Below the pieces are notes generated by a model. It had not been told where the DNA came from, ran no database searches, and was given only the letters and a program-made list of their open reading frames with translations. A program made the translations under genes and the position numbers. A stretch of DNA of 52,878 nt from Tepidiphilus sp. J10 (GTDB lineage: Bacteria; Pseudomonadota; Gammaproteobacteria; Burkholderiales; Thiobacillaceae), in the NCBI GenBank assembly GCA_945897865.1, contig CAMDHJ010000007.1, forward strand, positions 1-52,878, given 5' to 3'. Numbering within the stretch: position 1 is the stretch's first letter; every line of letters starts with the position of its first letter. Positions 1 through 52,878 of the stretch are shown here, in pieces.

Positions 1-982
1 TGAAGTTGCCCTGACAATACCCCACTCGAACCCAGTCGGCGGCAAGTCGGCACAGGCGTTCACCAAACGCCCTCGCGACAGCGAAGACTTTTTCGTCAAG
101 CGTGGACTCAGGGTATGACATCCGCGCTGCGATCTCTGGGTACTCTCGCGCGAGCGTGTGCATGAAGATCGCCTCAAGCTCTTCCAGAGCACGCGGGTGC
201 TCCCTTTTTAGTGCCCGCCGCCCGAAAAGTTCAAGCTGACCCACGCGAAGAAATGATGGCGCGGCGCGCGTTGTAATGGCCGCCGGCTCATCGACCATGC
301 GGTCCGGCTCTGCGGACCTGGACCCCTGGGAGTACCAAGGACGCGAGATCGTTTCACTACCGGAAACAAACAGGCAAAGCGCCCGTGACGTAGGCACGCC
401 TAGCGCAGCCATGGCTTCCGATGCCAAAAACTCGCGGATGCTGGATCGCAGCACTGCGCGGCCATCAGCGCCACGGCAATAGGGAGTCGTGCCGCCGCCC
501 TTGAGCTGAAACTCCCATCGCTCGCCGCCAGGAAGTAGCGCCTCGAGCACGGAAATGGCGCGTCCGTCGCCGTACCCGTTGCCATTTCGGAAGGGGCAGT
601 TATGGTAGAGCTCTTGTCCGTAGATACTCAGCGCATAACCGGTCGCCCAGCCCCTGGGCAGTCGTTGAGGGCGATCGAGGCCCATGCTCGCAGCGGCCAC
701 GGCGCGGGTCGGGTCGCCGGTGAAGAACTGCATGAACAAGGGCTCACTGGCAGCAGTATTGGAGAGGTTGAGCTCACGAAAGAAACGTTCGCTATGGATG
801 ACGTAGCGCGGCGCAGGCAAAGGCGTCGGAAGAACCTCAACATAGTGGCCAGACTTGACTTGTCTCATCGCCTTATTGGGCGTGTTGCGCGCCTGATCAG
901 GATCGGGGGTGAGCTCCCGAAGCAACGAGTAATCCGCACATCTGAGAAATGCTGGAAAGCTTAGCGAAACGCTGGCATCCAT
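1..982 (-). CDS. selO: Protein adenylyltransferase SelO, 5' part (C-terminus beyond window)
   Basis: An open frame runs from an ATG at 982 to the window edge with no stop (327 codons). SelO is a pseudokinase-fold enzyme that transfers AMP from ATP to Ser/Thr/Tyr of target proteins, with links to redox stress. Family motifs seen: [34 protein letters not shown] with the nucleotide-binding Lys, and the helix [13 protein letters not shown]. The frame stops at VGYCQGNF, just before the Asn and Asp expected to bind metal. AGGAAAG lies five bases before the ATG and supports this start. It is transcribed away from the HU gene. Family assignment is strong; whether the unseen half is intact cannot be judged. 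Confidence 0.9.
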
Positions 983-1171
983 GTTCTTTCCTGATCGAAA
1001 TTCGAGAATCGCATGATGATATGGCTGGTTGCGGAGAGACAGAAGTGACGCGATCGACTCACAGAGGCATTGATTGGCGATTGCAGACCTTCACCGCTCG
1101 CTTGGGGTGAACATCTCAGACGGATGGTTTATCGTTCCCCCTTCTATCCAATAGCCATTCAGGGAGCATTC

Positions 1172-1465
1172 ATGAACAAGTCCGAACTGATCGATGCCAT
1201 TGCCACCAAAGCCAATGCCAGCAAGGCAGCCACGGCGGTTGTACTCAATGCAACGTTGGAGGCCATCGCCGAGGCACTGGCCAATGGGGAAAGTGTGCAA
1301 CTCATCGGGTTTGGCACATTCAGCGTGGGTGAGCGTTCTGCGCGTACAGGCCGCAACCCCCAAACCGGCAAGGAAATGAAGATCGCCGCCAAGAAAGTTG
1401 CACGTTTCAAGGCGGGTGCTGCCCTGTCTGCTGCCGTGGATCCGGTCAAGGCCAAGGCGAAGTAA
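1172..1465 (+). CDS. HU-family histone-like DNA-binding protein
   Basis: 97 residues beginning MNKSELIDAIATKA, the classic HU N-terminus. It contains the arm motif GFGTFSVGERSARTGRNPQTG, which inserts into the DNA minor groove, and ends in a short Lys/Ala tail (DPVKAKAK). HU dimers bend and compact nucleoid DNA without sequence specificity. The start at 1172 is chosen because AGGGAG lies six bases upstream and the family N-terminus begins here; an upstream in-frame start at 1070 would add an unrelated extension. It is a single-gene unit, divergent from selO. HU and IHF subunits are related; the sequence fits HU better, but alpha or beta cannot be assigned. Confidence 0.93.
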   Translation: MNKSELIDAIATKANASKAATAVVLNATLEAIAEALANGESVQLIGFGTFSVGERSARTGRNPQTGKEMKIAAKKVARFKAGAALSAAVDPVKAKAK

Positions 1466-1503
1466 CCGGAAACAAGTAAGAAAACCAAGCGTTCCAACTC
1501 AAG

Positions 1504-1611
1504 TGTGGCCGCTACGTCCTGAAGGCCAGGCCCGCAGACCTCATCAAAGTCTTCGGGCGGGATGAATGCGTGGATTTTAAGCCACGCTACAACATTGGTC
1601 CGCCCAAAGCC
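1504..1611 (+). pseudogene. Remnant of an SRAP (YedK/HMCES-like) gene, N-terminal 36 codons only
   Basis: Translation from 1504 gives CGRYVLKARPADLIKVFGRD followed by a PRYNIGPPK segment. This is the N-terminus of SOS-response-associated peptidases, which crosslink to abasic sites through Cys2. The codon before the catalytic Cys is AAG where ATG is expected, so the start is lost. After about residue 36 the frame continues without family similarity, whereas SRAP proteins are about 220 residues. I read this as a dead 5' fragment left by a deletion. It lies between the HU gene and the convergent yqjK. Confidence 0.7.
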
Positions 1612-1696
1612 GACAAATCCAGCGTGACCGCTTACCGAAAAGCGCTACTAACTTTCGATAGCGTAGAGATGTGGCGCGCTAGCGGTAGGCTTCCTG

Positions 1697-1999
1697 TTAC
1701 TTCTCCCGCAATCCTCGCAGCATCTGCCACGCCACCCAACCACCCCGCAGCCACTTCACGACCCGAACGGGCCGGAGCAGCGTGAGGATAACGATACCGC
1801 CGACGATCCAGGCCGGATTCCGCTTGATAACCCGCAAGGCGGCCAGTCCCTGATCGGCCCGCGCCAGCGGTATGCGCCACGGCTCGATGCTTTGCGCCAG
1901 GGCAGTTCGTTGGGCCGCAGCCAGATTGATCAGGTTTTCACGCTGTTCAACCAGATGGGAGGGTTTGTCAGTCATAGGCGCAGTCAAAACCGTATTCAC
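1697..1999 (-). CDS. YqjK-like inner-membrane-associated protein
   Basis: 100 residues, last gene of a yqjD-yqjE-yqjK type cluster. A hydrophilic N-terminal half (HLVEQRENLINLAAAQRTAL) resembles the YqjK family; one hydrophobic segment (WIVGGIVILTLL) sits near residues 65-76, followed by a basic tail. The start is GTG at 1999, overlapping the yqjE stop by four bases (GTGA), so translation is probably coupled. An ATG eight codons inside (MTDKPSHL) is an alternative start. In enterobacteria this cluster is stationary-phase induced, and YqjD binds ribosomes at the membrane. The role of YqjK is unknown. Confidence 0.75.
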   Translation of the reverse strand: MNTVLTAPMTDKPSHLVEQRENLINLAAAQRTALAQSIEPWRIPLARADQGLAALRVIKRNPAWIVGGIVILTLLRPVRVVKWLRGGWVAWQMLRGLREK

Positions 2000-2388
2000 A
2001 AGCGGGAAACAAGCTGCTGCCGGTCTTTCAACAGTTCCGACAAACTTGCCGCGAACAGTTTCGGCTTGGTTCTCGCCTTGTGCAGCGCGATTCTCCAGGC
2101 CGTGACACCGGCCGCCAGAAACAGCCCTGCCAGCACAGCGAGTACCGGGAGACGGTAGGTATCCCAGAAAGCGACCACCACCAGCAGCGTCGCCAGCAAC
2201 ACGCCGATGCCGAGAAAAAACAGCGCTGATAGCGACAACACCAGTAACGACAATAAATGCTCGCGCTCTTCTTCCAGGTCCGAGGACAACAGATCAAGCC
2301 GCGTGTGGGCAATGGCGACCAGCGTCGCGGCCAGCGTGCTCAACGATGCAAGCAGCCCCTTGCCGTCGCCGGGTGTCTTGTCGGGCAT
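1996..2388 (-). CDS. YqjE-like membrane protein (phage holin superfamily, DUF1469-type)
   Basis: 130 residues. An amphipathic N-terminal helix (LASLSTLAATLVAIAHTRLD) is followed by an acidic turn (LEEEREH). Two closely spaced transmembrane helices then span about residues 45-75 and 78-98, and the tail is basic and cytoplasmic. This is the layout of YqjE/Holin-X (DUF1469) proteins, which are membrane partners in stress clusters rather than true lysis proteins. It follows yqjD by 10 bp and overlaps yqjK by 4 bp, so the three genes form one unit. Family call is firm; function is not established. Confidence 0.82.
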   Translation of the reverse strand: MPDKTPGDGKGLLASLSTLAATLVAIAHTRLDLLSSDLEEEREHLLSLLVLSLSALFFLGIGVLLATLLVVVAFWDTYRLPVLAVLAGLFLAAGVTAWRIALHKARTKPKLFAASLSELLKDRQQLVSRL

Positions 2389-2398
2389 GCCAGCGCGC

Positions 2399-2713
2399 CT
2401 AGCGGCGCCCCATCAGGAAGCCGATCAGCAAGCCGATGCCGGCGGCAACGCCAATGGCATTCCATGGCTTTTCATGCACATATTCGTCGGTAGCCCTGGC
2501 CGCCTCTCGGGTTTTGGCAATCAGCGCATCCTGTGCGTCCAGCAGCCTGGCTTTCGCGACTTTGAGCGATTCTTCCGCCTTGGCGCGCACCTCGGCCAGC
2601 TTTTCACCCCCCTGATTGGCGGTGGCTTTCAACAAGGCTTCGGCATCCGCCACCACCACATTGAAATCGGCGATCAATTGGTCTTTTGTAACTTCGTTGG
2701 ATAACTGGCTCAT
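2399..2713 (-). CDS. ElaB/YqjD/DUF883-family membrane-anchored ribosome-binding protein
   Basis: 104 residues. A long Ala/Glu/Lys-rich amphipathic helix (residues about 15-75, e.g. EKLAEVRAKAEESLKVAKAR) leads to the family signature VHEKPWNAIGVAAGIGLLIG, ending in the C-terminal tail anchor FLMGRR. In E. coli YqjD the N-terminal helix binds 70S/100S ribosomes in stationary phase and the glycine-zipper tail sits in the inner membrane. GGAGAAAG precedes the ATG at 2713. It heads yqjDEK and lies 87 bp downstream of the mini membrane-protein gene on the same strand, so both may use the upstream dyad-containing promoter region. Confidence 0.9.
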   Translation of the reverse strand: MSQLSNEVTKDQLIADFNVVVADAEALLKATANQGGEKLAEVRAKAEESLKVAKARLLDAQDALIAKTREAARATDEYVHEKPWNAIGVAAGIGLLIGFLMGRR

Positions 2714-2800
2714 GACTTTCTCCGTTATGGTTTCGACCGTACTTACAGTCAGTTACTTGCATCTCGCATTGTTATGCGGGGTTGCAAGCGGTTAATTTCG

Positions 2801-2947
2801 TTATAGCCGTCTGCCTTGAATTAGGCGTAGCAAAATCATCACGACCGCAATGACGATGAGAATATGGATAAAACCGCCCATCGTGTAAGAGGTCACCAGG
2901 CCCAGTGCCCACAGAACTATCAACAAAATCGCAATGGTTTCGAGCAT
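2801..2947 (-). CDS. Lmo0937-family mini membrane protein (48 residues)
   Basis: The protein is MLETIAILLIVLWALGLVTS followed by a short Gly turn (YTMGG) and a second hydrophobic helix ending RLIQGRRL: a two-helix inner-membrane hairpin of 48 residues. This matches the lmo0937/DUF5670 family, usually found among stress genes. An open frame extends further upstream, but the start at 2947 is chosen because GAGGAG lies ten bases before it and the family N-terminus starts with MLxTIA. A copy of the recurrent dyad lies 65 bp upstream in the sense orientation. Function unknown. Confidence 0.85.
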   Translation of the reverse strand: MLETIAILLIVLWALGLVTSYTMGGFIHILIVIAVVMILLRLIQGRRL

Positions 2948-3012
2948 TTGAATTTCTCCTCTGGAATGGCATTCCGCCTGTATCAGCATCCGCCCCCCTC
3001 CCCTGTTGATCT

Positions 3013-3026
3013 GTGCGGTAGCGAAC
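3013..3026 (-). promoter_or_regulatory. GTnCG-N4-CGnAC dyad, site 1
   Basis: In gene orientation the site reads AAGTTCGCTACCGCACAGA, with TAAGT just before it. It lies 65 bp upstream of the mini membrane-protein start. It is one of seven similar sites in the window, all oriented the same way toward a small envelope or stress gene. The binding protein is unknown. Confidence 0.6.
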
Positions 3027-3107
3027 TTATCGAACAATATTTTCCTGAGGCGCGCGTGGTCTGGCCTGAGCCAATGGCTATTCCAGCATCCGCGCATACC
3101 AACGGAA

Positions 3108-3135
3108 AACGGCGTGATCTTGCGATCACGCCGTT
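3108..3135 (-). terminator. Rho-independent terminator of the collagen-like gene
   Basis: A perfect 12-bp inverted repeat (AACGGCGTGATC / GATCACGCCGTT) with a 4-nt loop lies 30 bp beyond the stop of the collagen-like gene. On the minus strand it is followed by TTTTCC, a short U-tract. It would stop transcription before the mini membrane-protein promoter. Confidence 0.8.
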
Positions 3136-3164
3136 CGGATTCAGCACATTACAGTTGAGTCAGG

Positions 3165-4094
3165 TCAGTTGCTGACCAGCACCGCGACACGGCCGTAACG
3201 GCGGAGTTTCGGGTCGCCGACAGGGCCGACTTCAAGTTTGTAGGACGGCACACCGGCGTTGAGCAGCGCTTGGCGAACGACTTCGACGCGAGCCGAATCG
3301 GAACCATCGATGCCGACACGACGGGTCTGGTGCTCGTTCACGTAGTTGCTGATGTCACCGGCCATTCTTCTGTCGAAATGCAGAATCTCGTTGCTGTTGC
3401 CATTGAAGGTGTAGTCCCAGAAGCCGCTCCAGGCTGCAATATTCGTCGCCATCGGGCCGCGCTCGCCTCTCGGTCCGATCGGACCTTGCGGACCTGCGTC
3501 TCCCGCCATGCCGGCAGGACCAACAGCGCCATACATCTCGGCGCTACCACGGCCGCCGGCATATCCCGCGACACCTGCCTCACCAATACCGCCGGCACGT
3601 CCGGTAGCGCCGGTTGGACCAGCCGTGGCCGGGCCTTGCGCACCGATGCGACCGACTTCGCCTTGCGCGCCAGCCGGACCAGCGGGACCACGCGGACCCG
3701 TCGGGCCGGTATAGCTCATGCCCTGTGCACCGGTTGCACCCATGGCGCCTTGCGCACCAGTCGGGCCGGCCGGGCCGGTGTCACCGGCACGCCCCATGAC
3801 CATGATGCCCCTGGCGCCTGTTTCACCGCTCGGGCCTTGCATTCCGGAAGGCCCGACCGGACCCGTCGCGCCGGCAGGCCCGGCAATTGCCATGCCGGGT
3901 GCGCCGGTTTCGCCTACCGGGCCGCGTGAGCCAACCTGCCCGGTCGGGCCCTGGGCGCCGGCCGGGCCGGTGTAGTCATAAGCCGAGTTACGCGCGGTCG
4001 GTTGAGTACTGCAACCGGCAACGGCAAAAGTCGCGACAACCGCCAGCAGCAACGGCCGTTTGAGCAAACTGTTCAACAACATTGAATTTGTCAT
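3165..4094 (-). CDS. Collagen-like lipoprotein with degenerate OmpA-type C-terminal domain
   Basis: 309 residues. A lipoprotein signal (LLLAVVATFAVAGC, Cys28) predicts outer-membrane anchoring. Residues about 43-215 are almost continuous Gly-X-Y triplets (e.g. GPAGPTGAQGAMGATGAQG), predicting a trimeric collagen-like stalk with a few short breaks. The C-terminal 90 residues (RRMAGDISNYVNEH, RVEVVRQALLNAGVPSYKLE, GDPKLRRYGRVAVL) resemble the end of an OmpA peptidoglycan-binding domain. The start at 4094 has AGGAA six bases upstream and directly precedes the signal peptide; longer in-frame starts only add unrelated residues. A copy of the dyad lies 131 bp upstream. A stalk linking outer membrane to cell wall or to an external ligand is inferred. 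Confidence 0.85.
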   Translation of the reverse strand: MTNSMLLNSLLKRPLLLAVVATFAVAGCSTQPTARNSAYDYTGPAGAQGPTGQVGSRGPVGETGAPGMAIAGPAGATGPVGPSGMQGPSGETGARGIMVMGRAGDTGPAGPTGAQGAMGATGAQGMSYTGPTGPRGPAGPAGAQGEVGRIGAQGPATAGPTGATGRAGGIGEAGVAGYAGGRGSAEMYGAVGPAGMAGDAGPQGPIGPRGERGPMATNIAAWSGFWDYTFNGNSNEILHFDRRMAGDISNYVNEHQTRRVGIDGSDSARVEVVRQALLNAGVPSYKLEVGPVGDPKLRRYGRVAVLVSN

Positions 4095-4541
4095 GGTGAT
4101 TCCTTTATTCATTGATTGGCATCGGCAATAAAGCCGGCTCGCCTGGACTGAGTGGAGCAGTAGAAAACAGCTTGAGCCAGCGGCAGGCTGTGTAAGCAAG
4201 CTAAGTCTTCGTGCAGATCGAGTCTGTGCGTTAGCGAACTTAGGCGGATTTAATCAAGGGCTCACGCACACCCTGATGCCCAGATCGGCAACAGCCCATT
4301 CTTCAGCGGAATTGGCAACGCGCGGCAACGCGCACGGCCAAAGGCGCGCATGATCAAACTGTGGCTTATGAGCGCCAGCGCACAGATGACGATGGGGCAA
4401 GTCCGGATGATTCTCCTCAGCCCTGAAGATTGGCGGCGTTATCTGGCGCTGGCGGCTCTGAAGCATTTTCCGCTCGCTCCTCGTTTACATCGTTTTAGCG
4501 ATCGATCAGCGCTCGGTCGTACTTTTTTCACGGAACCCGCC
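4095..4541 (+). other. Divergent intergenic region, no convincing gene
   Basis: 447 bp between the collagen-like lipoprotein (minus) and the histidine kinase (plus). It contains dyad site 2. The kinase frame is open upstream to 4350, but that extension lacks family similarity and has no better ribosome-binding site, so I treat it as leader. No RNA gene was recognised. Confidence 0.6.
4226..4239 (-). promoter_or_regulatory. GTnCG-N4-CGnAC dyad, site 2
   Basis: In the orientation of the collagen-like gene the site reads AAGTTCGCTAACGCACAGA, differing from site 1 at one position. It is 131 bp upstream of that start and also within the divergent region shared with the histidine kinase. Confidence 0.6.
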
Positions 4542-6245
4542 ATGCCAGAAACAACAGATGTTCACGCCCTTGCCGAAGCAGCCGTCCGGGCCGAAAACAG
4601 CATTGAAGTCCGGCGTCAGGAGGCCTTGTTCAAGACCGGCGCCTTGCAGAACGCGATTCTCAACAGCGCCAATTTCTCGATCATCGCTACTGACGAGAAA
4701 GGCATCATCCAGCTGTTCAATGTTGGTGCCGAGCGCCTGCTGGGGTATCGCGCCGATGAGGTGGTGAACCAGATCAGCCCAAGCGACATGCATGATCCGC
4801 AGGAGGTGATGGCGCGTGCGGAGGCGCTCAGCCTGGAGCTCGAAACCCCCATCGCACCGGGTTTCGAGGCTTTGTCGTTCAAGGCTTCGCGCGGCATCGA
4901 AGACGTCTATGAACTGACCAAAATCCGCAAGGATGGCAGCCGTTTTCCCGCCATCGTGTCGATCACCGCGCTGCGCGACGATTACGGCGAAATCATCGGC
5001 TACCTGTTGATCGGCACCGACAACTCCCTGCGCAAGCAGGTCGAATCGGATCTGCACGAGGCCCTCTCCGCAGCGGAGAAGGCCAACCGCGCAAAGACCG
5101 ATTTCCTGTCCAGCATGAGCCACGAACTGCGCACACCGCTGAATGCGATCCTCGGTTTCGCCCAGCTGATGGAATCCGGTTTGCCGCATCCGACGCCTTC
5201 GCAGCAGCGCAGCCTCGATCAAATCCTGAAAGCGGGCTGGTATCTGCTCGAACTGATCAACGAAATCCTCGATCTCGCGCTGATCGAATCGGGCAAGGTC
5301 ACGCTGTCGCGCGAGCCGGTTTCGCTCGCCGAAGTGATGCAGGAATGCCGCGCCATGATCGAGCCGCAAGCGCAGAAACGCGGCATCGGGCTGACCTTTC
5401 CGCGGTTTGAAATTCCCTGGTTCGTCAAAGCCGACCGCACCCGGGTCAAACAGGTGCTGATCAACCTGCTGTTCAACGCCATCAAGTACAACCAACCCGG
5501 CGGCACGGTGGCCGTGGAATGCCGTCTGGCGCCACCGGACTCGCTGCGGATCAGCGTCCGCGACAGCGGTGCAGGCATCCCGCCGGAACTGGTGGCGCAG
5601 CTGTTCCAGCCGTTCAATCGGCTCGGCAAGGAAACCGGCTCCGAGGAAGGCACCGGCATCGGCCTGGTGGTCACCAAGCGGCTGGTCGAACTGATGGGCG
5701 GCAGCATCGGCGTCGATAGCGTCGTCGGCGTCGGCAGCGTGTTCTGGTTCGAATTGAGTCTGACCGCCGCGCCGACGCTGGCCGCGCACGAAGCCGAGCA
5801 TGCGGCGCTGGCGCGCTTGCCGGATGACGCACCGCTGCGCACGCTGCTGTATGTCGAAGACAACCCGGCCAACCTGGAACTGGTTGAGCAGATCATCGCC
5901 CGCCGCCCCGACCTGCGCCTGCTCTCGGCGGCAGACGCCAACATCGGCATCGAGTTCGCGCGCGCTTATCTGCCGGAAGTGATCCTGATGGACATCAACC
6001 TGCCCGGCGTCAGCGGCGTCGAAGCGATGAAAATCCTGCGTGCGGATCCGGCCACGGCGCATATTCCGATCATCGCGCTGAGCGCCAATGCCTTGGCGCA
6101 TGACATCGAAAAGGCGCTCGCGGCCGGTTTTTTCAACTATCTGACCAAGCCGATCAAGGTCAACGCGTTTATGGAAGCGCTCGACGTAGCGCTGAAACAT
6201 GCGCAAACGCAAGCCCATCGCGCAGCCAACAAGGAGGCAGCATGA
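4542..6245 (+). CDS. PAS-containing hybrid sensor histidine kinase (PAS-HisKA-HATPase-REC)
   Basis: 567 residues, no membrane segment, so a cytoplasmic sensor. PAS domain at about residues 35-165. HisKA with phospho-acceptor His in SMSHELRTPLNAILGFAQ near residue 193. HATPase at about 290-420 with N-box NLLFNAIKYN and G-boxes DSGAGIPPEL and GTGIGLVV. C-terminal receiver at about 430-555, with LYVEDN, phospho-acceptor Asp in LMDINLPG near 484, and the conserved Lys in YLTKPI. A phosphorelay is therefore likely. The stop overlaps the next gene by four bases. Its PAS domain is strikingly similar to that of the diguanylate cyclase at 27484-28938. The ATG at 4542 has only a weak ribosome-binding site. 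Confidence 0.93.
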   Translation: MPETTDVHALAEAAVRAENSIEVRRQEALFKTGALQNAILNSANFSIIATDEKGIIQLFNVGAERLLGYRADEVVNQISPSDMHDPQEVMARAEALSLELETPIAPGFEALSFKASRGIEDVYELTKIRKDGSRFPAIVSITALRDDYGEIIGYLLIGTDNSLRKQVESDLHEALSAAEKANRAKTDFLSSMSHELRTPLNAILGFAQLMESGLPHPTPSQQRSLDQILKAGWYLLELINEILDLALIESGKVTLSREPVSLAEVMQECRAMIEPQAQKRGIGLTFPRFEIPWFVKADRTRVKQVLINLLFNAIKYNQPGGTVAVECRLAPPDSLRISVRDSGAGIPPELVAQLFQPFNRLGKETGSEEGTGIGLVVTKRLVELMGGSIGVDSVVGVGSVFWFELSLTAAPTLAAHEAEHAALARLPDDAPLRTLLYVEDNPANLELVEQIIARRPDLRLLSAADANIGIEFARAYLPEVILMDINLPGVSGVEAMKILRADPATAHIPIIALSANALAHDIEKALAAGFFNYLTKPIKVNAFMEALDVALKHAQTQAHRAANKEAA

Positions 6246-7066
6246 TGCTGACCGCAACAGAAATCCTCCAAGCCAGCATCCTGATCGTCGACGATCAGGA
6301 ATCCAACGTCATGCTGCTCGAACAAATGCTGCGTGAAGCCGGCTACACCACGGTGGCCTCAACAATGAATCCGCGCGAGGTGTTCGCGCTGCATCGCAAG
6401 CACCACTTCGATCTGATCCTGCTCGACCTGCAGATGCCCGGCATGGACGGCTTCCAGGTCATCGAAGGCCTCAAGACCAACGATGCGGACGGTTATCTGC
6501 CGGTGCTGGTGATTACCGCCCAACCCGGCCACAAACTGCGCGCGCTGCAAGCCGGCGCCCGGGATTTCATCAGCAAGCCGTTCGACCTGGTGGAAGCCAA
6601 AACGCGCATCCGCAACATGCTGGAAGTGCGCCTGTTGTACAAAAAGCTCGAAAACTACAACCAGGAGCTGGAACAAACGGTGCAGGAACGCACCGCCGAA
6701 TTGCGCGAAAGCGAAGCGCGCTACCGCAGCCTGACCGAACTGGCCTCCGACTGGTACTGGGAGCAGGACGAGCACATGAACTTCACCAAGGTCTCCGGCC
6801 CGGTGCTGGAGATGCTCGGCATCCGCGTCGATGCTTTGGCGGGGGAAGCCGGTGGTGCTTTGGTAGAAGGCTGGAACGAGGCGGAACGTGCGCAGCTGCA
6901 GGCCACCATTTCCGCCCGCCAGCCGTTCCTGGATTTTCTCTTTAGCCGGATCAATGCCGATGGCTCGCAACAACAGTTTCGGGTCAGCGGCGAACCGATG
7001 TTCACCCAGGCCTGCCGCTTCATCGGCTATCGCGGCGTCGGCGTCGAAGTCACCAGCAAGAAATAG
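6242..7066 (+). CDS. Response regulator with REC and PAS domains, no classical output domain
   Basis: 274 residues. Receiver domain at residues 12-130 with acidic pair VDDQ, phospho-acceptor Asp62 in LLDLQMPGMDG and conserved Lys in ISKPF. A coiled-coil linker (NQELEQTVQERTAELRESEA) leads to a PAS domain at about 155-272 (RYRSLTELASDWYWEQDE). The protein ends just after the PAS fold, without a kinase, GGDEF or DNA-binding module. It starts inside the stop of the hybrid kinase (ATGA overlap) and is the likely partner. A role passing signal to another protein, for example the adjacent Crp-like regulator, is inference. Confidence 0.9.
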   Translation: MMLTATEILQASILIVDDQESNVMLLEQMLREAGYTTVASTMNPREVFALHRKHHFDLILLDLQMPGMDGFQVIEGLKTNDADGYLPVLVITAQPGHKLRALQAGARDFISKPFDLVEAKTRIRNMLEVRLLYKKLENYNQELEQTVQERTAELRESEARYRSLTELASDWYWEQDEHMNFTKVSGPVLEMLGIRVDALAGEAGGALVEGWNEAERAQLQATISARQPFLDFLFSRINADGSQQQFRVSGEPMFTQACRFIGYRGVGVEVTSKK

Positions 7067-7072
7067 TCCGCA

Positions 7073-7810
7073 ATGACACGCATACCGCCTCCTCCCAGCC
7101 CGAGTCAGAACCACCTTCTCGCGGCCCTGCCGACGGCAGAATTTGAGCCACTGGCCCCGCATCTGGAACTGGTCAAGTTACCGCTCGGCGAAATGCTGTA
7201 TGAGCCAGGCGACCAGTTGCTGCACGCCTACTTTCCCACCACCGCCATCGTCTCGCTGCACTACGTCATGGAATCGGGCGCATCGGCCGAATCCGCCGGT
7301 GTCGGTAACGAGGGGGTGGTCGGCATTTCGCTGTTCATGGGCGGCAACACCACGCCCAGTAGCGCCGTGGTGCAGACAGCGGGCCACGCCTACCGGTTGG
7401 CGGGCGGCAAGCTGGTGCAGGAATTCAATCGTGCCGGCCTGCTGCAACGGCTGTTGCTGCGCTACACCCAGGCGCTGATGACTCAGATGTCACAGACCGC
7501 AGCCTGCAATCGGCATCATTCAGTGGAGCAACAACTCTGCCGCTGGCTGTTGCTGACCCTTGATCGCCTGCCCGGCAACGATCTGGTGATGACCCAGGAA
7601 CTGATCGCCAGCATGCTGGGCGTGCGCCGCGAAGGCATCACCGAAGCCGCCGGCAATCTGCAACGGGCCGGCGTCATCAGCTACCGCCGCGGCCACATCG
7701 CGGTGCTCGACCGGACTGGCCTGGAGCAGCGCGTCTGCGAGTGCTACGGCGTGGTGAAGACGGAACTGGATCGACTGCTGTGCGATGTGCGCTATCGCCA
7801 GAACGGGTAG
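7073..7810 (+). CDS. Crp/Fnr-family transcriptional regulator (paralogue 1)
   Basis: 245 residues. A cupin-like sensor domain (residues about 15-140: YFPTTAIVSLHYVMESGASA, VGNEGVVGISLFMGG) is followed by a dimerisation helix and a winged-helix domain with LCRWLLLTLDRLPGND, MTQELIASMLGVRREGITEA and SYRRGHIAVLDR. The usual cAMP-contact motif is absent, so the ligand is unknown. It follows the REC-PAS gene by 6 bp. The stop codon lies in the first four bases (GTAG) of a repeated sequence. The predicted recognition helix (VRREGITEA) is nearly identical to that of the second Crp-like protein at 8578-9351. Confidence 0.9.
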   Translation: MTRIPPPPSPSQNHLLAALPTAEFEPLAPHLELVKLPLGEMLYEPGDQLLHAYFPTTAIVSLHYVMESGASAESAGVGNEGVVGISLFMGGNTTPSSAVVQTAGHAYRLAGGKLVQEFNRAGLLQRLLLRYTQALMTQMSQTAACNRHHSVEQQLCRWLLLTLDRLPGNDLVMTQELIASMLGVRREGITEAAGNLQRAGVISYRRGHIAVLDRTGLEQRVCECYGVVKTELDRLLCDVRYRQNG

Positions 7811-7825
7811 GAGCGTCCGCTTGCG
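7807..7825 (+). repeat. GTAG-headed repeat, family C copy 1
   Basis: GTAGGAGCGTCCGCTTGCG is present here and, as an exact reverse complement, at 36531-36549. Its GTAG head includes the TAG stop codon of the Crp-like gene. Only 19 bp are shared, so this may be one arm of a longer REP-type element. Confidence 0.6.
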
Positions 7826-7855
7826 AGGCTGAAGCCGGCGCGCCCCGGATAGATC

Positions 7856-7929
7856 GTAGGATGGGCCAAGCGCAGCGGGCCCATCAACGCGCGACGACAG
7901 ATGGGCCCGCTGCGCTTGGCCCCTCCTAC
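7856..7929. repeat. REPIN-like palindrome, family B copy 1 (between convergent genes)
   Basis: A 74-bp long hairpin: GTAGGATGGGCCAAGCGCAG at the left end and its inverted counterpart CTGCGCTTGGCCCCTCCTAC at the right end. A second copy lies at 25368-25439. Both sit between two convergent genes, where they may act as bidirectional terminators, although no U-tract follows. GTAG ends are typical of REP elements mobilised by RAYT transposases. Confidence 0.85.
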
Positions 7930-7951
7930 AGTCTGATCGAACCGTCATTCC

Positions 7952-8581
7952 CTAATCGTGCGCGCAGGCCTCCGGCTTGCGTGCTTCCCGTATCTGCCGC
8001 ATTTGCATCTCGGCTTGCTTGATCTTGCCGGCATCGAATAGCGCAAAACGCAACACCGGCCGCAACGCCGACGCCTCCGGCATGGGCTCGCGGGATCGGC
8101 AGTCAAAATAGGCATTGAAGGAGGTGCCATCGGCGCGGAGCATCTCAAGCATGAACACCGTACGCTCGATTTCGGCCGGGTCCAGCAGGCTGGGAATCAG
8201 GCTATGCCAACGATCCCTGTCCTGCGCGGAAATGAATTCCGCCATGCGGCGATTGATCAGTTCGGTGCGCTCGACACCCAGCAATACCGCACCGGTCAGA
8301 TTGACTTCGCTGATCACGCCATCCCGGCTGATGGCGAAATAGCCGACCGGGGCAAACTCGTAATACTCCGCAAAATGGTCTCGTGCCGCTTCCGCGGCCG
8401 TGTGGGCGCGCTTCAATTCCTCGACCTGCATCTCCAGTTCAACCTTGTGCACCAGGAGTTCATGCAACATCGCATCCACTGGATGGGCTGCAGAATCCAC
8501 TTGGGAAATGCTGGATAGCATCGAGTCCGCCTCCCGGCGCAAGGCGTGGCGTTTTTCGATCCAATCGATTTTCTGCTTCAT
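7952..8581 (-). CDS. PAS-domain signalling protein, no output domain
   Basis: 209 residues. The N-terminal coiled coil (residues about 5-75: LHELLVHKVELEMQVEELKR) resembles the lead-in of PAS-GGDEF proteins. A PAS domain follows at about 75-190 (YYEFAPVGYFAISRDGVISE, LLGVERTELINRRMAEFI). No catalytic or DNA-binding module follows. It overlaps the upstream Crp-like gene by four bases (ATGA), so the two are co-translated and may work together. The large PAS-GGDEF-EAL protein at 28951-31590 has a very similar N-terminal block (HELQVHQIELELQNEELRRA, LYDLAPVGYCSLSEAGLI). Confidence 0.85.
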   Translation of the reverse strand: MKQKIDWIEKRHALRREADSMLSSISQVDSAAHPVDAMLHELLVHKVELEMQVEELKRAHTAAEAARDHFAEYYEFAPVGYFAISRDGVISEVNLTGAVLLGVERTELINRRMAEFISAQDRDRWHSLIPSLLDPAEIERTVFMLEMLRADGTSFNAYFDCRSREPMPEASALRPVLRFALFDAGKIKQAEMQMRQIREARKPEACAHD

Positions 8582-9351
8582 GCCGGTTCCCCTTTGCGCG
8601 ACTGCAATGACGCGGGATGAACGACCGTGCCACCTGGCTCAACCCGATACGGCAGCAAGCGATCGAATTCCTTCTTGACCACGGCGTAACACTCGCAGGT
8701 CCGCGCTTCCAGGCCGGCGCGGTCAAGCACCGTGATGTGGCCGCGGTGGTAAGTGATCAAACCGGCCTTCTGCACGTTGCCGGCAGCTTCAGTGACGCCC
8801 TCGCGGCGCACACCCAGCATGTTGGCGATCAACTCCTGAGTCATCACCAGTTCATTGCCGGGCAGGCGGTCCAGGCTCAGCAGCAGCCAGCGGCAGAACT
8901 GCTGGTCCAGCGTGTGATGGCGGTTGCACACCGCAGTCTGCGCCATCTGGGTCAGCAATGCCTGGGTGTAACGCAGCAACAGATGCTGCATCGGGCCGGC
9001 ACGGCAAAACTCTTCCTTCAACCATTGCCCGCTCAAACGGTAGGCATGGCCGGCGCTTTGCACCACGGCGCGATTGGTGGTGGTTTCGCCGCCCATGAAC
9101 AGCGTGACGCCGACCATGCCGTCGTTTCCGACGATGGCGATCTCGGCCGATGCGCCATCCTCCATGACATAGAGCAGCGAGACGATAGCCGTGGTGGGGA
9201 AATAGACATGGCGCATCGGCATGCCGGATTCGTACAGCACTTCTCCGAGCGGCATCGGCCCCCATTCAAGATGCGGAAATAGGTGTGAGGCTTCCGCCGC
9301 CGGCAGCGCGGCGAGCAGGTGGTTCTGGCGGGGATCCTGGATGCCGAGCAA
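8578..9351 (-). CDS. Crp/Fnr-family transcriptional regulator (paralogue 2)
   Basis: 257 residues from a TTG start at 9351, chosen because GGGGGA lies a few bases upstream; an upstream TTG at 9366 lacks a ribosome-binding site. The layout matches the first Crp-like gene: sensor domain (YFPTTAIVSLLYVMEDGASA, VGNDGMVGVTLFMGG) and winged helix (MTQELIANMLGVRREGVTEA, TYHRGHITVLDR). It carries a longer C-terminal tail (LPYRVEPGGTVVHPASLQS). Ligand and targets unknown. The stop overlaps the PAS gene by four bases. Head-to-head placement and close similarity to paralogue 1 suggest a local duplication. Confidence 0.88.
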   Translation of the reverse strand: MLGIQDPRQNHLLAALPAAEASHLFPHLEWGPMPLGEVLYESGMPMRHVYFPTTAIVSLLYVMEDGASAEIAIVGNDGMVGVTLFMGGETTTNRAVVQSAGHAYRLSGQWLKEEFCRAGPMQHLLLRYTQALLTQMAQTAVCNRHHTLDQQFCRWLLLSLDRLPGNELVMTQELIANMLGVRREGVTEAAGNVQKAGLITYHRGHITVLDRAGLEARTCECYAVVKKEFDRLLPYRVEPGGTVVHPASLQSRKGEPA

Positions 9352-9663
9352 ATTTTCCCCCTTCAATTGACAGATTCGAACGCACTGACCGACACAGCCG
9401 AACCGACAAATCAGGCACCCAGAGTCTAGGTCATCAGCAGCTTACTCCGGTTCTGCAACGCACTTTCACGGCCTAAAGCATTTTCTTAGCCGGGGTTATG
9501 TACGCCAGCAGACAGACACCGTCAGGCGCGTTCCATAGGCTGCGAGCTATCGGAGCCAACATGGGTGCGCTGTCTGCACCCTGGTCATGCGCGATGGGTG
9601 AAAGCAACGCGCTCCTGGCATAGAAAACTCCGTGTTCAGTAACATTAACAAAGAGGTAACACC
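9352..9663 (+). other. Divergent intergenic region with dyad site 3
   Basis: 312 bp between the second Crp-like gene and the glycine-zipper lipoprotein. Apart from the dyad-like site at 9500-9513 I see no gene, terminator or repeat. Confidence 0.5.
9500..9513 (+). promoter_or_regulatory. GTnCG-N4-CGnAC dyad, site 3 (weakest copy)
   Basis: Context ATGTACGCCAGCAGACAGA, about 150 bp upstream of the glycine-zipper lipoprotein. The right half is CAGAC instead of CGnAC, but the flanking AT before it and AGA after it are kept. TTATGT before it resembles a -10 box. Confidence 0.4.
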
Positions 9664-9879
9664 ATGAAATCAATGCAGAAATTAGTATTCATCACGATGG
9701 CGGCAGGCATGTTGCTTGGCCTGGGTGGCTGTGCCGGTATGACTTCACAGGAAAAGAACACCGCTATCGGCGCCGGTGCGGGCGCAATCGGTGGTGCCAT
9801 CCTGACCGGCGGTAGCGGCATCGGTACAGCCGGCGGCGCGGCTGTCGGCGGCATCATCGGCCATGAGATCGGCAAGTAG
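9664..9879 (+). CDS. OsmB-like glycine-zipper lipoprotein
   Basis: 71 residues. Lipoprotein signal with Cys in LGLGGCAG (about residue 23), then a short linker (MTSQEKNTAIG) and a Gly/Ala-rich zipper (AGAGAIGGAILTGGSGIGTA, GGAAVGGIIGHEIGK). This is the organisation of osmotically inducible OsmB-type outer-membrane lipoproteins. AGAGG lies before the ATG. It probably starts the transcription unit that continues with the OmpA-type gene 69 bp downstream. The gene would be induced by osmotic or envelope stress by analogy; this is not shown here. Confidence 0.85.
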   Translation: MKSMQKLVFITMAAGMLLGLGGCAGMTSQEKNTAIGAGAGAIGGAILTGGSGIGTAGGAAVGGIIGHEIGK

Positions 9880-9948
9880 GACTGCAAACAATGACTCACG
9901 TGCAATGCGCCTGGCGCGTCACGCACCGTCAAGTAAAGGAGGCTCAAC

Positions 9949-11022
9949 ATGCGTTCCACATCCTTGCTTTTCTGCCACCTTGCGGTGGCCTTGATTGCAG
10001 CCGGCGCGGTCACCGCGCAAGCAGCGAACGGCCGTTTTTACGATCCTTCCAACATTGCCAGCCCGACCGGGAAGACGATCGGGTACACCTTGTACCGAAC
10101 CATCGGCTGCCCCGCCCGCGAGCTTTTGGGCATTCCTTGTCCTGTGCCCGAGGCTGTCGCGGTCAACACCAATCCAGCCGCGCTGGCAGCCAACATCGCG
10201 TTGGAACCCACGCCAGTCGTCGTTCCGGCTCCCGCGCGGATCGAGCAGTACTGCCCCTTCCTCGCCTTTCAATTTGAAATCGACCAGGACGAAATTCAGC
10301 TTGAACATAGGGAGAAGCTTGCCGCGCTGGCTGCTTTCCTGACCCGGCATCCGGACAGCTTCGCATTTATTGAAGGCCACACCGATGAAGTCGGCACGCC
10401 GGAATACAACATGGCGCTGTCCTGGCGGCGGGCGGACAGCGTGGTGCACTACCTGGAGAAAATCCTCCACATCCCGCCTGCCCGGATGTCGGCTGTCGGC
10501 TACGGCGAAACGCGCCCGCTGGTTCCAAATGACAGCGAACCGGGCAAACGGATGAATCGGCGCATCAATGCCGTCATTTCCTGTGTAACCGATGTCGCCG
10601 GGCTGACCGCGCTGCCTGTCCGACCCACCAAGGCTTTGCAGATCGAGTTCGACCACAACAAGGCCGACGTCAAACCGGAATACGGCGCCGCTCTGAGCAA
10701 GGTGGCGAATTGGATGCAAGAAAAACCCATGCTCTCCGCCGCAGTGGAAGGACATGCCGGCATCTTGCGGGCAACACCCGGGCAGGCGATGAAAATCTCC
10801 CACCAACGCGCCGAGAACGTGGTGAACACACTGGTCGAAAACTTCGACATCCCAAGTTCACGACTTACCACCGAAGGATTCGGCCAAACCCGTCGTGTCG
10901 CTTACAGCACCAGCCTGAAGAGCGACCAAAAAAACAATCGGGTCGACATCATCTACAACTACTCGAATTACCCAGCCATTCGCTTCAACCAGGGCGACGG
11001 CATTTTGCTGAAGCCTGAATAA
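9949..11022 (+). CDS. Secreted protein with two tandem OmpA-type peptidoglycan-binding domains
   Basis: 357 residues. A cleavable signal peptide (LAVALIAAGAVTAQA) is followed by a linker of about 80 residues. The first OmpA domain (about 100-210) contains the canonical GHTDEVGTPEYNMALSWRRA and GYGETRPLVPND. The second (about 220-345) is diverged: LQIEFDHNKADVKPEYG, GHAGI in place of GHTD, and SHQRAENVV. There is no beta-barrel or lipobox, so it is periplasmic or cell-wall bound. AAAGGAGG gives a strong ribosome-binding site. Duplicated OmpA domains could crosslink glycan strands; the second may no longer bind because the Asp of GHTD is missing. Confidence 0.87.
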   Translation: MRSTSLLFCHLAVALIAAGAVTAQAANGRFYDPSNIASPTGKTIGYTLYRTIGCPARELLGIPCPVPEAVAVNTNPAALAANIALEPTPVVVPAPARIEQYCPFLAFQFEIDQDEIQLEHREKLAALAAFLTRHPDSFAFIEGHTDEVGTPEYNMALSWRRADSVVHYLEKILHIPPARMSAVGYGETRPLVPNDSEPGKRMNRRINAVISCVTDVAGLTALPVRPTKALQIEFDHNKADVKPEYGAALSKVANWMQEKPMLSAAVEGHAGILRATPGQAMKISHQRAENVVNTLVENFDIPSSRLTTEGFGQTRRVAYSTSLKSDQKNNRVDIIYNYSNYPAIRFNQGDGILLKPE

Positions 11023-11039
11023 CCAATAAGGGAACCAGA

Positions 11040-11462
11040 ATGAACTCCTTGGAGAATTTCAAACTAATCGCCATTTCGCTGCTGCTCTTGGCCGGCCTGG
11101 CTGCATGTGACAACCCAGGGCCAGCCGAAAGCGCAGGTAAAAAGCTGGACGACGCGGCGAATCGGGCCGGCGAGAAGATCGAAGATGCCGTCGATAAAGT
11201 GGGCAAAAAACTTGATGAGAAGAGCGAGAAAGCCGGCATTGCCATGAACGATGTCGAGATAACGACCAAGGTCAAAAGCGCCATTTATTCAGAACCCGGA
11301 CTGAAGACGCTGCGCATCAGCGTCGACACCAAGAATGGCGTCGTGTCCTTGACCGGATCGGTCGACTCGCAAGCCGAATTCGACCGAAGCCGAGCTTTGG
11401 CGGAATCAGTGGAGGGCGTAAAGGAAGTCATCAACACGCTGCAAGTTAAACCGCGCTATTGA
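11040..11462 (+). CDS. BON-domain lipoprotein
   Basis: 140 residues. Lipoprotein signal (LLLLAGLAACDN, Cys near residue 23), then a charged Lys/Asp/Glu heptad-like region (KKLDDAANRAGEKIEDAVDK) of about 50 residues. The C-terminal BON domain (about 70-138) has VEITTKVKSAIYSEPGLKTL, GVVSLTGSVDS and VEGVKEVINTLQV. BON domains bind phospholipid or envelope components (as in OsmY, DolP). GGGAACC precedes the ATG. It lies 17 bp after the OmpA-type gene in the same unit, and the helical region is similar in style to the next small lipoprotein. Confidence 0.88.
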   Translation: MNSLENFKLIAISLLLLAGLAACDNPGPAESAGKKLDDAANRAGEKIEDAVDKVGKKLDEKSEKAGIAMNDVEITTKVKSAIYSEPGLKTLRISVDTKNGVVSLTGSVDSQAEFDRSRALAESVEGVKEVINTLQVKPRY

Positions 11463-11486
11463 CCGGTGAACCTAGAGGAAGAAATC

Positions 11487-11750
11487 ATGAAACAGATGAA
11501 ATTCGGCCAGAGCGTAAGGGCATTCATGATCGTGAGCGCATGTTTCTTCGCGCTGCCCGGTTGCCAGAAGGAAGGCCCACTGGAGAAGGCCGGCAAGGAA
11601 GTCGACCAGGCGTTCGATAATCTCGGCCAACCGAAGGACGGCCCGGCGGAACAAGTCGGCCAGGCGCTCGATGATGTGGCAGAAAAGACCGGAGAGCAGA
11701 TCGAAAAAGCGGGTGAGCAGATTCAGGATGCGACGAAAGACAAACCGTAG
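11487..11750 (+). CDS. Small lipoprotein with charged helical repeats
   Basis: 87 residues. A signal with lipobox ALPGC (Cys about 22) precedes repeated helical units starting with EKAGKEVDQAFDN and continuing AEQVGQALDDVAEKTGEQIE. These units resemble those of the BON lipoprotein just upstream but lack the BON domain. The start at 11487 is preferred because AGAGGAAG lies just before it; an in-frame start at 11466 has none. It follows the BON gene by 24 bp. No known function; a partner or truncated duplicate of the preceding protein is plausible. Confidence 0.75.
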   Translation: MKQMKFGQSVRAFMIVSACFFALPGCQKEGPLEKAGKEVDQAFDNLGQPKDGPAEQVGQALDDVAEKTGEQIEKAGEQIQDATKDKP

Positions 11751-11820
11751 CAGTCTGTCCGGCGGCCTACTTTGACCGTGAGCAGGCCTCCCCTGCCGCT
11801 CCCCTTGAGAAAGTTCCAGG

Positions 11821-12423
11821 ATGCATGATCGCCCGCAATCGATTGCCGAAGAACGCGCCAACAGCCTGAGTCATGGCATCGGCTTTCTGCTGGCGCTGGT
11901 CGCCGCGCCGGCGCTCATCGTCGGCGCCAGCGTCTTCGCCATCACCATGGTGGTGTTGTACTTCAGTTCGATGCTCTATCACGCTCTGCCGCCGGGACGC
12001 GTCAAACACCGGTGCGGCAAGTTCGACCACGGCGCAATCTACCTGTTCATCGCCGGCACCTATACGCCCTTCTCGCTGGGTGTCCTGAATGGCGCCTGGG
12101 GCTGGACCCTGTTCGGTTTGATCTGGGGAATAGCCGCCGTTGGGCTGGTGCTGAAGGCGTTCGAAAAACTGTCGCATCCCCTGCTGTCGACTAGCCTCTA
12201 CCTGGCCATGGGCTGGCTGGTGCTGATCGCGGCGGTTCCCTTGCTGGAGCGCGTATCCCCTGCCGGCATAGGTTGGCTGGTCGCCGGCGGACTTACGTAC
12301 ACGGCAGGCGTCTTTTTCTACCTGACAGACGCACGCTACAAATTCGGCCATTTTGTCTGGCATCTGTTCGTCATGGCTGGCACCACCTGCCATTTCTTCG
12401 CTGTGCTGTGGTATTCGGCTTAG
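11821..12423 (+). CDS. Hemolysin III / YqfA-family membrane protein (PAQR superfamily)
   Basis: 200 residues, about six to seven transmembrane helices. The family motifs carry putative metal ligands: SHGIGFLLALVAAPALIVG, a Ser-x3-His pattern in YFSSMLYHAL, KFDHGAIYLFIAGTYTPF and, in the last helix, GHFVWHLFVMAGTTCHFFAV. PAQR-type proteins are integral membrane hydrolase-like proteins; bacterial members affect membrane lipid homeostasis, and the haemolysin name is historical. At 200 residues it is close to the usual 205-220. It lies 70 bp after the small lipoprotein and 34 bp before marC. Confidence 0.9.
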   Translation: MHDRPQSIAEERANSLSHGIGFLLALVAAPALIVGASVFAITMVVLYFSSMLYHALPPGRVKHRCGKFDHGAIYLFIAGTYTPFSLGVLNGAWGWTLFGLIWGIAAVGLVLKAFEKLSHPLLSTSLYLAMGWLVLIAAVPLLERVSPAGIGWLVAGGLTYTAGVFFYLTDARYKFGHFVWHLFVMAGTTCHFFAVLWYSA

Positions 12424-12457
12424 GTGGCATGGCATCGCCGACCTTTTGGGAGATTGC

Positions 12458-13096
12458 ATGGAAATGCTTAACTGGGCCGATTACGTCAAGTTCTTCGTCG
12501 CCCTCGTCGTCATCGTCAATCCGATCAGCGCGCTGCCGCTGTTCGTCAGCATGACGGCGAACAACAGCCAGGCCGAGAAGATGCAGATCGCGCGGGTGGC
12601 GGGCATTTCCGTCGCCGTGGTGCTGTCCCTGGCTGCGCTGCTCGGCCAGCCCATCCTGGCCTTGTTCGGCATCACCATCGCTTCCTTCAAGGTGGGCGGC
12701 GCGATCCTGATCATGCTGATGGCGATTTCCATGATGCACGCCGCGCCCACCCGACAAAGGCAGACCCCGGAGGAGGCGGTGGAGGCGATAAACAAGGACA
12801 ACATCGCCGTCGTACCGCTCGCCATTCCGTTGCTGGCGGGTCCGGGCGCGATATCCACCACCATCGTCTACGCCACCGAACGCTTCTCCATAGGCCATCT
12901 GGCCCTGATTGTGTTCTGCTGCCTGCTGGTAGCCTGCGGCGCCTGGCTGATGTTGCGGCTGGCAACGCCGGTCAGCCGCTGGCTGGGCGAGACCGGGGTG
13001 AACATTGCCACCCGCCTGATGGGGCTGCTGCTGGCTGCCGTCGCGGTCGAAATCTTCACCAGCGGACTGTTGGTTCTGCTGCCCGGACTCGGCTGA
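12458..13096 (+). CDS. MarC-family inner-membrane protein
   Basis: 212 residues with six predicted transmembrane segments. Signatures: KFFVALVVIVNPISALPLFV near the N-terminus, FGITIASFKVGGAILIMLMA in the middle, and VPLAIPLLAGPGAISTTIVY as the inverted half. MarC proteins resemble small transporters; the once-assumed role in multiple antibiotic resistance is not supported. GGGAG precedes the chosen ATG at 12458. A frame open back to 12353 overlaps the hemolysin III gene and is not family-like. A palindromic repeat begins 14 bp after the stop. Confidence 0.9.
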   Translation: MEMLNWADYVKFFVALVVIVNPISALPLFVSMTANNSQAEKMQIARVAGISVAVVLSLAALLGQPILALFGITIASFKVGGAILIMLMAISMMHAAPTRQRQTPEEAVEAINKDNIAVVPLAIPLLAGPGAISTTIVYATERFSIGHLALIVFCCLLVACGAWLMLRLATPVSRWLGETGVNIATRLMGLLLAAVAVEIFTSGLLVLLPGLG

Positions 13097-13109
13097 CTGT
13101 CCAGGCCGT

Positions 13110-13205
13110 GTAGAGTGGAAAAGCCGGCGGCATTTTGCCGGCGCCTTCTGCCATCCCACCGTAGCATCCGGCGGAAGATGCCATAGAGCTGCTTTTCCGC
13201 ACTAC
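13110..13205. repeat. REPIN-like palindrome, family A copy 1 (left border of accessory island)
   Basis: 96 bp starting GTAGAGTGGAAAAGCCGGCG and ending GCTTTTCCGCACTAC. Outer arms GTAG-n4-GGAAAAGC and inner arms (CGCCTTCTGCC / GGCGGAAG) are inverted. Other copies lie at 17624-17770, 34768-34861 and 44812-44910. It follows marC directly. Confidence 0.8.
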
Positions 13206-13351
13206 TCGGCTGAGGGCTGAGAGGGTCAAGCGTAGGGTGGTCGAAGGCCGAATGCCCGCTTGTGTTCAGCAAGCTGCCGCCTGTTGGGGGCTTATTTATG
13301 GCAAATCATCGGCCACTGCTGACATTGTCCTACGCTGAAGCAGTCTGTCAG

Positions 13352-14038
13352 TTAGCCAAGCGGACTTACGACCAAGCCAACCGCTTCATCTTCGCGTTCC
13401 GCCTGTGAGTGATTCGAATATGTTGGCCAAGAAGGATAGTAGTCCTCCGCCTGATTGCCCCACGCTGTCCAGCCTTGCCGCGGTCCACGTGCAAACAGTT
13501 CCAGGTAAGGGCCGGGGCTGCATGCTTCGATCAGGTCATACATTTCATCGGGCTTGCGTGAGTGCTCGCGTTTTTGTGTTGCCAGGAAGTTTACTTGGCG
13601 GCGACCCGGCGCCAGAGTTCTAGCCTTCTTGCCTCGAACACCGAAAAGTACAAGCTCCGTGACGTTGCGAAAGTAGAAACCAACGCCTCGGCCATCCGGT
13701 CCGCCGTCTTTCCGAATCTTGTGCCAGACGAGATTGCTCTTGTACTGGAATCCCCAAGCAGCCATCACTGCCAGACCTTCCGGCAGAAGTGCATTAGGTA
13801 CCCACAGATAGAGGTGTGACGGTTCATCGGCCAACTGTTCAACCGGCAAAGCCTTGATTTCCTCCAGTCCCATAGTGCCGTAGCGAGATAACCGCTTGTG
13901 CTCGGGCGCCATCTTTCCGGTGCGATTCTGGAACTGCCAGGGAGGGTCCGCGAGGATCGTGCTGAAGCGTTGGCCGTGAACGGTATTCAGCAAGTCCAAG
14001 CCGGCTTCTGAGGGGTTTTCCAGGGTCATCTGGATCAT
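13352..14038 (-). CDS. MT-A70-family DNA N6-adenine methyltransferase of an R-M system
   Basis: 228 residues. Catalytic motif DPPW at residues 31-34 (ILADPPWQF), as expected for MT-A70 enzymes that methylate adenine N6. Further family blocks are YGTMGLEEIKALPV, HLYLWVPNALLPEGLAVM and NVTELVLFGVRGK, the last near the cofactor pocket. It starts inside the stop of the upstream endonuclease gene (ATGA overlap), a standard paired arrangement. Base composition looks less GC-rich than the surrounding core genes, which fits transfer. The site it protects is not readable from sequence; a GATC-centred site is suggested only by the endonuclease family. Confidence 0.88.
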   Translation of the reverse strand: MIQMTLENPSEAGLDLLNTVHGQRFSTILADPPWQFQNRTGKMAPEHKRLSRYGTMGLEEIKALPVEQLADEPSHLYLWVPNALLPEGLAVMAAWGFQYKSNLVWHKIRKDGGPDGRGVGFYFRNVTELVLFGVRGKKARTLAPGRRQVNFLATQKREHSRKPDEMYDLIEACSPGPYLELFARGPRQGWTAWGNQAEDYYPSWPTYSNHSQAEREDEAVGLVVSPLG

Positions 14039-14874
14039 TTGGGGTTCCAGTCGCTAATCAGTTTCGGGGTAATGCCGAATACCAGTACAGGACAGCCGCC
14101 GTGTCTTCCAGCGTTGAGCCGATAGAGCAGCTTGCCCATCCAGGTCGTACTCGCCCCGTATTTTGCTTTCACGGGCTTGGGCTGCCCAGCCCTGGGGCCA
14201 GTTTGATAAAACTCGGGTTCCCCATTCTTCTTCAGTTGCTGCACAACATCGAACACGGGATTCAGGCTTGCGCTGCGAGTCACAAGGACGCCCACGCTGA
14301 TCAGTCCACACTCGTGGAAAGTGCGCAGTGCATACAGATCGCGGTCAAAGGTCTGATCCTTGGAATTCCACTCCATATCAAAAGCAACGCGGCCCTTTAC
14401 GAAATCGATCTTGTGCCCGTCGATGAAGTTTTCAATTTGCTGTGGTTCTCGTCTGGGCAGTGCAACTTTGCGAGTTTTGCCATTGTCCAGGAATTCTTCG
14501 CTGTACTCATGCAGTTTTACCAACAGATCACCCTGGATTCGTGCTTCTACCCAATCAGTCGGGCGCAACATGCGCGAGAATTTCTTCGGCATATCCGACT
14601 CATTTCCACCGGGCATGCCAATGTCATGTGTCGTGATGCGAAATGACAGTAAAGCTGCTTCGATTTCCCTCAATTCATCAGGGTAAGAGGTGGCGAGGAT
14701 TGCGGCGGCGTGCCGGTAGCTGAATACGTCATAGAGCGCCAGGACTTCGGCGCTGATGTACTTTTCAACGGCAGCCGGGGCATCGGCGTTCGGGCCTGGG
14801 CGAAGCGCAATGTCATCGTTCACTTCGTCACTCAGGTCATCATTTTCATCAAGTTCAGGCACTTGCTCGGCCAT
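14035..14874 (-). CDS. BglII/BstYI-family type II restriction endonuclease
   Basis: 279 residues. The core DFVKGRVAFDMEWNSKDQTF, continuing DRDLYALRTFHECGLISVGV, matches the BglII/BstYI-type nuclease fold. Asp157, Asp166, Glu168 and Lys172 are candidate metal and catalytic residues; I cannot assign them firmly. The acidic N-terminus (about 45 residues) is variable. It cleaves DNA at a specific palindrome, with RGATCY or AGATCT-like sites known for relatives. It is translationally coupled to the methyltransferase at its 3' end. Within a cluster of toxin-antitoxin genes it looks like a mobile defence module. Confidence 0.82.
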   Translation of the reverse strand: MAEQVPELDENDDLSDEVNDDIALRPGPNADAPAAVEKYISAEVLALYDVFSYRHAAAILATSYPDELREIEAALLSFRITTHDIGMPGGNESDMPKKFSRMLRPTDWVEARIQGDLLVKLHEYSEEFLDNGKTRKVALPRREPQQIENFIDGHKIDFVKGRVAFDMEWNSKDQTFDRDLYALRTFHECGLISVGVLVTRSASLNPVFDVVQQLKKNGEPEFYQTGPRAGQPKPVKAKYGASTTWMGKLLYRLNAGRHGGCPVLVFGITPKLISDWNPK

Positions 14875-15518
14875 GTCGGCATCCGTCGGAAGGGTGGCGA
14901 ACTTTTTTCACCGTGTTTCCATGAAGTCCATTCACCCATGAGACATGCGACTTCCTGTATGCCAGCTCAGGCCGATTATGCAAAGTGCTCGATTATGTGA
15001 AGTGGCAGTAGCCATTTGCCATGAAAGACCGGCAATATGCGGCTTGGCAACCGCTGCGACTGCAAAATGCTGAACAAAATTTCATGGTTTCTTGATGAGG
15101 CGTTTGACTTCTGACGCGCCACTTTCGGAGCTTGCCCTGTCGCAACTTGTGGTGCAAAAGGCAGATTCCATTCATGAACTGTCCTTCTGACTCGCTAATC
15201 ACTTTCCTGGCAGAGCAGTGATTATGCAAAGGTTGCGTCAACCACCTTCCGATGCTCATCAGCAGTTACGGTTGGGTTTCCACTTTGTGTTGCCGAATTT
15301 CGTGGCTGCTACTTCTGCTTCTGGTCGGATCCGGCTGTAACCAGAAGTGACATGCGGTCATTGACCGCCATCAGTGGGTGGGCGGCAGGTAACTGGCGCA
15401 TTGCTGCCCGAGTCAGGCCGGAACTCCAAGGGTGGCAATGGCCGAATTGTGTGAAATGACCGTCCGTCAGATTTCAGAGAGGACGAGTCGCTCAGATGGG
15501 CGATCTCCTAAGGACAAG
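14875..15518. other. Gene-poor, rearranged stretch with ATTATG-type direct repeats
   Basis: 644 bp without a convincing gene; a minus-strand frame at 14993-15259 lacks a ribosome-binding site and any familiar motif. Three direct repeats of GATTATGyrAAGk are seen at 14974-14986, 14991-15003 and 15220-15232. The first two are spaced by 17 bp. They may be remnants of a recombinase-type element end, since recombinase debris lies 1 kb away, but this is a weak inference. Confidence 0.4.
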
Positions 15519-15899
15519 TCAAGTCGCTGCTGACAGCTTTGTTGGACGAATCAGGCTTTCAGCTGGAATACCGAATTTCTCATGCAGTCGCCAGATCATA
15601 TTGAGTGTCAGTGGGGGCTTGCGGGCGAGAATTTCATAGACTCGGTTCTGGCGGCCAATGGCCGGCACGAGATCCTTCGGTGTCAGACCGCCTTGCTCCA
15701 TGCGGAATTTGATGGCCTCGACCGGATCGGGCAAATCAATGGAGTAGTGCTTGGCCTCATAGGCCTCAACCAGCGTCAGCAGCACCTCGAAGCGATCCCC
15801 ATCCGGCGTGCCGGGTTCCGGTTCGTTGTCGAAATACGCGGAAACCTCACGCAACGCGGCCTTGTAGTCGGCTTTGGTGTGAATCGGGCGAATTTCCAT
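15519..15899 (-). CDS. higA: HigA-type antitoxin, now without an intact toxin
   Basis: 126 residues: an N-terminal segment MEIRPIHTKADYKAALREVS with a DxxFEVLLTLVEAYE-type block, then a helix-turn-helix domain (GGLTPKDLVPAIGRQNRVYE, ILARKPPLTLNMIWRLHEKF). This is the usual HigA antitoxin layout for the RelE-like HigB mRNA interferase. The ATG at 15899 follows the stop of the HigB remnant by one base, the normal toxin-then-antitoxin order. Because HigB has lost its N-terminal half, HigA is an orphan regulator; what promoter now drives it is unclear. Confidence 0.87.
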   Translation of the reverse strand: MEIRPIHTKADYKAALREVSAYFDNEPEPGTPDGDRFEVLLTLVEAYEAKHYSIDLPDPVEAIKFRMEQGGLTPKDLVPAIGRQNRVYEILARKPPLTLNMIWRLHEKFGIPAESLIRPTKLSAAT

Positions 15900-15900
15900 G

Positions 15901-16008
15901 TTAGTGCTCCATCTCAACGGTTTCAGCATCAATCCGATCGTACTCGGCGTGGGTGCCAATGAACTTCGCATACACGGCTTGGTAACGGTAAGCCACCGAG
16001 ACCACCAG
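15901..16008 (-). pseudogene. HigB toxin remnant (C-terminal 35 codons)
   Basis: In frame: LVVSVAYRYQAVYAKFIGTH then AEYDRIDAETVEMEH and a TAA stop. This is the conserved C-terminus of HigB mRNA interferases, which are about 95-100 residues long. Everything upstream of the LVV block is replaced by foreign sequence that begins with a 13-bp inverted repeat. The toxin fold cannot form, so the module is disarmed. Confidence 0.82.
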
Positions 16009-16076
16009 ACCTATGTCCCGCAGCATTTGCAAACGCCAATGGCCGGGCATGCACATGAACTTCGCGGGACATAGGT
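16009..16076. repeat. 13-bp perfect inverted repeat at the HigB/recombinase junction
   Basis: ACCTATGTCCCGC at 16009-16021 pairs with GCGGGACATAGGT at 16064-16076, separated by 42 bp. On the minus strand the first-read arm encodes the V-P-M-S-R end of the recombinase fragment, and the other arm abuts the HigB breakpoint exactly. Confidence 0.75.
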
Positions 16077-16410
16077 ACCAGCCGCCACTGACCGAACTTG
16101 GCACCACGAATCGTCAGGACCGCCTGCTTGAGGTCGACGTCGGCAAGCTTGAGATTCAGCGCTTCGGACAGGCGCAGGCCCGTCACACTGAGCAGGCCGA
16201 TCAAGCCGTGGAACACCCACGGGCGTAGAGGGGTCGACGGCCAGGCCACAGGAAGTTCCAACGCCGCATCCAACACCGCCGGATCTCGTCCTCGGTGTAC
16301 AGGTGCGGTCTGGCGCGCGTGGAGTGGTGTGGCAATAGGCAGAGCGGAGGGATCTCCGTGCGGCTGTCGGTGGCGCTGCGATGACGGGCGAAGCCGCGCA
16401 CGAAGCAAAG
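16070..16410 (-). pseudogene. Tyrosine recombinase fragment, frameshifted
   Basis: Two minus-strand frames together give a recombinase core. The first frame (16410 to about 16275) has VRGFARHRSATDSRTEIPP and HLYTEDEIRR. The second (16276 to 16070) has LRPWVFHGLIGLLSVTGLRL with SEALNLKLADVDL, which carries the first catalytic Arg (TGLRLSE). A frameshift separates them near 16275, and the distal Arg-His-Tyr half is missing. The PRTEIPP and LYTEDEI motifs are typical of integrases found in recombinase trios (RIT-like elements). It is dead. Its 5' end is fused to a DUF2721-like fragment and its 3' end to the HigB remnant. Confidence 0.75.
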
Positions 16411-16617
16411 CCGCGCCATCATGGCCGGCACGAACAACGCGCCGACCAACCAGCGCAGATTGCTGCCCAACAACGCATCCAGGAACAGCGCGGCGATCAG
16501 CGCGCAGACCAGCAGCGTGGAGAGCGCACCAAAATTGATTGCCCAACTGGTGTAGCCGGCGCGGCGGGAAAGGTTGGCGAATTCCTGTCTAGCGTCGGCT
16601 CTTGCGTGCTCGTTCAT
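16411..16617 (-). pseudogene. DUF2721-like membrane protein fragment
   Basis: Open from an ATG at 16617: residues ARQEFANLSRRAGYTSWAI, then a hydrophobic stretch (STLLVCALIAALFLDALLG, LRWLVGALFVPAMMA). This resembles the second half of DUF2721 membrane proteins. The N-terminal helix is absent or frameshifted, and the C-terminus runs directly into recombinase sequence after about 69 residues. I read it as a gene truncated by insertion of the recombinase-bearing DNA. The family call is tentative. Confidence 0.5.
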
Positions 16618-16714
16618 TGAATCCCAGCGGTTTCCACAACGCGTCCAACAAAACGATCCAGGCTCGCAAACAATATTGCCAGCTCGAAACAGCCAACCCA
16701 AAAGATTCACTCCA

Positions 16715-17227
16715 TTACTCTGGTTCAAGCAATATCGAACGGATGGTTTCTATCGTCATCAGCAGCGTCATGGGCTGCAAAGGCGATTCAACGAAGCCGC
16801 GCGAAAGGTAGAACTGTCTTGCCGAGTCGGAGAGCGCGTGCACCAGCAGGGCGAATACGCCGGCCTCGCTGGCGACGTTCACCGTCCGCAGCATGGCATC
16901 GCGCAGCAAAGCCTGGCCGATGCCCTGATTGTGGTAACGCTGGTCGACGGCCAGCCGGCCAAGCAGCAGGATGGGCAAGGGATCGTGCATATTGCGCCGC
17001 ATTGTTTTGGGCGCTGACGCATGGCTGATGGCCCCTGCCGACAAGCTGTAATACGCGATGATGTCCTCGCCGACACACAGCACGAAGCAGCGGGAAGCGC
17101 CGGTTGCATGGTTCTTGAGCGCGCGCCTTTTCAGCCAGTCGTTCAGCGACGCTTCGCCGCTGTCGAAATTCGTCAGCGCGTGATCGGGCCGGATCGGCGC
17201 CGGCGGCGTCAAATCCACTTCGGTCAT
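16715..17227 (-). CDS. GNAT-family toxin (TacT/AtaT type)
   Basis: 170 residues with an acetyltransferase fold: FDSGEASLNDWLKRRALKN near the N-terminus, the acetyl-CoA loop QRYHNQGIGQALLRDAM and the catalytic Tyr region ARQFYLSRGFVESP. Toxins of this family acetylate the amino group of charged tRNAs and block translation. The gene starts in the stop of the DUF1778 antitoxin (ATGA overlap), the classic antitoxin-toxin order. No disruption is visible, so the module is probably active. Which tRNA is targeted cannot be told from the sequence. Confidence 0.9.
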   Translation of the reverse strand: MTEVDLTPPAPIRPDHALTNFDSGEASLNDWLKRRALKNHATGASRCFVLCVGEDIIAYYSLSAGAISHASAPKTMRRNMHDPLPILLLGRLAVDQRYHNQGIGQALLRDAMLRTVNVASEAGVFALLVHALSDSARQFYLSRGFVESPLQPMTLLMTIETIRSILLEPE

Positions 17228-17511
17228 TTTTCCCAGGGTGCTTTCGTCTTGAGCAAGCGGCGCAGCTTGTCGGTCGCTGGCAATGGGTGATCGAGCAGCA
17301 TCTGAAATTTGGCGAAGGTGTCGGCATCGACGCTGAAAAATGCCTGATCAAGCAGGACGTCCTCCGCCTCGCGACAGGCGGCTTCCAGCATGAAGTCGGA
17401 TCGACTGCGGCCCAGACGCTCCGCAGCCTGGTCGATCAGGTCGCGTTGTCTGGCCTTGGCGCGGATGTTGATGGAAACGGAAGCCGCTTCCCGGGGTTGT
17501 GCAGGTAACAT
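17224..17511 (-). CDS. DUF1778 ribbon-helix-helix antitoxin (TacA type)
   Basis: 95 residues. An N-terminal ribbon-helix-helix DNA-binding domain (SVSINIRAKARQRDLIDQAA, RLGRSRSDFMLEAA) leads to an acidic toxin-wrapping C-terminus (FFSVDADTFAKFQMLLDHPL). GGAGGAAGG lies just before the ATG. As in related modules it should repress its own operon together with the toxin. The AT-rich stretch just upstream (around 17535-17560, with TTGTGTATAAC) is a likely promoter and operator. It is coupled by a four-base overlap to the GNAT toxin. Confidence 0.9.
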   Translation of the reverse strand: MLPAQPREAASVSINIRAKARQRDLIDQAAERLGRSRSDFMLEAACREAEDVLLDQAFFSVDADTFAKFQMLLDHPLPATDKLRRLLKTKAPWEK

Positions 17512-17623
17512 GGCCTTCCTCCTTGTGTGCGTTTAAGCATACTTAGTTGTGTATAACGTTGCGACACAAATCTGTGTGCTTTTCCCGCAACCAAAGCCAA
17601 ACATACGCCGTAGGAGCGGGTTT

Positions 17624-17770
17624 GTAGGGCGGAAAAGCGGCTGTAATGCGCCTTCCGCCGTATGCACCGCATCCACCCGAACTACGAGTCAGCCTGACCA
17701 CAGGAGCACGGTGCGCGGGATCAACCGGGGTTCATTCGGCGGAAGGCGCCTGTCGGCTTTTCCGCACTAC
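17624..17770. repeat. REPIN-like palindrome, family A copy 2 (right border of accessory island)
   Basis: 147 bp: left arm GTAGGGCGGAAAAGC with GCGCCTTCCGCCG, right arm CGGCGGAAGGCGC with GCTTTTCCGCACTAC, separated by extra central sequence of about 80 bp. The terminal CTAC (17767-17770) supplies, on the minus strand, the TAG stop of the ABC permease gene. Its partner at 13110-13205 lies at the other edge of the defence and toxin region. Confidence 0.8.
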
Positions 17771-18990
17771 TCATGCCGCAACGCTTCGATCGGGTCCATG
17801 CGAGCGGCGCGGCGAGCAGGGAAGTAGCCGAACAGCACGCCGATGCCGGCGGAGAACATCAGCGACAGCAGGTTGATGAACGGGTCGAACGCGTAGGGCA
17901 TCCCCATCAGGCTGGATAGTCCCCAGGATGCAGCGGTAGCGATCAGGATGCCGATCACGCCGCCCAGCGCCGACAGCACTACGGCTTCGATCAGGAATTG
18001 CAGCAGGACTTCATGTTCCAGCGCGCCGATGGCCAGGCGCAGTCCGATTTCACGGGTGCGTTCAGTGACGCTGACCAGCATGATGTTCATGATGCCGATA
18101 CCCCCCACCAGCAGGCTGACCGCCGCCACTGCGCCGAGCAGCGCGGTCAGCACCTGGGTGGTGCTGGACAGCGTTTCGGCCAGTTGCTGGGTGTCGAAGA
18201 TGTTGAAGTTGTCGTCGTCACCCGCTGCCAGGTTGCGACGTTCGCGCAACAGTTGCGTCAGGCTGGATTTCAAACGTTCGCCGTCGCTACCGTCCTTCAT
18301 CGACACCAGCAACGTGGCGATCTTGAGGCTACCGGTGACGCGGCGTTGCAGCGTGCGCAACGGCACCACCACGGTGTCGTCCTGGTCGCCCATGCCGCTC
18401 TGGCCCTTGGCGGCGAGGATGCCGATCACGGTGCAGGAGAATTTGCGTACGCGCAGTTGCTGGCCGAGGCCGGTTTTCCCGGCCGTGCCATCGAAGATTT
18501 CGCGCCGTACCGTCTCGCCGATGATGCACACGGCCGCACCCGCAGTCTGTTCGTCGTCTTCAAAGATGCGGCCGCTGGCGAGCTCCCAGTTACCGGTATC
18601 GAACCAGGCGTTACTGCTGCCGATGACGCTGGTGGACCAGTTGCGCCCGTTGGCCACCACGGTGACGCTGGCGCGGCCTTCCGGCGCTACTGCGGCAACG
18701 CCGCCGATCTGCGAGGCGATGGCTTCGGCATCGCCGTCCTTGAATTGCGGCACGCCTGCACCCCCGCCGCCGCTGCCGCCCGGCCCCGAGCGCTGGCCAG
18801 GGCGCACCATCAACAGGTTGGTGCCCAGACCGGAGATTTGCGCCTTGATCGATGCAGTGGCGCCATTGCCGAGCGTGACCATGGTGATCACCGCGCTGAC
18901 GCCGATGACGATACCCAGAATGGTGAGGAACGAACGCAGCAGATTGCGGCGGATCGAGCGGAGCGCCAGCATGAAAACGCTGTATAGCAT
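17767..18990 (-). CDS. MacB-type ABC transporter permease (FtsX-like)
   Basis: 407 residues. One N-terminal transmembrane helix (LLRSFLTILGIVIGVSAVIT), a large periplasmic domain (about 50-275), and three C-terminal helices with the FtsX signature VGGIGIMNIMLVSVTERTRE and IGLRLAIGA. The end is ARRAARMDPIEALRHE. In MacB the ATPase and permease are fused; here they are separate genes. It couples ATP hydrolysis on the inner face to substrate movement through adaptor and outer-membrane channel. GGAGAAAG precedes the ATG, which overlaps the ATPase stop by one base. Its TAG stop is formed by the end of a palindromic repeat. Confidence 0.92.
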   Translation of the reverse strand: MLYSVFMLALRSIRRNLLRSFLTILGIVIGVSAVITMVTLGNGATASIKAQISGLGTNLLMVRPGQRSGPGGSGGGGAGVPQFKDGDAEAIASQIGGVAAVAPEGRASVTVVANGRNWSTSVIGSSNAWFDTGNWELASGRIFEDDEQTAGAAVCIIGETVRREIFDGTAGKTGLGQQLRVRKFSCTVIGILAAKGQSGMGDQDDTVVVPLRTLQRRVTGSLKIATLLVSMKDGSDGERLKSSLTQLLRERRNLAAGDDDNFNIFDTQQLAETLSSTTQVLTALLGAVAAVSLLVGGIGIMNIMLVSVTERTREIGLRLAIGALEHEVLLQFLIEAVVLSALGGVIGILIATAASWGLSSLMGMPYAFDPFINLLSLMFSAGIGVLFGYFPARRAARMDPIEALRHE

Positions 18991-19715
18991 CAGACTTTCT
19001 CCTCCGGCGCGGCGGTGATCGGCTGCGGGTTCGTTTCGTCGTAGGCGATGCTGCCGTCCTTGAAATGCACCATGCGGTGCGCGTAGGCCGCCATGTCGGG
19101 TTCATGCGTAACCATCAGCACGGTGATGCCGTGGTCTTTGTTCAGCCCCATCAGCAGGCTCATGATTTCGTGGCTGCGTTGCGTATCGAGGTTGCCAGTG
19201 GGTTCGTCGGCCAGCACTACGGCCGGTTGGGTGACGATGGCGCGGGCGATGGCGACGCGCTGTTGCTGGCCGCCGGACAGTTCCGCCGGCGTGTGATGTT
19301 CCCAGCCGCCGAGTCCCACAGCTTGCAGCGCCCTGGCCGCGGCTGCACGGCGCACGCTGGCGCTGTCGCCGCGATACAGCAGCGGCAGTTCCACATTCTC
19401 TTGCGCCGAGGTGCGCGCCAGCAGGTTGAAACCCTGGAACACGAAGCCGAGATAGCGTCGCCGCAGCCGTGCGCGCTGGTCGCGCGATAGCGCTTCGACA
19501 TGCGCGCCCTTGAACAGGTACTCGCCGCCAGTGGGCGTATCCAGGCAACCGAGGATGTTCATCGCAGTCGATTTTCCGGAGCCGCTCGGCCCCATGATGG
19601 CGACGAACTCGCCGGCGTGGATGTCCAGGTCGATGCCCTTGAGTGCCATCAATTCGGCTACACCGCTGCCATAGCGTTTGGTGACGCCACGCAACTGGAT
19701 CAGGAGGTCGCTCAT
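18990..19715 (-). CDS. MacB-type ABC transporter ATP-binding protein
   Basis: 241 residues with a complete nucleotide-binding domain: Walker A GPSGSGKST (near residue 42), Q-loop FVFQGFNLL, signature LSGGQQQRVAIARA, Walker B VVLADEPTGNLD and the H-loop His in MVTHEP. It belongs to the LolD/MacB/FtsE-like group. It overlaps the adaptor gene by four bases upstream and the permease by one base downstream. Substrate is unknown; relatives export macrolides, peptides, siderophores or lipoproteins. Confidence 0.94.
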   Translation of the reverse strand: MSDLLIQLRGVTKRYGSGVAELMALKGIDLDIHAGEFVAIMGPSGSGKSTAMNILGCLDTPTGGEYLFKGAHVEALSRDQRARLRRRYLGFVFQGFNLLARTSAQENVELPLLYRGDSASVRRAAAARALQAVGLGGWEHHTPAELSGGQQQRVAIARAIVTQPAVVLADEPTGNLDTQRSHEIMSLLMGLNKDHGITVLMVTHEPDMAAYAHRMVHFKDGSIAYDETNPQPITAAPEEKV

Positions 19716-21049
19716 TTTTCCGCAGGGGCCAATTGGTCGGTGATCACCTGCATACCAGGGCGCAGGTCACCGCCGACGATCTCGGTCATGCGGCTGTCGC
19801 TGATGCCGGGGGTTACCGCCACGGCCACCGGTTTGCCATCGCGCAGCACCCAGACCTGGCGGGCGGCTGCCGTGCTGGCCTCGGCGGCCGCAGATTTGCG
19901 GCTGTTGCTGCGCGGCATGCGCGGCATCAGGTTGATGCCCGTGGTCTTTTTGGCCGATGCATCTGTCGCTGCCGTGGGCGAGAAACGCAGCGCGGTGTTG
20001 GGCGCCAGCAGCACGTCATGACGCTGCGTCGCGGTAATCGTGGCGGTGGCGGTCATGCCGGGGCGCAGGCTGAGATCGGCGTTATCCACGTCGAGATAAG
20101 TCAGGTAGGTGACGACGTTGTCGGTGATGGTCGAACCGAACCCCACGCGGGTGATGCGGGCGGGAAATTTACGGGTGGGATAGGCGCTGACGGTGAAGGT
20201 GGCGTTCTGCCCTACTTTCACCGCGCCGACGTCGGCCTCATCGACATACACCCACAGGCGCAACTTGCTCAGGTCGTCGGCAACGGTGAACAGGGTCACC
20301 GCCTGCAGCGATGCGGCGACAGCATTGCCGGGATCAACACTGCGCGTGAGCACCACGCCGTCGCTCGGCGCGACGATCGACGCCTTGGACAGATTGGTCC
20401 GGTCGGTGGACAGCGCCGCCTGCGCGTCGGTCACGTTGGCCCGGGCGCTGGCCTGATCGGCGATGGCGCGGTCCAGTGCCGCGCGGCTGGCATCCAGCTC
20501 GGCTTTCGAAGGCACTTTGCCGCCCGACAGGCGTGCCACTTCCTCGAAGCGCGCCAGATTGGCTCTGGCCTCCTTGGTCGTCGCCTCGGTTTGCGCGACC
20601 TTGGCCTGTGCTGCTGCCAGGGCTGCGCTGGAGCGCAGGATCTGGTCGCGCAGTTTGGCAGTGTCCAGTTCGACCAGCGCCTGGCCTTTGCGGATGCGGT
20701 CGTTGACGTCGACATTGACCTTCAACACGGTGCCCGAAAGTTCGCTGCCAATGTTGACCGAGCGGGTCGGCTGCAAGGTGCCGTTGGCGGTGACGGTCAG
20801 CGTCAGATCGCCGCGCGCCACCGTCTCGGTGATGTAGCGGGGCGCGGCATTGGCGTTGTTTAGCGCTTGCCAGTACCACAGGCCAGCGCCGATCAATACC
20901 AACAACAGCGCGCCACCCCACAGCAGCGGACGGCGATACCAGGCGCGCTGCATGGGTTCGTCGAGCAGTTGCGTGAGATCGTCCGGCGGCGTGGCGGGTG
21001 CCGGGATGGGAGAGGTAGATGGAGAGGAAGGCGATGCGGGGGCGTTCAT
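19712..21049 (-). CDS. MacA-like periplasmic adaptor (membrane fusion protein)
   Basis: 445 residues. One N-terminal transmembrane helix (LLWGGALLLVLIGAGLWYW), then the lipoyl half-motif SVNIGSELSGTVLKVNVDVN. A helical hairpin follows with a long coiled coil (about 130-215: LAAAQAKVAQTEATTKEARA), then the beta-barrel and membrane-proximal domains (SLRPGMTATATITATQRHDV, GKPVAVAVTPGISD). The hairpin tip contacts the outer-membrane channel. An Ala/Ser-rich insert near 365-395 (SNSRKSAAAEASTAAAR) is unusual. Overlaps of four bases at both ends show tight coupling to neighbours. Confidence 0.92.
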   Translation of the reverse strand: MNAPASPSSPSTSPIPAPATPPDDLTQLLDEPMQRAWYRRPLLWGGALLLVLIGAGLWYWQALNNANAAPRYITETVARGDLTLTVTANGTLQPTRSVNIGSELSGTVLKVNVDVNDRIRKGQALVELDTAKLRDQILRSSAALAAAQAKVAQTEATTKEARANLARFEEVARLSGGKVPSKAELDASRAALDRAIADQASARANVTDAQAALSTDRTNLSKASIVAPSDGVVLTRSVDPGNAVAASLQAVTLFTVADDLSKLRLWVYVDEADVGAVKVGQNATFTVSAYPTRKFPARITRVGFGSTITDNVVTYLTYLDVDNADLSLRPGMTATATITATQRHDVLLAPNTALRFSPTAATDASAKKTTGINLMPRMPRSNSRKSAAAEASTAAARQVWVLRDGKPVAVAVTPGISDSRMTEIVGGDLRPGMQVITDQLAPAEK

Positions 21050-22593
21050 TTCGGGTCAGTCCGGTTTGTTGCTTCGATATCAGGAAGCTGAGCTGGGGCA
21101 AGCTGAGCGGGGTTCCAACCGCCACCCAGCGCCTTGTACAGACGCACATGGTCGGTGGCGAGGTCGGCGCGGGAGCTGGCGACGCTGTCTTGCGTGCTGA
21201 GTAGGCTGCGCTGGGTTTCCAATACAACCTGAAAGTCCACCAGACCGCTGTCATAGCGTTGCCGCGCCATCAGCGCAGCGTTGCCGGCGGCTTCGGCGGC
21301 CAGTTCCAGTCGGCGCAGGCGCAGACGCTCGCCGCGCAGCGCGACCAACGCGTCTTCTACCTCCTGCAAGGCGGTCAACACGGTGGCCCGGTATGCCTGC
21401 TCGGCCTGATCCAGCGCGGCTTGTTCGGCGCGCAGATTGGCGCGCGCCGCGCCGCCATCGAAGATCGGCAGCGAGACACTGGCCAGCAAGGAACTGACCA
21501 CCGATGCGCCATCGGTCAGCGCACCCAGGGTCAGCGCGCTCAAACCCAGCGAACCGCCCAGCCGGAAACTCGGCTTGCGCGCCGCATCGGCTTGAGCAAC
21601 CTGGGCCAGCGCCGCCGTCACCCGATGTTCTTCAGCGCGCACGTCGGGCCGCTGGCGCAAGGTTTCGGCGGGAAAACTCAAGACCAGATCGTCGGCGGCC
21701 TGCGGCAAGCTGCCACTTGCTGCAAATTCGGTTGCTAATTCGGTTGCTAATTCGGTTGCCAACTCGCTCGACAAGGCCGCCGGCGGCTGGCCGGTGAGCA
21801 CCGCAAGGGCATGCCGGGTTTGTTCGATGCTGGTCTGCAGGACCGGCAGTTGTGCGCGCGTCTGCTCGATGGCCGTTTGCGACTGCTCGACTTCGAGCGA
21901 GGAGACCAGGCCGGCCTGCAAGCGCCATTGCGTGATCTGCAGCGTTTCCAGCTGACTGGCCAGATTGGTTTCGGCAATCGCCAGCCGCGCTTGGGCGGCG
22001 CGCAGCGCGATGTAGTCCAGCGCCACCTCGGCCGCAATCGAAACCTGCACATCGCCCAGGCTCGCTCCGCTGGCGCGGACACTGGCCTCGGCGGCATCCA
22101 CTGCGCTTTGTCTGCCACCAAAAATATCCGGCTCCCAGCTTGCATCCAAACCAGCCTGAAAGCTGTTGGCCGTCTTGCTATTGCCGGATTTGCCACGCTG
22201 CGCCGAAGCCGAAGCGTCCAGTACCGGCAAGCGCCCGGCCGCCGCCACATCGCGTAGCGCCCGCGCCTGCCGCAGCGCGGCCTGTGCCGACTGGACGCTG
22301 GTATTGGTCTGCAAGGCTCGGCTGACGAGATTGGTCAGCAGCAGGTCGTCGAAGCGCGACCACCATTGCGCCAGCGAACTGACGTTGGCCTGGGCGTTAG
22401 CTTGAGCAGAAACCTCCGGGACGGACCATGTAGCTGGAATCTCCACGCCGCCGTCAGGCTTGTGCTGCGGGGTAACCGCCGCGCAAGCGCTCAGGATCAG
22501 CGCCAGGCCAACCGCAACGATCGGCATGCGTAAGCCGCGTACAGCCGGTCTGCCGCAGGTGACGCGAAAAATAGACGTGAACAAGGTTGGCAT
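21046..22593 (-). CDS. NodT/TolC-family outer-membrane efflux lipoprotein
   Basis: 515 residues from 22593. A signal with lipobox ILSAC leads to two tandem outer-membrane efflux domains (QAALRQARALRDVAAAGRLP, SLGLSALTLGALTDG, RQRYDSGLVDFQVVLETQRS), the trimeric channel fold. The start is uncertain: 22593 gives a basic n-region before the hydrophobic stretch, while ATG at 22527 gives a shorter signal; neither has a clear ribosome-binding site. A 12-bp unit repeated three times (21725-21760) adds an ELAT-type tetrapeptide repeat. It heads the efflux operon and is divergent from the small secreted protein gene at 22861. Confidence 0.9.
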   Translation of the reverse strand: MPTLFTSIFRVTCGRPAVRGLRMPIVAVGLALILSACAAVTPQHKPDGGVEIPATWSVPEVSAQANAQANVSSLAQWWSRFDDLLLTNLVSRALQTNTSVQSAQAALRQARALRDVAAAGRLPVLDASASAQRGKSGNSKTANSFQAGLDASWEPDIFGGRQSAVDAAEASVRASGASLGDVQVSIAAEVALDYIALRAAQARLAIAETNLASQLETLQITQWRLQAGLVSSLEVEQSQTAIEQTRAQLPVLQTSIEQTRHALAVLTGQPPAALSSELATELATELATEFAASGSLPQAADDLVLSFPAETLRQRPDVRAEEHRVTAALAQVAQADAARKPSFRLGGSLGLSALTLGALTDGASVVSSLLASVSLPIFDGGAARANLRAEQAALDQAEQAYRATVLTALQEVEDALVALRGERLRLRRLELAAEAAGNAALMARQRYDSGLVDFQVVLETQRSLLSTQDSVASSRADLATDHVRLYKALGGGWNPAQLAPAQLPDIEATNRTDPK

Positions 22594-22775
22594 CGAGTTT
22601 TTGAGTGTGTAAGGGGTTTTCAGACGTTGCACGGCGCTGAATCCGATTCGATCCTCGCCGCACAACAGCCTCGCCAATCATGAACTGCAATGATGTAAAG
22701 AAATGTTCGGAAGCGCACGCACCGCTGGAAATAAAAATTCCAGCCAGAAAGATGAGTGCGGACATTCCGCGCTAT

Positions 22776-22789
22776 GTACGTTGGCGCAC
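22776..22789 (+). promoter_or_regulatory. GTnCG-N4-CGnAC dyad, site 4
   Basis: Context ATGTACGTTGGCGCACCGA with CTATGT just before it, 71 bp upstream of the Asp/Arg-rich secreted protein. It also lies in the divergent region of the efflux operon. Confidence 0.55.
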
Positions 22790-22860
22790 CGATTTGACCG
22801 CCATGTTTGCCTAGGCTGGGGTTGCAGGTTCGCCTGCACAATTTTTCGGAAGGAACCATC

Positions 22861-23331
22861 ATGAAACGTTTGCTATTTGCCGCAGCCCTCACCGCCATCA
22901 CCGCGCCGTCGCTTGCCGCTGATGTCGGGTTATCGCTCAGCATTGGACAACCTGGCTTCTATGGTCACATCGACATCGGAGACTTTCCTCGACCCCAACT
23001 GATCTATCAGCAGCCGCGCGTCATGTATCGGTCAGCGATGCACCGCCCGCCAATCTACATGCACGTACCACCCGTTCACGCGAAGAACTGGCCCAGATAC
23101 TGCCGTCAGTACAACGCCTGCAACGAACGGGTCTACTTTGTGCAGGACACTTGGTACAAGCATGAGTACGTGCCGCGTTTCCAGGAACGTCATCAAAACC
23201 GACGCGATGATCGCCGGGGCGATCGGCGGGATGACCGTGGAGATGATCGCAACAACAATGATCGCAACAACAACGATCGCCGCGACAACGACCGCCGCGA
23301 CGACCACCGTGGGCATGGATCCAATCGCTGA
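22861..23331 (+). CDS. Secreted protein with low-complexity Asp/Arg/Asn-rich tail
   Basis: 156 residues. A signal peptide (MKRLLFAAALTAITAPSLAA) precedes a central region rich in Tyr/Pro/His (VMYRSAMHRPPIYMHVPPVH) with a conserved-looking YCRQYNACNERVYFVQDTWY; its two Cys could form a disulphide. The last 45 residues are repeats of DDR, NNND and RRD units. AAGGAA precedes the ATG. I do not recognise a named family beyond short envelope-stress-like proteins. The tail might bind metal, nucleic acid or anionic polymer. The next gene has a similar tail. Confidence 0.8.
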   Translation: MKRLLFAAALTAITAPSLAADVGLSLSIGQPGFYGHIDIGDFPRPQLIYQQPRVMYRSAMHRPPIYMHVPPVHAKNWPRYCRQYNACNERVYFVQDTWYKHEYVPRFQERHQNRRDDRRGDRRDDRGDDRNNNDRNNNDRRDNDRRDDHRGHGSNR

Positions 23332-23388
23332 GCAAGCCTGGTCCAACTGCCTGACGGGCAGTTCTACAACTTCAATCAAGGATGCATC

Positions 23389-23556
23389 ATGAAAAAGCTG
23401 ATTTTGATACTGAGTTTGCTGGCAGTCGGATTGAGCGGCTGTTATGTCGTGCCGCACCGCGACCATGACGGCGGCTATCGGGGCGATCGGGATCAACGCC
23501 ATGACGATGACCGGGACCACAGACATGATCGTGGCGATCGAGACGGTTATCGGTGA
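23389..23556 (+). CDS. 55-residue lipoprotein with His/Asp/Arg-rich tail
   Basis: MKKLILILSLLAVGLSGCYV is a clear lipoprotein signal (Cys18). The remaining 37 residues are almost only His, Asp, Arg, Gly and Tyr (e.g. DRDQRHDDDRDHRHDRGDRD), a composition able to bind metal ions. AAGGA lies upstream of the ATG at 23389. It follows the Asp/Arg-tailed secreted protein by 57 bp and ends 18 bp before the next gene, so the three may be co-transcribed. No family recognised. Confidence 0.78.
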   Translation: MKKLILILSLLAVGLSGCYVVPHRDHDGGYRGDRDQRHDDDRDHRHDRGDRDGYR

Positions 23557-23574
23557 GTGTTTTACAGTGGCGCG

Positions 23575-24465
23575 ATGTTGAACTTCAAATCAGCCCTGTT
23601 GTTGCTCTGGCTCGCGCTGTCCGGCCTCGGGGTCGTGTTTGCCGCCGCGCCGGAGTCCTCCAGCGGCGCCTTGCTGCTCGCCAAATACACCTCGCTGGCG
23701 GGCCGGTTGCAGCAAAGCCCGTTCCAGCGCCCGCTCCATCTCGACTCAACCGAATCCGGCAACGACATCAAGGGCGATATCTATGCCGTGGTCGAATATC
23801 CGTTCGACACGGTTAACGCCAGGCTCAACGACCCGGACAACTGGTGCGATGTGTTGAGCCTGCATCTCAACACCAAGTATTGCCATGCCGCGTCTGACAA
23901 TGCCAAAACAATGCTGCACGTCAGCATCGGCAAAAAGCACAGCCAGCCGCTGGCTGACGCCTACCCGCTTGAGTTCGGCTATCGCGTCGCCTCGGCCACC
24001 GATAAATACCTGGAAATTCAGCTCAGTGCGGACAAAGGGCCGCTGGACACCCGCGACTACCGCATCCAGCTTCAGGCGATACCGCTGGCCAACGGCCGCA
24101 CCTTTCTGCACATGAGCTACTTTTATGCGTATGGATGGGCCGGTCGAATCGCCATGAAAACCTACTTCGCCAGCCTCGGCAGCGGCAAGGTCGGGTTCAC
24201 CGTCACCCACCGGCAAAGCAATGGACAACCCGAATACATCCGGGGCATGCGCGGCCTGATCGAGCGCAATGCCATGCGCTACTACCTGGCCATTGATGCC
24301 TTCCTTGGTGCATCTGTCGCAGCCCCCTCTCAGCAACTGCAAAAGCGCCTGCAAAGCTGGTTCACCGCCACCGAGCGATACCCTCGCCAACTGCATGAAA
24401 TTGAACGCACGGCATACATCGACATGAAACTGAGCGAATATTTGCGCCAGCGCGCCTTGCAATAA
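23575..24465 (+). CDS. Exported protein of unknown function
   Basis: 296 residues from ATG 23575; an upstream in-frame GTG at 23557 would overlap nothing and add six residues. A signal peptide (SALLLLWLALSGLGVVFAAA) is followed by a single soluble domain with DIKGDIYAVVEYPFDTVNAR, WCDVLSLHLNTKYCHAA, DYRIQLQAIPLANGRTFLHM and GFTVTHRQSNGQPEYIRGMR. Two Cys near residues 92 and 103 may pair in the periplasm. The pattern is conserved-looking but I cannot name a family; a lipid-binding START-like fold is possible on the arrangement of strands and helices, weakly. Confidence 0.75.
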   Translation: MLNFKSALLLLWLALSGLGVVFAAAPESSSGALLLAKYTSLAGRLQQSPFQRPLHLDSTESGNDIKGDIYAVVEYPFDTVNARLNDPDNWCDVLSLHLNTKYCHAASDNAKTMLHVSIGKKHSQPLADAYPLEFGYRVASATDKYLEIQLSADKGPLDTRDYRIQLQAIPLANGRTFLHMSYFYAYGWAGRIAMKTYFASLGSGKVGFTVTHRQSNGQPEYIRGMRGLIERNAMRYYLAIDAFLGASVAAPSQQLQKRLQSWFTATERYPRQLHEIERTAYIDMKLSEYLRQRALQ

Positions 24466-24512
24466 AGTCAGGATTAACGTTAGTTCAAGACCCGATAACC
24501 AAGGAGACCGCC

Positions 24513-25337
24513 ATGGCAGGCCAACCCGAAATCACCAACATGGCTTTGTTCTGCGATTTCGAAAACATCGCACTCGGCGTGCGCGACGCCAAATATCCAC
24601 CGTTCGACATCCGCAAAGTGCTCGAACGACTGCTGCTCAAGGGCAGCATCGTGGTCAAGAAAGCCTATTGCGACTGGGAGCGTTACAAGGAATTCAAAGC
24701 CACCATGCACGAGGCGGCGTTCGAGCTGATCGAAATCCCGCATGTGCGCCAGTCCGGCAAGAACTCGGCCGACATCCGCATGGTGGTGGACGCGCTCGAC
24801 CTCTGCTACACCAAGGCCCATGTCGACGCCTTCGTCATCATCAGCGGCGATTCCGACTTTTCACCGCTGGTGTCGAAGCTGCGCGAGAACAACAAGTACG
24901 TCATCGGCATCGGCGTCAAGGACTCCACCTCCGATCTGCTCAGCGCCAACTGCGACGAGTTCATCTTCTACGACGATCTGGTGCGCGGCCTGCAAGCCAA
25001 GAAGCCCGCCGCCAGGAAAGCGCCCGCTAAAGCCGCGGCCGATACGGCCAAGGGCGCAGCCACCAGAAGCGAGGAAGCCAAGCGGCAGGATGCCCTGGAT
25101 TTCCTGGTCGAAACGGTGGAAGCCCTGATCGTCGAACGCGGTTCGGATGAAAAAATCTGGGGATCGCTGGTCAAGTCCACCCTGCAGCGCCGCCGGCCCG
25201 GCTTCGCCGAATCGTATTACGGCTACCGCTCGTTCAAGGAACTGGTGGAAGACGCACAGAAACACAAGCTGCTGAACATGCAGCGCGACGAGAAATCCGG
25301 CCAGTACACGCTGCGGCTGCCGGCAGGCGAGGATTAG
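24513..25337 (+). CDS. NYN-domain (LabA/DUF88-like) putative nuclease with C-terminal OST-HTH/LOTUS-like domain
   Basis: 274 residues. A PIN-like NYN domain at 8-160 has the acidic metal-binding positions in LFCDFENIA, GKNSADIRMVVDALD and IISGDSDFSPLVSKLRE. A basic Ala/Lys linker (KKPAARKAPAKAAADTAKG) leads to a C-terminal domain (about 190-270) with IWGSLVKSTLQRRRPGF and YRSFKELVEDAQKHKLLNMQ, typical of OST-HTH/LOTUS RNA-binding modules. Single-strand RNA cleavage guided by the C-terminal domain is the likely activity, not proven. AAGGAG precedes the start. A family B palindrome follows the stop. Confidence 0.88.
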   Translation: MAGQPEITNMALFCDFENIALGVRDAKYPPFDIRKVLERLLLKGSIVVKKAYCDWERYKEFKATMHEAAFELIEIPHVRQSGKNSADIRMVVDALDLCYTKAHVDAFVIISGDSDFSPLVSKLRENNKYVIGIGVKDSTSDLLSANCDEFIFYDDLVRGLQAKKPAARKAPAKAAADTAKGAATRSEEAKRQDALDFLVETVEALIVERGSDEKIWGSLVKSTLQRRRPGFAESYYGYRSFKELVEDAQKHKLLNMQRDEKSGQYTLRLPAGED

Positions 25338-25367
25338 CAATTCGCCGCCCCCCTTGATTTCGCCCTT

Positions 25368-25439
25368 GTAGGATGGACCAAGCGCAGCGGGCCCATCAAC
25401 GCGCCGAGTGATGGGCCCGCTGCGCTTGGCCCATCCTAC
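25368..25439. repeat. REPIN-like palindrome, family B copy 2
   Basis: 72 bp starting GTAGGATGGACCAAGCGCAG and ending CTGCGCTTGGCCCATCCTAC, differing from the copy at 7856-7929 mainly in the loop. It lies between the convergent NYN and transglutaminase genes. Confidence 0.85.
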
Positions 25440-25465
25440 CCATCTCCGCTCGCCGACAGCGGCGT

Positions 25466-26365
25466 TTAACCTTGAAACAGGTCCGCGTCAGGCAGGCCGG
25501 TTGGCGTATCGGTCGACAACGCTTGCGGGCAGTGCCAGGGCAGCACGTAGCCCTGGGCGGGGTCATTGACTGCGGCGATGGCGATGACTGGCGGGCTTGA
25601 TTCAATCTTGCCGAAGATGGTGGCGAATGAAATGTCCGCCGCATCGCGGCCGGTGCCGATGCGCACGAAACCCATCGGGATCGCCACGCCGGAGGGGTCG
25701 AAGATGTACCAGCGGCCGCCGAGCAGGACTTCGACGTAGGCATGGAAATCGGTCGGCCCCAACACCGGGGCGGCGCCGTAATCAATGCCGGAACAAAACC
25801 GCGCCGGGATGTTGAGGGCGCGGCACAGCGCGATCATCAGATGCGCGAAATCACGGCAAACCCCGGTTTGCTGTTGGTAGGTGTCGATCGCGGAGGTGGT
25901 GAATTCGCTGCTGCCGGAGGCGAAGCGGGTGCGTTCCTGCACCCATTTGCGGATGCCCGCGACCCGCTGGTAACCCGGCGGCAGGTGGCCGAAGGTCTGA
26001 TTCGCCAGTTGTTGCAGCTTGTCCGATTCGCAATAGCGGCTGGGGTAGAGATAAGGCAGAACCGACATCGGCAAATCGGCAATCGGCATTTCCGTGATGG
26101 TTTGCGGATCGCCTTCATGGGCGCGGATGATCACGTCCGCCTGATAGGCAATCTGCAGCGGCCCGGGGTTGGCGCGCAGCCGCAGCAAGCGATGGTGGAG
26201 GATCGGGTCGTAGGTGATTGTCGATGGCACCGGCTGGCTGATGCTCAACGATTCGCTGACGATGGTCTGGCGGGCGGTGGGCGCGGCGTGGATGTTGAAG
26301 ATGAAATCTGCCGGCTGATCGATGATCTGGTAGTTGAGATGGATGGAGAACTGGAGGCGAATCAT
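25466..26365 (-). CDS. Transglutaminase-like cysteine protease family protein
   Basis: 299 residues. An N-terminal beta domain (IRLQFSIHLNYQIIDQPADF) precedes a papain-like transglutaminase core. The catalytic triad is Cys in TGVCRDFAHLMIALCR (near 168), His in DFHAYVEVLLGG (near 208) and Asp in YIFDPSGVA (near 220). No signal peptide, so cytoplasmic. Such proteins act as peptidases or peptide-modifying enzymes; the substrate is unknown. It overlaps the upstream permease gene by four bases (ATGA) and ends a six-gene operon. Confidence 0.9.
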   Translation of the reverse strand: MIRLQFSIHLNYQIIDQPADFIFNIHAAPTARQTIVSESLSISQPVPSTITYDPILHHRLLRLRANPGPLQIAYQADVIIRAHEGDPQTITEMPIADLPMSVLPYLYPSRYCESDKLQQLANQTFGHLPPGYQRVAGIRKWVQERTRFASGSSEFTTSAIDTYQQQTGVCRDFAHLMIALCRALNIPARFCSGIDYGAAPVLGPTDFHAYVEVLLGGRWYIFDPSGVAIPMGFVRIGTGRDAADISFATIFGKIESSPPVIAIAAVNDPAQGYVLPWHCPQALSTDTPTGLPDADLFQG

Positions 26366-27450
26366 GGTGGCCTTGTTGGGTTGTCTGGATTTTCGGTTGA
26401 ACGCGACAGTATCTGGTCGAGGAAGCGCAGCAATGCCGCGATGACGGTCAGCAACACCGGCCCGATGATCGCGCCGATCAGACCGAACGCCGAGATACCG
26501 CCGATGACGCCAATGAACACGGCAAGTATCGACACCGGCGCCTGACTCGAAATCAGAATGGGTCGTAGCAGGTTGTCTGAGACCGATACCATCATGCCCC
26601 AGAGCAACATGAACAGCGCCCAACCCCATTGCGAAGTTGCCGCCAGATAGCCGACCGCGGGCGCCCAGACGAGTGCCGCGCCGCCCACCGGCAGCAGCGC
26701 CAGTAACACCGTCAGCACGCCGAACACGATGGCCGAGGGCAGCCCGGCGATGGCAAAGCCGATGCCCAGCAAGGCGCCCTGGGCGAGGGCGGTCAAGCCG
26801 GTGCCGTAGACCACGGCGCGGGTCGTGTCGCCCACCAGTTTGAGCAATTCGCCTCTGTGCGCGGCTTCGATCGGCAGCAGGCGCACCGCGCGCCCGAGCA
26901 AGTCGCGGCCGTCACGCAGCAGAAAAAACAGCAGGAACAGCATCATGAAAAAGTGGATGACGGTGCCCAGCGCGCCGAGCAGAAAGTTACCGCCGGTGGC
27001 CGCCAGCGACTTCATCAACATCTGGGCGGCGTTGATCAGCCAGTTCTGCAGTTGTTCGGTACTGGCGGTTAGGTTTTGCCGCAGCCACTCGGCCAGGCTG
27101 CCGATCAGCGGATAACTTTCCAGTTGCGCGAGCAGGCTGGCATCGAAGCGCAGCGGTTGTTGTTGCAGGTAGGTAGCCAGCTCCGCGACCTGATTGGCGA
27201 ATGCCAGACCCAGGCTGACCAGCGGGCCGGCCAGCAGAACCGGTACCAGCAGCGTGATGATGCCCGCCGCCAGGCCAGCGCGGCCATGCAGTTTGCGGGT
27301 CAGCCAGCTCTGTACCGGCGCCAGCAAAAAGGCCAGGCAAATGCCCCAGGCCAACGCGCCCCAGAACGGCGCCAGCATCCAGTACAGCGCCAGGGCGAAC
27401 AACGCCACGATGACGATCACGAAACCATTGCGGTAGAGAGTCATGTTCAT
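26362..27450 (-). CDS. AI-2E-family permease (copy 1)
   Basis: 362 residues from ATG 27450; TTG 27459 and ATG 27444 are alternatives. About eight transmembrane helices in the AI-2E/PerM layout: paired N-terminal helices, a long extracytoplasmic segment (VAELATYLQQQPLRFDASLL), then the C-terminal bundle with LTALAQGALLGIGFAIAGLP, LALLPVGGAALVWAPA and FIGVIGGISAFGLIGAIIGP. Family members move small molecules or ions; transport of autoinducer-2 is proven only for a few. Its stop overlaps the transglutaminase start, suggesting a joint role. A second family member lies at 40068-41231. Confidence 0.9.
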   Translation of the reverse strand: MNMTLYRNGFVIVIVALFALALYWMLAPFWGALAWGICLAFLLAPVQSWLTRKLHGRAGLAAGIITLLVPVLLAGPLVSLGLAFANQVAELATYLQQQPLRFDASLLAQLESYPLIGSLAEWLRQNLTASTEQLQNWLINAAQMLMKSLAATGGNFLLGALGTVIHFFMMLFLLFFLLRDGRDLLGRAVRLLPIEAAHRGELLKLVGDTTRAVVYGTGLTALAQGALLGIGFAIAGLPSAIVFGVLTVLLALLPVGGAALVWAPAVGYLAATSQWGWALFMLLWGMMVSVSDNLLRPILISSQAPVSILAVFIGVIGGISAFGLIGAIIGPVLLTVIAALLRFLDQILSRSTENPDNPTRPP

Positions 27451-27483
27451 CGCCGGCAACCGTGGATGTGCGGATTGCGTACG

Positions 27484-28938
27484 TTACGCATCGAAAAACC
27501 GCACCTGATTGCCGCCGGCCTCTTTGGCTTGATACATGGCCAGATCGGCCCACTTGATGACTTGCTCGGCGCCGACTTCATGATCCAGGAATAGCGTCAC
27601 GCCGATGCTTGATGAGCAATGATGCTCGACCATGGTTGTCGCTGAGTCCTCGGACTTGACCTTCAGCACATAGGGTTTGTCCAGGATTGCGCGGATTTTT
27701 TCAGCGACGATACCGGCTTCCCGAGTTGCTTCGGCATGGTCTTTACCCAGCTCTCTCAGTATCACGACAAACTCATCACCGCCGAAACGCGCGATGTCGT
27801 CCACCGCGCGCACACAACCGCAGATGCGCTGCGCCACCTCGATCAGCAGCAAATCTCCGACGTGATGTCCGTATGTGTCGTTGAGCGGCTTGAAGTTGTC
27901 CAGATCCAGGAAGATCAGTGCGCCATGGTTCGCATTGCGTTTGCTGGCGGTCATCGCCTTGACCAAGCGATCATTCAACAGGCGGCGATTGGGCAGCCCG
28001 GTCAAGCTGTCATGCAAAGCCAGATTGAGAATCTGCGCCTCGGCCAGCTTGCGCTCGGTGATGTCGCGCGCCGCGGCGAAAACGCCCTGCAGCCGCCGGT
28101 CCCGATCGTAGAACGTGGTCGCGTTGTAGGACACCACGGTTTCCCTGCCATCGCGGTCGCGCGCGGTGAGCTCGTAGTTGGTGACCCGGTTTTTGCTGAG
28201 CACCAGTTTGATGCCCTCTTCGGCCCGCTGAGGATCAGTGAAGTAATTCTTGAACGGCGCGCCGATCAGTTCATCGCGCGTGCAGCCGGTGAGCGCCTCC
28301 ATCTGTTTGTTGACGTCGGTGATGATGCCGGACGGGTCGGTGGTCATCAGCGCGTCGATATTCGCCTCGAACAGCGAGCGCGTGTAGAACTGCTGGTCGC
28401 GCAGGCGCTGGCCGAGTTGCCCCCGCTCTGCTTCGATCAGCTTGCGCGCGGTGTTGTCGGTGCCGATCAGCAGGTAGCCGATGATGCCACCGTGATCGTC
28501 GCGCAATGCAGTGACCGAGACCACCGCCGGGAAGCGGCTGCCATCTTTGCGGATGTAGGTCAGCTCGTAGATGTCCTCGATGCCGCGCGATGCCTTGAAC
28601 ACCAGGGCCTCGAAGCCCGGCGCGATCGGCGTGTCGAGTTCGGCGCTGAGCATGCGCGCGCGCGCCAGCAATTCCTGCGGATCGGAAATATCGGCCGGGG
28701 TGATCTGGTTGATCACGTCGGCGGCAGCGTAGCCCAGCATGCGTTCGGCGCCGACGTTGAAGATCTGGATGACGCCCTTGGCGTCGGTGGCGATGCTGGA
28801 AAAATTGGCGCTGTTGAAGATCGCGTTCTGCAACGCGCCGGTCTTCAGCAAGGACTCCTGGCGCAGCAGTTCGTTGAAGCTGCCTTCCTTCTCGACGGCG
28901 GTGTCAGGAAAAACGGGATCGTGGATGGTTTCAGACAT
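27484..28938 (-). CDS. PAS-PAS-GGDEF diguanylate cyclase
   Basis: 484 residues from ATG 28938 (a TTG six bases earlier is possible). First PAS at about 35-165, nearly the same as in the hybrid kinase at 4542-6245 (shared FNVGAER, APGFEAL, FKASRGIED, GYLLIGTDN). A second PAS follows at about 185-300. The GGDEF domain has catalytic RFGGDEFVVIL near 385 and an inhibitory I-site RAVD five residues upstream, so c-di-GMP synthesis with product feedback is expected. Soluble, no membrane helices. It starts 12 bp after the GGDEF-EAL gene stop. Confidence 0.93.
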   Translation of the reverse strand: MSETIHDPVFPDTAVEKEGSFNELLRQESLLKTGALQNAIFNSANFSSIATDAKGVIQIFNVGAERMLGYAAADVINQITPADISDPQELLARARMLSAELDTPIAPGFEALVFKASRGIEDIYELTYIRKDGSRFPAVVSVTALRDDHGGIIGYLLIGTDNTARKLIEAERGQLGQRLRDQQFYTRSLFEANIDALMTTDPSGIITDVNKQMEALTGCTRDELIGAPFKNYFTDPQRAEEGIKLVLSKNRVTNYELTARDRDGRETVVSYNATTFYDRDRRLQGVFAAARDITERKLAEAQILNLALHDSLTGLPNRRLLNDRLVKAMTASKRNANHGALIFLDLDNFKPLNDTYGHHVGDLLLIEVAQRICGCVRAVDDIARFGGDEFVVILRELGKDHAEATREAGIVAEKIRAILDKPYVLKVKSEDSATTMVEHHCSSSIGVTLFLDHEVGAEQVIKWADLAMYQAKEAGGNQVRFFDA

Positions 28939-28950
28939 GGCCAATCTAGG

Positions 28951-31590
28951 TTAAAGCGTTTCCAAAAGTTCAAGCAAGGCGTCGCGCAGGGCATGCAGTT
29001 CGACCAGCCGCGCGAGTGCCTCCGGCGTGCGCCCCTGTGCCTTCAGCTGCAACAACGCCACAGCCAGCGCATGCACTTGCTCGTGCAACGGCTCGATCGC
29101 CTGCAACACCGGCAGCGACCTGCGCCCAGCCAGCAGCTCGCCATACAACCACATGCCGAAGCGGCACTGGCGGTGGTCGAGCGACGGCGGGGCGGCACGC
29201 TTGTCCTTGAGGTGATTTTCCAGCGCGGCCACCCAGGCGATATGTTCGACGCGGGCAAACAGCACCGGCAAGTCGTCGCGGCTGACGGCAACCACGTCTT
29301 GCCAGGAGGCATCGGGACGCCAGGCTGCCGACCAGCCGGGCATTTCGTCGGCCGGCATCGGCCGCGCAATGCCATAGCCCTGGGCCAGTTCGCAGCCGAG
29401 TTGCAGCAGCATCTTGCCGTGTTCGACCGTCTCCACGCCTTCTGCGATGACCTGCCGGCGAAACGCGATGGCGAGCCCCAGCACCCCCTCCAGAATCGAC
29501 AGATCGTCCGGATCGTCAAGCATGTCACGAACAAAGCTCTGGTCGATCTTGAGCTGCGCGACCGCCAACCGTTTCAGGTAGGTCAGCGAGGAATAGCCGG
29601 TGCCAAAGTCATCCAGCGCAAAAATCACTCCGATCTCCCGGCAGGCGGAGATCACCTGGGAAACCTGAACCAGATCTTCCAGCGCGCTGGTTTCCAGCAC
29701 TTCCATTTCAAGACAACCCGGCTTGATTTGCGGATGCGCCGCCAGCAACCCGCGCAGGCGCTCGACGAAATGGGCTTCCTGCAATTGGCGAGCACAGATA
29801 TTGACGCTGACCGGGATATCCAGGCCGACCGCGTGCCAGGCTTCCAGCTGCGACAGCGCGGTGTCGATCACCCACTCGCCGATATCGATGGCGAGCGGAT
29901 GTTCCTCGATCACCGGCAGGAATGCCGCCGGCGGCAGCAGACCCTTGTCCGGGTGTTGCCAGCGGATCAGCGCCTCGGCGCCGATCACTGCGCCGGTACG
30001 CATGTTGACCTTGGGCTGGTAATACAGCAGGAACTCGCGCGCATTGAGGGCGCGGCGGATGCGCTCCAGGCTTTCGTGATGGCCACGTATGCTGCGGTCC
30101 TGCTCGGCGTCGAACAGGTGGTAACGGTTCTTGCCGGCCAGTTTGGCCTGATACATGGCCTGATCGGCCTGGCGCAGCAGTTGATCGGCATCGACCTCAT
30201 CGGTTTGCGGATAGAACGTCACGCCCAGACTGGCCGAGACCTGCAGCACGAGGGTGCCGCCGTCGTCGCCGATCAGTTCCGGCTGGGCGGCGGCGGCCAG
30301 CAGGCGGGTCAGCATCGGCGCACTGGCGATACCATCCGGCAGATCGAGCAGCACGGCGACGAACTCATCGCCGCCAATTCGCGCCAGGCTGTCGCCTTCG
30401 CGCAGCGCCTGCTTCATGCGGGCTGCGATGGCGATCAGCAACTGGTCGCCGGCGGCATGGCCGTGGTGATCGTTGATCGCCTTGAAGCCATCCAGGTCGA
30501 GATAGGCCACTGCCAGCCGTTTTCCGTGCAGCAGGGCCTGCGCCATGGTCCGCTTCAACTGCTCGGCCAGTTGCACGCGGTTGGGCAACGTGGTCAAGGT
30601 GTCGTAGTGGGCAATGTGCTCCAGCGCGCGTTCCTGTTTCTTGAGTTCGGTGACATCGGAAAACAAGGCAACGAAGTGCCGGGTATTGCTCTGCGCGTCG
30701 TATATGGCGCTGATTGTTTGCTGGATGGCATAGCGCTCACCGTTCTTGCGCCGATTCCATAGTTCACCGTGCCAGTGGCCCTTTTCCAGCAAGTCTTGCC
30801 ACAACGCGGTATAGAACGACTTTTGCTGATAGCCGGAGCTGAGCATCTGCGGCGTGCGGCCCAGCACTTCGTCGCGCGGATAGCCGGTGATACGGCTGAA
30901 GCTGTCATTGACGTCGATGATGGTGCCGCCGACGGCGGTGATCAGGATGCCTTCGCGGGCATGGGAGAAGACGTTGCCGAGCAGGAAAAGCCTTGCTTCA
31001 GCCTGTTTGCGTTCGCTGATGTCGGTCAGCACGACACGCCAGACCGGCAAGCCGTCGGCATCCCGCGCGATGCATGTTTGCAGGCGTGCCCAGAATGCCG
31101 TACCAGCCAGGTCATGCATCTGCAATTCACATGCCTGTGACTCCCCGGTTGCCATCAGCTTTTTATGGTAGAGGTAATAAGCATCCTGCGACTCCTTCAG
31201 GATGTAGCGGGTGATCGGTTGATTCACCAGCGCGCTACGGGCTGTGCCGAGCAGCGTGGCGGCGGTGAGGTTGGCCTCCAGAATCAGGCCTGCCTCGCTG
31301 AGACTGCAATAGCCCACCGGCGCCAGATCGTAGAGGTCGAAATAACGCGCCCGGGTGGCGCCCAATTCCACCTGGGCACGCCGCAGTTCCTCGTTCTGCA
31401 GTTCCAGTTCAATCTGGTGCACTTGCAACTCGTGCAGAATCTGGCGCGCCTTTTCGGGCGCCATCGCCGCCAGGTGTTCGGGTGTCGGGGCCACTTCCGC
31501 ACGCGCGAGTTCTTCCGCCTGCCGACGCAAAGCCTGCGCTGTGCTGGGCGAAAGGGCATCGTTGCCGGAGAACTGCTGCTGGTTTGTCAT
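28951..31590 (-). CDS. PAS-PAS-GGDEF-EAL-CZB dual c-di-GMP protein with zinc-binding-like C-terminus
   Basis: 879 residues. Coiled lead-in and PAS at about 50-195, second PAS at 200-325. GGDEF near 405 (ARIGGDEFVAVLL). The EAL domain from about 540 keeps the phosphodiesterase motifs EALIRWQHP, ICARQLQE, DDFGTGYSSLTYLKRL, KIDQSFVRDM and EGVET. The last 130 residues form a CZB-like domain, with His in ARVEHIAWVAALENHL, Cys in HRQCRFGMWLYGELL and two His in PLHEQVHALA: the full His-Cys-His-His set that binds zinc in DgcZ-type proteins. It likely makes and degrades c-di-GMP under zinc or oxidant control; which activity dominates is open. Confidence 0.9.
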   Translation of the reverse strand: MTNQQQFSGNDALSPSTAQALRRQAEELARAEVAPTPEHLAAMAPEKARQILHELQVHQIELELQNEELRRAQVELGATRARYFDLYDLAPVGYCSLSEAGLILEANLTAATLLGTARSALVNQPITRYILKESQDAYYLYHKKLMATGESQACELQMHDLAGTAFWARLQTCIARDADGLPVWRVVLTDISERKQAEARLFLLGNVFSHAREGILITAVGGTIIDVNDSFSRITGYPRDEVLGRTPQMLSSGYQQKSFYTALWQDLLEKGHWHGELWNRRKNGERYAIQQTISAIYDAQSNTRHFVALFSDVTELKKQERALEHIAHYDTLTTLPNRVQLAEQLKRTMAQALLHGKRLAVAYLDLDGFKAINDHHGHAAGDQLLIAIAARMKQALREGDSLARIGGDEFVAVLLDLPDGIASAPMLTRLLAAAAQPELIGDDGGTLVLQVSASLGVTFYPQTDEVDADQLLRQADQAMYQAKLAGKNRYHLFDAEQDRSIRGHHESLERIRRALNAREFLLYYQPKVNMRTGAVIGAEALIRWQHPDKGLLPPAAFLPVIEEHPLAIDIGEWVIDTALSQLEAWHAVGLDIPVSVNICARQLQEAHFVERLRGLLAAHPQIKPGCLEMEVLETSALEDLVQVSQVISACREIGVIFALDDFGTGYSSLTYLKRLAVAQLKIDQSFVRDMLDDPDDLSILEGVLGLAIAFRRQVIAEGVETVEHGKMLLQLGCELAQGYGIARPMPADEMPGWSAAWRPDASWQDVVAVSRDDLPVLFARVEHIAWVAALENHLKDKRAAPPSLDHRQCRFGMWLYGELLAGRRSLPVLQAIEPLHEQVHALAVALLQLKAQGRTPEALARLVELHALRDALLELLETL

Positions 31591-31594
31591 GGGG

Positions 31595-34500
31595 TTAATC
31601 GGCGCCTTTTTGGAGTTTCAACTCTTCGGGTTTTGTTTCTCGCGCCCGTTCCGTGGTCGCAATCGCATACATCTTCCCGGCTTCGTTCAGCAAAGCGGTG
31701 GCCGTCATCCAGACATCCACGGCAGTGCCGTTTTTGGTGATGCGTTGCGTGCGAAACGGCTCCAGAATCTCCGCCTGGCTGAGCTGATGCACCCTTTCCA
31801 TTGCGGCTTCGCGCAGCGCCGGCGGCGTCCGGTCGCGCACATTCATTTCCAGCGCCTCGGCTTCGCTCCAGCCGTACATGCGCACCGCACCCGGATTCCA
31901 GGCCAGCATGCGGCCATCCAGATCCTGCACGGTGATGGCATCGTGCGCATCGCGCACCACCACTGCCAGCCGCAGCACTTCATTGGCTTTCTGCAGCGCC
32001 TCGCGGGTGCGTACCATTTCAGTGATGTCGACAAAGGTGATCACCGCGCCCTCAATCACGTTGTCGAGCGTGCGATAGGGCAGGATGCGCATCGTGTACC
32101 ACTTGCCCGCCGTGGTCTTCACGTCCACCTCTTGCGGAATCAGCGTATCCAGCACCACCTGTACGTCCGCCACCAGGCGGTCATAGCCGACCAGATTGGA
32201 GACGATATGGGCGACCGGCCGGCCCTCGTCGCCCGGGATCAGGTTGATGATCGCCCGGGCTTCGGGTGTGGAACGCAGGATGCGCAGTTGATGATCGACA
32301 AACACGGTGCCGACGCCGCTACCGGCCAGCAGATTGTTCATGTCGTTGTTGGCGCGCGACAGATCCGTCACCTTGGTTTGCAATTCGGCGTTGACGGTTA
32401 TCAGCTCCTCGTTGACCGATTGCAATTCCTCTCTTGAGGTCTCCAGTTCCTCGTTGGCCGATTGCAGTTCCTCGTTCACGGACTGCATTTCCTCATTCGA
32501 GGATTTAAGGTTTTCGTTGGCGGTTTCGAGTTCCTCATTGGTGGTCTGGAGGTATTCCTCCTTCGCCCGCAATTCCTGCTTGAGCGCCGCGATACGGGGA
32601 TCGCTGTTGGCTGCGGGATCATTCGGGTTGTCCGAGCTTTCCACCCCTGCGATGACACTCAGTGCGGCCTGTTGAACTTGTTCGAGGCCGATTTGCGCTT
32701 CCGCCAGGATCACCAGATACAGAGGCGCCTCGGTCGAAGCAGTCGCGTCCTTTGCCAGCGGACAGATAATTAAATTGAACGGGGTGTAGTGGCTGTTTGT
32801 TTTCACCAGCAAGCCGGGGCATTGCACGATTTCCGCTGTCCGCGCCGCTTTGTGCAGCGCAATGGTCAGATCACGCCGCAGCCCTTCGCGGGCCATCTTC
32901 AGGATGTTGTTGATGCCCGCCTCGCCCGGCGCCAGTTCCAGGTACAAGCCGGTGCGGCCGTGCAGATAGAGGATGTCGCCCTGGCCGTTGACCAGCGCGG
33001 CGACCGGTGCGAGCTGCCGCAGGAGCGCCTGCTCGGTCAGTTCGCGCAGCGGCGGTTTCGCCGGAATAATGGATTTCTTGACTACCCAAGGCTGCGCCGC
33101 ATCCCTCCCCGCCATCGGCGAAAGCAGCCGACCCATCGCCGTGCGCCGCCCGCCGTGACCCTCGTGCCCATCTTCCCGGCGCTGATAAAACTTCGCTTTT
33201 CGGTCCAGCACGCCAAACAGCTCGCCAAACTCGCCGACGCTTTCGGAAGTGCCCAGGAACAGCAAGCCGCCCGGGTTCAGCGCGTAGTGGAACAACGCAA
33301 GCAGCTTGTGCTGCAGCTCGCTGCCCATATAGATCAACAGATTGCGGCAACTGATCAGATCGAGTTTGGAGAAAGGCGGGTCTTTGATCACGTCCTGCTC
33401 GGAAAACACCAGCATGTCGCGCAGGACTTTGTGGATGCGATATGCGCTGCCGTCAGCCTCGGCGGTAAAAAAGTGCGCCAGCCGTTGCGCCGACAGATCG
33501 GCGGCAATATTGGCCGGGTAGCGACCGGCGCGGGCGGTGGCGATCGCCTGGCTGTCGATGTCGGTGGCAAATATCTGCACCGTGTAGTTCTGCTTCAGCG
33601 CCTGCATGTACTCCAGCAGCAGCATGGCGATGGAATAGGCTTCCTCGCCGGTGGAACAGCCCGGCGACCAGACCCGAATCACCCCGCCCGCCGGCTTGCC
33701 GGCAAACAGCCGGGGAATGATGTCCTGTTCAAGCGCCTGAAACGCCTCCGGATCGCGGAAAAACTGGGTCACGCCGATCATCAGGTCGTGAAACAGCGCA
33801 TCCACTTCGGCCGGCGTCTGCTGCAGATACTTGACGTAGCCGTCGATCGCTTCGATGCGGTGGACGGCCATGCGCCGTTCGATGCGCCGGTGCAGGGTGC
33901 TTGGCTTGTATTGGGAAAAGTCGTGGCCGGTCTGGGCGCGCACCAGAACGAAGATTTTCTTCAGCACATTCTCGGCATTGGGCGCCAGGGCGGTGGCCAG
34001 TCGGGGGAACTTGCCGTAGGCGTATGCAGCGTAAGCAATCAGTTGGGCGGGCATCTCGGCCGGCGACAGCTCGTAATCGACCAGGCCGGTGGCGATGGCG
34101 CTACGCGGCATGCCATCGTATTCGGCGGAATCCAGGCGCTGCGCCATGACCATGCCACCCTCAGCCTTGATCGCCCGCAACCCCAGCGTACCGTCGCTGC
34201 CGGTGCCGGTGAGCACGATGCAGATGCCCCGTTCGCGCTGGTCCTGCGCCAGGGAGCGAAAGAAGAAATCAATCGGCAAACGATGGCCGGGCGGCGCGGC
34301 CGGCTCCAGCAGGTGCAGGGCGCCGTTGAGAAAGGCCATGTCGCGGTTGGGCGGGATGATGTAGACGCAGTCGGGCAGCACGGTCATGCCGTCCACAACC
34401 TCGAAGACCTGCAGAGGCGTGTGATGCTGGATCAGTTCGCTGAGGATGCTCTTGTGGTCCGGCGCCAGATGCTGCACCAGCACAAAGGCCATGCCCGGCT

Positions 34501-34657
34501 GGGTGTCGGTGGACATGCCGGAGAAGAATTCCTGAAACGCCGCCAGCCCGCCGGCCGATGCGCCAATGCCGACGATGGGGAAGTTGGCGTCGGGAGTATT
34601 GATCGGAATGACCAATGATTCAGGCCGGGTTAATTTCGCTGCGTTGCTCTTATTCAT
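31595..34657 (-). CDS. CheB-CheR-PAS fusion protein (chemotaxis-type methylesterase/methyltransferase)
   Basis: 1,020 residues. CheB-like methylesterase with Ser in GIGASAGGLAAFQEFF, His in VQHLAPDHKSI and Asp in LTGTGSDGTLGLRA. CheR-like methyltransferase with HRRIERRMAVHRIEAIDGYV, SPGCSTGEEAYSIAMLLLEY and LISCRNLLIYMG. A long coiled coil of NEEL heptads (about 690-760) leads to two PAS domains. The start at 34657 is preferred (GGATGAAG upstream; family-like length); an in-frame ATG at 34756 exists and was probably the original start before a repeat entered the junction. It could modify receptor-like proteins or sense signals independently. It belongs to the PLD-to-transglutaminase operon. 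Confidence 0.92.
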   Translation of the reverse strand: MNKSNAAKLTRPESLVIPINTPDANFPIVGIGASAGGLAAFQEFFSGMSTDTQPGMAFVLVQHLAPDHKSILSELIQHHTPLQVFEVVDGMTVLPDCVYIIPPNRDMAFLNGALHLLEPAAPPGHRLPIDFFFRSLAQDQRERGICIVLTGTGSDGTLGLRAIKAEGGMVMAQRLDSAEYDGMPRSAIATGLVDYELSPAEMPAQLIAYAAYAYGKFPRLATALAPNAENVLKKIFVLVRAQTGHDFSQYKPSTLHRRIERRMAVHRIEAIDGYVKYLQQTPAEVDALFHDLMIGVTQFFRDPEAFQALEQDIIPRLFAGKPAGGVIRVWSPGCSTGEEAYSIAMLLLEYMQALKQNYTVQIFATDIDSQAIATARAGRYPANIAADLSAQRLAHFFTAEADGSAYRIHKVLRDMLVFSEQDVIKDPPFSKLDLISCRNLLIYMGSELQHKLLALFHYALNPGGLLFLGTSESVGEFGELFGVLDRKAKFYQRREDGHEGHGGRRTAMGRLLSPMAGRDAAQPWVVKKSIIPAKPPLRELTEQALLRQLAPVAALVNGQGDILYLHGRTGLYLELAPGEAGINNILKMAREGLRRDLTIALHKAARTAEIVQCPGLLVKTNSHYTPFNLIICPLAKDATASTEAPLYLVILAEAQIGLEQVQQAALSVIAGVESSDNPNDPAANSDPRIAALKQELRAKEEYLQTTNEELETANENLKSSNEEMQSVNEELQSANEELETSREELQSVNEELITVNAELQTKVTDLSRANNDMNNLLAGSGVGTVFVDHQLRILRSTPEARAIINLIPGDEGRPVAHIVSNLVGYDRLVADVQVVLDTLIPQEVDVKTTAGKWYTMRILPYRTLDNVIEGAVITFVDITEMVRTREALQKANEVLRLAVVVRDAHDAITVQDLDGRMLAWNPGAVRMYGWSEAEALEMNVRDRTPPALREAAMERVHQLSQAEILEPFRTQRITKNGTAVDVWMTATALLNEAGKMYAIATTERARETKPEELKLQKGAD

Positions 34658-34747
34658 GACTTCATCCCGGCGCCTGGCTGGCGCACTGCCGTTCGATAGT
34701 ACTCCATCGAATTTCGCCGGCTGCTTGAGTGCTTCGCCGCTGCGTGT

Positions 34748-34892
34748 CAGGTTCATAGCCAGCTTGCGTAGGACGGGTGAGCCGGCGTCCTTTTGCCGGC
34801 GTTATCCGCCGCATGAGCAACATCCGGCGGAAGGCGCGATAAGGCCGCTTTTCCGCCCGACGTGTTTCGCTACCGGGCAGGTTCATAGCCAG
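34748..34892. repeat. REPIN-like palindrome family A copy 3 flanked by a 15-bp direct repeat
   Basis: The direct repeat CAGGTTCATAGCCAG occurs at 34748-34762 and 34878-34892. Between them, from GTAGGACGGG at 34768 to about 34861, lies a family A palindrome (GTAG head, GCCGGCG arms, CCGGCGGAAGGCGC, GCTTTTCCGCCC). One direct-repeat copy contains the stop codon of the phospholipase D gene and the other the upstream ATG of the CheB-CheR frame, so the insertion split what was an ATGA overlap. Confidence 0.75.
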
Positions 34893-36292
34893 TACTCCCA
34901 GACCCGGGCGAACCACTCCTTCAGGCGCGGATTGAGCCCGCGCTTGCGCCACTGCTCCAAAGTGATTTCATCGGACATCGCCAGATCCTTGGCAAACATC
35001 GCCTGCACCTGTTTGCCGAACGCCGAGCCGAGCACCACAGCATTCAACTCGTGGTTGTGCAGGAAGCTGCGCCAGTCCAGGTTGGTCGAGCCGACCGTGG
35101 CCCAGACGCCGTCGATCAGCGCCGTCTTGGAATGCAGGATGACACCGCGCCGCTCGAAGATTTTCACGCCCGCGCGCAACAGCCGCGCGTAGTAGCCGCG
35201 CCCGGCGTGGAACACCAGCCAGGAATCGGTTCGGCTTGGCAGGATCAGGGTGACGCCGACGCCACGCCGGGCGGCGGCTTCGAGCGCTGCGAGCAATTGC
35301 GGGTCGGGAACGAAATAGGCGTTGGTGATATGCACGCTGGTTTCGGCGCTGCCGATCGCCGAAAGCAGCGTGGCATAGATCAGGCTGAATGGTTCTTCGG
35401 ACGAACTGCCGATCGCGCGCACCACTTGGTCGCCGGCGATTTTGGGCGGCGGAAAGTAGTTCTTCTCGGCCAGCGGCGCGCCCTTCTGGTTTTCCCAGGC
35501 GCTGATGAATAGTTTCTGGAACTCGGCCACTACCGGCCCTTGCAGTTGCAGGTCGGTATCGCGCCAGGCCAGGCGGCCGTCGGGTCCGCGGTCGGGCTTG
35601 AGACGTAACCGCTTGCTGAACGAACCACCAGAGTAGACGCTGCTGATGTTGATGCCGCCGAGAAACGCTGTGCTGCCATCGACGATCAGCAACTTGCGGT
35701 GGTCGCGCTGATTCAGCGTCCATTCCTTGCGCGTCTCCAAAGGGTTGATCGGATTGAATTCGAGTACCTGGATGCCGCTGTCGGTCAGTTGCTGGAAGAA
35801 GTCCGTCGGGGTGTCAATGGTGCCGACACTGTCGTGCATCAGGTTGACCTGCACGCCCTGTTGTTGCTTGGCGATCAATGCCTGGGCGAAACGCTGGCCG
35901 ATCTCGTCGTCGTCCAGGATGTAGGTTTCCAGGTTGATATGGTCCACCGCCGCGTCGATAGCCGCGAACATCGCCTGATAGGTGGCCGGACCGTCCTGCA
36001 ACAACCGCACATCGTTGCCGGTGGTCAGCGGACTGCCGACGATGGATTCTTCGACCGCCAGGTGGCGCTCGAAGATGCCGGTCTCCACACTGTGACTTTC
36101 CAGCCGACCGAGAATCGCCTTGGTTTGCGCCACCGACAGCGCGCCACGCGCGCCTTCCATCTGCACCGGCAGGCCGGGATGCCGCGCCAGATCGGGCACG
36201 ATCTTCGGCAAGCTGCTGCAACCCGCCAGCAGGAGCAGTGAGATGGCCAGCCATCGGCACGCGGGCAGAAAATTCAGGAACGACGAGATCAT
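34883..36292 (-). CDS. Phospholipase D / cardiolipin synthase-like lipoprotein
   Basis: 469 residues from ATG 36292, with GGAGG four bases before it. A lipoprotein signal (LAISLLLLAGCSSLP) suggests membrane attachment. Two HxKxxxxD motifs are intact: RDHRKLLIVDGSTAFLGG near 197 and LHSKTALIDGVWATVGSTN near 387, as in cardiolipin synthase and secreted PLD enzymes. The middle of the protein, with LINLETYILDDDEIGQRFAQ-like sequence, is also typical of ClsA/ClsB. It likely transfers phosphatidyl groups or hydrolyses phospholipid. It leads the minus-strand operon that continues with CheB-CheR and the c-di-GMP genes. Confidence 0.9.
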   Translation of the reverse strand: MISSFLNFLPACRWLAISLLLLAGCSSLPKIVPDLARHPGLPVQMEGARGALSVAQTKAILGRLESHSVETGIFERHLAVEESIVGSPLTTGNDVRLLQDGPATYQAMFAAIDAAVDHINLETYILDDDEIGQRFAQALIAKQQQGVQVNLMHDSVGTIDTPTDFFQQLTDSGIQVLEFNPINPLETRKEWTLNQRDHRKLLIVDGSTAFLGGINISSVYSGGSFSKRLRLKPDRGPDGRLAWRDTDLQLQGPVVAEFQKLFISAWENQKGAPLAEKNYFPPPKIAGDQVVRAIGSSSEEPFSLIYATLLSAIGSAETSVHITNAYFVPDPQLLAALEAAARRGVGVTLILPSRTDSWLVFHAGRGYYARLLRAGVKIFERRGVILHSKTALIDGVWATVGSTNLDWRSFLHNHELNAVVLGSAFGKQVQAMFAKDLAMSDEITLEQWRKRGLNPRLKEWFARVWEYWL

Positions 36293-36455
36293 CAAGCCTC
36301 CAGCAATTCATTGCGCAGCCGACCGACCCTGGGCTCCCACCTGCGCGGGAGCGTCGGATTCACGGAAATAGCGATCCGACTCAATAACCGACCGGTCCGA
36401 TCCGGATGCCGCAATCAGTACATGGATAGCTTGTACCGAATACCCAAGCAGTTCA

Positions 36456-36469
36456 GTTCGTTAGCGAAC
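36456..36469 (+). promoter_or_regulatory. GTnCG-N4-CGnAC dyad, site 5
   Basis: Context CAGTTCGTTAGCGAACACA, the most symmetric copy (GTTCG-TTAG-CGAAC). It is 246 bp upstream of the crystallin-like gene and about 165 bp upstream of the divergent PLD gene, so either could be the target. Confidence 0.5.
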
Positions 36470-36530
36470 ACAAGGAATTACAAAGACGGCGATTGACTGC
36501 GCCTGGCGCGAACCGCGCAGGAAATCGTGC

Positions 36531-36549
36531 CGCAAGCGGACGCTCCTAC
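36531..36549 (-). repeat. GTAG-headed repeat, family C copy 2
   Basis: Exact reverse complement of the 19-bp sequence at 7807-7825; the CTAC end is at 36549. The surrounding 40 bp (GCGCGAACCGCGC) contain a short palindrome that may belong to the element. Confidence 0.6.
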
Positions 36550-36714
36550 TCCCTGTTTCACCTTCGCGGGGGCGATACCGATTCGCTATGTTCGTGCCCG
36601 CACAGACTGCGGCGCAAAGACTCGCAATGATGGTTGCCTGATTGCCTCGACGGTCGGGGTCGCAATCCCGTCAACCTCGGCTTCAGACCTATCTTTATCC
36701 CTCAGGAGAAATTC

Positions 36715-37638
36715 ATGAATGCAATTTTGAGAAACGCGCTGGCGCTGGCCGGTGTGGCTTTCGCCACTCAAGCGGCTGCGGAAGTCACTTTTTACGAACG
36801 TGAAGACTTCAAAGGTCGATCCTTCAATACCGAACAACAGATCGAAAATTTCAAAAAAATTGGCTTCAATGACCGCGCTTCGTCAGTCGTGGTTGACCGT
36901 GACTGGTGGCAGGTTTGCGAAGATGCCCGGTTTGAGGGACGCTGCGTCTTCCTGCGTCCGGGTAAATATGCCTCGTTGGGCGATATGGGCTTGAACAACA
37001 GTGTTTCATCGGTGCGGCTGATGAGCCATATCCAAAATGGTAATGGTCATCCCATGGCCAAACCTCATAACAACCCCTATTTGCAGCAGCCCAGCGTGGC
37101 AGCGGATCAGCATCAGCGCTCCGATGCGCGCAATTTTGGCAACTCTCATCCGAATGCAAATCCCTATCTGACCAGGCCGGCAGCACCCTACGATTTTCAC
37201 CGCCGCTACAACGAGCGGACTTACGAAGCGAACGTCACGTCGGTGCGCGCGGTAGTCGGACCGCCCGAGCAGCGCTGCTGGGTCGAACGCGAACAAGTCG
37301 TGCAGGAAAAATCTCGCTCAAACGCCCCCGGGGCGATTGTCGGCGCCTTGATCGGTGGCGTCCTCGGCCACCAGTTCGGCGGCGGCAGCGGCCAGGACCT
37401 TGCCACGGCCGGTGGCGCGGTAGGCGGTGCCTTGCTGGGCGCCAACATCAATCGCGACCGTAACGAACAGGAGGTGGTAACCCAGGATGTTCAGCATTGC
37501 GCCAACACCCACCGCTATGCCAAACCCGAATACTGGGATGTCAGCTACACCTTCCGTGGCCGCGAACATCGCCTGCAGATGACCGCCAATCCGGGCCCCA
37601 GCGTCACCGTCAACGAGCTCGGCGAACCCAGGGAATAA
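36715..37638 (+). CDS. Secreted beta/gamma-crystallin-like and glycine-zipper 2TM protein
   Basis: 307 residues. Signal peptide (ALALAGVAFATQAAA), then a beta/gamma-crystallin-like module at about 23-102 (VTFYEREDFKGRSFNTEQQI, WWQVCEDARFEGRCVFLRPG, NNSVSSVRLM). A His/Asn/Pro-rich spacer follows. At about 205-250 is a glycine-zipper 2TM segment (GAIVGALIGGVLGHQFGGGS, GGAVGGALLGANI). It ends in a short beta region (HRYAKPEYWDVSYTFRGREH). Crystallin motifs can bind calcium; the glycine zipper anchors such proteins in the outer envelope. AGGAGA precedes the ATG; a longer in-frame start at 36634 only adds unrelated residues. Confidence 0.85.
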   Translation: MNAILRNALALAGVAFATQAAAEVTFYEREDFKGRSFNTEQQIENFKKIGFNDRASSVVVDRDWWQVCEDARFEGRCVFLRPGKYASLGDMGLNNSVSSVRLMSHIQNGNGHPMAKPHNNPYLQQPSVAADQHQRSDARNFGNSHPNANPYLTRPAAPYDFHRRYNERTYEANVTSVRAVVGPPEQRCWVEREQVVQEKSRSNAPGAIVGALIGGVLGHQFGGGSGQDLATAGGAVGGALLGANINRDRNEQEVVTQDVQHCANTHRYAKPEYWDVSYTFRGREHRLQMTANPGPSVTVNELGEPRE

Positions 37639-37657
37639 GCCAAAGGGTGCAAATGCA

Positions 37658-37685
37658 GCGAAACGGCCCTGCGGGGCCGTTTCGC
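37658..37685 (+). terminator. Rho-independent-type hairpin after the crystallin-like gene
   Basis: Perfect 12-bp stem (GCGAAACGGCCC / GGGCCGTTTCGC) with a TGCG loop, 20 bp after the stop. The U-tract is weak (TTGCG follows). Confidence 0.7.
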
Positions 37686-37735
37686 TTGCGTGCGGCGGAA
37701 GAAGAGCGGGCAGCAGCGCGAAACCGTCGTGTCAT

Positions 37736-37749
37736 GTTCGCCAACGCAC
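37736..37749 (+). promoter_or_regulatory. GTnCG-N4-CGnAC dyad, site 6
   Basis: Context ATGTTCGCCAACGCACCGA, 153 bp upstream of the CsbD gene. The right flank ACCGA is shared with sites 4 and 7. Confidence 0.6.
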
Positions 37750-37902
37750 CGACTAACGCCGGATTTGCGATCAGCCTGCAATCTGCATCCGGAATTCCAG
37801 AATCAGTCAGGCCTGCCGCTGTCCTATGTGCAACGGCCTGCGGCGACGAAGGATGCTCGATGGGCGATTCCGCCGGTCGAATGCAAACACAAGGAGATTG
37901 AA

Positions 37903-38106
37903 ATGAACTGGGATATCGCTGAAGGCAACTGGAACCAATTCAGAGGCAAAGTGAAAGCGCAGTGGGGCAAACTGACCGACGACCATCTCGATGTAATCGC
38001 CGGCAAGCGCATCGAGCTGACGGGCAAGATTCAGGAAGCTTATGGCATCACAAAAGATGAAGCCGAAAAGCAGATCAAGCAGTTTGAAGAGAGCAGCAAG
38101 GACTGA
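37903..38106 (+). CDS. CsbD-family stress protein
   Basis: 67 residues, a full CsbD domain: MNWDIAEGNWNQFRGKVKAQ, WGKLTDDHLDVIAGKR and QEAYGITKDEAEKQIKQFEE, predicted to be mostly helical and soluble. CsbD proteins are general stress proteins of unknown biochemical function, often strongly induced in stationary phase. AAGGAG lies before the ATG at 37903. A dyad site lies 153 bp upstream. It is the first of three closely spaced plus-strand small genes. Confidence 0.95.
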   Translation: MNWDIAEGNWNQFRGKVKAQWGKLTDDHLDVIAGKRIELTGKIQEAYGITKDEAEKQIKQFEESSKD

Positions 38107-38196
38107 CTTGCAATCCACGCTCTCCGGCCTTGATCTGGGCGCGGCACGTCGCCGTGAACAGCATCGGGGCCGCCTATTCCTGAAAGGACTTTATGC

Positions 38197-38403
38197 ATGA
38201 CGAGTCTTGCCCATTTGATCCCGGCGCCAGGAGCCTACAGCGGCATATGCCCCTGCTGCAGCGGCGCGGCACACCGCGTCCAACGGCGACCGTTCGATCG
38301 CTTCGTCAATTTTTTCATGCCGGTCTACCGCTTCCGCTGCGGCTCCCTCGGCTGCAGTTGGGAAGGCAATCTGCGGGTGCAGCGGGAATCCGCGTTGAAA
38401 TAG
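38197..38403 (+). CDS. 68-residue Cys-rich protein, possible zinc ribbon
   Basis: The sequence contains YSGICPCCSGAAHR and, about 25 residues later, YRFRCGSLGCSWEG: five Cys in a CPCC plus C-x4-C arrangement like a zinc ribbon. The middle RPFDRFVNFFMPVYRFRC is hydrophobic-aromatic. No signal peptide. AAAGGA lies upstream at a rather long spacing, and a second ATG in another frame lies four bases before. I do not recognise the family. Dense Cys and its place between two stress genes make it a plausible real gene. Confidence 0.6.
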   Translation: MTSLAHLIPAPGAYSGICPCCSGAAHRVQRRPFDRFVNFFMPVYRFRCGSLGCSWEGNLRVQRESALK

Positions 38404-38517
38404 GCATGCTGCCATGCACGCCATCCCAACCACTATCCGGCTTGACCTGATCCCTGATCGACCGCTTGAAGTTCGCCCTGCGGCTTCGCACCCGCACAAG
38501 AAAAATAATTTCGTTAT

Positions 38518-38531
38518 GTGCGGAAGCGTAC
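38518..38531 (+). promoter_or_regulatory. GTnCG-N4-CGnAC dyad, site 7
   Basis: Context ATGTGCGGAAGCGTACCGA preceded by TTATGT, 90 bp upstream of the BON lipoprotein start. Confidence 0.5.
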
Positions 38532-38621
38532 CGAGCGCCCCGCCCTATCCCTCTACGCTGCCAATCAGGTTCCGACAGCGTGCTGGAGAAACCCTTTATT
38601 ACAACCATCTGGAGAATCACC

Positions 38622-38948
38622 ATGAAACAAGTCAACAAATACCTTTCCGCTGTTTTCCTGGCCACTGCAGTGACCTTTACGATGGGCTCCGTCGTGGGTT
38701 GCTCATCCACGCCGACGACTGAAGGCGCCGGCCAGTACATCGATGACAGCGTCATCACCGGCAAGGTCAAGGCAGCGCTGTTTGAGAATGACCTGACCAA
38801 GGCGACCGAAATCAACGTCGAGACCTTCAAGGGTGTCGTCCAGTTGAGCGGCTTCGTCAGTTCGCAGGCCTCGGCAAACAAGGCGGTTGAACTGGCGCGC
38901 AACGTCGGCGGTGTGAAGGGCGTCACCAACGATATGCGTCTCAAGTAA
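38622..38948 (+). CDS. BON-domain lipoprotein (OsmY-like, short)
   Basis: 108 residues. A lipoprotein signal with Cys in SVVGCSSTP (about residue 27) is followed by one BON domain (IDDSVITGKVKAALFENDLT, FKGVVQLSGFVSSQ, VGGVKGVTNDMRLK). GGAGA precedes the ATG at 38622; the frame is open upstream to 38466 but without family similarity. Likely envelope-stress protein binding phospholipids. It shares its domain type with the lipoprotein at 11040-11462 and carries an upstream dyad. Confidence 0.9.
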   Translation: MKQVNKYLSAVFLATAVTFTMGSVVGCSSTPTTEGAGQYIDDSVITGKVKAALFENDLTKATEINVETFKGVVQLSGFVSSQASANKAVELARNVGGVKGVTNDMRLK

Positions 38949-39010
38949 GTCAACTCAATAACCGCAGTTGGCGTGGAATGATGTGAAATTTCAATTGCTT
39001 GCGTTAAGGA

Positions 39011-39070
39011 TGCAGGTGCAGATTCATTCGCACGCAAGCTGTTGATTGTGCGAATAAATTCGCACCTACA
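39011..39070. repeat. REPIN-like palindrome, family D copy 1
   Basis: Right arm GTGCGAATAAATTCGCACC, ending CCTACA, and an inverted left arm TGCAGGTGCAGATTCATTCG. Each arm is itself palindromic around GAATnnATTC. It lies just before the BrkB frame. Confidence 0.7.
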
Positions 39071-39090
39071 GTCGGGCCAACTGCAACCGT

Positions 39091-40065
39091 TTGGAGGCTG
39101 TTTTGCAACCTCAATTCCAGCGTGAGTCTGAGGGTAGATACGAATCCATTCGAACAATCAAGCGTGGCTGTACGAATGCATTCGCACCTGCACAATGGAT
39201 CAGGCGTTTTCAGATCGTCCTGATCCAGTCCCTGAAATCCTGGTTTGATCATCGGGCTGACAGCAAGGGCGCCGCGCTGGCTTTCTATACCTTGTTTTCC
39301 ATCACGCCGATCCTGGTGCTGGCGATCGCGTTCGCCGGCTATTTCTTCGGCGCGGAGGCGGCGCAGGGCGAGATCGTCGCCCAGGTGGAAGGCTTGATCG
39401 GGCCGAATGGCGCGCAGGCTGTGCAAGCCCTGCTGGCCGGCGCGCGCAACCCCGCTTCCGGCCTGATCGCGACGCTGGTCGCCAGCGTGCTGCTGCTGCT
39501 CGCCGCCACCAGTGTCTTTGTCGAGTTGAAGGGCAGTCTGGATGAGTTGTGGGGCATTGAAGAATCGAGCCGGTCGGTTTTCCGCATCTTGGTGCGAACC
39601 CGGCTGCTGTCGTTCGGTCTGGTGCTGGTGCTGGCCTTTCTGCTGCTGGTCTCGCTGGTGATCAGCGCCGTGCTGGCCATGTTCGAACGCTATGCCGGCG
39701 AAATATGGGGCGGTTCGTATGAAATGCTCACAACCACCACATCGGGTATTTCTTTCGCGGTCATCGCCGGTCTGTTCGCGGTGATCTACAAGACGCTGCC
39801 GGATGCGCCGCTGTCCTGGCGCGACGTCTGGATCGGCGCACTGTTCACGGCCGGGCTGTTCAGCCTGGGCAAATATGCCATCGGCCTCTACCTGGGCAAC
39901 AGTGGTGTCGCTTCCAGCTTCGGCGCCGCCGGGTCGCTGATCGCCTTGCTGCTCTGGGTGTATTACTCGGCGCAGATTTTCTTTCTCGGGGCGGAATTCA
40001 CTCGCCAGTACGCACTGGGGTTCGGCAGCCTGCAGCCGGCGCCGCCCGATCCAAAAGGTGGATAG
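39091..40065 (+). CDS. YihY/BrkB-family inner-membrane protein
   Basis: Up to 324 residues. Six transmembrane segments with the family signature DSKGAALAFYTLFSITPILV, then FVELKGSLDELWGI, FAVIAGLFAVIYKTLPDAPL, WRDVWIGALFTAGLF and SFGAAGSLIALLLWVYYSAQ. Despite early claims BrkB is not RNase BN; its role is unclear. The start is problematic: no ATG or GTG is in frame before the family region, and the only candidates are TTG codons at 39091 and 39103. Residues about 15-34 come from a palindromic repeat (39134-39192), so the native 5' end may have been replaced. It starts the operon ending in the glucan synthase. Confidence 0.85.
   Translation: MEAVLQPQFQRESEGRYESIRTIKRGCTNAFAPAQWIRRFQIVLIQSLKSWFDHRADSKGAALAFYTLFSITPILVLAIAFAGYFFGAEAAQGEIVAQVEGLIGPNGAQAVQALLAGARNPASGLIATLVASVLLLLAATSVFVELKGSLDELWGIEESSRSVFRILVRTRLLSFGLVLVLAFLLLVSLVISAVLAMFERYAGEIWGGSYEMLTTTTSGISFAVIAGLFAVIYKTLPDAPLSWRDVWIGALFTAGLFSLGKYAIGLYLGNSGVASSFGAAGSLIALLLWVYYSAQIFFLGAEFTRQYALGFGSLQPAPPDPKGG
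39134..39192. repeat. REPIN-like palindrome, family D copy 2, inside the BrkB frame
   Basis: GTAGATACGAATCCATTCG at the left and GTACGAATGCATTCGCACC at the right, an inverted, diverged copy of the element at 39011-39070. It is translated as the variable N-terminus of BrkB. Confidence 0.65.
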
Positions 40066-40067
40066 CC

Positions 40068-41231
40068 ATGCCGGTTGCCATGTCTGAAGCGGAAGTTGCG
40101 CAAAGCAACGAGCCCATTACGCAACCAGCCGCCATCCGCTTGCCGGTCGCCGGACATGGCCTGGCGCTGACCATCCTGGCCACGGTGGCGGTGGTCTTTG
40201 CGCTGGAGTGGGCGCAGAGCTTCGTTATTTCCCTGCTCGTCGGCATCCTGTTCGCCTATACCCTCAACCCACTGGTGGTCTGGCTGGAGCGGATCAAGAT
40301 TCCGCGTGTGGCGGGCGCCACGCTGATCATGGCGGCGGGCGTGGCTGCGCTCGTGCTGGGCAGTTTCGCCTTGCGCGGTCAGGTGCGGACCATCCTCGAA
40401 CAACTGCCGGCGGCGGTGAGCGAGTTGTCGACCGGGGTCGCCAGTCTGCGTCAGGGCCGGGACAGCACGATGCAGAAGATCCAGACCGCCGCCAGCGAAC
40501 TGGAGCAAGCGACCAGCCAGGCAGCCGGCATGGCGATACCGCAGAAACAGCGCGCGACGCGCGTGGTGATCGAGACGCCCGGCTTCAAATTCGGCGATAT
40601 CCTGTGGTCGGGCTCGATGGGGGCGGCCGGGATGATCGGCCAGACCGCCATGGTGTTGTTCCTGACTTATTTTCTTTTGCTCTCCGGCGACACCTATAAG
40701 CGCAAGCTGGTGCGACTCACCGGACCTTCGTTGTCGAACAAGAAGATCGCCGTCCATATCCTCGACGACATCAACGCCTCGATCCAGCGCTACATGCTGA
40801 TGCTGCTGGCGACCAACGTGCTGGTGGGCTTGCTGACCTGGTTCGCATTGCGCTGGATCGGCCTCGATAACGCCGGCGCCTGGGCGGTAGCCGCCGGTTT
40901 GCTCCACGTCATCCCCTACTTCGGTCCGGCCGTTACCGCCGCCGCCATCGGCATGGTCGCCTTCCTGCAGTTCGACAGCCTGACGCCGGCGTTGCTGGCT
41001 GCCGGCGTTTCGCTGCTGATCGCGACCCTCGTCGGCACCTTCATCACCACCTGGCTGACCGGTCGCATCGCCCGCATGAATACCGCGGCGGTGTTCGTTT
41101 CGCTGTTGTTCTGGACCTGGCTCTGGGGTGTCTGGGGCATGTTGCTGAGCATGCCGATCACGGTGCTGATCAAAGTGGTGGCGCAGCATGTCGAGCAACT
41201 TGAACCGGTGGCTGAATTGCTGGGGGACTAA
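40068..41231 (+). CDS. AI-2E-family permease (copy 2)
   Basis: 387 residues. Family layout: N-terminal helix pair (TILATVAVVFALEWAQSFVI, SLLVGILFAYTLNPLVVWLE), a long periplasmic segment (about 100-185, with SELEQATSQAAGMAIP), then NVLVGLLTWFALRWIGLDNA, VIPYFGPAVTAAAIG and the final bundle. It starts 3 bp after the BrkB stop and ends 11 bp before the glucan synthase ATG, so the three form one unit. A role moving a glucan precursor or envelope component is an inference from context only. Distinct from copy 1 (26362-27450) in sequence and operon. Confidence 0.9.
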   Translation: MPVAMSEAEVAQSNEPITQPAAIRLPVAGHGLALTILATVAVVFALEWAQSFVISLLVGILFAYTLNPLVVWLERIKIPRVAGATLIMAAGVAALVLGSFALRGQVRTILEQLPAAVSELSTGVASLRQGRDSTMQKIQTAASELEQATSQAAGMAIPQKQRATRVVIETPGFKFGDILWSGSMGAAGMIGQTAMVLFLTYFLLLSGDTYKRKLVRLTGPSLSNKKIAVHILDDINASIQRYMLMLLATNVLVGLLTWFALRWIGLDNAGAWAVAAGLLHVIPYFGPAVTAAAIGMVAFLQFDSLTPALLAAGVSLLIATLVGTFITTWLTGRIARMNTAAVFVSLLFWTWLWGVWGMLLSMPITVLIKVVAQHVEQLEPVAELLGD

Positions 41232-41241
41232 AGGGCTCACC

Positions 41242-44200
41242 ATGGTAAAGCTCCCCGAATATTGGCGACAGATCAAATCGCGGCTGCGCAGTCGCGGCAT
41301 GCCACCTAATGCATCGCTTGATGAAGCACCGCTGCGCGCCGAGCTGTTCAGCGCCGACCAGATGGCGCAGCACGGCGCACGCCTGGCCGACGCGCACCGC
41401 ATCGCAGTGGGACGGCAGCCGGACCAGTTGCTGGCGCGACTCGATGCCAACGAGGCGGTGCTGGTCGAGACCTGCCGCCAACTCACTCTGGCGGTGGCGG
41501 CGAAGCACCGCATCACCCCGGCCGCCGAATGGCTGCTCGACAACCTGTATCTGATCGAAGAACAGATACGCACCGCCCGCCGCCACTTGCCCAGGGGCTA
41601 TAGCCGCGAGCTGCCCAGCCTGGCCGATGGCGTTTCCAGCGGCTTGCCTCGCGTATATGACATCGCGCTGGAAACCATCGCGCATGGCGACGGACGCGTC
41701 GACCCGGACAGCCTGCGCCGCTTTGTCGCCACTTATCAGACCGTGACGCCGTTGCGCCTGGGTGAGTTGTGGGCAATTCCGATCATGCTGCGTCTGGCGT
41801 TGATCGAGAATCTGCGCCGAGTGGCGGTGCGCATTTCGGCGGGCAGAAGGGAACGCGATCTGGCCGTCGGCTGGGCGGAGACGCTGAGCGAGATTTCGCA
41901 TCGGGATCCGAAAAATCTGATTCTGGTGATCGCCGACATGGCGCACTCGAAACCACCGATGTCGCCGCCGTTCATCTCGGAACTGGCGCGTCGCCTGCAA
42001 GGCCAGGGTCCGTCACTGAGCCTACCGCTGACCTGGATCGAGCAGCAACTGGCCGATGGCGGGCTCAACATCGAACAAGTGGTGCGCGCCGGCAACCAGC
42101 AGCAAGCCGCCGATCAGGTTTCGATCAGCAACAGCATCGGCAGCCTGCGCCTGTTGAGCACGCAGGACTGGCGCGAGTTCGTCGAGGCGATGAGCGTGGT
42201 CGACAGTACGTTGCGCAACGATCCGGCCGTGGCCTACGCCAGCATGGATTTCGCCAGCCGCGACGGCTATCGCCACATGGTGGAGTCCATCGCCAAGGTG
42301 TGCGTCAACACCAGCAAGCTGGCGGAAGCCAGCGTGGCCGACAAGGCCATTGAGCTGGCACGAGCGAGCGCTGAAACGCTGGGAAAAACCGACCGCCGCT
42401 CGCATGTCGGTTATTACCTGATCGACCGCGGCCGCCACGAGCTGGAACAGGCTTGTGGCGCGCATTTGCCGTTCACCACCCGGCTGCGGCGCGGCGCCAG
42501 CCGGACCCCCTTGTTGTGGTATCTCGGCGCGATCACGCTGTTGACGCTGCTGCTCAGCGCCGGGCTGGTGGCGCGGGCCTGGCTGAACGGCGTCAACGTC
42601 TGGGTGTTGCTGCTGACCGGCCTCCTCGCCCTGCTCGCCACGGGCCAGCTTGCGACCGCGCTGGTGAACTGGCTGACCACCTCGCTGGCGTCGCCGCGGC
42701 CGCTGCCGCGCATGGATTTTTCCAACGGCATCCCGCCGCAATACCGCACGCTGGTGGCGGTGCCGACGCTGCTGAGCAGCCCGCAAAACGTCGAGCATCT
42801 GGTCGAGGCGCTGGAAGTGCGTTTTCTGGCCAATCGCAATGCCCATCTGCACTTCGCGCTGTTGACCGATTTTCGCGATGCCGCCGAGGAAACCCTGCCG
42901 CAAGACGCGTCATTGCTGGCCTTGGCGGCGGAGCGTATCACTGCGTTGAACACGCAATACGCGGCGGGCCGAGATGATGTCTTCTTTCTGCTGCATCGCC
43001 CGCGCCGGTGGAACCCGCATGACCGCATCTGGATGGGCTACGAGCGCAAGCGCGGCAAGCTGGCGGACCTGAACACCTTGCTGCGCACAGGTCGATCCGA
43101 TGCTTTCTCGTTGCTGATCGGCGACATCGCCAGCCTGGCCGGCGTGAAATATGTCATCACGCTGGATACCGACACGCAGTTGCCGCGCGAAGCCGCGCAG
43201 CAATTCATCGGCGCCATGGCGCACCCGCTCAATCAAGCCATCTATGACCCGGTACTGGGCCGCGTCCGCGCCGGCTACGGCATCCTGCAACCGCGCGTCA
43301 GCTCCAGCCTGCCGGTCGCCAATCAATCGCGCTATGCCCGCCTGAATAGCGGCGAGCCGGGCATCGACCCGTACACGCGGGCGGTGTCCGATGTGTATCA
43401 GGACGCGTTCCAGGAAGGTTCCTTCATCGGCAAGGGCATTTACGACGTTGCCGCGTTCGAACAGGCGCTGTCCGGCCGCTTCCCGGAAAATCGCATACTC
43501 AGCCACGACCTGCTGGAGGGCTGCCACGCCCGCGCCGGCTTGCTCAGCGACGTGCAGTTGTACGAGGAATATCCGGCCCGCTACGGCGCCGACGTGGAGC
43601 GACGCTATCGCTGGATCCGCGGCGACTGGCAGCTCGTCGCCTGGCTGCTGCCCTGGGCGCCGGGGGCGAATGGGCGCTGGCAGCGAAATCCGCTGACCCT
43701 GCTGTCGCGCTGGAAGTTGTTGGATAACCTGCGCCGCAGTCTGGTGCCGGCGGCATTGACGCTGCTGTTGCTGCTAGGCTGGACGCTGTTTGCTTCGCCC
43801 CTGTTCTGGACCCTGGCGGTACTCGGCATTCTGCTGATACCGCCGGTGCTTTCCAGCCTGCTGGATGTGCTGCGCAAACCGACCGACATGCGCCCCGGCC
43901 AGCATTTCGCGGCAACTGCGCACGCCGCCGTCCAGCGCCTGCTGCAAACCGGATTTGCGCTGGTGACATTGCCGCATGAAGCGGCTTACAGCCTGGATGC
44001 GGCCCTGCGCACGCTCGGCCGATTGCTGTTCACGCAGCAACGGCTGCTGGAATGGAAAGCCTCCGGCGATCAAGACCCGAGCCGCCGCGACGATCCGCTC
44101 GCTGTATTGCACGGCATGGCGTTCGCGCCCGCGCTGGCCATCGCCACGGCAAGTTGGCTGGTGGTGATGAATCCGGCCGCGCTGCCGCTGGCCGGGCCGA

Positions 44201-47200
44201 TTTTGTTGCTGTGGCTGCTGTCCCCCGCCATCGTCTGGTGGCTCAGCCTGCCGCTGCCGCGTCGTGTGGCGCGCCTGAGCGCGGAACAGACGCGTTTCCT
44301 CGGCCGCATCGCGCGCAAGACCTGGGCGTATTTCGAGACTTTCGTCGGCCCGGACGACCACTGGCTGCCGCCGGACAATTACCAGGAGTACCGCGCCGCC
44401 ACGCTGGCGCATCGCACCTCGCCGACCAATATGGGCCTGTCGCTGCTGGCCAATCTGTCGGCGCATGATTTCGGCTACATCCCGACCGGGCAACTGCTCG
44501 AACGCACTGCCAACGCGCTGACCAGCATGGCCGGGCTGGAACGCCATCGCGGCCATTTCTACAACTGGTACGACACGCAAACCCTGCGTCCGCTGCACCC
44601 GGCTTACATCTCGACGGTGGACAGCGGCAATCTGGCCGGCCATCTGCTGACTTTACGCCCCGGCCTCCTGGCCTTGCTGGACCAGCAGATCCTGTCGCCG
44701 CGCACGCTGGACGGCGTGCGCGACACGTTGGGAATCCTGATCGCGGCGGCGGGCCAACCGACACCGGCGACGGTGACGCAGTTCAAGATGGCGTTGGAAT
44801 CCGCGCAGATCGTAGGGCGGAAAAGCAGTTTTATCGCGCCTTCCGCCGGAAGGTGGGCCGCTCATACGGCGGAAGGCGCCGGCCAAACCCCGCCGGCTTT
44901 TCCGCCCTACGAACTCACACTGGTAGCGGCTCGGCATCTGTTCGACCGGCTGGCGCGCTACGCCACTGCGATCATTGACGAATTCGCCGACGATTTTGCC
45001 AATGAGCCGGCAAACCAGGCCAACTGGTGGGCCGGCGCACTGTCCCGGCAATGTCAGGCGATGCGCGAGGAACTGATCTTTCTCGCGCCCTGGAGCGGCC
45101 TGCCGGAAGCCCCGGTCGGGCTGGGCGGTTTTGACGATATCAACCTGATACCGACCTTGCGCGATCTGGCCGGGCTGAAACTGGCCTGGTCGGACCGCCT
45201 GGCAAGCCGGCTCGATGCAAGCACATCTTCAGCCCAGACCCAGTGGCTCAATACCCTCGCCAATGATCTGGAACAAGGCAGCGCGCATGCCCGGGCGCGT
45301 ATCGCCAGCATCGAGCAACTGGCGTTGCAGGCCGGTGAAATGGCCAACATGGAATACGGTTTCCTGTACGACAAGGCGGCACGCCAACTTGTCATCGGCT
45401 ACAGCGTGGAAGAGCGGCGGCGCGACAGCAGTTTCTACGACCTGCTGGCATCGGAAGCGCGTCTCGCCGTGTTCGTCGCCATCGCGCAGGGGCAGTTGCC
45501 GCAGGAGAGCTGGTTCGCGCTCGGACGTCTGCTCACCCGCGCCGGCGGTGAACCGATTCTGTTGTCGTGGAGCGGGTCGATGTTCGAGTACCTGATGCCG
45601 CAACTGGTGATGCCGACCTACGACCACACCCTACTCGACCAGACCGCGCGCGCGGCGGTGGCGCGGCAGATCGAATACGGCCAGCAACTCGGCCTGCCCT
45701 GGGGTGTCTCGGAATCCGGCTACAACACGGTCGATCTGCAGCTCAACTATCAATACCGCGCGTTCGGCGTGCCCGGCCTGGGACTGAAACGCGGCCTCGG
45801 CGAAGATCGCGTGGTGGCGCCCTATGCTTCGGTGATGGCGCTGATGGTGGCGCCGGAAGCGGCCTGCCTGAATCTGCAACGGCTGTCCGCGGCCGGGGCT
45901 GAAGGCGCCTTCGGTTTTCACGAGGCGATCGACTACACGCCGCTGCGTCAGCGACGCGGCGAAAAACAGACGCTGGTGCGCTCCTACATGGTGCATCACC
46001 AGGGCATGAGCCTGCTGGCGCTGGCCTATCTGTTGCTGGATCGGCCGATGCAGAAACGTTTTGCCGCCGACCCGCTGCTGCAATCGACGCTGTTGCTGCT
46101 GCAGGAACGCATCCCGCGCGCTTCGCTGCTGTACGCCCAAACCGCCGAACTGACCGGCATCGATACCGGCACCAGCACACCGGAAATGCCGATCCGCGTT
46201 TTGCGCAATCTGGATACGCCGACACCGGAAGTACAGTTGCTGTCGAATGGCCGCTATCACGTCATGCTGACCCATACCGGCGGCGGTTACAGCCGCTGGA
46301 ACGACCTGGCGGTGACACGCTGGCGGGAAGACAGCGTGCGCGATGCCTGGGGCACCTTCACCTATCTGCATGACGTGGCCAGCGGCGCGACCTGGTCCAC
46401 CGCGCACCAGCCGACGCAGCGCCGCGCCACGCATTACGAAGCGATCTTCTCGGAAGGCCGCGCCGAATTCCGCCGGCATGATGTTGGCAGCCATAGCCGG
46501 GGCGAAGACTTCGATCTGGAGACCCACACCGATATCGTCGTCTCGCCGGAAGACGACATCGAATTGCGCCGGGTCCGCATCACCAACCGGGGCGACGCGC
46601 CGCGCACGATCGAAATCACCAGCTATGCCGAAGTGGTGCTGGCGACACCCGCCGCCGATGCGCTGCATCCGGCCTTCAGCAATCTGTTCGTGCAGAGCGA
46701 GATCATCGAATCGCGCCAGGCCATCCTCTGCACCCGGCGGCCACGCTCGCGCGAAGAGCATTCTCCCTGGCTGTTCCATCTGATGTCGGTACACGATGCC
46801 GAGGTCGAATCACTGTCTTTCGAAACGGATCGCGCCCGCTTCATCGGTCGCGGCCGTATCGCCGCGTCGCCGCAGGCCATGGAGCAGGATGGCGCGTTGT
46901 CCGGCAGCCAGGGTTCGGTGCTCGACCCGGTTGTCGCGATCCGCTGCCGCATCACGCTGCAGCCGGAACAGTCGGCCAGCATCGATCTGGTGTTCGGTAT
47001 CGGCGACAGCCGCGCGGCGGTGCTCAATCTGGTCGAGAAATATCAGGATCGCCGGCTAGCCGATCGCGTCTTCGAGCTGGCCTGGACCCACGCCCAGGTG
47101 CTGTTGCGCCAGATCAACGCCAACGAGGCCGACGCCCAGCTTTACGGGCGTCTGGCGAATTCGATCCTCTACGCGCATGCCGGCTTGCGCGCCGACAGCG

Positions 47201-50091
47201 GCGTCTTGATGAAGAACCGGCGCGGCCAGTCCGGCCTCTGGGGCTATGCCATTTCCGGTGACCTGCCGATCGTGCTGCTGCAGATCGGCGACCTGGCCAA
47301 CATCGAACTGGTGCGCCAGTTGATTCAGGCGCATGCCTACTGGCGGCTGAAGGGGCTGGTGGTCGACCTGGTGATCTGGAACGAGGATCGCGCCGGTTAT
47401 CGCCAGGCCTTGCAGGACCAGATTCTCGGCCTGGTCGCGGTGGGCCTGGAAAGCCAGATCATCGACCGGCCGGGCGGCATCTTCATCCGTTCGGCGGAGC
47501 AGATTTCCGAGGAAGACCGCACGCTGTTCCAGACCGTCGCCCGCGTCATTCTGAGCGACAACTGGGGCACGCTGGCGGAACAACTCGACCGCCCCTTGCC
47601 GCCGGTGGTGCGCGTGCCAAGATTGCCGTGGAAGGTGCCAAGGCCAGAATTGCCCGCCGCCTTCAACTTGCCGCAACGCGAGCTGATCCTGGCCAACGGC
47701 ATCGGCGGTTTCACGCCGGATGGTCGCGAATACGTCATCACCACCACGCCGGAGCAACTGACTCCGGCGCCGTGGGTCAACGTGCTGGCCAATGCGCAAT
47801 TCGGCAGCGTCATTTCCGAAAGCGGCCAGGCCTACACCTGGGCCGAGAACGCGCACGAATTCCGCCTGACGCCATGGGACAACGACCCGGTCAGCGACAC
47901 CGGCGGCGAAGCGTTCTATCTGCGTGACGAGGACACCGGCCAGTTCTGGTCACCGACGCCGCTGCCCCGGCGCGGTGCGACGCCTTACGTCAGCCGGCAC
48001 GGCTTCGGCTACAGCGTGTTCGAACATACCGAAAGCGGCATCCATTCCGAGTTGTGGATCTATGTCGCCACCGACGCGCCGGTGAAGTTCGCCGTGCTCA
48101 AACTACACAACCAGTCCGGCCGCGCGCGGCGTCTGTCGGCCACTGGCTATGTGGAATGGGTGTTGGGCGATCTACGGCCTAAGACCGCGATGCACGTCGC
48201 CACCGAAGTCGATGCCGCCAGCGGCGCGATCTACGCGCGCAATGCCTACAACACGGAATTTCCCGACCGCGTCGCCTTCTTTGATGTGGACGACCCGCAG
48301 CGCAGCTTCACCTGCGACCGCGCCGAATTCATCGGCCGCAACGGCAGCCTGAAAAACCCGGCGGCACTCGGCCGCACGCATCTTTCCGGCAAGCTGGGCA
48401 GCGGGCTGGACCCGTGCTGCGCGCTGCAGGTCGGCGTCAATCTGGGCGACGGGCAGACGCGCGAGATCGTGTTCCGTTTGGGCGTGGGAGGCATACCGGG
48501 TGCTGAAGACGCCAATCGTCTGGTGCATCGCTTCCGTGGCAACGACGCCGCCCGTCGCACGCTGGAAGCGGTCTGGGCGTTCTGGAACCACAGCCTGGGC
48601 GCGGTGCAGGTGGAAACGCCGGATGAATCGCTCAACGTACTGGCCAACGGCTGGCTGCTGTATCAAACCCTGGCCTGCCGCATGTGGGCGCGCAGCGGCT
48701 ATTACCAGTCCGGCGGCGCCTTCGGCTTCCGCGACCAGTTGCAGGATGCGATGGCGCTGGTGCACAACGAACCCGGCTTGCTGCGCGCGCAACTGCTGTT
48801 GAGCGCCAGTCGCCAGTTCAGCGAAGGCGATGTGCAGCACTGGTGGCATCCGCCCGCCGGACGCGGCGTGCGCACCCATTGTTCCGACGATTACCTGTGG
48901 CTGGCGCTGGCCACCAGCCGCTATGTGCTGTGCAGCGGCGACACCGGCGTGCTGGAGGAAGCTGTGCCGTTCCTGGCAGGCCGCCCGCTCAATCCGGACG
49001 ACGAGTCCTACTATGACCTGCCCGGCTCAGCCTCGGGCACGGAAAGCCTGTATCAACACTGCCTTCGCGCCATCCGTTATGGCATGCGCTTCGGCGAACA
49101 CGGCCTGCCACTGATCGGCTCCGGCGACTGGAACGACGGCATGAATCGAGTCGGCATCCACGGCAAGGGCGAAAGCGTCTGGCTAGGCTTCTTCCTGATC
49201 GAAGTGCTGCGCCAGTTCGGCACACTGGCGCAGCAACACGACGACCCCGATTTCGCCGAATTCTGCGCAACCGAAGGCCAGCGTCTGCGCGACAACATCG
49301 AACAGCACGCCTGGGACGGCGACTGGTATCGCCGCGCCTGGTTCGACGACGGCACGCCGCTGGGATCGGCCGGCAACAGCGAATGCCAGATCGACTCCAT
49401 ATCGCAAAGCTGGTCGGTGCTGTCCGGCATCTCGGTGGGAGTCAACAGCAGCGAGCGTTCCCGCCGCGCCATGCAGGCGCTGGACGCACGCCTGGTCCGC
49501 CGCGAAGCGGGCTTGGTGCAACTGCTCGACCCGCCGTTCGACCAGACCGACCTCGACCCCGGCTACATCAAAGGGTACGTGCCCGGTGTACGCGAAAACG
49601 GCGGCCAGTACACCCACGCCGCGATCTGGGCGGCAATGGCCTTCGCTGCACTTGGCGACAACCGCCGCGCCTGGGAAATCACCACCCTGATCAACCCCGC
49701 CAACCACGCCAAATCCACCGACGCCATCGCGGTTTACAAAGTGGAACCCTATGTCATGGCCGCCGACATCTACGCCGTATCGCCCCACACCGGCCGCGGT
49801 GGCTGGACCTGGTACACCGGCTCCGCCGGCTGGATGTACCGGCTCATCGTCGAATCGCTGCTGGGATTGCGCCTGGAAGTGGACAAGCTGCACATCACCC
49901 CCTGCTTGCCGGCTCACTGGCCGGGCTTCAAGCTGCATTACCGCTTCCGCGAAACGGTGTATCACATCATCGTCGTGCAGGATGGCGCGGCGGGTCTCAG
50001 CGTCGATGGCGTTGAGCTGGAAGGGCGGGTGATCCGCCTACTGAACGACCATCGGGAACACTACGTAGAAGTCAAAGTAAATTCCCGCTGA
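41242..50091 (+). CDS. Giant NdvB/cyclic beta-1,2-glucan synthase-like protein (GT84-glycoamylase-GH94)
   Basis: 2,949 residues. Membrane segments at about 422-480, 833-875 and 955-1005. GT84-type glycosyltransferase at about 490-800: DTDTQ near 638, LSHDLLEGCHARAG near 752, RRYRWIRGDWQ near 786. Glycoamylase-like domain at about 1026-1600: WYDTQTLRPLHPAYISTVDS, SGSMFEYLMPQLVMPTYDH. Two GH94-type beta-sandwich blocks (about 1660-1850 and 2150-2310), then the GH94 catalytic barrel with GSGDWNDGMNRVG near 2626. Related enzymes polymerise UDP-glucose into beta-1,2-glucan, trim it and cyclise it for periplasmic osmoadaptation. A 33-residue segment (1191-1223) is encoded by an inserted palindromic repeat. 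The product could instead be a linear glucan. Confidence 0.9.
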   Translation: MVKLPEYWRQIKSRLRSRGMPPNASLDEAPLRAELFSADQMAQHGARLADAHRIAVGRQPDQLLARLDANEAVLVETCRQLTLAVAAKHRITPAAEWLLDNLYLIEEQIRTARRHLPRGYSRELPSLADGVSSGLPRVYDIALETIAHGDGRVDPDSLRRFVATYQTVTPLRLGELWAIPIMLRLALIENLRRVAVRISAGRRERDLAVGWAETLSEISHRDPKNLILVIADMAHSKPPMSPPFISELARRLQGQGPSLSLPLTWIEQQLADGGLNIEQVVRAGNQQQAADQVSISNSIGSLRLLSTQDWREFVEAMSVVDSTLRNDPAVAYASMDFASRDGYRHMVESIAKVCVNTSKLAEASVADKAIELARASAETLGKTDRRSHVGYYLIDRGRHELEQACGAHLPFTTRLRRGASRTPLLWYLGAITLLTLLLSAGLVARAWLNGVNVWVLLLTGLLALLATGQLATALVNWLTTSLASPRPLPRMDFSNGIPPQYRTLVAVPTLLSSPQNVEHLVEALEVRFLANRNAHLHFALLTDFRDAAEETLPQDASLLALAAERITALNTQYAAGRDDVFFLLHRPRRWNPHDRIWMGYERKRGKLADLNTLLRTGRSDAFSLLIGDIASLAGVKYVITLDTDTQLPREAAQQFIGAMAHPLNQAIYDPVLGRVRAGYGILQPRVSSSLPVANQSRYARLNSGEPGIDPYTRAVSDVYQDAFQEGSFIGKGIYDVAAFEQALSGRFPENRILSHDLLEGCHARAGLLSDVQLYEEYPARYGADVERRYRWIRGDWQLVAWLLPWAPGANGRWQRNPLTLLSRWKLLDNLRRSLVPAALTLLLLLGWTLFASPLFWTLAVLGILLIPPVLSSLLDVLRKPTDMRPGQHFAATAHAAVQRLLQTGFALVTLPHEAAYSLDAALRTLGRLLFTQQRLLEWKASGDQDPSRRDDPLAVLHGMAFAPALAIATASWLVVMNPAALPLAGPILLLWLLSPAIVWWLSLPLPRRVARLSAEQTRFLGRIARKTWAYFETFVGPDDHWLPPDNYQEYRAATLAHRTSPTNMGLSLLANLSAHDFGYIPTGQLLERTANALTSMAGLERHRGHFYNWYDTQTLRPLHPAYISTVDSGNLAGHLLTLRPGLLALLDQQILSPRTLDGVRDTLGILIAAAGQPTPATVTQFKMALESAQIVGRKSSFIAPSAGRWAAHTAEGAGQTPPAFPPYELTLVAARHLFDRLARYATAIIDEFADDFANEPANQANWWAGALSRQCQAMREELIFLAPWSGLPEAPVGLGGFDDINLIPTLRDLAGLKLAWSDRLASRLDASTSSAQTQWLNTLANDLEQGSAHARARIASIEQLALQAGEMANMEYGFLYDKAARQLVIGYSVEERRRDSSFYDLLASEARLAVFVAIAQGQLPQESWFALGRLLTRAGGEPILLSWSGSMFEYLMPQLVMPTYDHTLLDQTARAAVARQIEYGQQLGLPWGVSESGYNTVDLQLNYQYRAFGVPGLGLKRGLGEDRVVAPYASVMALMVAPEAACLNLQRLSAAGAEGAFGFHEAIDYTPLRQRRGEKQTLVRSYMVHHQGMSLLALAYLLLDRPMQKRFAADPLLQSTLLLLQERIPRASLLYAQTAELTGIDTGTSTPEMPIRVLRNLDTPTPEVQLLSNGRYHVMLTHTGGGYSRWNDLAVTRWREDSVRDAWGTFTYLHDVASGATWSTAHQPTQRRATHYEAIFSEGRAEFRRHDVGSHSRGEDFDLETHTDIVVSPEDDIELRRVRITNRGDAPRTIEITSYAEVVLATPAADALHPAFSNLFVQSEIIESRQAILCTRRPRSREEHSPWLFHLMSVHDAEVESLSFETDRARFIGRGRIAASPQAMEQDGALSGSQGSVLDPVVAIRCRITLQPEQSASIDLVFGIGDSRAAVLNLVEKYQDRRLADRVFELAWTHAQVLLRQINANEADAQLYGRLANSILYAHAGLRADSGVLMKNRRGQSGLWGYAISGDLPIVLLQIGDLANIELVRQLIQAHAYWRLKGLVVDLVIWNEDRAGYRQALQDQILGLVAVGLESQIIDRPGGIFIRSAEQISEEDRTLFQTVARVILSDNWGTLAEQLDRPLPPVVRVPRLPWKVPRPELPAAFNLPQRELILANGIGGFTPDGREYVITTTPEQLTPAPWVNVLANAQFGSVISESGQAYTWAENAHEFRLTPWDNDPVSDTGGEAFYLRDEDTGQFWSPTPLPRRGATPYVSRHGFGYSVFEHTESGIHSELWIYVATDAPVKFAVLKLHNQSGRARRLSATGYVEWVLGDLRPKTAMHVATEVDAASGAIYARNAYNTEFPDRVAFFDVDDPQRSFTCDRAEFIGRNGSLKNPAALGRTHLSGKLGSGLDPCCALQVGVNLGDGQTREIVFRLGVGGIPGAEDANRLVHRFRGNDAARRTLEAVWAFWNHSLGAVQVETPDESLNVLANGWLLYQTLACRMWARSGYYQSGGAFGFRDQLQDAMALVHNEPGLLRAQLLLSASRQFSEGDVQHWWHPPAGRGVRTHCSDDYLWLALATSRYVLCSGDTGVLEEAVPFLAGRPLNPDDESYYDLPGSASGTESLYQHCLRAIRYGMRFGEHGLPLIGSGDWNDGMNRVGIHGKGESVWLGFFLIEVLRQFGTLAQQHDDPDFAEFCATEGQRLRDNIEQHAWDGDWYRRAWFDDGTPLGSAGNSECQIDSISQSWSVLSGISVGVNSSERSRRAMQALDARLVRREAGLVQLLDPPFDQTDLDPGYIKGYVPGVRENGGQYTHAAIWAAMAFAALGDNRRAWEITTLINPANHAKSTDAIAVYKVEPYVMAADIYAVSPHTGRGGWTWYTGSAGWMYRLIVESLLGLRLEVDKLHITPCLPAHWPGFKLHYRFRETVYHIIVVQDGAAGLSVDGVELEGRVIRLLNDHREHYVEVKVNSR
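44812..44910. repeat. REPIN-like palindrome, family A copy 4, in frame inside the glucan synthase gene
   Basis: 99 bp from GTAGGGCGGAAAAGC to GCTTTTCCGCCCTAC, with inner arms GCGCCTTCCGCCG / CGGCGGAAGGCGC. It begins on a codon boundary and is exactly 33 codons, adding residues that start VGRKSSFIAPSAG and end PPAFPPY without a stop. It sits in the glycoamylase-like region between MALESAQI and ELTLVAARHLF. Confidence 0.9.
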
Positions 50092-50284
50092 ATGCGCCAT
50101 AGGACAGGCAGTAGTGCTCCATCTCACTCACCGAAGGGCAAAAACACGAGCCGAGTCGAGCGGCCAAAATGAGGCTAAGTGGATGAAGCGAAGAGCGGTT
50201 CGAAACTTTGTTCTAGGCCGCTCTCGAAAATTTCTAATCTTTATTAATCATTTCCGGTCTTTTTTATGAAGAACCACAAAAGAC

Positions 50285-51490
50285 TTACCAATTGGTTTCC
50301 CGCTCCGCCGTCGCTGAAATCTTGTGTATCGACAGGTCAGCTCCGTTGAACTCTTCTTCGGTATCCAGGCGCAAGCCTATTGCCAGTTTCAGTGCACCAT
50401 AGACCACCGCGCCCCCAATCAGGGCGATCAGCACGCCCGTCAGCGTGCCTACCAGTTGTGCGCTGAAGCTGATGCCGCCGAGCCCCCCTAAGCTCTGCAA
50501 GCCGAATATGCCAGCCGCAATACCACCCCAGGCACCGCAAAGGCCATGCAACGGCCAAACGCCAAGTACATCGTCGATCTTCCATTTGTTTTGCGTGATG
50601 GTAAACATGATCACGAACAGACCACCCGCGATGGCACCGGTAGCCAGGGCGCCGAGCGGATGCATCAGATCGGAACCGGCGCAGACAGCGACCAGACCAG
50701 CGAGTGGACCGTTGTGAATGAAGCCGGGGTCATTCTTGCCGACCAACAACGCGGCCAGCGTGCCACCGACCATCGCCATCAATGAATTCACCGCAACCAG
50801 GCCGGATACGGCTTCCAATGTCTGCGCCGACATCACGTTGAAACCGAACCAACCCACCGTCAGTATCCAGGCGCCCAGAGCCAGGAAAGGAATGCTCGAC
50901 GGCGGATGCGCAGCCACCCCGCCATCTTGGCGATAGCGCCCACTGCGGGCGCCAAGCAGGATCACCGCCGGCAAGGCAATCCAGCCGCCCATCGCATGCA
51001 CGACGACCGAACCGGCGAAGTCATGGAATTTGGCGCCAAAAGTGGCTTCGACCCAATCCTGATATCCATAGTTGTTGTTCCACGCCATACCTTCAAAAAA
51101 CGGATAGAGGAATCCAACCAAAATGAATGTGGCCGCCAGCTGCGGATTGAAACGGGCGCGTTCGGCGATACCGCCAGAGACGATGGCCGGGATCGCGGCG
51201 GCGAAGGTTAGCAGGAAGAAGAATTTGACCAGGTCGTAACCGTTCTTCTGAATCAGATGTTCAGCTCCACTGAGGAAATTGACCCCATAGGCGATGCTGT
51301 ATCCGATGAAAAAATAGGCAATCGTGGAGACAGAAAAATCGGTCAGGATTTTGACCAGCGCATTGACTTGGTTTTTCTTGCGTACAGTGCCCAACTCCAG
51401 AAAGGCAAAACCAGCGTGCATGGCCAGCACCATGATTGCGCCCAGCAAGATGAACAGGACATCTGCCCCTGATTTGAATGCGTCCACCAT
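50285..51490 (-). CDS. amt: Ammonium transporter (Amt/AmtB family)
   Basis: 401 residues, eleven predicted transmembrane helices. The twin-His pore is present: His in VVHAMGGWIALPA near 164 and in PLHGLCGAWGGIAAG near 312. GGIAERARFNPQ is in the selectivity region. The C-terminal cytoplasmic tail (GLRLDTEEEFNGADLSIHKI) is where PII/GlnK proteins dock. ATG 51490 is chosen over an upstream in-frame TTG because AGGAG lies eight bases before it. A sigma-54-type promoter lies 45-62 bp upstream. No glnK gene is adjacent. It is convergent with the glucan synthase gene. Confidence 0.94.
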   Translation of the reverse strand: MVDAFKSGADVLFILLGAIMVLAMHAGFAFLELGTVRKKNQVNALVKILTDFSVSTIAYFFIGYSIAYGVNFLSGAEHLIQKNGYDLVKFFFLLTFAAAIPAIVSGGIAERARFNPQLAATFILVGFLYPFFEGMAWNNNYGYQDWVEATFGAKFHDFAGSVVVHAMGGWIALPAVILLGARSGRYRQDGGVAAHPPSSIPFLALGAWILTVGWFGFNVMSAQTLEAVSGLVAVNSLMAMVGGTLAALLVGKNDPGFIHNGPLAGLVAVCAGSDLMHPLGALATGAIAGGLFVIMFTITQNKWKIDDVLGVWPLHGLCGAWGGIAAGIFGLQSLGGLGGISFSAQLVGTLTGVLIALIGGAVVYGALKLAIGLRLDTEEEFNGADLSIHKISATAERETNW

Positions 51491-51534
51491 GAATCTCACT
51501 CCTGAAAGGTCTAAATTCGTCAAACCGAGCAGTC

Positions 51535-51552
51535 AAAGCAAAAGTTGTGCCT
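51535..51552 (-). promoter_or_regulatory. Sigma-54 (-24/-12) promoter of amt
   Basis: On the minus strand AGGCACAACTTTTGCTTT matches TGGCAC-N5-TTGC with the required GG-N10-GC spacing. Start of transcription would be near 51527, leaving a leader of about 37 nt before the ATG. It fits nitrogen control through NtrC, whose binding sites I cannot place firmly. Confidence 0.7.
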
Positions 51553-51708
51553 CATATTGGGGCGCAACGCACCTATTTTGCATACATCGCATCACTCACC
51601 AAAACAAAACAATGGCTTATCTATCTTTTTCGGATGAAATTTTTCATTAACCTTGTGCATACCTCAGTCTAAACACACATTCATTTGCAGCAGTGGCATC
51701 ACCCCCGA

Positions 51709-51743
51709 AAACAATAACGCCCCTTGATGGGGCGCTATTGTTT
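51709..51743 (-). terminator. Rho-independent terminator of tatC
   Basis: A 15-bp inverted repeat (AAACAATAGCGCCCC / GGGGCGTTATTGTTT on the minus strand, one wobble pair) with a 5-nt loop and TTTTC after it, 22 bp after the tatC stop. Confidence 0.85.
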
Positions 51744-51764
51744 GAAGTGCACCAGAACTGCACA

Positions 51765-52589
51765 TCAAGTCAGTTTTTTCTGCTCTTCTTCAATGCGATC
51801 CAATTCACCATCCAGATCAGCCTCGGACATCGGCGAGTAAGGCTCGTCCTCTACCTGCGGCGCCTTTGCCCGTGTCTTGACCATCCAACCCGCAATGACA
51901 ATGCCAATCTCATAAAGCAGCCACAGCGGCACCGCCAGCATGATCTGGGAAATGACATCCGGTGGCGTAAAGATGGCACCGATGACAAAAGCCCCGACGA
52001 TGACGTAAGGCCGCGCTTCCTTGAACTTGGCGATTTCGACCATGCCGGTGATGGCCAGCGCGACCACCACGATGGGCACTTCGAAGGTGATTCCGAAGGC
52101 CAGGAACATGGTGATGACGAAATCCAGGTATTTGCCGATATCGGTCATCACCGCCACGCCCACTGGTGCGATTCCGACAATAAAGCCAAATACCACCGGG
52201 AAAACCAGGAAGTAAGCGAACGCCATGCCGCAGGCAAACAGCACCAGACTGGCAATAACCATCGGTATGACCAGCTTGCGTTCATGCGCATACAAACCGG
52301 GGGCGATGAATGCCCATATCTGATAAAGGATCACGGGCAGCGCACCAAGAAAAGCGGTCATCATCGCCACCTTGATCGGCACAAAGAATGGCGTCACCAC
52401 TTCGGTTGCGATCATCTGGCCGCCTTGCGGCAACTTGTCCAGCAAAGGCTGCGCCAGCACCGCGTAGAGATCACCGGCAAATGGAAACAGACAGACAAAC
52501 AATACAATCCAGGCAATGACCGCCTTCAGCAGGCGATCGCGCAGTTCGATCAAATGCGAAATAAAGGTTTCAGTACCATCGATGCTCAT
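51765..52589 (-). CDS. tatC: Sec-independent protein translocase TatC
   Basis: 274 residues, six transmembrane helices. Signature motifs SHLIELRDRLLKAV near residue 11, the periplasmic-loop region PFFVPIKVAMMTAFLGALPV, YQIWAFIAPGLYAHERK and FTPPDVISQIMLAVPLWLLY. TatC recognises twin-arginine signal peptides together with TatB. The acidic C-terminal tail (EADLDGELDRIEEEQKK) is typical of proteobacterial TatC. It begins 5 bp after the tatB stop and is followed by a strong terminator, so it ends the tat operon. Confidence 0.96.
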   Translation of the reverse strand: MSIDGTETFISHLIELRDRLLKAVIAWIVLFVCLFPFAGDLYAVLAQPLLDKLPQGGQMIATEVVTPFFVPIKVAMMTAFLGALPVILYQIWAFIAPGLYAHERKLVIPMVIASLVLFACGMAFAYFLVFPVVFGFIVGIAPVGVAVMTDIGKYLDFVITMFLAFGITFEVPIVVVALAITGMVEIAKFKEARPYVIVGAFVIGAIFTPPDVISQIMLAVPLWLLYEIGIVIAGWMVKTRAKAPQVEDEPYSPMSEADLDGELDRIEEEQKKLT

Positions 52590-52594
52590 GCGGT

Positions 52595-52878
52595 TCAGCT
52601 AGCGACTTTAGTGTCTGTAGGAGGCGCGGCGGCTTGTGAAACCGACGGAACTGCTTTGGTTTCCTCGCTTGCGGCGGCTGGCGCAACGCCATCGTTTACC
52701 TCGCTGGTCAAAGCCGACTGCGCGACCGTAGCAGCTTCCTCGGCCTTGATCTTGTCCCATTCCTGCATCGTCAGGCCGCCGTCGGTGGCGCTCATCGCCT
52801 GCATGACACGGCTGATCTGGCCTGTTTCCTGCTCGACAACGGTTTCGATCTCACGCTTGGTTTCGCCAGCCATGATCT
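52595..52878 (-). CDS. tatB: Sec-independent protein translocase TatB, C-terminal part (truncated by window edge)
   Basis: Open from the window end to a stop just before tatC. The visible part is a charged helix (AGETKREIETVVEQETGQIS) and an Ala/Pro/Ser/Thr-rich tail (APAAASEETKAVPSVSQAAA). This is the poorly conserved C-terminus of TatB; the N-terminal transmembrane helix lies outside the window. An ATG near the edge (52873) is probably internal. The call rests mainly on position directly upstream of tatC. Confidence 0.72.
   Translation of the reverse strand, partial: IMAGETKREIETVVEQETGQISRVMQAMSATDGGLTMQEWDKIKAEEAATVAQSALTSEVNDGVAPAAASEETKAVPSVSQAAAPPTDTKVAS

Follow-up and report, generated by a model that had tools for sequence, protein, structure and literature searches.

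REP repeats of the GTAG superfamily that lie wholly inside open reading frames were reported in several species by Di Nocera, De Gregorio and Rocco in 2013 (PMC3733652). According to that paper, over half of all inserts within genes, with GTAG and CGTC repeats pooled, are dimers or groups that encode 20-30 amino acids, and its discussion extends to neutral insertion into flexible linkers or loops. It also cites the RPE of Rickettsia, palindromes that sit in frame within numerous genes of an alphaproteobacterial host, with RPE-4 and RPE-6 carrying a CGTC tag and RPE-1 being longer, and it describes CGTC repeats as having no dedicated transposase. REPINs, in the parts of PMC3116915 drawn on here (a paper that we take to be that of Bertels and Rainey, 2011), were studied in extragenic space.

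We analyzed a window of 52,878 nucleotides, that is, the whole stretch of DNA presented here, in which a cyclic beta-1,2-glucan synthase gene (ndvB) contains a head-to-head pair of REP units, the arrangement named REPIN (Table 1). The element opens with GTAGGGCGG and closes with CCGCCCTAC, its outer ends are GTAG and CTAC, as expected of the GTAG REP superfamily and of REPINs, and these ends pair with each other in the lowest-energy DNA fold of the entire dimer. Its folding was matched by none of 200 dinucleotide shuffles (z of -6.5 as DNA and -7.2 as RNA), with an RNA fold of -64.9 kcal/mol. Codon 1209 opens at position 44812, and exactly 33 codons run from there without a stop. The sequence thus bears out the original prediction of a complete 99-bp GTAG...CTAC element that starts on a codon boundary and leaves the frame open. 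The residue numbers then proposed, 1191-1223, hold if translation starts at the ATG at codon 19, whereas the full reading frame gives those listed in Table 1. Three relatives had also been announced elsewhere in the window, and these were found as two dimers and one single arm.

Table 1. Position and strand of the ndvB element, its parts, its host gene and its relatives within the window
Feature	Position	Strand	Remarks
GTAG-type REP head-to-head dimer (REPIN), in frame, residues 1209-1241	44812..44910	+	99 bp; 15/20 orthologous loci without it
Left REP unit: GTAG end, stem, GCGCCTTCCGCCG	44812..44848	+	borders by eye
Spacer separating both REP units; variable among orthologues	44849..44862	+	borders by eye
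Right REP unit, inverted	44863..44910	-	borders by eye
Cyclic beta-1,2-glucan synthase (NdvB-type) gene, 2967 aa, hosting the insertion	41188..50091	+	Pfam matches; chains 8rf0, 8rf9
Intergenic dimer, family of the ndvB element	34768..34861	-	orthologous place in G013:C44 empty
Dimer, family of the ndvB element, outside the large gene	13110..13205	-	sequence match
Single REP arm, family of the ndvB element	about 17624..17664	+	sequence match

The ndvB insert has the defining features of the intragenic GTAG REPs already described by Di Nocera et al. (2013): these too are GTAG-tagged stem-loops, often dimers, that lie inside open reading frames, code for about 20-30 residues and are discussed in terms of loops and linkers. 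Since that paper reports such intragenic repeats, the original view that this repeat family had no case on record does not hold at the level of the superfamily. What stands of the original interpretation is a REP-type palindrome in frame, absent from most orthologues and located in a predicted flexible loop; what falls is its lack of precedent. Whereas PMC3733652, in the text drawn on here, argues for tolerance in general, the ndvB case adds empty orthologous sites and a structure prediction, and unlike the REPINs of PMC3116915 it is intragenic. With the Rickettsia RPE it shares in-frame insertion inside open reading frames, but its GTAG/CTAC ends set it apart from CGTC-tagged repeats. NdvB, glucan, EarP and glycolate go unmentioned in the main text of PMC3733652. 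Titles and abstract openings yielded no published account of a REP in ndvB, EarP or GlcE, and these three may be new as REP-carrying genes.

The product of the host gene shows Pfam matches to the GH94 supersandwich, GH94 catalytic and Glycoamylase domains, and matches the solved cyclic beta-1,2-glucan synthase (NdvB/CGS) chains 8rf0 and 8rf9. The insert had been placed between conserved blocks of the glycoamylase-like region; the Glycoamylase match (PF10091) covers residues 1416-1613, and the insert precedes it by about 175 residues while still falling within the larger cyclisation domain. This domain has two conserved halves, and the part that separates them is left unaligned at the sequence level. 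An AlphaFold2 model of 620 residues, built from a 67-row alignment, reached a mean pLDDT of 86.7 and matched the cyclisation domain of the Thermoanaerobacter italicus cyclic glucan synthase (8wy1) with a TM-score of 0.89-0.90 on the target, so that both sequence and fold identify the host domain. In the model, the insert (residues 201-233) is flanked by helices at 186-204 and 237-261, and the sole long stretch with pLDDT below 50 spans residues 205-230. The insert is thus predicted to form a tolerated loop, of low confidence or flexible, between two confident helices; the tolerated surface loop proposed originally finds support at the level of this prediction.

Orthologues were sought in 41 genomes with the surrounding 433 residues as query, and 20 loci from 18 genomes could be aligned. 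The element occupies the same point of ndvB at five of them, namely the window (genome G000), two contigs of G003 (C29 and C70), G013 and G012, all belonging to the genus of the window, and is absent at the other 15, which identifies the segment as a real insertion. G003:C29 is 99.86% identical to the window across 6204 bp; this identity ends near window positions 50019-50091, close to the 3' end of ndvB, and the 13.8 kb of the contig beyond that end gave no megablast alignment to the window. The wider alignment of 67 rows comprised the window, seven loci from the first search and 59 of 80 named-genome loci, of which 64 had passed an open-frame check and 59 of these were aligned. Only three rows carry the REP peptide: the window, G013 and L083, the last being evidently the G003:C70 contig of the window's genus with the same insert. 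In this sample the 33 residues therefore do not recur in distant genera, as they would if they were native protein sequence, L083 being the only one of the 59 named-genome loci to have them. The inter-helix linker is 12 residues long in 52 of the 67 rows and 40-47 in the three with the REP peptide. Given this usual length, we abandoned the idea that in ndvB each insertion had taken the place of 4-11 native codons, since only about two residues would be missing. The inserts of the four distinct carriers measure 99, 90, 111 and 90 bp, and the flanks change mainly silently (39 synonymous and 22 non-synonymous codons out of 195 between G000 and G012).

Beyond ndvB, the window's own genome (an assembly of 247 contigs, 86% complete) holds 22 matches to the element, two of which are the element itself, one per strand, and at least 16 of 23 genomes of the genus contain matches. 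Among the matches listed, we counted 110 dimers with distinct flanks, representing 91 distinct sequences, in 129 loci; the family is thus repeated within genomes and arranged as head-to-head dimers, like the GTAG REP superfamily and REPINs. One genome, G010, has at least 56 matches, many of a single 94-bp type and some in local arrays, which suggests a recent expansion of the repeat there. A second GTAG REP family (GTAGGATGGGCC...) is present in the window at 7856-7929 and 25368-25439, and on G013:C87 (L289) a close variant of it lies on both sides of an NF047646 transposase. At L285 (G012:C90), L370 (G013:C108) and L399 (G012:C68), RAYT genes have a third GTAG family (GTAGGGTGGATAAGCGCAGCGCATCCACC) next to them. 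Several RAYT/REP pairs thus coexist within the genus. Separately, the window ORFs 7073-7810 (+) and 8578-9366 (-) contain inverted stretches 76-80% alike and are probably a diverged gene duplication.

RAYT genes (NF047646) scored above the cut-off in 18 of the 23 genus genomes, and we inspected the flanks of 38 loci, about 35 distinct places, among the NF047646 matches. The REP family of the ndvB element, in matches of at least 34 nt, lies on both sides of a RAYT gene in G003:C52 (where the gene has one in-frame stop), G013:C41 and G016:C23, so that RAYT genes flanked by the same repeat do occur within the genus. On G012:C88, G020:C3 and G014:C30 the matches on both sides are just 16-17-nt pieces, and on G010:C225 repeats lie on a single side, the other being cut off by the contig end. 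The window's own genome, at 86% completeness, yielded four NF047646 matches, all below the cut-off. Three of its Y1_Tnp genes exceed the Pfam cut-off, and the REP family was undetected in the fetched flanks of these three. The PF01797 search as a whole led mainly to sibling GTAG families adjoining transposase genes. No target-site duplication was definable, because empty sites within genes have diverged too far and the sole intergenic site compared, the empty place in G013:C44 corresponding to the dimer at 34768-34861, has extra differences. For other REP/TnpA-REP pairs, single-stranded cleavage of the repeat has been reported (PMC8266576).

Other in-frame copies, a check suggested by the original prediction, were sought at the 129 loci among the matches listed (21 from the window's genome and 108 from the genus). 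Across 192 fuzzy clusters, a set that also takes in single-unit and chance matches, this screen yielded 90 stop-to-stop candidates. Clusters with both unit orientations and at least 55 amino acids on each side were read by eye (23 ORFs at 21 loci, excluding the ndvB loci L001, L055, L065 and L070 and the second cluster of L057), and two ORFs, encoding GlcE and EarP, were judged genuine. Most of the others look like chance frames in GC-rich DNA. L057, with the repeat cluster at the end of an ORF that we take to be methyltransferase-like, is at most a possible case, and the seemingly intragenic repeat of L312 appears to sit between two genes, presumably TldD-like and LipA-like. The EarP of G013 has a Pfam EarP match that spans the insert (7.5e-136), and the GlcE of G003 an NCBIfam GlcE match (2e-143). 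Across 21 aligned EarP loci the dimer is in frame in G013 and G012, G021 (L292) retains a decayed dimer that has lost its left end and is still in frame, and the remaining 18 have none. In this G021 remnant, a repeat seems to be on its way to becoming plain protein sequence. From the incomplete genome of the window, the EarP search returned REP matches only and no orthologue. The GlcE element was found at one of 16 aligned loci, and the site is empty in the window's own genome; at 89 bp its length is no multiple of three, and the frame is kept only jointly with neighbouring differences. The further in-frame copies thus all come from relatives within the genus, and ndvB, EarP and GlcE all use the GTA-G.. 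frame.

How exceptional such a fit is can be judged from the dimers themselves. Taking each of the 110 dimers among the matches listed in both orientations and all three phases gives 660 cases, of which 112 (17%) are in phase and open, 82 of these 112 in the GTA-G.. frame. This fraction leans on expanded types, because the 110 dimers represent only 91 distinct sequences and 38 of them are 94 bp long. With 17% of cases in phase and open, special targeting is unnecessary, and we infer that random insertion followed by loss of the broken genes suffices to explain the exact fit.

Taken together, the ndvB segment is very probably a GTAG-type REPIN that inserted in frame into a variable inter-helix linker of the NdvB cyclisation domain and was kept as a tolerated passenger. 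The single-strand chemistry of a RAYT would most likely have placed the REPIN in this linker. The gene would have stayed open because the insert length is a multiple of three in each carrier and the GTA-G.. frame is stop-free, and translation would run on through the element, adding to the protein a loop of 30-37 residues that is predicted to be disordered. The insert would since have been retained as a passenger in several species of the genus, presumably with a working enzyme.

The DNA of the insert has not changed evenly. Across the four distinct ndvB carriers, two of 34 outer-arm positions vary, compared with 137 of 645 in the flanks (p = 0.029), and none of 12 outer-arm third codon positions has changed, compared with 86 of 215 in the flanks (p = 0.004, from few sites). 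Including the inner arms gives 0/22 changed third positions, with a p-value (3e-5) that is biased because exact motifs had been used to find these arms; GTAG and CCGCCCTAC at the very ends likewise served as search motifs, and related sequences are not independent. For EarP, the p-value of the same test is not relied on because the flanks were compared without gaps (269/400 identical). These patterns hint that the palindrome may be maintained or refreshed inside the gene, and upkeep at the DNA level, not selection on the peptide, would be the simplest reading of the silent-site result, itself drawn from few sites. The spacer and loops of the ndvB element differ among carriers in both length and type. 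We tentatively entertain, as a doubtful idea, that a REPIN goes on living as a REPIN once inside a coding gene: its arms would remain identical at silent sites as the gene diverges, its spacer would be swapped between subtypes, and the mobile-element population would rewrite the protein loop again and again, in several genes of a single genus. Candidate routes for such rewriting may include transposase-linked conversion, quasi-palindrome correction or re-insertion.

Whether the carriers go back to one event or several is more finely balanced than the nature of the element. A single old insertion in the ancestor of G000, G003, G012, G013, G017 and G021, mostly deleted later in G017 and G021 and with the element exchanged or homogenised by gene conversion or recombination of ndvB segments, is an account for which we see about equal grounds for belief and disbelief. 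All carriers have the same junctions, and they do not form one clade in the ndvB tree, where G003:C70 groups with G000 and G013 (0.998) and the carrier G012 joins the empty G017 and G021 (0.951). The linker of G021 measures 20 residues as compared with the usual 12, that of G017 is equally long, and G021 also keeps the decayed in-frame REP in EarP. Exchange would fit the spacers, which by eye fall into one type in G000 and G013 and another in G003:C70 and G012, contradicting the tree; it would also fit the G012 element, which among the matches listed scores higher against intergenic dimers of G003 and G018 (0.91 and 0.89) than against the ndvB element of G003:C70 (0.87). The tree, however, is based on one region of the gene, and the linkers of G017 and G021 hold no convincing REP remnant.

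The two spacer types at a single site would also be expected if two or more REPINs had inserted independently at the same preferred spot of ndvB, a possibility that we rate as rather unlikely. Local sequence is consistent with such a preference: 160 of 220 dimer ends among the matches listed have a C immediately before GTAG, and AAC stands before it in three of the four distinct ndvB carriers, both EarP copies and the single GlcE copy. Base-perfect reuse of one site across several lineages is nevertheless less simple than inheritance.

A gained function, for instance a hairpin that slows translation or a change in glucan ring size or regulation, could explain why the insert is in frame in several species and why the third positions of its arms are unchanged, both in the outer arms and with the inner arms included. 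We consider this improbable, as the conserved part is the DNA of the arms while spacer and loops vary in length and sequence, the peptide is predicted to be disordered, and similar inserts occur in other genes. An assembly or binning artefact might be suspected because the genomes are drafts split into many contigs, some of them at least assembled from metagenomes, and because G003 has two ndvB contigs, but it is very hard to believe when assemblies with diverged flanks share the element at the same place and G003:C29 agrees so closely with the window over 6204 bp. Least credible of all, indeed next to inconceivable, is that the segment is ordinary NdvB sequence with merely palindrome-like DNA, which the open, uninterrupted frame would allow but which the 22 genome matches, the 15 empty loci, the 64 of 67 wider-alignment rows lacking the REP peptide and the strength of the RNA fold all contradict.

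With the REPIN reading, filled, empty and decayed sites together give an evolutionary view of a mobile palindrome becoming protein sequence in NdvB, EarP and GlcE. The suggestion made in 2013 that intragenic REPs are harmless in loops thereby becomes testable, and the question is raised of whether such intragenic inserts keep trading sequence with the other copies of the repeat.
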